A DNA stretch of 22,161 bases from a virus: IMG/VR virus record IMGVR_UViG_3300021335_000103, positions 1-22,161 of that record; one strand, given 5' to 3'. The first letter of the stretch is position 1. Every line of letters begins with the position of its first letter. This document shows positions 1 to 22,161 of the stretch, in pieces. The notes beneath the pieces were generated by a model. The model was not told where the DNA came from. It made no database searches and saw nothing but the letters and a program-made list of their open reading frames with translations. A program made the translations under genes and the position numbers.

Positions 1-339
1 TATAATTCCGCGCAAACAGCGTATTCCGCGTCAAAGCTGCCGCAGGTGCAGCAAGCCCTACAGTATTTTCGCGATCAGATGCGCGAAGAGGTCAAGTTCA
101 CTAAGACCAACGCACACACTATGTATATGGAGGCGTACTCCTCGTCCGCTACCGCGACAGAAATGAAAAACACTGTCGACTCACTAGTGAAGTTGCACGG
201 TTTAGGTCTGCCTGACCAAGCGACCCAGATCAATATCAACCTTAACGCGACCGCAAAGCAGCTTGAGCGGTTGTCTGATGAGGAGCTATTGGAGATAGCC
301 GGAAAGTCTAACGCCTATTTGGAGCCTGCCGCGTCTTGA
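1..339 (+). CDS. Probable small terminase subunit (C-terminal part, cut by window edge)
   Basis: The frame is open from base 1 to the stop at 337-339, so 112 residues of a longer protein are visible. A GTG at 46 could start translation, but nothing separates it from the upstream open frame, so I treat the gene as truncated at the 5' end. The visible part is helical and hydrophilic and ends with a stretch reading LERLSDEELLEIAG, a pattern I know from the C-termini of phage small terminase subunits. Such proteins recognise the packaging site and recruit the large subunit. The immediate downstream gene is the large terminase, whose start overlaps this stop, which supports the call. The DNA-binding N-terminus is outside the window, so another packaging-associated protein is possible. 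Confidence 0.55.
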   Translation, partial: YNSAQTAYSASKLPQVQQALQYFRDQMREEVKFTKTNAHTMYMEAYSSSATATEMKNTVDSLVKLHGLGLPDQATQININLNATAKQLERLSDEELLEIAGKSNAYLEPAAS

Positions 340-1994
340 ATGCAGAAATACCGAAACGTAAGTGCTTACGTTGTAAGAACTTACACCCCGAGACCTTGTA
401 CGCAGACGAGGTAAGCGGGCTGTGTGTCTACTGTAAAGCTGACGACGCGGAAGCGCTGCCACCTCCCACTGCTCCTGATGTAGAGATAGAAGAAGAGGAG
501 GAGGCGTCACTTGAAGATAAGGCGAAAGCGGAACTTGCTCTACGTTTCCTCACGCGAAAGCGACTATTACCATTTGTGGAAAGATTCAACCCTGACTACT
601 CAGCTGGCTGGGTCCATAAGGACATCTGTCGCCGGTTGGAGAAGTTCAGCCAAGACGTGGTGGACAAGAAGAGTCCAAGGCTCATGCTCTTTATGCCACC
701 GCGTCATGGAAAGTCGACCCTTGCGTCGGTTGCGTTCCCGGCTTGGCATCTGGGCCGAAACCCTAGCCACGAATTTATTAGTTGCTCGTATTCGGGTTCG
801 CTTGCTATGGGTTTCAGCCGAAAGGTCCGACAACTCCTCCGCGAGTCTACTTACAAAACTGCGTTCCAGACTCGACTCGATCCTGATAGCCAGTCTGCGG
901 AAGCTTGGCTTACTACAAACGGCGGCGGTTATGTTGCAGCTGGTGTCGGTGGTGGTATTACGGGTAAAGGAGCGCACATTCTTCTTATCGACGATCCCGT
1001 CAAGAACCGAGAGGATGCTGAAAGCCAGAACAACCGGGATAGTTCTTGGGATTGGTATACTAGTACTGCTTACACACGTCTTGCTCCGGGTGGCGGAGTA
1101 CTTGTTATTCTCACTCGTTGGCATGACGACGATCTAGCAGGCCGGTTGCTTAAGGCTTCTACCGATGGCGGTGATGAGTGGGAAGTCATCCGCTACCCTG
1201 CAATAGCAGAGGAAGACGAAGAGTTCCGAGAGCTAGGCGACGCGTTACACCCAGAGCGGTACGACGTTGAGTCGCTCCAACGCATCCAGCGAGCTGTCGG
1301 CCCCCGAGACTGGTCGGCACTGTACCAACAGAACCCAGTTGCGGATGACGGTGACTACTTCACCCGCGACATGATCCGCTACTACGACCCTGAAGAGGTC
1401 GACCTTGACTCCATGCGCTACTACGCCGCGTGGGACTTGGCGATCGGCAAACGTGACCGCAACGACTATTCAGTCGGCATGGTTATCGGGGTCAACGAGT
1501 ACGACCAATTATTCGTTATGGACGTGGTGCGAGGCCGCTTTGATGGCTTCGAGCTTGTAGAACAGATCTTGGATCTCTACGAGACGTGGCACCCATCCAT
1601 TATCGGCATCGAAAAGGGCCACATCGAAATGGCTCTTGGTCCGTTCCTAGAGAAACGTGTTCGAGAGCGCGGACTTTACGAAGCCTATTTCAAAGACCTC
1701 AAGACGGGGCGGCGGGATAAGGAAGCCCGTGCTAGAGCGATCCAAGGCCGTATGCAGCAGGGGATGGTGTTCCTCCCCCGCGATGAACTATTTACAGGCC
1801 CGTTAGTCGCAGAACTTCTACGTTTCCCGAACGGGGTGCATGACGACCAAGTCGATGCTCTCGCATGGTTGGGTCTAATGATGACGGAGTTTGCTGCTTA
1901 CCAAGCACCCCCCGTGGTCCGTGAACCGTCATGGCGAGATCGTCTTAACCACCTCATGAAACCCGAGCGCAATAAATCTGCGATGAGTGCATAA
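336..1994 (+). CDS. terL: Terminase large subunit (packaging ATPase and nuclease)
   Basis: 552 residues. It powers DNA translocation into the prohead and cuts the concatemer. The ATPase domain shows Walker A (FMPPRHGKST, 119-128), Walker B (HILLIDD, 214-220) and a coupling-like LTRWHDD (259-265). The RNase H-like nuclease domain shows D367 in WDLA, E426 in GIEKG and the HDDQVDA box at 502-508, so all expected acidic residues are present. The chosen start is TTG at 336, with GGAG at 321-324 and a four-base overlap with the previous stop; no ATG lies between it and the ATPase core. The first 35 residues hold CxxC pairs (C10/C13 and C30/C33) that could bind zinc, followed by an acidic linker with IEEEEE at 51-56. 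This extension is not part of the usual core. Assignment as TerL is secure; the role of the zinc-like extension is inference. Confidence 0.97.
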   Translation: MNAEIPKRKCLRCKNLHPETLYADEVSGLCVYCKADDAEALPPPTAPDVEIEEEEEASLEDKAKAELALRFLTRKRLLPFVERFNPDYSAGWVHKDICRRLEKFSQDVVDKKSPRLMLFMPPRHGKSTLASVAFPAWHLGRNPSHEFISCSYSGSLAMGFSRKVRQLLRESTYKTAFQTRLDPDSQSAEAWLTTNGGGYVAAGVGGGITGKGAHILLIDDPVKNREDAESQNNRDSSWDWYTSTAYTRLAPGGGVLVILTRWHDDDLAGRLLKASTDGGDEWEVIRYPAIAEEDEEFRELGDALHPERYDVESLQRIQRAVGPRDWSALYQQNPVADDGDYFTRDMIRYYDPEEVDLDSMRYYAAWDLAIGKRDRNDYSVGMVIGVNEYDQLFVMDVVRGRFDGFELVEQILDLYETWHPSIIGIEKGHIEMALGPFLEKRVRERGLYEAYFKDLKTGRRDKEARARAIQGRMQQGMVFLPRDELFTGPLVAELLRFPNGVHDDQVDALAWLGLMMTEFAAYQAPPVVREPSWRDRLNHLMKPERNKSAMSA

Positions 1995-1996
1995 CT

Positions 1997-4150
1997 ATGG
2001 CCAACCCAAAGAAACGACTTTCCCCCGGTGAAGAGGCAGAAATCGCTTCAGGCCAGTGGGACCGCTATGTGCGTGCACGTGACAACGGGCACCTAGACTA
2101 TATCGAAAACGCAAAACGCTGCGATGCTTTTTATCGTGGCGATCAGTGGGATCCCGATGACATTGCTCAGCTAGAGGCCGAGGGCCGTCCTGCACTGACC
2201 ATCAACACTGTCTTACCAACAGTGAACACGGTCCTTGGAGAACAGTCCACGCGCCGTGCAGATGTGCAGTTCAAACCACGTCGCAACGGCGACACAGAGG
2301 TAGCACACAGCCTGACAAAGCTGTACTTGCAGATCGCAGACAACAACAAGCTCGATTGGATCGAGCAGCAAGTATTTAGTGACGGCCTCATCCTAGATGG
2401 GCGCGGATACTTTGACGTTCGCATGGACTTTTCCGACCACGTGGAAGGTGAAGTACGAATCACGGCTCGTGATCCACTAGACATCCTCATTGATCCAGAC
2501 GCCAAGGACCAGAATCCCGAATCGTGGAACGAGGTCTTTGAGACCAAATGGATGACCCTAGATGAGATTGAAGAGTTGTACGGTAAGAAGAAAGCCGAGC
2601 AGCTGCAGTTTATTGCGGAAAACGGCGCAGGTATGGGCCGGGACTCCATCGAGTATGAAGAGAACCGCTTCGGCGATCTGTCTTCTGCTGACGATTATCT
2701 GGGTGCAGGACCACCCGGAGATGATGAGTACCGCAATATTAGGGCTTTGCGGGTCATCGAGCGTCAACACCGCCGTATGCACCGGGTAGATTGTTTCGTG
2801 GACCCTGACACAGGAGACCAGAGAGATGTACCAGAAGCATGGAACGACAGAAAAGCTAAGAAGTTCGCCAAGGAGTATGGCCTCAACATTATTTCAAAGG
2901 TTAAGCGCAAGGTTCGTTGGACTGTTACGTGCGATCACGTCGTTCTTCACGACGATTGGTCTCCTTACAATGGGTTCACTATTGTTCCTTATTTCGCTTA
3001 CTTCCGTCGCGGTCGCCCTTTTGGCATGGTCCGCAATCTCCTTAGTCCACAAGAGCAGCTCAACAAGATAGCGAGCCAAGAACTCCACATTGTTAACACC
3101 ACTGCGAACAGCGGGTGGGTCGTGGAGAGTGGATCACTAGTCGGGATGCAAGCTGATGATTTGGAGGAGCACGGTGCAGAGACAGGCCTCGTGCTTGAGT
3201 ACAACCGTGGTTCACAACCCCCGCAGAAGATTCAGCCTAACCAGATCCCCACCGGCCTAGATCGCATCAGTCAGAAAGCAGCGGCTAATATCAAAGCGAT
3301 CTCAGGCATCAACGACTCGATGCTCGGGTCTGATAGCGCAGAAGTATCAGGCGTAGCCATTCAGGCTAAGCAGAACCGTGGCGTCATCATGATTCAGGTG
3401 CCGCTCGATAACCTGCGTAAGACACGACAATACCTAGCAGAACGTATATTAGATCTCATACAGACGTTCTACACAGAGCAGCGCATCATCATGATCACCA
3501 ACGACAGTGATCCGATGCAGCCTCGTGAGCAGATGGTCATCAACGAGATGACCCCTGAAGGACGGATCGTGAACGACCTAACACTAGGCGAGTACGATGT
3601 AATCATAGCCACAGCTCCGGCCCGTGATTCGTTCGACGAGGTTCAGTTTGCAGAAGCGTTGCAGCTGCGTCAGGTCGGTGTATCGATACCAGACGACGCC
3701 ATTGTCGAGTACTCGCACCTTGCTAAGAAGGGCGAACTGGCTAAGCGCATCCGCATGATGACCGGTGTCGAGAAGACGCCAGAGCAGCAAGAGATTGCTG
3801 CAGCGCAGCAGCAGATGGCTATGCAAACGCTACAGCTTGAGATTGCCAAGCTCGAAGCTGAAGTACGCAAGCTTCAGTCGGAAGCGGCGGTCAACATCGC
3901 CAAGGTACAAGACACAGCCGAGGTTCAGCCTCAGATGCGTATGGCAGAACTGCAGTCGCAGCTTGAGATGAAGAACCGCGAGCTTGATCTACGCCGTGAG
4001 TTGTCCGACCTCACCAACCAGACGCGCAGATCACAGCAGGAGACTGCTGCTGCAACCCGAATTGCTGCTACAGCAATGCAAACCGCTGCAAAGCAGCAAC
4101 AGCCGCAACAGGTAAACATACCGAATATGCGGACCCCTGAGAATCAATAG
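1997..4150 (+). CDS. Portal protein, P22 gp1-like
   Basis: 717 residues, close to the 725 of P22 gp1. It should form the dodecameric ring at the capsid vertex through which DNA is packaged and ejected. The N-terminal region carries a stretch ending FYRGDQWD and the sequence GRPALTINTVLPTVNTVLGEQ split around residues 60-80, typical of the P22-type portal family in podoviruses. From about residue 588 the protein becomes Gln- and Ala-rich with long heptad-like helices, fitting the extended C-terminal helical barrel of P22-type portals, and it ends in a QQQ-rich tail. It starts two bases after the terL stop (ATG at 1997) with only a weak ribosome site, suggesting translational coupling. The next gene is scaffold-like, the usual portal-scaffold-capsid order. 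The family call is from remembered sequence patterns rather than a search. Confidence 0.92.
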   Translation: MANPKKRLSPGEEAEIASGQWDRYVRARDNGHLDYIENAKRCDAFYRGDQWDPDDIAQLEAEGRPALTINTVLPTVNTVLGEQSTRRADVQFKPRRNGDTEVAHSLTKLYLQIADNNKLDWIEQQVFSDGLILDGRGYFDVRMDFSDHVEGEVRITARDPLDILIDPDAKDQNPESWNEVFETKWMTLDEIEELYGKKKAEQLQFIAENGAGMGRDSIEYEENRFGDLSSADDYLGAGPPGDDEYRNIRALRVIERQHRRMHRVDCFVDPDTGDQRDVPEAWNDRKAKKFAKEYGLNIISKVKRKVRWTVTCDHVVLHDDWSPYNGFTIVPYFAYFRRGRPFGMVRNLLSPQEQLNKIASQELHIVNTTANSGWVVESGSLVGMQADDLEEHGAETGLVLEYNRGSQPPQKIQPNQIPTGLDRISQKAAANIKAISGINDSMLGSDSAEVSGVAIQAKQNRGVIMIQVPLDNLRKTRQYLAERILDLIQTFYTEQRIIMITNDSDPMQPREQMVINEMTPEGRIVNDLTLGEYDVIIATAPARDSFDEVQFAEALQLRQVGVSIPDDAIVEYSHLAKKGELAKRIRMMTGVEKTPEQQEIAAAQQQMAMQTLQLEIAKLEAEVRKLQSEAAVNIAKVQDTAEVQPQMRMAELQSQLEMKNRELDLRRELSDLTNQTRRSQQETAAATRIAATAMQTAAKQQQPQQVNIPNMRTPENQ

Positions 4151-4161
4151 GAGATTGAGAG

Positions 4162-5175
4162 ATGTCTAACGAAGAGCAGAAAGACGAGTTGGTGTATGAC
4201 CGCATGCCCGGATCGGATGCACCAGAAGATTCAGCTGCAGAGCAGCTTGATTTGAATTTTGGACTGGGCGAAGAGCCTACGGAGGAGCCAGAAGATGAAG
4301 AAGTTGTTGCGGAAGCTGAAGAAGCTCCAGTTGAAGCTGTTGAGGAAGCTGAAGAACCTGTGGCAGAAGACGATTCGCCTACTCTCGGAGATCAAACGCC
4401 GGTAACTGAGGCCGCCGAAGAGCCTGAAACACCTGTTGCGGAGGAACCGCGCAAGCACATGGTGCCTAAATCACGCCTTGACGAGGTGTTGGCTAAGCAG
4501 AAAGCGCTGGAAAAACAGCTCGATGAGCTGCGAGCGCAGAAGCAGGAGCCGGGTGAAGCGCCAGAAGCCTACGATTTTGACGCGAAAGAGGTTGAATACC
4601 AGAATTTGGTACTCGACGGCGAGGCTCAGAAGGCCGCAGCTCTCCGAAAAGAAATCCGATCGGCAGAGAGGGCGCAGCTAGAGTACGAATTTAGCTCAAA
4701 AATCGGCGAATCCGTGTCTCAAAGCCAGCAAGCCACTGCTTTACAGCAGGCTGCATCGGAATTAGAGGATAATTTTCCTGTTTTTAACAGAAATTCCGAT
4801 CAATACAACGAAGGTTACACCCAAGAAGTCATCGATTTGCGTGATGCCTTCATCATGAAAGGCGAAAACCCCGTTGCAGCGCTAACAAAGGCCGCAAAAT
4901 TCGTCCTTCGCGAGTATGACTTGGTTGATATGGGCGAAGTAGCCGCAGCACCGTCGCTTTCTGCTGAGGCAGCACCCCGCGTAGACGAAGTTGCTAAGAA
5001 ACGGGCTGAAGTTACCCGAAAACTGAAAGCTGCAGAGGCTCAACCGCCCGAAATGCCGGGTGAGTCGTCTACTGCGCGTGGAGAGAAAGCCTTAGACATC
5101 GCTTCCATGACGGAAGACGAGTTCAATGCACTGCCGGAAGCAACGCTGAGACGATTACGCGGAGATATTCTGTAA
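4162..5175 (+). CDS. Scaffold-like acidic head assembly protein
   Basis: 337 residues. Residues 1-105 are extremely Glu-rich and apparently disordered. Residues about 108-140 form a likely coiled coil (KSRLDEVLAKQKALEKQLDE), and later parts are helical and Gln/Ala-rich. The C-terminus ends with a short charged helical segment (TEDEFNALPEATLRRL). This composition, the length and the place between portal and major capsid gene match phage scaffolding proteins, which guide capsid assembly through a C-terminal helix and are then removed. There is no visible protease fused to it. A good ribosome site (AGGAG at 4149-4153, eight-base spacer) supports the ATG at 4162. I recognise the role from context and composition, not from a defined family signature, so an internal virion protein remains possible. 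Confidence 0.75.
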   Translation: MSNEEQKDELVYDRMPGSDAPEDSAAEQLDLNFGLGEEPTEEPEDEEVVAEAEEAPVEAVEEAEEPVAEDDSPTLGDQTPVTEAAEEPETPVAEEPRKHMVPKSRLDEVLAKQKALEKQLDELRAQKQEPGEAPEAYDFDAKEVEYQNLVLDGEAQKAAALRKEIRSAERAQLEYEFSSKIGESVSQSQQATALQQAASELEDNFPVFNRNSDQYNEGYTQEVIDLRDAFIMKGENPVAALTKAAKFVLREYDLVDMGEVAAAPSLSAEAAPRVDEVAKKRAEVTRKLKAAEAQPPEMPGESSTARGEKALDIASMTEDEFNALPEATLRRLRGDIL

Positions 5176-5441
5176 TGCCAGCAAAAAAAGACCCGAAGTT
5201 AGCGCGTGCAGGCGTTAGCGGCTACAACAAACCGAAACGAACGCCTAGTCACCCGACTAAGAAGTTCGTTGTTGTCGCAAAGCAGGGCAACAAGACAAAA
5301 ACCATTCGTTTTGGCGACGCCAAGATGACCATCAAGAAAAGTCAGCCCGGACGACGAAAGTCTTTCAGGGCACGACATCGATGTGACACAAGCCCACCTA
5401 GCAAACTAACTGCACGGTACTGGTCGTGTAAAAAATGGTAA
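5175..5441 (+). CDS. Small basic conserved phage protein (KRTPSHPTK family)
   Basis: 88 residues, starting with ATG overlapping the scaffold stop by one base (TAATG). It is strongly basic. Residues 19-36 read KPKRTPSHPTKKFVVVAK, followed by TIRFG (43-47) and RRKSFRARHRC (60-70), ending in YWSCKKW. I recall this arrangement in small uncharacterised proteins of aquatic phages and some large DNA viruses; the function is unknown to me. H69, C70 and C85 could form part of a metal site. It is the first of six tiny genes lying between scaffold and capsid genes, so a structural or DNA-binding role in the virion is plausible but inferred. Confidence 0.8.
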   Translation: MPAKKDPKLARAGVSGYNKPKRTPSHPTKKFVVVAKQGNKTKTIRFGDAKMTIKKSQPGRRKSFRARHRCDTSPPSKLTARYWSCKKW

Positions 5442-5451
5442 GGAGATAGTT

Positions 5452-5562
5452 ATGTTTAAGCCCTGTGCAACCTGTACAACCAAAGCCGCATGTAAGAAGG
5501 CCGGTAAGTGTAAAAAACGGTCTAAAGCCAAAGCCCCAGCACGCAAAGCTCGGGGTTACTAG
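5452..5562 (+). CDS. 36-residue Cys- and Lys-rich mini-protein
   Basis: ATG at 5452 follows a strong ribosome site (AGGAG at 5441-5445, six-base spacer) and the frame closes at TAG 5560-5562. The product begins MFKPCATCTTKAACKKAGKC: cysteines at 5, 8, 14 and 20, then a tail of Lys, Arg and Ala. It has 13 Lys/Arg and no Asp or Glu in 36 residues. Four closely spaced cysteines suggest a minimal zinc knuckle with a basic nucleic-acid-binding tail; this is inference. The ribosome site and the one-base gap to the next start argue that it is a real gene despite its size. I do not recognise a named family. Confidence 0.65.
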   Translation: MFKPCATCTTKAACKKAGKCKKRSKAKAPARKARGY

Positions 5563-5563
5563 C

Positions 5564-5653
5564 ATGCATAACGGGAAACCTTGCAGCTGCAGCAAAAGCA
5601 GCAAAAAGAAACCGAAGAAAAAGTCCACAACTCAACGAAAGAAGAGGTACTAA
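5564..5653 (+). CDS. 29-residue Lys-rich mini-protein with CxC
   Basis: ATG at 5564 lies one base after the stop of the preceding mini-gene and the frame ends at TAA 5651-5653. The same frame is open further upstream from a GTG at 5465, but that start would overlap almost the whole preceding gene, so the ATG is preferred. The product has C7 and C9 (CSC) and then an almost pure Lys/Ser/Arg tail: 12 Lys/Arg and no acidic residue in 29. A weak GGGG at 5552-5555 may serve as ribosome site; coupling to the upstream stop is likely. Nucleic-acid binding is a guess from charge. Confidence 0.5.
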   Translation: MHNGKPCSCSKSSKKKPKKKSTTQRKKRY

Positions 5654-5654
5654 C

Positions 5655-5855
5655 ATGATCCCAGCACAAGTAAAGCAAGCATTTAAGTCACGGACCGTGC
5701 AGTACGGCGTTGCGATCGCTGTTCTCTCTGTATTGCAGGGGTTTATCGGGTTTTTGCCCGCTAATCCAGCGGTTCAGGCGATGATTGGGTGCGCAATGGC
5801 CAGCGGTATCGTGGTTTTGCGTTTTATGACCACTCAACCAGTAAGTAGTAAGTGA
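5655..5855 (+). CDS. Small two-helix membrane protein, possibly holin-like
   Basis: 66 residues. Hydrophobic helices at about 15-33 and 38-57 are joined by a short PANP turn, with basic residues near the N-terminus and the ending VVLRFMTTQPVSSK. This shape and the LRF-TTQP ending occur in small uncharacterised phage membrane proteins. It starts one base after the previous stop (GAGG at 5644-5647, seven-base spacer) and its own stop overlaps the next ATG (TGATG). It could be a small holin or a membrane component of the virion or lysis system, but a clearer holin sits next to the endolysin at 18736. It is the only non-basic product in this cassette. Confidence 0.7.
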   Translation: MIPAQVKQAFKSRTVQYGVAIAVLSVLQGFIGFLPANPAVQAMIGCAMASGIVVLRFMTTQPVSSK

Positions 5856-6013
5856 TGCCTGCAAAAAAGAAGAAAGCGAACGACGCATGTGCGCGGAAGG
5901 TCAAGTCCCGTTATAAGGTCTGGCCATCTGCGTACGCGTCAGGTGCAGTTGCCAAGTGTCGCAAGGTAGGCGCTAAGAACTGGGGTAACAAAAGTGGCCG
6001 TAAGAAAAAGTAA
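5855..6013 (+). CDS. 52-residue basic protein (KSRYKVWPSAYASGA family)
   Basis: ATG at 5855 overlaps the preceding stop (TGATG); stop TAA at 6011-6013. The product contains CARKVKSRYKVWPSAYASGA (residues 12-31) followed by CRKVGAKNWGNK. I recall this motif as very conserved in tiny proteins of aquatic phages and some large DNA viruses, with no established function known to me. It has 18 Lys/Arg in 52 residues and two conserved-looking cysteines, C12 and C35. The strong motif match makes this a confident gene although it is very short. Its end overlaps the next gene by 20 bases. Confidence 0.8.
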   Translation: MPAKKKKANDACARKVKSRYKVWPSAYASGAVAKCRKVGAKNWGNKSGRKKK

Positions 6014-6251
6014 GAAGGGCGCTGCTCTTAGAAAGTGGTTTAAAGAGGACTGGGTAGACGTAAAGACCGGTAAAGCCTGTGGCCGTAAGTCTGCTAAGGG
6101 GAAAAGTAAGCGCCCGTACCCGTCCTGTAGACCAAAAGCCGTTGCAGCGAAGATGACCAAGGCAGAAAAAGCTTCCTCTGCGAGACGTAAGACCGGCCCT
6201 GCCAAGATCAAACATGCTGTTACTGCATCAGGTAGGCGCAGGAAGAAGTAG
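5994..6251 (+). CDS. 85-residue basic protein (LRKWFKEDWVDVKTGKACG family)
   Basis: GTG start at 5994, overlapping the previous gene by 20 bases; stop TAG 6249-6251. Residues 12-30 read LRKWFKEDWVDVKTGKACG and residues 41-47 read PYPSCRP, followed by a Lys/Arg/Ala tail. I know this combination from a widespread family of uncharacterised small proteins in phages and large DNA viruses; I am not certain of its Pfam number. There are 30 Lys/Arg and only four acidic residues. C29 and C45 form a plausible metal-binding or disulfide pair. It closes the mini-gene cassette just upstream of the capsid leader. Role unknown. Confidence 0.82.
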   Translation: MAVRKSKKGAALRKWFKEDWVDVKTGKACGRKSAKGKSKRPYPSCRPKAVAAKMTKAEKASSARRKTGPAKIKHAVTASGRRRKK

Positions 6252-6263
6252 TGCTTGCGTCTT

Positions 6264-6285
6264 AATATTAGTGACGCTAATATAC
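6264..6285 (+). promoter_or_regulatory. Promoter-like dyad TATTAG-N5-CTAATATAC, copy 1
   Basis: The arms ATATTAG (6265-6271) and CTAATAT (6277-6283) form a 7-base dyad with a five-base centre TGACG, followed by AC. The same layout recurs at 19470-19489, in the only other long gap. It lies 220 bases before the capsid start. A sigma70 reading is possible here (TTGCGT at 6255-6260, 17 bases, TAATAT at 6278-6283) but the second copy lacks a -35 box. The centre and right side (TGACGCTAATATACGAAG) also loosely resemble the SP6 RNA polymerase promoter core GTGACACTATAGAAG. A phage-specific late promoter or operator is inferred. Confidence 0.55.
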
Positions 6286-6505
6286 GAAGTACATTCGTCC
6301 GTCAGCACGATAGCTGATCGCCCCGTAGGCGTTAAAAACGAATCTCGCCTGCAGAGGCGTAAAACAAGCCGAGGTCGCCCCTCGTTAATAAAGCGCTAGT
6401 TCGTCGCCTCACGATACGAGGAAACGGATTAGCCGCTCCTTTAAGTCGGCTAATAGTTGCAGCTCTGCTGCATGTTGTTATTTGTCTATTTAATGGAGGC
6501 CCATC
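6286..6505 (+). other. Hairpin-rich non-coding leader of the capsid gene
   Basis: 220 bases without a convincing gene. Successive short inverted repeats can be read: TCAGC/GCTGA (6302-6317), CGCC/GGCG (6319-6331), CGCCT/AGGCG (6346-6359), CGAGG/CCTCG (6370-6384), CCTC/GAGG (6407-6421), ATTAGCCG/CGGCTAAT (6428-6454, eight bases, 11-base loop) and TGCAG/CTGCA (6458-6472). The last is followed by a T-rich run and then the capsid ribosome site GGAGG at 6495-6499. The region may be a structured 5' untranslated leader, a small phage RNA, or a terminator for the upstream cassette. I see no tRNA cloverleaf. Confidence 0.5.
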
Positions 6506-7651
6506 ATGGCTTTAACTAATTTCGGTATGCTCACTGGCGACCAGTTACAGACTTGGTCCCGTGATTTCTGGCGTGTTGCCCGCAACATGTCTTTCGTCAA
6601 CCAGTTCGCAGGAACTGGCCAAAACGCTCTCGTTCAGCGCGTAACTGAACTCACTAAGTCAGAGAAAGGAACCAAGGCGAACATCACCTTGCTTGCTGAC
6701 ATGACTGGTGACGGTATCACCGGTGACAACACTCTGGAAGGCAACGAAGAAGCACTCCGCGCCTACGATATCACTATCGAGTTGGACCAGCTCCGATTCG
6801 CTAACCGTATCGCTGGCCGAATGGCTGACCAGAAGACTGTAGTTAACTTCCGTGAGCAGTCTCGCGACGCTCTTGCTTATGCAATGGCTGACCGTATGGA
6901 CCAGCTCTCGTTCTTGACGCTCTCTGGTGTTGCATACACGCACAAGACTAACGGTGGCCTTCGTGCTACTTCCGCAACCGCTGGTCACGAGTTGGTTGAC
7001 CTTGAGTTCGCATCTGACGTATCTGCGCCTACTGGCGATCGTCACCGTCGTATCTCAGGTACTAGCATCTCTGCTGGCGACACTACTGCTGTTACAGCTA
7101 CTGACAAGCTTGGCTACAAGCACATTGTTGAGCTGAAGGCATACGCTAAGGACAACTACATCCGTGGTATCCGAGGCGCTGGTAACGACGAGATCTTCCA
7201 CATGTTCGTTACTCCACAGCAAATGGCCAACCTGAAGCTCGATTCGGACTTCTTGGCTAACGTACGTAACGCTGGCGTTCGCGGTCAGGCTAACTCTCTG
7301 TTCTCAGGCTCTGCGAGCTTGATGGTAGACGGCGTCATGATCCACGAGTTCCGTCACGTATTCAGCACTGAAGGCGCTACCACTGGTACTTCTTCAAATG
7401 CTGGCGCGGCTGGCTACAAGTGGGGCGCAGATGCAGACGTAAGCGGAGCACGTGCTCTGTTCTGCGGTGCTCAGTCGCTCGCAATGGCTGATATCGGCCT
7501 CCCCGATATCGTTGAGGATACTTTCGACTACGAGAACCAAGCTGGTATCTCAATCGGCAAGATCTTCGGCCTTCGCAAGCCTAAGTACAACAGTGACGTA
7601 AGCGGATCAGTCCAAGACTTTGGCGTGATCTGTCTCGACACTGCGCAGTAA
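6506..7651 (+). CDS. Major capsid protein, N4 gp56-like family
   Basis: 381 residues, normal for the family. It forms the icosahedral shell. Residues 68-84 read GDGITGDNTLEGNEEAL, the signature region of N4 gp56-type capsid proteins, followed by an IELDQLRFANRIAG stretch. The C-terminal part has ALFCGAQSLAMA, then VEDTFDYENQAGISIGKIFG, and ends DFGVICLDTAQ, all typical of that family. There is no N-terminal propeptide or scaffold fusion, consistent with a separate scaffold gene at 4162. Start ATG 6506 has a strong GGAGG at 6495-6499 with a six-base spacer. A structured leader upstream and a strong hairpin downstream suggest expression as an abundant, separately tuned message. Confidence 0.93.
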   Translation: MALTNFGMLTGDQLQTWSRDFWRVARNMSFVNQFAGTGQNALVQRVTELTKSEKGTKANITLLADMTGDGITGDNTLEGNEEALRAYDITIELDQLRFANRIAGRMADQKTVVNFREQSRDALAYAMADRMDQLSFLTLSGVAYTHKTNGGLRATSATAGHELVDLEFASDVSAPTGDRHRRISGTSISAGDTTAVTATDKLGYKHIVELKAYAKDNYIRGIRGAGNDEIFHMFVTPQQMANLKLDSDFLANVRNAGVRGQANSLFSGSASLMVDGVMIHEFRHVFSTEGATTGTSSNAGAAGYKWGADADVSGARALFCGAQSLAMADIGLPDIVEDTFDYENQAGISIGKIFGLRKPKYNSDVSGSVQDFGVICLDTAQ

Positions 7652-7658
7652 GACAGGC

Positions 7659-7680
7659 AAGCCCCTCTTCGGAGGGGCTT
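7659..7680 (+). terminator. Strong UUCG-loop hairpin after the capsid gene
   Basis: A perfect nine-base stem, AAGCCCCTC / GAGGGGCTT, closes a TTCG tetraloop with the extra-stable C(UUCG)G geometry. It begins eight bases after the capsid stop and is followed by ACTTCTTCT, a weak T-rich tail. It can act as a partial terminator or as a 3' block to RNA decay that keeps capsid mRNA high relative to downstream genes. The next gene starts 20 bases later with its own good ribosome site. Confidence 0.85.
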
Positions 7681-7700
7681 ACTTCTTCTAAGGAGAAAGA

Positions 7701-8051
7701 ATGAAGGTAATTAGCGAACAGGATCTCCGTATCGCGTTGACCTCTGGAGCAGTTGTTTTGTTTCAGGCGGGTGTAGAGCGCGAGGTAGCGGAAGAGATTG
7801 GTTTGATGGCCATGCAAATGGGCGCAAAGCAAGTTGAAGGTCGGGTAGAGGTCGTAGCTGATGAAGACTACGAAGAGCCTGTAGGTACCGACGAAGTCGT
7901 CGTTGTGATGCAAGAGCTGATCAAGGACGGTGACCCACAGAATTTTAAAGCCGATGGCACCCCCAAGGCTGCTGTCGTCAACAAGGCCGTAGGGCGTACT
8001 GTCCCAACAGACGAGCGTCTCGCTGCTTGGGAAACGGCCCTAAACTCGTAA
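7701..8051 (+). CDS. Small head-associated protein, function unknown
   Basis: 116 residues, acidic in the middle. The N-terminal half (residues 1-50) looks like a small mixed fold with VVLFQAG and an EEIGLMAMQMGAKQV helix. The C-terminal half (about 70-113) contains MQELIKDGDPQNFKADGTPK, then AVGRTVPTDERLAAW. I have seen this second pattern in small proteins next to capsid genes in other phages, without a firm function. AGGAG at 7691-7695 with a five-base spacer supports the ATG. Its position right after the capsid gene is the usual place for a decoration or head-completion protein, which is inference only. Confidence 0.7.
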   Translation: MKVISEQDLRIALTSGAVVLFQAGVEREVAEEIGLMAMQMGAKQVEGRVEVVADEDYEEPVGTDEVVVVMQELIKDGDPQNFKADGTPKAAVVNKAVGRTVPTDERLAAWETALNS

Positions 8052-8060
8052 GAGGTAAAT

Positions 8061-8759
8061 ATGTCAGTCACAGTACAAAGTGTTATCGACCGCGTCCAAA
8101 CAACGCTGCAAGACACCACAGGTGTTCGCTGGCCAGTAGTCAGTGAGCTAGTGCTGTGGATCAATGACGCACAGAGAGAAATCGCTCTTTTAAAGCCAGA
8201 TGCATCAGCAAAGAACGAGACGGTAACTCTCGTAACAGGCACCAAGCAAACCATACCCAGTGGCGGCAACCGTTTGCTGCGAGCGGTACGAAACATGTCT
8301 GCTGCTTCTAATGGCACTGGTAAGCGATCAGTTCGGTTGGTTTCTCGCGAAGTACTCGATGCCCAGACACCTGACTGGCACGACCCCACGGTTGGCGGCG
8401 ATGCGGCACACACGTCCGTCATTAAGCACTACATATACGACGAGGCTAACCCCCGTAACTTCTACGTCTACCCCGGTGTTAGTGGTAATTCTTACCTAGA
8501 GATTATCTACTCTGCAAACCCTTCAGCGGTCGCGCAGTCAGATAACCTCGATATCCCCGACATCTATGCCAACGCTGTCATGAACTACGTTCTCTACATG
8601 GCATATATGAAAGACGCAGAGTACGCAGGTAACTCCCAGCGTGCTGCTAACCACTACCAGATCTTTACCGCGTCAGTGACAGGTAAAGGTCAGGTCGACG
8701 CTATAACTACACCAAACGTAGATCAGAACCGACCCGCGCCAACGACACCTATGGGGTAA
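8061..8759 (+). CDS. Head-tail adaptor-like protein (DUF6682-type)
   Basis: 232 residues. The N-terminal helical part includes VLWINDAQREIALLKPDA (31-48), followed by beta-rich sequence with NRLLRAVRNM and the Tyr-rich NFYVYPGVSGNSYLEIIYSA. A helical C-terminal half has DIPDIYANAVMNYVLYMAYM and an AGNSQRAANHYQIF segment. I recognise this arrangement from phage adaptor proteins annotated as DUF6682, which sit under the portal and join head to tail. AGAGG at 8051-8055 gives a good ribosome site. The following gene has a similar architecture, so the two may form stacked rings. The family match is from memory. Confidence 0.75.
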   Translation: MSVTVQSVIDRVQTTLQDTTGVRWPVVSELVLWINDAQREIALLKPDASAKNETVTLVTGTKQTIPSGGNRLLRAVRNMSAASNGTGKRSVRLVSREVLDAQTPDWHDPTVGGDAAHTSVIKHYIYDEANPRNFYVYPGVSGNSYLEIIYSANPSAVAQSDNLDIPDIYANAVMNYVLYMAYMKDAEYAGNSQRAANHYQIFTASVTGKGQVDAITTPNVDQNRPAPTTPMG

Positions 8760-8762
8760 AGC

Positions 8763-9452
8763 ATGGCTATAGCATATGAGTCCTTGCTGCCAGAGATCCT
8801 CCCGATGGTTCCGGGTTGTCCCGATACGCTGATTGAAAACAATGTTCGCTCAGCTGTTATCGAGCTTTGCGAGAAGACAGGCGTCTACCAAGCAGAGCTA
8901 GACCCCGTGACCACGGTTAACGGCATCTTTGAGTACGATCTTGAAGCGCCTAACCAGACCGCTGTGCACAAGATCATGTGGGTAGTTCACGAAGGTCGCG
9001 ATCTTGAGCCTATTAGCACTAATCTGCTGGAGCAGCGCAAGCCTAAGTGGCGCGATAGCAACTACTACGGTGAGCCTGAGTACTACGTAAAGCAGTCTCA
9101 GTCGATCTTCTGGTTGGTGCCAGTGCCCAACGAGACCAAAGCGTCATCGACAGTACTCCGTGTGCAGCTTAAGCCCACGCATCAGTCTACTGCGTGTGAC
9201 GACGATGTAATGAACGACTATAGGGATGCAATTGTAGCGGGCGCTTTGTTCCGTCTGTTGCGCCTCCCAAGTAAAGACTGGACCGACTTCGCAGGAGCGC
9301 AAGTCTACGGGTCATTGTTTAACGAGCACCTTACTAACGCGGAGCGACGCGCTCGCCACGCTGATGAAGGTGTAGCTAGGAAGGTGAAGTACGGCGGTTT
9401 GTATGCACCGCTATCTAGGAAGAGAAATAGGTATGGAAGAGAAACGCGCTGA
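8763..9452 (+). CDS. Second head-tail adaptor-like structural protein
   Basis: 229 residues. It opens with LLPEILPMVPGCPDTLIENN (8-27) and continues into AVIELCEKTGVYQ, a helical start common in phage connector proteins. The middle is beta-rich (NGIFEYDL, IFWLVPVP, VLRVQLKPTH). A helical C-terminus has YRDAIVAGALFRLLRLPSKD then a WTDFAGAQVYGSLFNEHL helix. This N-helix, beta, C-helix plan matches adaptor or neck proteins of short-tailed phages and parallels the preceding gene. It starts three bases after that gene's stop. Its end overlaps the next gene by 20 bases with the start I prefer there. Function is inferred from fold-like pattern and position. Confidence 0.65.
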   Translation: MAIAYESLLPEILPMVPGCPDTLIENNVRSAVIELCEKTGVYQAELDPVTTVNGIFEYDLEAPNQTAVHKIMWVVHEGRDLEPISTNLLEQRKPKWRDSNYYGEPEYYVKQSQSIFWLVPVPNETKASSTVLRVQLKPTHQSTACDDDVMNDYRDAIVAGALFRLLRLPSKDWTDFAGAQVYGSLFNEHLTNAERRARHADEGVARKVKYGGLYAPLSRKRNRYGRETR

Positions 9453-9861
9453 CCCTGTGTTCGCGGACATACGCCGCGAGTGGGATTGGGTCAAGCCGGG
9501 GATAGAGGGCATCCTCGCTGAGGATAAGTACCTATCTTTTAGGCCAGAGGATGTATACGCCGCATGTATTAATGAGCAGGCGCACCTTTGGACCACGGAT
9601 GAAGGGTTTGTAGTCACTACAGGTGAGACAGATCCACACAGCGGAGAGCGGTCGTTACTGGTTTGGCTCGCCGCAGCGGTTTACCAAGGCCAAGGATTGG
9701 TCAGCGTGCATGAGGCGTTTTTCATGCGGATAGCCAAGGAGGCGGGTTACAGCAAGCTAACTGTTAGGTCACGGGTTCCGAAAATGCAGAACTACCTAAC
9801 AGAACTAGGGTGGGATATCGAAACAGTTGTTTATTCGAAGGACTTAGACGATGGGAAGTAA
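9433..9861 (+). CDS. Small protein in the T7 gp13 position, possible GNAT-like fold
   Basis: 142 residues from ATG 9433, which has AGGAAGAG at 9417-9424 and an eight-base spacer; an upstream ATG at 9403 would add ten residues but overlaps the previous gene by 50 bases. The sequence has a FRPEDVYAACINEQAHLW segment, then FVVTTGETDPHSGERSLLVW strands, a helix, and a C-terminal KMQNYLTELGWDIETVVYSK. The strand-helix pattern and the ending resemble acetyltransferase-like proteins that phages place beside their internal virion genes, such as T7 gp13. I see no clear acetyl-CoA loop, so catalysis is doubtful and an assembly role is more likely. The next gene starts inside its last codons. Confidence 0.6.
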   Translation: MEEKRADPVFADIRREWDWVKPGIEGILAEDKYLSFRPEDVYAACINEQAHLWTTDEGFVVTTGETDPHSGERSLLVWLAAAVYQGQGLVSVHEAFFMRIAKEAGYSKLTVRSRVPKMQNYLTELGWDIETVVYSKDLDDGK

Positions 9862-10504
9862 GCCGAAACAACAAGACTACGAAGCGTCTGACGCAGAAAA
9901 AGCGTCAGCGTCGGTCGCAATGGCTGAGTACCAGTACTTCAAAGAGAAGTACGACCCGTTACTCACCCAAATGCGTGATCAGTCCATGACCGAAGACGTG
10001 TCTTCAGGTCTGCGAGGCCGCGCGAATGCGGACACCATGCAGGCGCTCACATCTCAACCAAACTACCGACAGACACAGAGCACAACCGCCACTGGTGATA
10101 TGGCACAGGCTTATCAAGGACAGTTAGGCGTCGCGAATACGAATGCTAAAAACGTCCAGAACCAGATGAGAACCAACGTGTTGGGCACCGCGCGAGGACA
10201 GGCAGCAGATGCACAGAGTGGCATGGCGCAGGCATCTCGTCTTGCAACCTCTCAAGCGCTGGAGCGAGCGAGGGCGAAGCAGCAGGTAGCACAGGCTAAG
10301 TTCAATGCTGCGGGACAGATCGCGGGTGCTGCACTTATGCAAGGGTTCGAAAACATGGGAACTAAAGGCGAGAAAATGGCCGGGGATGGTATGGGGCCAC
10401 CCGAGGAAGTAAGCGGCGGGTTTTTTAGTCCAGTTGACTCTAGTGGACAGAAGGTCAGCGGTTTAAAAAATCGTCTTGGCTTCTCAGGATTCTTTGGAGG
10501 TTAA
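9851..10504 (+). CDS. Internal virion (ejection-type) protein 1
   Basis: 217 residues, overlapping the preceding stop by 11 bases. It is rich in Gln, Ala, Met and Ser. The N-terminal 55 residues form charged helices (EKASASVAMAEYQYFKEKYD), residues about 85-165 are a long Ala/Gln helix (GMAQASRLATSQALERARAK, then QQVAQAKFNAAGQIAGAALM) and the C-terminus is Gly/Phe-rich, ending GFSGFFGG. This resembles the small internal proteins ejected by T7-like and related podoviruses, with a helix ending in a mildly hydrophobic AGQIAGAALMQGF patch. It opens a run of four tightly packed genes of similar character. The role is inferred from composition and order. Confidence 0.55.
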   Translation: MGSKPKQQDYEASDAEKASASVAMAEYQYFKEKYDPLLTQMRDQSMTEDVSSGLRGRANADTMQALTSQPNYRQTQSTTATGDMAQAYQGQLGVANTNAKNVQNQMRTNVLGTARGQAADAQSGMAQASRLATSQALERARAKQQVAQAKFNAAGQIAGAALMQGFENMGTKGEKMAGDGMGPPEEVSGGFFSPVDSSGQKVSGLKNRLGFSGFFGG

Positions 10505-10506
10505 TT

Positions 10507-11235
10507 ATGGTCATGTCACCTAACACAAGCATGGCACTACCGCCCGATTACATTAAGGACAGAGGCGTGGTTGGTCCTAACCCCCCCGGTACTGCGGGTG
10601 TAAAACCACTACCACCCGGCAAGACTGGCGGCGGCTTGGGTGGTGCTGCTTACAGAGGCCGAGGTGGCCGTGGCCAAGGACCGGGCGTCTATCAAAACTT
10701 TGGATCGACTGCTGGTCTTCCTACAGTCACAGACCCCGATAAGACGTACGCCCAGATCACACGCAACGAATATCTCGACTACGTCAACAACTATCGAGGT
10801 TTTGAAGAGCAGCTCATTGAGCAGGCGCAGAATGACACCAGTCTTATTGATCAGGCTCGCGAGGACGTTGGAGTAGCCCAAGGCTTAGCAGCAGGCATCT
10901 CTTCTAGAAACGCTTCACGCTACGGCGCTTCTTTAACGCCTGCACAAATGCAGCAGCAAGAGCGGCAGCTACAGCGAGCAAACACACTTGGCGGCATCCA
11001 GTCTGTAAACGACGCCCGAATCGCTCAACGAGAAGCGAATACACGTTTGTTAGGAGATCTCATCAATATTGGCCAAGGCGTAAACCGATCGTCTCTTGAC
11101 CAGATGGGCGCAGCTGCGGCTGATGCGACACAGCGTAAGAACGCTTACTCAGCAGCTAAAGCTCAGTCTCGCGCCAACACATACTCAACGATTGGTAGCC
11201 TCGGTGCGATGGCTATCATGGCGTTCGCGTTTTAA
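10507..11235 (+). CDS. Internal virion (ejection-type) protein 2
   Basis: 242 residues. Residues 20-70 are Gly/Pro-rich and disordered (PGKTGGGLGGAAYRGRGGRG). From about residue 80 it is helical, with Gln/Ala/Arg-rich segments (LTPAQMQQQERQLQRANTLG). It ends in a hydrophobic segment SLGAMAIMAFAF that could insert in a membrane. GGAGG at 10496-10500 with a six-base spacer fixes the start. Its composition resembles the flanking genes at 9851 and 11245, so it is probably part of the same set packaged in the capsid and released at infection. No specific family is recognised. Confidence 0.5.
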   Translation: MVMSPNTSMALPPDYIKDRGVVGPNPPGTAGVKPLPPGKTGGGLGGAAYRGRGGRGQGPGVYQNFGSTAGLPTVTDPDKTYAQITRNEYLDYVNNYRGFEEQLIEQAQNDTSLIDQAREDVGVAQGLAAGISSRNASRYGASLTPAQMQQQERQLQRANTLGGIQSVNDARIAQREANTRLLGDLINIGQGVNRSSLDQMGAAAADATQRKNAYSAAKAQSRANTYSTIGSLGAMAIMAFAF

Positions 11236-11244
11236 GGGGGCGGT

Positions 11245-13305
11245 ATGGCACTCGGTGATTTTGGTGGTGGTTTACTTGCAGGTATGCAGGGTGCCCAAGC
11301 GTTTGCTCAGCAGCGACGCGATAATAAGTACCGGCAAGATGTACTGGAGTTCGATCGTCAGAAGCAGCAGGAGAACATTAGGCAGTTCAACGAGTCTATA
11401 AAAATCGATCAACAGAACGCTGACACCAACTCTAGGTTAGCGACCGTTTCTGAAGGCAACTTAGAAATATCCCAAGCAGCAGAAAAAAGAACTGCCAGAG
11501 ATGACGCGCGCAATCAAGACACTCAACGGGCAGGTGACTACTATGTCCGTGCCGGTAAGCTTGGGTACGTTTCGGCGCAAGACCACACTAAGTTGGACGA
11601 AAAAGTTCTTGCTGGGGGGTTAGCCGCCGGGGATAGGAACGCCGATCAGTTCGCGCTAGATGTCCTTGAGAATGGTTCATTGCCTCGTCCTGAAGGGTTC
11701 AGATACACAGAAATACGCAGAGATGAAAACGGCGGCATAAGCGTCGTGGGTGAGTATGAAGATGGCACGATGGGTGTTCTTACCGAGAGAGGCACTATCG
11801 AAGCGTCCGACACAGTCGTAGTTCTAACCCCTGAGCAGGCTGCAAAGGCTATATCAGACGAATGGGTGACCTACCGTGTCATAGAGGGGGCACAAGGCAG
11901 AGCTGGCGCTGCTTATATGGCGCAGATGGGGGTTAATGACGCAGACATTAATGCTGCAAATGCCGCTGCAGATGCACAAGCCATAGTTACTACACAGATT
12001 GATGCGCAGGGTGACCCCGCAGCGTCAAGAAGCTTTCGTAATCTACTAGCCTCAGCAGAGACGGAGGAAGAAAAGAGACTTCTTGTACGGCAGACAGCTG
12101 AAGACTTTGGGATTGATATACCTGATGCGGAGCCTGATGACAGCACTCGCTTTAGTGGGCGGGTCAAGACGCTTCAAGACGCGATCACTCGCCTGACCAA
12201 CCGAAGGGCCACTACTAAGTCAGCTCCTGCTAAACAATCAATAGACCTCGAAGTCGACAAACTTCGAGAAGAGCTTGCGACTCTGCAGCAAGAAGAAGCG
12301 AATATTCGGACTGCACGCGGCACCGCAGGCAAAACACCTGTCATGGATACTGACGCTTGGAACGACTTCGAACAGTCCGTTATCACACGCGTAGACGGGC
12401 TGTCCCCAGAGGAATTAGACGCTCTAGTAGATTCTGGTGAGCTGAGACTAACTTCATCGCAGATCAGTGCGATGGGTCAGCGCATGCAAGAAGCTGGCGT
12501 AGAGAAAATATCAGATATCGCCAAGCTGCCTACTAGAGAGCAGTTGGCCGCAAGAGCTTTGCTGTCAGTCGTTGCACCTGATGATAAGGCCCGCGAACGC
12601 GCACGCGCAGAGATGAGTAACCTGAAGAGTTCAGGTCGCGCCGACGCGTCCGAATCTGATTTGTATAAGGCAGAGACTGATCGTATCAAAGCAAACGCGA
12701 GCGAAGTTAGCGCTTTAGCAGCCCTGAATAATTCACGTACCAGCTTTGCTAAGTACGTTGATGGGATCGATAAGGACGGAAACACACGACTCTACCGTGC
12801 GGGACAGCTTGCAAAAGAAGCGCTGGAGAGTATGACGACTCGATTCCGAGACCCTGAGCGCGCTGATCAACCGAACAAAAATTGGCGGTCGGCGCTGCAA
12901 GGGTTCAATGACGACCTATCTGTGATTCAAGTTCAGTCGGCTCAGTTTCAAAATGACCCGCAGGCAATGGCCTTGATTAACGAGTCGATAAACGCAGGTC
13001 TTAGTACTGCCATCGCGACGTTTGTTCAGTTCGGGCCAAGCGCTGGTTTTGGGGCACGACTGAAGTCGTTCTTCTTGGACGATGCAAACCCACAGGGTAC
13101 AGACTTCGATCTATCACGTGTCCGCGTAGATGACCCTGAAAACCCCACAGAGTTTATTTACCTGTCATACGCCACCGATGCAGATGGGAACAGAACAGGA
13201 GAGCAACAAGGCAAGCGAGTGAAGATCAGCGACTTCGAAAAGCTAGGTAAGCGCCTTTCGGATCGCGTCAAGCAGGCAGCGATCGCGAATACGCAAAATG
13301 GCTAA
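11245..13305 (+). CDS. Internal virion (ejection-type) protein 3, large helical
   Basis: 686 residues. The start MALGDFGGGLLAGMQGAQAF, a Gly/Ala amphipathic helix, followed by a Gln/Arg/Asn-rich helix, is common in podovirus internal proteins. The rest is mostly helical and charged, with a likely coiled coil near residues 305-360 (RLTNRRATTKSAPAKQS, then EVDKLREELATLQQEEANIR). No enzyme motif is visible. The start has GGGGGCGG just upstream. Its end overlaps the next gene by eight bases, so the two are probably translated in coupled fashion and act together, like the T7 gp15-gp16 pair. That comparison is by position and size, not by sequence similarity I could verify. Confidence 0.6.
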   Translation: MALGDFGGGLLAGMQGAQAFAQQRRDNKYRQDVLEFDRQKQQENIRQFNESIKIDQQNADTNSRLATVSEGNLEISQAAEKRTARDDARNQDTQRAGDYYVRAGKLGYVSAQDHTKLDEKVLAGGLAAGDRNADQFALDVLENGSLPRPEGFRYTEIRRDENGGISVVGEYEDGTMGVLTERGTIEASDTVVVLTPEQAAKAISDEWVTYRVIEGAQGRAGAAYMAQMGVNDADINAANAAADAQAIVTTQIDAQGDPAASRSFRNLLASAETEEEKRLLVRQTAEDFGIDIPDAEPDDSTRFSGRVKTLQDAITRLTNRRATTKSAPAKQSIDLEVDKLREELATLQQEEANIRTARGTAGKTPVMDTDAWNDFEQSVITRVDGLSPEELDALVDSGELRLTSSQISAMGQRMQEAGVEKISDIAKLPTREQLAARALLSVVAPDDKARERARAEMSNLKSSGRADASESDLYKAETDRIKANASEVSALAALNNSRTSFAKYVDGIDKDGNTRLYRAGQLAKEALESMTTRFRDPERADQPNKNWRSALQGFNDDLSVIQVQSAQFQNDPQAMALINESINAGLSTAIATFVQFGPSAGFGARLKSFFLDDANPQGTDFDLSRVRVDDPENPTEFIYLSYATDADGNRTGEQQGKRVKISDFEKLGKRLSDRVKQAAIANTQNG

Positions 13306-16300
13306 GTCGTATATTGAAAGCCTATTTGATGACATTGACCCAAATGTAAGTAGCGGCGTTAGGGGGCCGCGTCTCGCAAGCCCAACTCCCACAGGCGTCG
13401 GCGAAGTATTTGGGGCTGGTGTTAAAAGCGGCGCAGAAGGGCTTGCTGCTGATACTGAATACTTCAAGGCGCTGTACAACACTCTAACCGGAGACGACGA
13501 AGCAGCTGCAGCAAACGTACGCAGAGCACGAGTCACGGAGCAGGCAGCAGCAGCCCCCCTTCAAAATGTAGAGACCTTCGAAGAGTTCTTAAACGAGCCT
13601 ACCCTGACGGGTTTTGTGACACAGGTAGCTAAGTCGACGGGACAGCTTCTCCCCAGCGCTGTTAGCAGCATTTCTGGAGCAGGCGTCGGCGCAATTGCAG
13701 GACGCGCTGCGTTTTCGCTGGGCGGTAAAAAAGCGGTAGAGAAACTCGTTAAGGATTCAGTGGAGCGGACGGTTAAAGGCGTAGCCGACCCAGACGAAAA
13801 AGCTATCGCAGAGGCTTCTTATAATTATATGAAGCGCGGTGCTCTGGGCGGCGCTTTTGGCGCTGAATACGTACCACTGTCTGGCTCTAACCTATCTGAA
13901 GCACTTGACTCGGGTAGAGAGCTAGACACGGGTAACGCCATACGGGCGGCAACAGTCGGCGTCCCGCAAGCGGCTATTGGAGTAGGCGGTGAAGCAGCTT
14001 TACTCAAACTTATAGGTAATGTCGCTACAAAGCGAAGCGTTACGGACGGCGACATATTCGCCAATTTGGCGAAAGACATAGGTACTACCTCGCTAAAAGG
14101 CGCTGCGATTGAAGGCTCCACCGAGTTTGTGCAGGAAGGGATTTCTGTAATCAATCGTATGTCGATGGACGACACGTTCGATGCCGAGCAAGCGCAGCTC
14201 CGTTTGGCAGAGTCTGCGTTTGCAGGTTTCTTCGGCGGGGGAGCAGCCGGAGGCGTGGCTGGTGGGGTAGTGCCAGTGGTTAGAGCAGCCGCGCCCGCTG
14301 CAACACGTGCCGCTGATGCAGCCATAGACAAGACGGCGAATGTAGTCGACAAAGCTAAGCGCATGCTTGATGAGGCACGCGGCCAAAGAGTAGAAGAGGC
14401 GATTGTACGAGAGCAGTCTAATTCTGCTGGCTACAATGAGACCAGCCCAGAGCCTGCTTCTGATATAAACGCTCAGCTAAACGCGATGGTAGACCCCACT
14501 AGCGAAAAGAAAGCAGTGTGGGTTGCTGGTAATGAAGCGCAGTACAGCGCGCGTACCAATAAAGTGACGCCTGTCGAAGTGAATGGTAAGTCAGCGTTTG
14601 CTGCATTCGTTCCCGGCAGAGGCACGATCATATCCACGAATAAAGACGTGGTGAGCGAAGTGGTTGCTGGCCAAGCGTCGGACGCCGTGGTTGGCGCGGC
14701 TCTTGGCTACTCAAATACTAAGGACTACGGTAACGCGACGTTAGTCGCACGTGCTACCGATTCTGAAGGCAACATTGTTTCTGAAGAACTGACCACTGCT
14801 GAGAACGCAGCGGAGGCACTGGCTGCAGCACGCGGGTTAGCCCCGGAGGGCGGTAGTGCGACTATTGTAGATGCGCAGCAAGCTCTCGAAGAGCGCGCCA
14901 AGAAGGTCAACAAAGAAGCGAAGGTCAACCCTGTTGACGACGATCCTGACTCGTTCGAAGAGGCTGATCCTAACGAAACGCCTACTTTTGGCTCTGAGTT
15001 TGAAGAACTCAGCGCAATGCGCGACGAGATGCAGAACACGCAGGAAGTTGAAGGAGAGCGTGTTGAGTCTGGTAGGTACGGAGCGAAACAGAATCCGACG
15101 CAGACGTTTGATAATGAGGCAGATGCTCGACAAGAGTATGCCGACGAGTTCGGCGAAACAGACTTTGATGCAGAAGACATGCAGGGCGTAACTGCTGGGG
15201 CGTTAAAAGCAGCAGCACGCGCGAGTCGAGAGAACCCTAACGCCGTTATTGAGCTTGTAAAAGAGGGCAACGAGTTTGTTGTCTACAAAACTTTCTACGA
15301 CAAGCTGTATGCCGATGGCCCCGGTCGGAAGTTCACGCTACCAGAGTTCTTGGAGGCACAAGCAAGGCGAGCAGCCAAAGCTAAACCTAATAGGCAGAGT
15401 GTAATTGTTGAGCGCCCAGACGGTACAAAGATGCGTGCCAGCCTTGTGTCTTTGGTCAACGCTGGTCGTCGTTTAGTAGAGAACCGCGAGGGCAGCCGTT
15501 TCGAAGGTGAGCAGGGTCGAGCGGATATGCTAAAGCAAGGACTCTCAGAGATCCTTGCCGACTTAGCTATTGCTGGTTATGACGTAACAGACATGAACGG
15601 CGTGTCTCTGCTAAAACAAGCCAATTACACTAATGGCAAGTTCAATGGCCTCAATATGGTGGCTGGGCAGCTTGGCGACACCCAGTATCGCCTTAACTTT
15701 CTGCAAAGCGCACGTTTCGTAGAGACATCAAATGAGTCGGATGTAGCAGTTCGTCTTAAGTACAACGACGATAGAGGCGAGACCGTTGCAAAAGAGGTAC
15801 GAACCAGTTTCGACCAAGCCGAACAAGTCGCTGAGCAGTTGATGGCAGAAGGCGCAACTTTCGATCCAGAAAGGGCGAAAAATGGTTTCTATGTTGATCT
15901 TGGAGACCCACGTGACCGAGATCAGGGTGATGGTGATTTTGATATTCAACAAGAGTCCACTTTAGACGACGCAAGCCCAGAACCTAACCAGCGTTCGCGC
16001 GGTGGTGCACCGGCTAACTTAGGGCCAGCAAATCGGGCAGACGTAGAGGCCGCTCAGTCTACACCGGAGCCTGAAGTAACTCCTGAGCCTGCACCCGAAG
16101 CACCGACGAGAGACCCATCTAAGTTCGGTGACCCGATGGTCAACTCCTCTATAGATCAGCTGCTAGAGCGGCTGAAGATGAAAGAGGCACCGCGCGTATT
16201 TAACTTTAGCCGCCTCAGTGAGATGACAGACGATCAGCTCAGGGCAGCTGTTGGAGATCAAGACTTCCCTGCCGCGAAACAGATCGTCGAGCGGATGAAG

Positions 16301-18727
16301 GCCAATGATCAGATAGGTGGTAGCTACTTCCGTGGTGTGATCATGGTGCGGGATGTCCCCGGCAATCCTCTTAGTACTATGATGACCGCCGCCCATGAGA
16401 TTGGGCATCACTTGTACCAGACAGAGCAGCAAGCAGCTCTTGCCAACAACGCACTACGTCCACGACTGCTACAGGCGTACGAGCGCCACCCCGAGCACAA
16501 AACATATGTCGAACGATACGCGGAGAAGGGGTTCGAAGAGTGGTACGCCGATCAGGTATCACGTTGGGCTACAAAACAGTACATAAATCGCACTGCTAGA
16601 AACATGCCCGAGCGGCACTTCAAAGCAGTTGCCAAGAGGCTTAAAGCTGCTTGGCGTGCAATGGCTCGCGGGTTCCGTATCAGAAAAGGGCCGAAAGCTC
16701 CTGAATTTGAGCAGTACATCGAGCAGGTTGTTGGTACTCGTAGGGAGGCGACCAAGGAGTCCCTTGGCTTCCAAGAAAAAGCGTTAGTCGCAGCTGTCAA
16801 CGAAGCAGTTGTAAAAGAAGGCGGCGAAGCCCTTGCTAACCATTGGAAGCGCCAGCTCGGCAAGCGCGGTAAGCACCTCATGAAGTTTGTCGCAACTGCC
16901 GACGGCGTATTGCGTATGTACGGCGGCGACAAGATAGCTGACATGTTCTATGTGCGCGCACAAGATGAAAAAGGCGGCGGACGTCTTGGCATGCTCAAAG
17001 CAGCTGCCCTGAAGAAAGATGAGCTGATACAGAAATTCCAAGAAGATGTTGGGCCGCTTGACTCCCAAGAAGTGATCGATGCGCTACGTAGAGCCGCGAA
17101 CGATGACATGGCTACGTCAGAGCTAGATGATCTCGCGAAGAAGGTGAGGCTTTTCTTAGACGAGATGTACACGGACTATATCGAGCCGTCTAACTCTGAC
17201 ATAGGTCGCCGAGAAAACTTCTTCCCAGTCGCGCTCAATCTGCTGGAGATCGCAGAAAGACCCGATGAGTTCAAGAGTCTACTCCTAGAACAGAACCCAG
17301 ATATATCACCCAAGGAGGCGGACAAAGTAATCCATCGACTACGCCAGTACGCCCAGACTATTCAAGGAGAACCGGTAGTTCTACCGGATGATGCGGACCC
17401 TGCTAGTGAGATGGAGAAGTCTCGGATACTTACTGCCAACATCAATCAGGCAGATTTACGCAATGCTGGGTTCGCAATGGAACCAGCAGACGCCCTTGTT
17501 AACTACGTCTCGCACATGGTTAAGCGCGTCGAGTTCAACAAGGCTACGAACAACAGAGCTGACTTAGATGCAGAGCTTGCCAAGCTAGATCCCGAAGAAC
17601 GTGCTGCCACGATGCAAGTAATCAATACTTACTTGGGCTATCAGGCAAACCCGATCAGCCCATTCTGGCGTCAGGTAAACAGCTGGGGGCAGTGGATCCA
17701 GTTTGTGACATTGCTACCACTGGCGACTATAGGCTCCTTGCCCGAACTAGCTGGGCCGGTAATCAACTCCAAAGAGTTCTCTTTGGACACCTTTGGCCTA
17801 GCTATGAAAGAGCTAGTGTCTACTATCCGAGACCGTACGGAAGCAAAACAGTTTGCGAAGGACATCGGTGTAGTGACGAACGAAGCTGCTGCAAACGCTT
17901 GGATTACTCAGGCAGAGCAGGACTATATGACTGACACCTCTCGTCAGTGGACCGATAAGTTCTTCCGAGCGATTGGGCTGGATTTCTACACCAAGTTTAC
18001 TCGTGAGTTCGCAGCAGGTATGGGCCGACAGTTCATACTGAATCACGCGAAAGGCACGAATCCTAGGTCCGAGCGCTACCTACGAGAGCTGGGCTTAACC
18101 AAAGCAGACGTAGATGCGTGGGTTAAGAGCGGTCAGAAACTATCTACGCCTGAAGGTAAGAAAGTAAAACAAGCAGTTCAGCGGTTTGTTGAGTCTTCTA
18201 TCTTACGTCCTAACTCGGCAGAGCGACCTATATGGGCGTCTGACCCGCGTTGGGCGTTGGTGTGGCAGCTCAAGTCTTACTTCTATGCTTACTCCAAGGT
18301 CATAACAGGCGGCGTTTTACGGGAAGCAAAGTCTCGTGCAAAGGAAGGGCAAGGCGGTATCGAGGAGGCCAGTGCGACACTTGCAGTCTTTGGTCTGACT
18401 GCTGTTGCCACTATGCCCTTAGCGATGCTCGGCATGGAGCTGCGCGAGTACATCAAGTATGGAGCAGCGTGGGCACTTCCCGGTATTGATGCGAGTACGC
18501 GCTACTTCCGCACTGACCGTATGGATTGGGACGAGTACCTATTTGAGACCGTGGATAAATCAGGCTTTTTAGGACCGCTAAGCCTCGGGGTCATGGCTAA
18601 CCAGTCAGCTGAGTACGGTAAATCACCAATCATTTCGTTGTTAGGTCCAACGGCAGAAACGGTAGATGAGGCCATTAGGAACGGTTGGCGTGTAGATAAG
18701 ACTATTCGAGACAGGATGATTCTTTAG
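13298..18727 (+). CDS. Giant ejection-type protein with buried zinc-metalloprotease motif
   Basis: 1809 residues. Residues about 106-142 and 301-335 are Gly/Ala-rich and membrane-active looking. A long charged middle with Pro/Glu linkers (near 550-570 and 890-950) follows. HEIGHH at 1033-1038 is a zincin HExxH core; a third ligand could be E1080 or E1081 in FEEWYADQ about 43 residues later. The C-terminal 650 residues are helical and contain two hydrophobic stretches (about 1463-1490 and 1695-1713). Known podovirus giants such as T7 gp16 carry a transglycosylase for wall passage; here a peptidase motif occupies the corresponding gene position. The protease may trim virion partners or open the host envelope. 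The start overlaps the previous stop. No frameshift is seen. Function is inferred. Confidence 0.75.
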   Translation: MAKSYIESLFDDIDPNVSSGVRGPRLASPTPTGVGEVFGAGVKSGAEGLAADTEYFKALYNTLTGDDEAAAANVRRARVTEQAAAAPLQNVETFEEFLNEPTLTGFVTQVAKSTGQLLPSAVSSISGAGVGAIAGRAAFSLGGKKAVEKLVKDSVERTVKGVADPDEKAIAEASYNYMKRGALGGAFGAEYVPLSGSNLSEALDSGRELDTGNAIRAATVGVPQAAIGVGGEAALLKLIGNVATKRSVTDGDIFANLAKDIGTTSLKGAAIEGSTEFVQEGISVINRMSMDDTFDAEQAQLRLAESAFAGFFGGGAAGGVAGGVVPVVRAAAPAATRAADAAIDKTANVVDKAKRMLDEARGQRVEEAIVREQSNSAGYNETSPEPASDINAQLNAMVDPTSEKKAVWVAGNEAQYSARTNKVTPVEVNGKSAFAAFVPGRGTIISTNKDVVSEVVAGQASDAVVGAALGYSNTKDYGNATLVARATDSEGNIVSEELTTAENAAEALAAARGLAPEGGSATIVDAQQALEERAKKVNKEAKVNPVDDDPDSFEEADPNETPTFGSEFEELSAMRDEMQNTQEVEGERVESGRYGAKQNPTQTFDNEADARQEYADEFGETDFDAEDMQGVTAGALKAAARASRENPNAVIELVKEGNEFVVYKTFYDKLYADGPGRKFTLPEFLEAQARRAAKAKPNRQSVIVERPDGTKMRASLVSLVNAGRRLVENREGSRFEGEQGRADMLKQGLSEILADLAIAGYDVTDMNGVSLLKQANYTNGKFNGLNMVAGQLGDTQYRLNFLQSARFVETSNESDVAVRLKYNDDRGETVAKEVRTSFDQAEQVAEQLMAEGATFDPERAKNGFYVDLGDPRDRDQGDGDFDIQQESTLDDASPEPNQRSRGGAPANLGPANRADVEAAQSTPEPEVTPEPAPEAPTRDPSKFGDPMVNSSIDQLLERLKMKEAPRVFNFSRLSEMTDDQLRAAVGDQDFPAAKQIVERMKANDQIGGSYFRGVIMVRDVPGNPLSTMMTAAHEIGHHLYQTEQQAALANNALRPRLLQAYERHPEHKTYVERYAEKGFEEWYADQVSRWATKQYINRTARNMPERHFKAVAKRLKAAWRAMARGFRIRKGPKAPEFEQYIEQVVGTRREATKESLGFQEKALVAAVNEAVVKEGGEALANHWKRQLGKRGKHLMKFVATADGVLRMYGGDKIADMFYVRAQDEKGGGRLGMLKAAALKKDELIQKFQEDVGPLDSQEVIDALRRAANDDMATSELDDLAKKVRLFLDEMYTDYIEPSNSDIGRRENFFPVALNLLEIAERPDEFKSLLLEQNPDISPKEADKVIHRLRQYAQTIQGEPVVLPDDADPASEMEKSRILTANINQADLRNAGFAMEPADALVNYVSHMVKRVEFNKATNNRADLDAELAKLDPEERAATMQVINTYLGYQANPISPFWRQVNSWGQWIQFVTLLPLATIGSLPELAGPVINSKEFSLDTFGLAMKELVSTIRDRTEAKQFAKDIGVVTNEAAANAWITQAEQDYMTDTSRQWTDKFFRAIGLDFYTKFTREFAAGMGRQFILNHAKGTNPRSERYLRELGLTKADVDAWVKSGQKLSTPEGKKVKQAVQRFVESSILRPNSAERPIWASDPRWALVWQLKSYFYAYSKVITGGVLREAKSRAKEGQGGIEEASATLAVFGLTAVATMPLAMLGMELREYIKYGAAWALPGIDASTRYFRTDRMDWDEYLFETVDKSGFLGPLSLGVMANQSAEYGKSPIISLLGPTAETVDEAIRNGWRVDKTIRDRMIL

Positions 18728-18735
18728 GAGGCACC

Positions 18736-19110
18736 ATGCTGAAGATGTTACTAGGACCAGTCGCCGATCTCGCTTCTGGTTACCTGCAAAACAAAGCAGA
18801 AGAGAAGAAGCTCCGCCACCAAGCCAAAATGCAGGTCATCGCTAACGGCGCTGAGTGGGAGTCCAAGATGGCTGATGCGTCGTCATCGAGCTGGAAAGAC
18901 GAATTTTGGACCCTTGTACTAGCAGCCCCAGTCTTCATGATCGGCTACGCCATCGCAATGGACGACGTGGCCGTGATCGAGCGCGTTGACTTGGCCTTCG
19001 CTGCTCTCAATACCCTGCCGGAGTGGTACCAGTATTTGTTGTTTTTAGCAGTAAGCGCGAGCTTCGGCATACGCGGCGCTGACAAGTTGATGAACTTAAG
19101 GAAGAAGTGA
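18736..19110 (+). CDS. Holin, 3TM/GTA-holin-like
   Basis: 124 residues. The N-terminal third is helical and charged (LQNKAEEKKLRHQAKMQVIA), then comes SSSSWKDEFWT (49-59), a hallmark I associate with the three-helix holins shared with gene transfer agents. Hydrophobic helices lie at about 57-75 and 95-113, separated by a loop ending LPEWYQ; the last helix runs into FGIRGADKLM. Holins open the inner membrane at a set time to let endolysin through. A strong ribosome site, AGGAGG at 18726-18731 with a four-base spacer, overlaps the previous stop. The next gene, a cytosolic peptidase without signal peptide, overlaps its stop, the classic lysis pair. Confidence 0.87.
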   Translation: MLKMLLGPVADLASGYLQNKAEEKKLRHQAKMQVIANGAEWESKMADASSSSWKDEFWTLVLAAPVFMIGYAIAMDDVAVIERVDLAFAALNTLPEWYQYLLFLAVSASFGIRGADKLMNLRKK

Positions 19111-19457
19111 TGTTTAAGTATTTCAGTATGGAAGAGTTCAACTGCCAAGAGACTGGCGAGAACGAAATGTCTGAGGAATTTATCCGCAAACTGGATGAGC
19201 TGAGAGAGAAGTGTGGCTTTGCCTTCACTGTTACCAGTGGTTACAGGAGCACGTCTCATAGTATTGAGGCCAAGAAGGCTCGTCCGGGGCGGCATACCGA
19301 AGGTATCGCAGCTGATATCGCTGTCTCCAACGGCTTCGAGCGCATGAATATCGTCCACGAAGCACTGAAGATGGGTTGTTTCAATGGCATCGGTATCGCC
19401 AAATCGTTTGTCCACGTAGACATTAGACCTGATCAGCGGGTCATGTGGGTCTATTAG
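19110..19457 (+). CDS. Endolysin, M15-type peptidase
   Basis: 115 residues from ATG 19110, which overlaps the holin stop (TGATG) and has AAGGA at 19098-19102 with a seven-base spacer; a GTG three bases earlier is also possible. The fold matches the Peptidase_M15_3 group of peptidoglycan peptidases: SGYRS at 43-47, zinc ligands H62 and D69 in HTEGIAAD, and H102 with D104 in FVHVD. All expected catalytic positions are present and the length is normal for a single-domain enzyme with no cell-wall-binding module. It lacks a signal peptide, so it needs the upstream holin for access to the wall. It should cut peptide cross-links of the Gram-negative-type wall. Confidence 0.93.
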   Translation: MFKYFSMEEFNCQETGENEMSEEFIRKLDELREKCGFAFTVTSGYRSTSHSIEAKKARPGRHTEGIAADIAVSNGFERMNIVHEALKMGCFNGIGIAKSFVHVDIRPDQRVMWVY

Positions 19458-19469
19458 TGGGTGTAAATT

Positions 19470-19489
19470 TATTAGCAATACTAATATAC
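19470..19489 (+). promoter_or_regulatory. Promoter-like dyad TATTAG-N5-CTAATATAC, copy 2
   Basis: TATTAG (19470-19475), centre CAATA, CTAATA (19481-19486), then TAC. Fifteen of fifteen defined positions match copy 1 at 6266-6285, while the five-base centre differs. It lies in the 56-base gap between the lysis genes and the tail-fibre genes, 24 bases before the next ATG. No -35 box is visible 17 bases upstream (GGGTGT), so an ordinary sigma70 promoter is unlikely. A phage-specific promoter or operator is inferred. Confidence 0.55.
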
Positions 19490-19513
19490 TGCCTCGTTAG
19501 GTAGGGAGCAAAA

Positions 19514-19888
19514 ATGGCATATTCCGACACTCTCAATCTAGTCACGGGCGATACGTTGCCAGAGCTGACTTTCACACTGAAGGACAGCAACACAGCGGCC
19601 ACCGGATTGACCCTTGACCAGAACAACGACGCTACGTGGGCACCTATTGATTTGACAGGTGCTTCAGTGAATCTGCGTATCCGTGAGCTTGGCAGCACGA
19701 CTGTAAAAAGCACTTTGACTTGCGCTGTTACAGACGCGACAGGCGGCAAGGTGGCAACTGACTTTCCTGTAGGCACGTTAGATACGGCAGGTACTTTCGA
19801 GGCTGAACTTGAAATCACATTTGCTGGCGGCGGCAAGCAGACTGTTAACGACCTGATCAAGCTCAAAGTAAGGAGCGACTTCGATTAA
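19514..19888 (+). CDS. Small beta-rich tail or fibre-associated protein
   Basis: 124 residues, almost all beta-strand-like: TGDTLPELTFTLKD near the start, IDLTGASVNLRIRELG in the middle, and FEAELEITFAGGGKQTVNDL near the end. The pattern resembles the single-domain N-terminal modules of phage baseplate or receptor-binding proteins (BppU-like), which attach fibres to the tail. AGGGAG at 19503-19508 with a five-base spacer supports the ATG. It is the first gene after the second promoter-like dyad and its stop overlaps the next start (TAATG), so it is probably co-translated with the repeat-fibre gene. Its precise role is inferred. Confidence 0.6.
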   Translation: MAYSDTLNLVTGDTLPELTFTLKDSNTAATGLTLDQNNDATWAPIDLTGASVNLRIRELGSTTVKSTLTCAVTDATGGKVATDFPVGTLDTAGTFEAELEITFAGGGKQTVNDLIKLKVRSDFD

Positions 19889-21741
19889 TGGCGATTAGGC
19901 TATTTGTTCACGCATCCAACATACGGGCGTCTGTCGAGTTTGACAGCCCGAAAGTAGTTGCGCCTGCGTTTCAGAGAGCCAGCGTATCGATTAGCCGCCC
20001 CACATATCAAACGGTCGTAACCTACACTGACCTGCAGGCGATGACTGCCTACCGACGTTTGATGACGTCAGTGAATTACCTCAACCTAAACACAACCGAT
20101 GTTGTGTTAGACCCTGATACCAAGAACCGATACTTCCGAGGCAGCGACGGCGAGTCGTTCGGGCTTACTGAGCAACACAGCATGTTGTTCACAAAGCGGC
20201 CCGACGATCAGGTCGATATGTTGGAGCTGGCAGCTTTAGGCGTCACTAAGCCGCAAACAGACAGTTTCGGCGTTACGGATCTTGCGACCGTTCTTCTTAT
20301 TATTAACCGGTTCTTTGAGGACAGCGTCGCGTTAGCCGAGGCTGCTGTCATTGAGACGGGCAAGGGTGTAGCTGACGCCGTTACATTAACTGAGTTTAGG
20401 TCTAAGTTTGTAGGCAAGGGGCTTGATGATGCCCCCATCCTAACCGAAGACCTCGACTACGATTTCGACAAGGCTCTTGCTGACACGACCAGCGTAACTG
20501 AATCGCTTGCTAGAACAGTGTCGTTTGTACGCGCCTTCCAAAACAGCACGTCCCTGTCTGATGCACCTGTGCTGCTTTTCGACAAAGCGCCATCCGACAG
20601 CGTCTCTGTATCAGAAGCGTTTAGTAGAGTAGTGCAGTTCCAGCGCACGTTTACCGACGCATTTACTATTGATGACTTGGCCACTGTAGGCGCGCTTGTC
20701 AAAGACACTACATCCACGAAAGGCAATGTGTTCGGCGTAAGCGACGTGCTGTCTAGGGTTGTGACCTTTAACCGTACGTTTACTGAGACAGCGACACTAT
20801 CTGAAGACGCCGTTCTCGATGTGAGCCAGCTAAAAACTGATGCGTTTACAGCGACGGACGATCATAGCTTTGCTCTCAGCAAGCCACTGTCAGAGACAGC
20901 GACTGTCAGCGACAGCCCCGCTATTGACTACAGCAGACCGGAAGATGACAGCCTATCAGTTACGGATAGCTTCTCTCGCGTTGTTGTTTCAGCACGCACC
21001 TTTAGCGACTCAACAAGTCTTTCAGAGTCAGCGGCACTGGAGCCAGAGCTTGCCAAGTCAGATAGTGTTGCTGTAACCGAGACGTTTGGTCGAGTAGTCA
21101 CCTCATTCAGAGACGTAACCGAAACTGTATCGTTCGCTGACACTGAATCACGGGACACGAGTCTTGGTAAAGAAGACACGGCCACTGTCGCAGACTCCTT
21201 CGACCGCGTAGTTACCTCTCAGCGCACGTTTACTGAAAGCGCTTCTGTGAGTGATGACCCATCACTGTTAGTCGAGCTACCACAGACAGAGGCTGTCGCC
21301 CTGTCGGATGCGTTCTCTCGTGTTGTCACATTCAGCCGTACATTTACAGATGCGTTTACGCTTGACGATGCAGCGACTGTAGGCGCACTAACTAAAGATA
21401 CCCAGTCCCAGAAAGGCAACGTCATTGGCGTGAGCGACGTGTTCAGCCGTGTGTTTGTAGCGTCTAGAGCCTTTGCTGACTCAGTATCTTTCAGTGACAG
21501 CGAAACGCTGAGCACAGGTCTTGGTAAGTCTGACACTGCAAATATCTCAGAGCAGGCGAGTATCGCCTTATCCACCCCCGAATCCGACTCTTTCTCTGTC
21601 TCAGAGCAGGAGTCTAAACAGATAAGCAAGGCACCCACTGATGCGGTATCGGTCAGTGAGTCTCTTGTTTTGGCTAAGAGGTCAACGGCCTCTTCCCTTT
21701 TAAACGCAGGTGCCATTAATTTCGCACCGATCAACAACTAG
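19888..21741 (+). CDS. Repeat-built tail fibre or adhesin
   Basis: 617 residues. Residues 1-115 look like a non-repetitive attachment domain. From about 120 to 600 the protein is a chain of degenerate half-repeats of roughly 18-20 residues that alternate between a form like SDSVSVSEAFSRVVQFQRTF and a form like TDSTSLSDSAALD. The repeats are rich in Asp, Ser, Thr and Val and lack Cys. A 38-residue stretch at 253-290 recurs at 484-521 with 31 identical positions. Such Ser/Thr/Asp repeats suggest an elongated beta-structured shaft. The last 20 residues are a short non-repeat end. ATG overlaps the preceding stop. I do not recognise a named family; fibre function is inferred from position and repeats. 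Confidence 0.7.
   Translation: MAIRLFVHASNIRASVEFDSPKVVAPAFQRASVSISRPTYQTVVTYTDLQAMTAYRRLMTSVNYLNLNTTDVVLDPDTKNRYFRGSDGESFGLTEQHSMLFTKRPDDQVDMLELAALGVTKPQTDSFGVTDLATVLLIINRFFEDSVALAEAAVIETGKGVADAVTLTEFRSKFVGKGLDDAPILTEDLDYDFDKALADTTSVTESLARTVSFVRAFQNSTSLSDAPVLLFDKAPSDSVSVSEAFSRVVQFQRTFTDAFTIDDLATVGALVKDTTSTKGNVFGVSDVLSRVVTFNRTFTETATLSEDAVLDVSQLKTDAFTATDDHSFALSKPLSETATVSDSPAIDYSRPEDDSLSVTDSFSRVVVSARTFSDSTSLSESAALEPELAKSDSVAVTETFGRVVTSFRDVTETVSFADTESRDTSLGKEDTATVADSFDRVVTSQRTFTESASVSDDPSLLVELPQTEAVALSDAFSRVVTFSRTFTDAFTLDDAATVGALTKDTQSQKGNVIGVSDVFSRVFVASRAFADSVSFSDSETLSTGLGKSDTANISEQASIALSTPESDSFSVSEQESKQISKAPTDAVSVSESLVLAKRSTASSLLNAGAINFAPINN
20236..21690 (+). repeat. Degenerate in-frame repeats of the fibre gene
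   Basis: Tandem imperfect coding repeats, with paired half-units of about 55-60 bases each. The clearest longer copy pair is 20644-20757 and 21337-21450 (38 codons, 693 bases apart): both encode RTFTDAFT, then DD, ATVGAL, KDT, KGNV and GVSDV in the same order. Third-base differences between copies are numerous, so the duplication is old or under protein-level selection rather than recent. Confidence 0.8.
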
Positions 21742-21750
21742 GAGTGATCC

Positions 21751-22161
21751 ATGTTAAATGATGATCTGACGCTAAAGGGGCACCTGTCTATTGCTATCAA
21801 CGGAGAAGTTGTAAGCGAGGTGCCCAACCTTGTAGTAAGTGCTGGTAAAGCATTTGTTGCGAGCCGTATGAAGGACAGTACCACTAACGCTATGTCTCAC
21901 ATGGCAATTGGTACCGGTAGCACAAGCCCAGCAGCTGGTAACACAGCTCTTGGTAGCGAGTCACACCGTTCAGCCCTTACCTCAACAACTGTCTCAAGCA
22001 ACGTAGTGACCTACGTCGCAAGCTTCGGCGCAGGCGACGGCACCGGTGCAATTACTGAGGCCGGTTTGTTCAACGCGTCTTCAAGCGGAGACATGCTCTG
22101 CAGAACCACCTTCTCAGTCGTGAATAAAGGTTCTCAGGATTCGATGACGATAACTTGGCAG
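21751..22161 (+). CDS. Tail fibre-like protein (N-terminal part, cut by window edge)
   Basis: ATG at 21751 with AGGAG at 21740-21744, overlapping the previous stop; 137 codons run open to the window end. The start reads MLNDDLTLKGHLSIAINGEV, then NLVVSAGKAFVASRM, MSHMAIGTGSTSPAAGNTAL, GAITEAGLFNASSSGDMLCR and, at the edge, SMTITW. This ordered set of motifs is one I know from many phage tail-fibre or tail-tip proteins, where it forms a compact beta domain near the N-terminus. It continues the fibre block begun at 19514. The C-terminus, which would show whether it ends here or carries a receptor-binding domain, lies beyond the window. Confidence 0.82.
   Translation, partial: MLNDDLTLKGHLSIAINGEVVSEVPNLVVSAGKAFVASRMKDSTTNAMSHMAIGTGSTSPAAGNTALGSESHRSALTSTTVSSNVVTYVASFGAGDGTGAITEAGLFNASSSGDMLCRTTFSVVNKGSQDSMTITWQ

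Follow-up and report, generated by a model that had tools for sequence, protein, structure and literature searches.

The cassette and its neighbours

The window, by which we mean the whole stretch of DNA analysed (22,161 nucleotides, the entire IMG/VR record IMGVR_UViG_3300021335_000103), represents 22 kb of the genome of a marine tailed phage and encodes a P22-like portal (PF16510, 4e-123). Six short genes on its plus strand, here called g1 to g6, lie between a gene for a scaffold-like protein (4162-5175, plus strand), which has a weak match to the head scaffolding family phrog_8865 (8e-6) and a very acidic N-terminal half, and the gene for the major capsid protein (6506-7651, plus strand; Phage_capsid_3; PF13252, 1.8e-47; phrog_334, 1.5e-82). 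All six open reading frames described in the first-pass annotation as lying between scaffold and capsid are present, and the flanking matches support this placement. The first, g1 (5175-5441), encodes 88 residues with a net charge of +23 and is a member of phrog_7595 that resembles Tlr6F/DUF5754. It is followed by g2 (5452-5562; 36 residues, four cysteines), with matches to near relatives and a few weak hits beyond them, by g3 (5564-5653; 29 residues, two cysteines), with matches to near relatives only, and by g4 (5655-5855; 66 residues), a hydrophobic and probable membrane protein that is unlike the other five in type. The cassette ends with g5 (5855-6013; 52 residues, net charge +17), which contains a KVxPSAYAx motif and matches the N-terminal half of DUF5872 and a segment of phrog_727, and with g6 (5994-6251; 85 residues, net charge +26, GTG start), which contains a WFKEDWVD...CGR...YPxCRP motif and matches the C-terminal half of DUF5872. 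The start of g3 is uncertain, as its open frame reaches back to a GTG at 5465 (62 residues), and locus L029 has a different ORF in place of g4.

The genes are closely spaced, with 1-nucleotide overlaps between the scaffold stop and the g1 start and between g4 and g5, a 20-nucleotide overlap of g5 and g6, gaps of 1 nucleotide at g2/g3 and g3/g4, and a gap of 10 nucleotides at g1/g2. The first-pass annotation read such overlaps as the mark of a single translational unit; the cassette is not a unit of all six genes, the conserved kit being g1, g5 and g6. The net charges of the products are +23, +13, +12, +5, +17 and +26 from g1 to g6, and the cysteine counts are 2, 4, 2, 1, 2 and 2. The first-pass description of five very basic products with at least two cysteines each is therefore exact, with g4 (+5, one cysteine) as the sixth; the 36- and 29-residue products, g2 and g3, are indeed devoid of acidic residues, as is g4. 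Immediately 3' of the capsid gene there is a strong terminator-like hairpin (7659-7680), several weaker hairpins occur in the 254-nucleotide gap upstream of that gene (6252-6505), and an Rfam search of the window gave no match.

Family relationships and predicted structure

The motifs of uncharacterised small proteins that the first-pass annotation saw in three of the products are borne out: g1 matches phrog_7595, g5 a phrog_727 segment, and g6 both phrog_23735 and the C-terminal half of DUF5872. The g1 match to phrog_7595 is full-length (6.1e-26; residues 2-88 on profile positions 2-96 of 96), and there is a further match to phrog_9979 (1.3e-5). The match of g1 to Tlr6F/DUF5754 (PF19058) is weak, at 14.9 bits under the Pfam gathering cut-off of 27.4; a fused g1 relative in locus L332 lies above that cut-off at 38.5 bits. 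Yutin et al. reported Tlr6F from almost every polinton-like virus, from several virophages and many giant viruses and from some phages, and saw no similarity to proteins of known function (PMC4642659). For g5, the match is to the PSAYAS module of phrog_727 (1.5e-17; profile positions 263-308 of 450), while g6 matches phrog_23735 (1.7e-10). On the 116 positions of DUF5872 (PF19197), g5 aligns to 4-43 and g6 to 49-90, with scores (15.1 and 26.7 bits, respectively) that are each below the cut-off of 27.5; distant relatives of g5 exceed it (44 bits in CRP-2). By these alignments, DUF5872, which is one protein in large DNA viruses, is g5 and g6 in a single chain, whereas the window has two overlapping genes. 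Comparison of g5 and g6 with the other modules gave no homology. In CRP-2 (L001, about 2308-2532) and CRP-207 (L091, 4001-4243), the g6 gene is missing from the GenBank annotation, and annotated short ORFs in other frames cover it.

The cysteines of these proteins vary in a characteristic manner. Among 28 clusters, the g5 pair is C/C in 11, Y or W with Y in 16, and C/R in 1; the C-terminal pair of g1 is retained or lost jointly, and the pair in g6 is invariant. Four conserved metal ligands were not found in g1, g5 or g6, and a zinc-finger reading of g1 and g5 is not favoured because their cysteines are gained and lost in pairs rather than in fours. Such pairing would fit disulfide bonds, or residues packed in pairs, better than zinc binding. 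An AlphaFold2 model of g1 is of fair quality (pLDDT 78, pTM 0.62) and consists of a helix, a beta hairpin and two helices, for which searches of the PDB gave no counterpart (best E 2.9; no Z >= 2 with VIA-align). The model of g6 is poor (pLDDT 65) and too weak for a fold search. Sequence searches of the PDB returned nothing convincing, and the fold searches gave no match to a nucleic-acid-binding protein.

Conservation, linkage and interchange of g1, g5 and g6

We fetched 80 IMG/VR loci with g6, selected by likeness to g6 and not to g1 or g5, of which 9 belong to the phage type of the window and at least 45 to a second type whose portal and capsid are of different families from those of the window. 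Median identities between the window and the 45 phages of the second type are 90.9% for g1, 96.0% for g5 and 91.7% for g6; the same phages have nothing that matches the window's portal, scaffold or capsid or most of its remaining genes, and terL is 28% identical over about 40% of its length. Identity at four-fold degenerate sites is 0.31 for g1, 0.44 for g5 (overlap excluded) and 0.34 for g6, where codon use alone predicts about 0.26; for comparison, the values for most head genes among phages of the window's own type are 0.5-0.7. In relatives, pS for g5 and g6 is mostly 0.5-0.9 and pN about 0.01-0.1, with similar pN/pS for g1 save in the few loci, a minority, where g1 is divergent. Recent transfer of the cassette is ruled out as the source of the high identity by these nearly saturated silent sites, which, together with the few protein changes, indicate that the cassettes have long been apart while the proteins have stayed nearly constant. 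Judged from the substitution patterns, g1, g5 and g6 are under old and extreme purifying selection; neither of the refuting outcomes named in the first-pass annotation, a lack of conservation in relatives or a near-neutral dN/dS, was seen for them. Proteins of 52-88 residues that remain 91-96% identical despite changed capsid, portal and scaffold must be in contact with something invariant. For g2, g3 and g4, recognisable counterparts come mainly from near relatives, the weak g2-like hits aside, and in those relatives their pN is well under pS, for short genes in few loci.

Another 320 loci came from four additional IMG/VR scans in which distant relatives served as queries. Of the 320 loci in the four g6-based sets, 312 also encode g5 close to g6, mostly directly upstream. 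Beside this pair, the place of g1 can be taken by DUF6321 (PF19846): among 322 loci with the g5-g6 pair, g1 is present in the fetched flanks of 190, DUF6321 in those of 103, and both in none. When the loci are grouped into 38 clusters at 80% identity, 16 have g1, 17 have DUF6321, none has both and 5 have neither (Fisher p 1e-6, a guide only, as the clusters are still related), and on whole records the exclusivity has exceptions in 1 of 21 and 0 of 22. We conclude from this distribution that g1 and DUF6321 interchange as the third part beside g5-g6. The two share a weak RRKSFxAR segment (hhalign E 8e-4, probability 24%) but no convincing full-length homology.

Fusions tie the same modules together. 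In T4-like cyanophages, a single protein, encoded next to the terminase genes, has the order g6-g5-(CWKGY)-DUF6321, and a fused protein in locus L513 has g1 where others have DUF6321. The T4-GC119/phrog_727 protein of T4-like cyanophages (for example Bellamy gp123 and S-SM1 SSM1_115), encoded near the terminase, has g6-like, g5-like and DUF6321 modules in one chain; it differs from the window in that its modules are fused with linkers and DUF6321 stands in place of g1, and Bellamy gp123 has an additional DUF192 domain. A 706-residue protein in locus L332 combines g5 and g1 modules. On this evidence g1, g5 and g6 appear to be separated parts of one viral kit, with g2-g4 as local companions. A search of 84,980 prokaryote species genomes in GTDB gave at least 14 loci, a lower bound because the pattern used was narrow, with phage-like gene arrangements, and a plasmid search with g5 gave no match. 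The few prokaryote-genome loci, arranged as in phages, suggest that the kit is restricted to viruses.

In the T7-like Prochlorococcus phage P-SCSP2 and its uncultured kin, the kit occupies precisely the position that it has in the window, flanked by scaffold and capsid, and the head proteins of such podoviruses are of another family than those of the window. Loci of the L040 type have it after the portal gene, those of the L179 type between terL and portal, and CRP-7 and CRP-2 upstream of the terminase. In pelagiphage HTVC106P the kit is near a peptidase M15 gene, away from the annotated head genes, and in HTVC203P, too, it is not part of the annotated head module. The kit is thus usually, but not always, located among the head genes.

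Several other genes recur in or near these loci. A tiny EF-hand-like ORF with the motif LKGNQKKxDxNKDGKISxEDF accompanies the kit in P-SCSP2 (L092, 3761-3886) and HTVC023P (L093, 4278-4643). Two more tiny basic modules, with the motifs HWMKxGxxYKLMK and KHYFKxGxxxKGATHKDAKG, adjoin it repeatedly (L040, 5640-5786, and L097, 4461-4604; L091, 4243-4389, and L098, 3052-3222). Directly 3' of g6 in L198, a 533-residue protein (4222-5823) has a match to ART-PolyVal (ADP-ribosyltransferase) below the cut-off, and a 1035-residue protein in L332 (2948-6055) joins a g6 module to LysM and L,D-transpeptidase domains.

Head proteins with the g1 domain and the proposed function of the kit

A search of a viral structure library located domains resembling g1 in proteins that bear the names XkdF, ChaB and ICP1 ORF125. 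The last of these (gp125), annotated as the capsid protease, has a Peptidase_S78_2 (XkdF) domain at residues 36-160, followed by a g1 domain that makes up the C-terminal 80 residues (whole-domain alignment by hhalign, probability 96.7, E 4.5e-10); g1 in the window is free-standing and has no protease domain. The protease gene of ICP1 is in an operon of head genes, which run from terL through portal, gp126, protease, scaffold and decoration to coat. The g1 domain of gp125 also matches phrog_220, described as 'minor head protein and DNA pilot', as does the 706-residue g5 and g1 protein of L332. Capsid proteases and minor head or DNA-pilot proteins are generally understood to function within the head. 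We regard the presence of the g1 domain on head proteins as the strongest pointer to the site at which the kit may act.

Virion data bear mainly on proteins with DUF6321. The 490-residue gp137 of S-CREM2, the C-terminal end of which is a DUF6321 module, was detected in the virion by mass spectrometry (4 peptides, 4% coverage; PMC10665884). S-SZBM1_192, another DUF6321 protein, is absent from the mass spectrometry list for S-SZBM1 (PMC9146016), and the paper on S-SM1 proteomics (PMC3037559) still calls the T4-GC119 protein 'hypothetical'. We left out of the evidence the 'structural protein' label given to T4-GC119 in S-B68, the basis of which is not stated. In the virion proteomes consulted we did not find g1, g5 or g6 themselves listed, and literature searches for virion proteomes of HMO-2011-type phages found none.

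Sequence comparison establishes the domain identities, linkage, interchange, fusions and conservation, as well as the occurrence of the g1 domain on the capsid protease of ICP1. On this basis we favour a reading in which the kit is a nucleic-acid-binding unit of the head interior, and we give it roughly even chances. In such a unit, g5 and g6 would act together with a third part, either g1 or its substitute DUF6321. Being encoded among head genes, the kit would presumably be made late alongside them; the three would be in physical contact, the g1 domain may bring g5 and g6 into the head compartment or keep them there, and the target of the strongly basic, aromatic-rich modules would be the packaged genome, or else nucleic acid where packaging takes place. 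A head-interior function is probable because g1 resembles the C-terminal end of a protease that takes part in capsid building, and nucleic-acid binding is suggested by the charge, the aromatic content, the indifference to host and capsid type, and the head-interior carriers of the domain. Basic charge alone does not, however, demonstrate DNA binding. The first-pass proposal of packaged DNA-condensing or RNA-binding proteins is plausible and gains indirect support from the g1 domain on the ICP1 protease and its match to phrog_220.

The shared possession of the kit by viruses of very different hosts would also fit a universal target such as the ribosome or nucleic acid, and the proteins might then form an unpackaged cytoplasmic factor that binds nucleic acid or ribonucleoprotein late in infection and serves transcription, translation or genome protection. 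The location of the kit outside the annotated head module in HTVC106P and HTVC203P and the poor virion evidence from S-SZBM1 and S-SM1 are in keeping with this idea, which we nonetheless consider rather doubtful in view of the g1 domain on a capsid protease, the match to minor head and DNA-pilot proteins, and the repeated siting at scaffold and capsid or at the terminase. The kit might instead be an adaptor for procapsid assembly, the basic modules of which would bind the acidic scaffold, dock cargo such as protease, pilot protein or terminase, and exit with the scaffold, so that the target would not be nucleic acid. The kit does adjoin the scaffold gene, the scaffold of the window is very acidic, and in ICP1 the g1 domain is a C-terminal appendage of a protease encoded next to scaffold; extreme conservation in the face of unrelated scaffold sequences is, however, better explained by a constant ligand, and we judge an adaptor of this type to be improbable.

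Decoration or cement proteins on the capsid surface could be expected among genes between scaffold and capsid, but a kit that stays constant while capsids change makes this role very unlikely, and ICP1 carries a separate decoration gene. In addition, the P-SCSP1u capsid consists of the major capsid protein alone, with no cement or decoration protein (PMC10575957), yet in P-SCSP1f, a phage closely related to it, a DUF6321 ORF comes immediately after the gene for the capsid. Despite their short, basic and low-complexity appearance, g1, g5 and g6 are hardly conceivable as spurious or hitch-hiking ORFs without function, a view that is refuted for these three by pN far below pS, nearly saturated silent sites, and conserved order and fusions, and less firmly for g2 and g3.

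A broader form of the preferred head-interior reading, which we advance tentatively, is that the kit is a virus-specific counterpart of packaging proteins like histones or protamines, a basic three-part head-interior nucleoprotein kit of almost constant sequence that ignores capsid lineage. Marine phages of unrelated head types have it in common, and algal giant viruses and polinton-like viruses would carry it as fused or separate domains. The individual families were known already, although DUF5872 and DUF5754 are rarely mentioned in the literature that we searched and no mention of DUF6321 was found there; nor did we find the kit, its capsid-protease link, or any connection of Tlr6F/DUF5754 to g5/g6 partners or head proteins. 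All three of Tlr6F/DUF5754, DUF5872 and DUF6321 are spread over phages, and the first two also over large eukaryotic DNA viruses. Membership of one kit, substitution and the link to the protease tail turn three unknown families into one testable question.

Elsewhere in the window, the 1809-residue product of 13298-18727 has a HEIGH motif like that of metallopeptidases and could be a large internal protein that is ejected. A 124-residue phrog_2524 protein and then an M15-type endolysin (phrog_894) follow at 18736-19457; few genes besides the kit are shared with the second phage type, and that for the endolysin (56% identity) is among them. The 617-residue product of 19888-21741, which has imperfect repeats of the type DSVSVSEAFSRVVxFxRTF, is probably a fibre.
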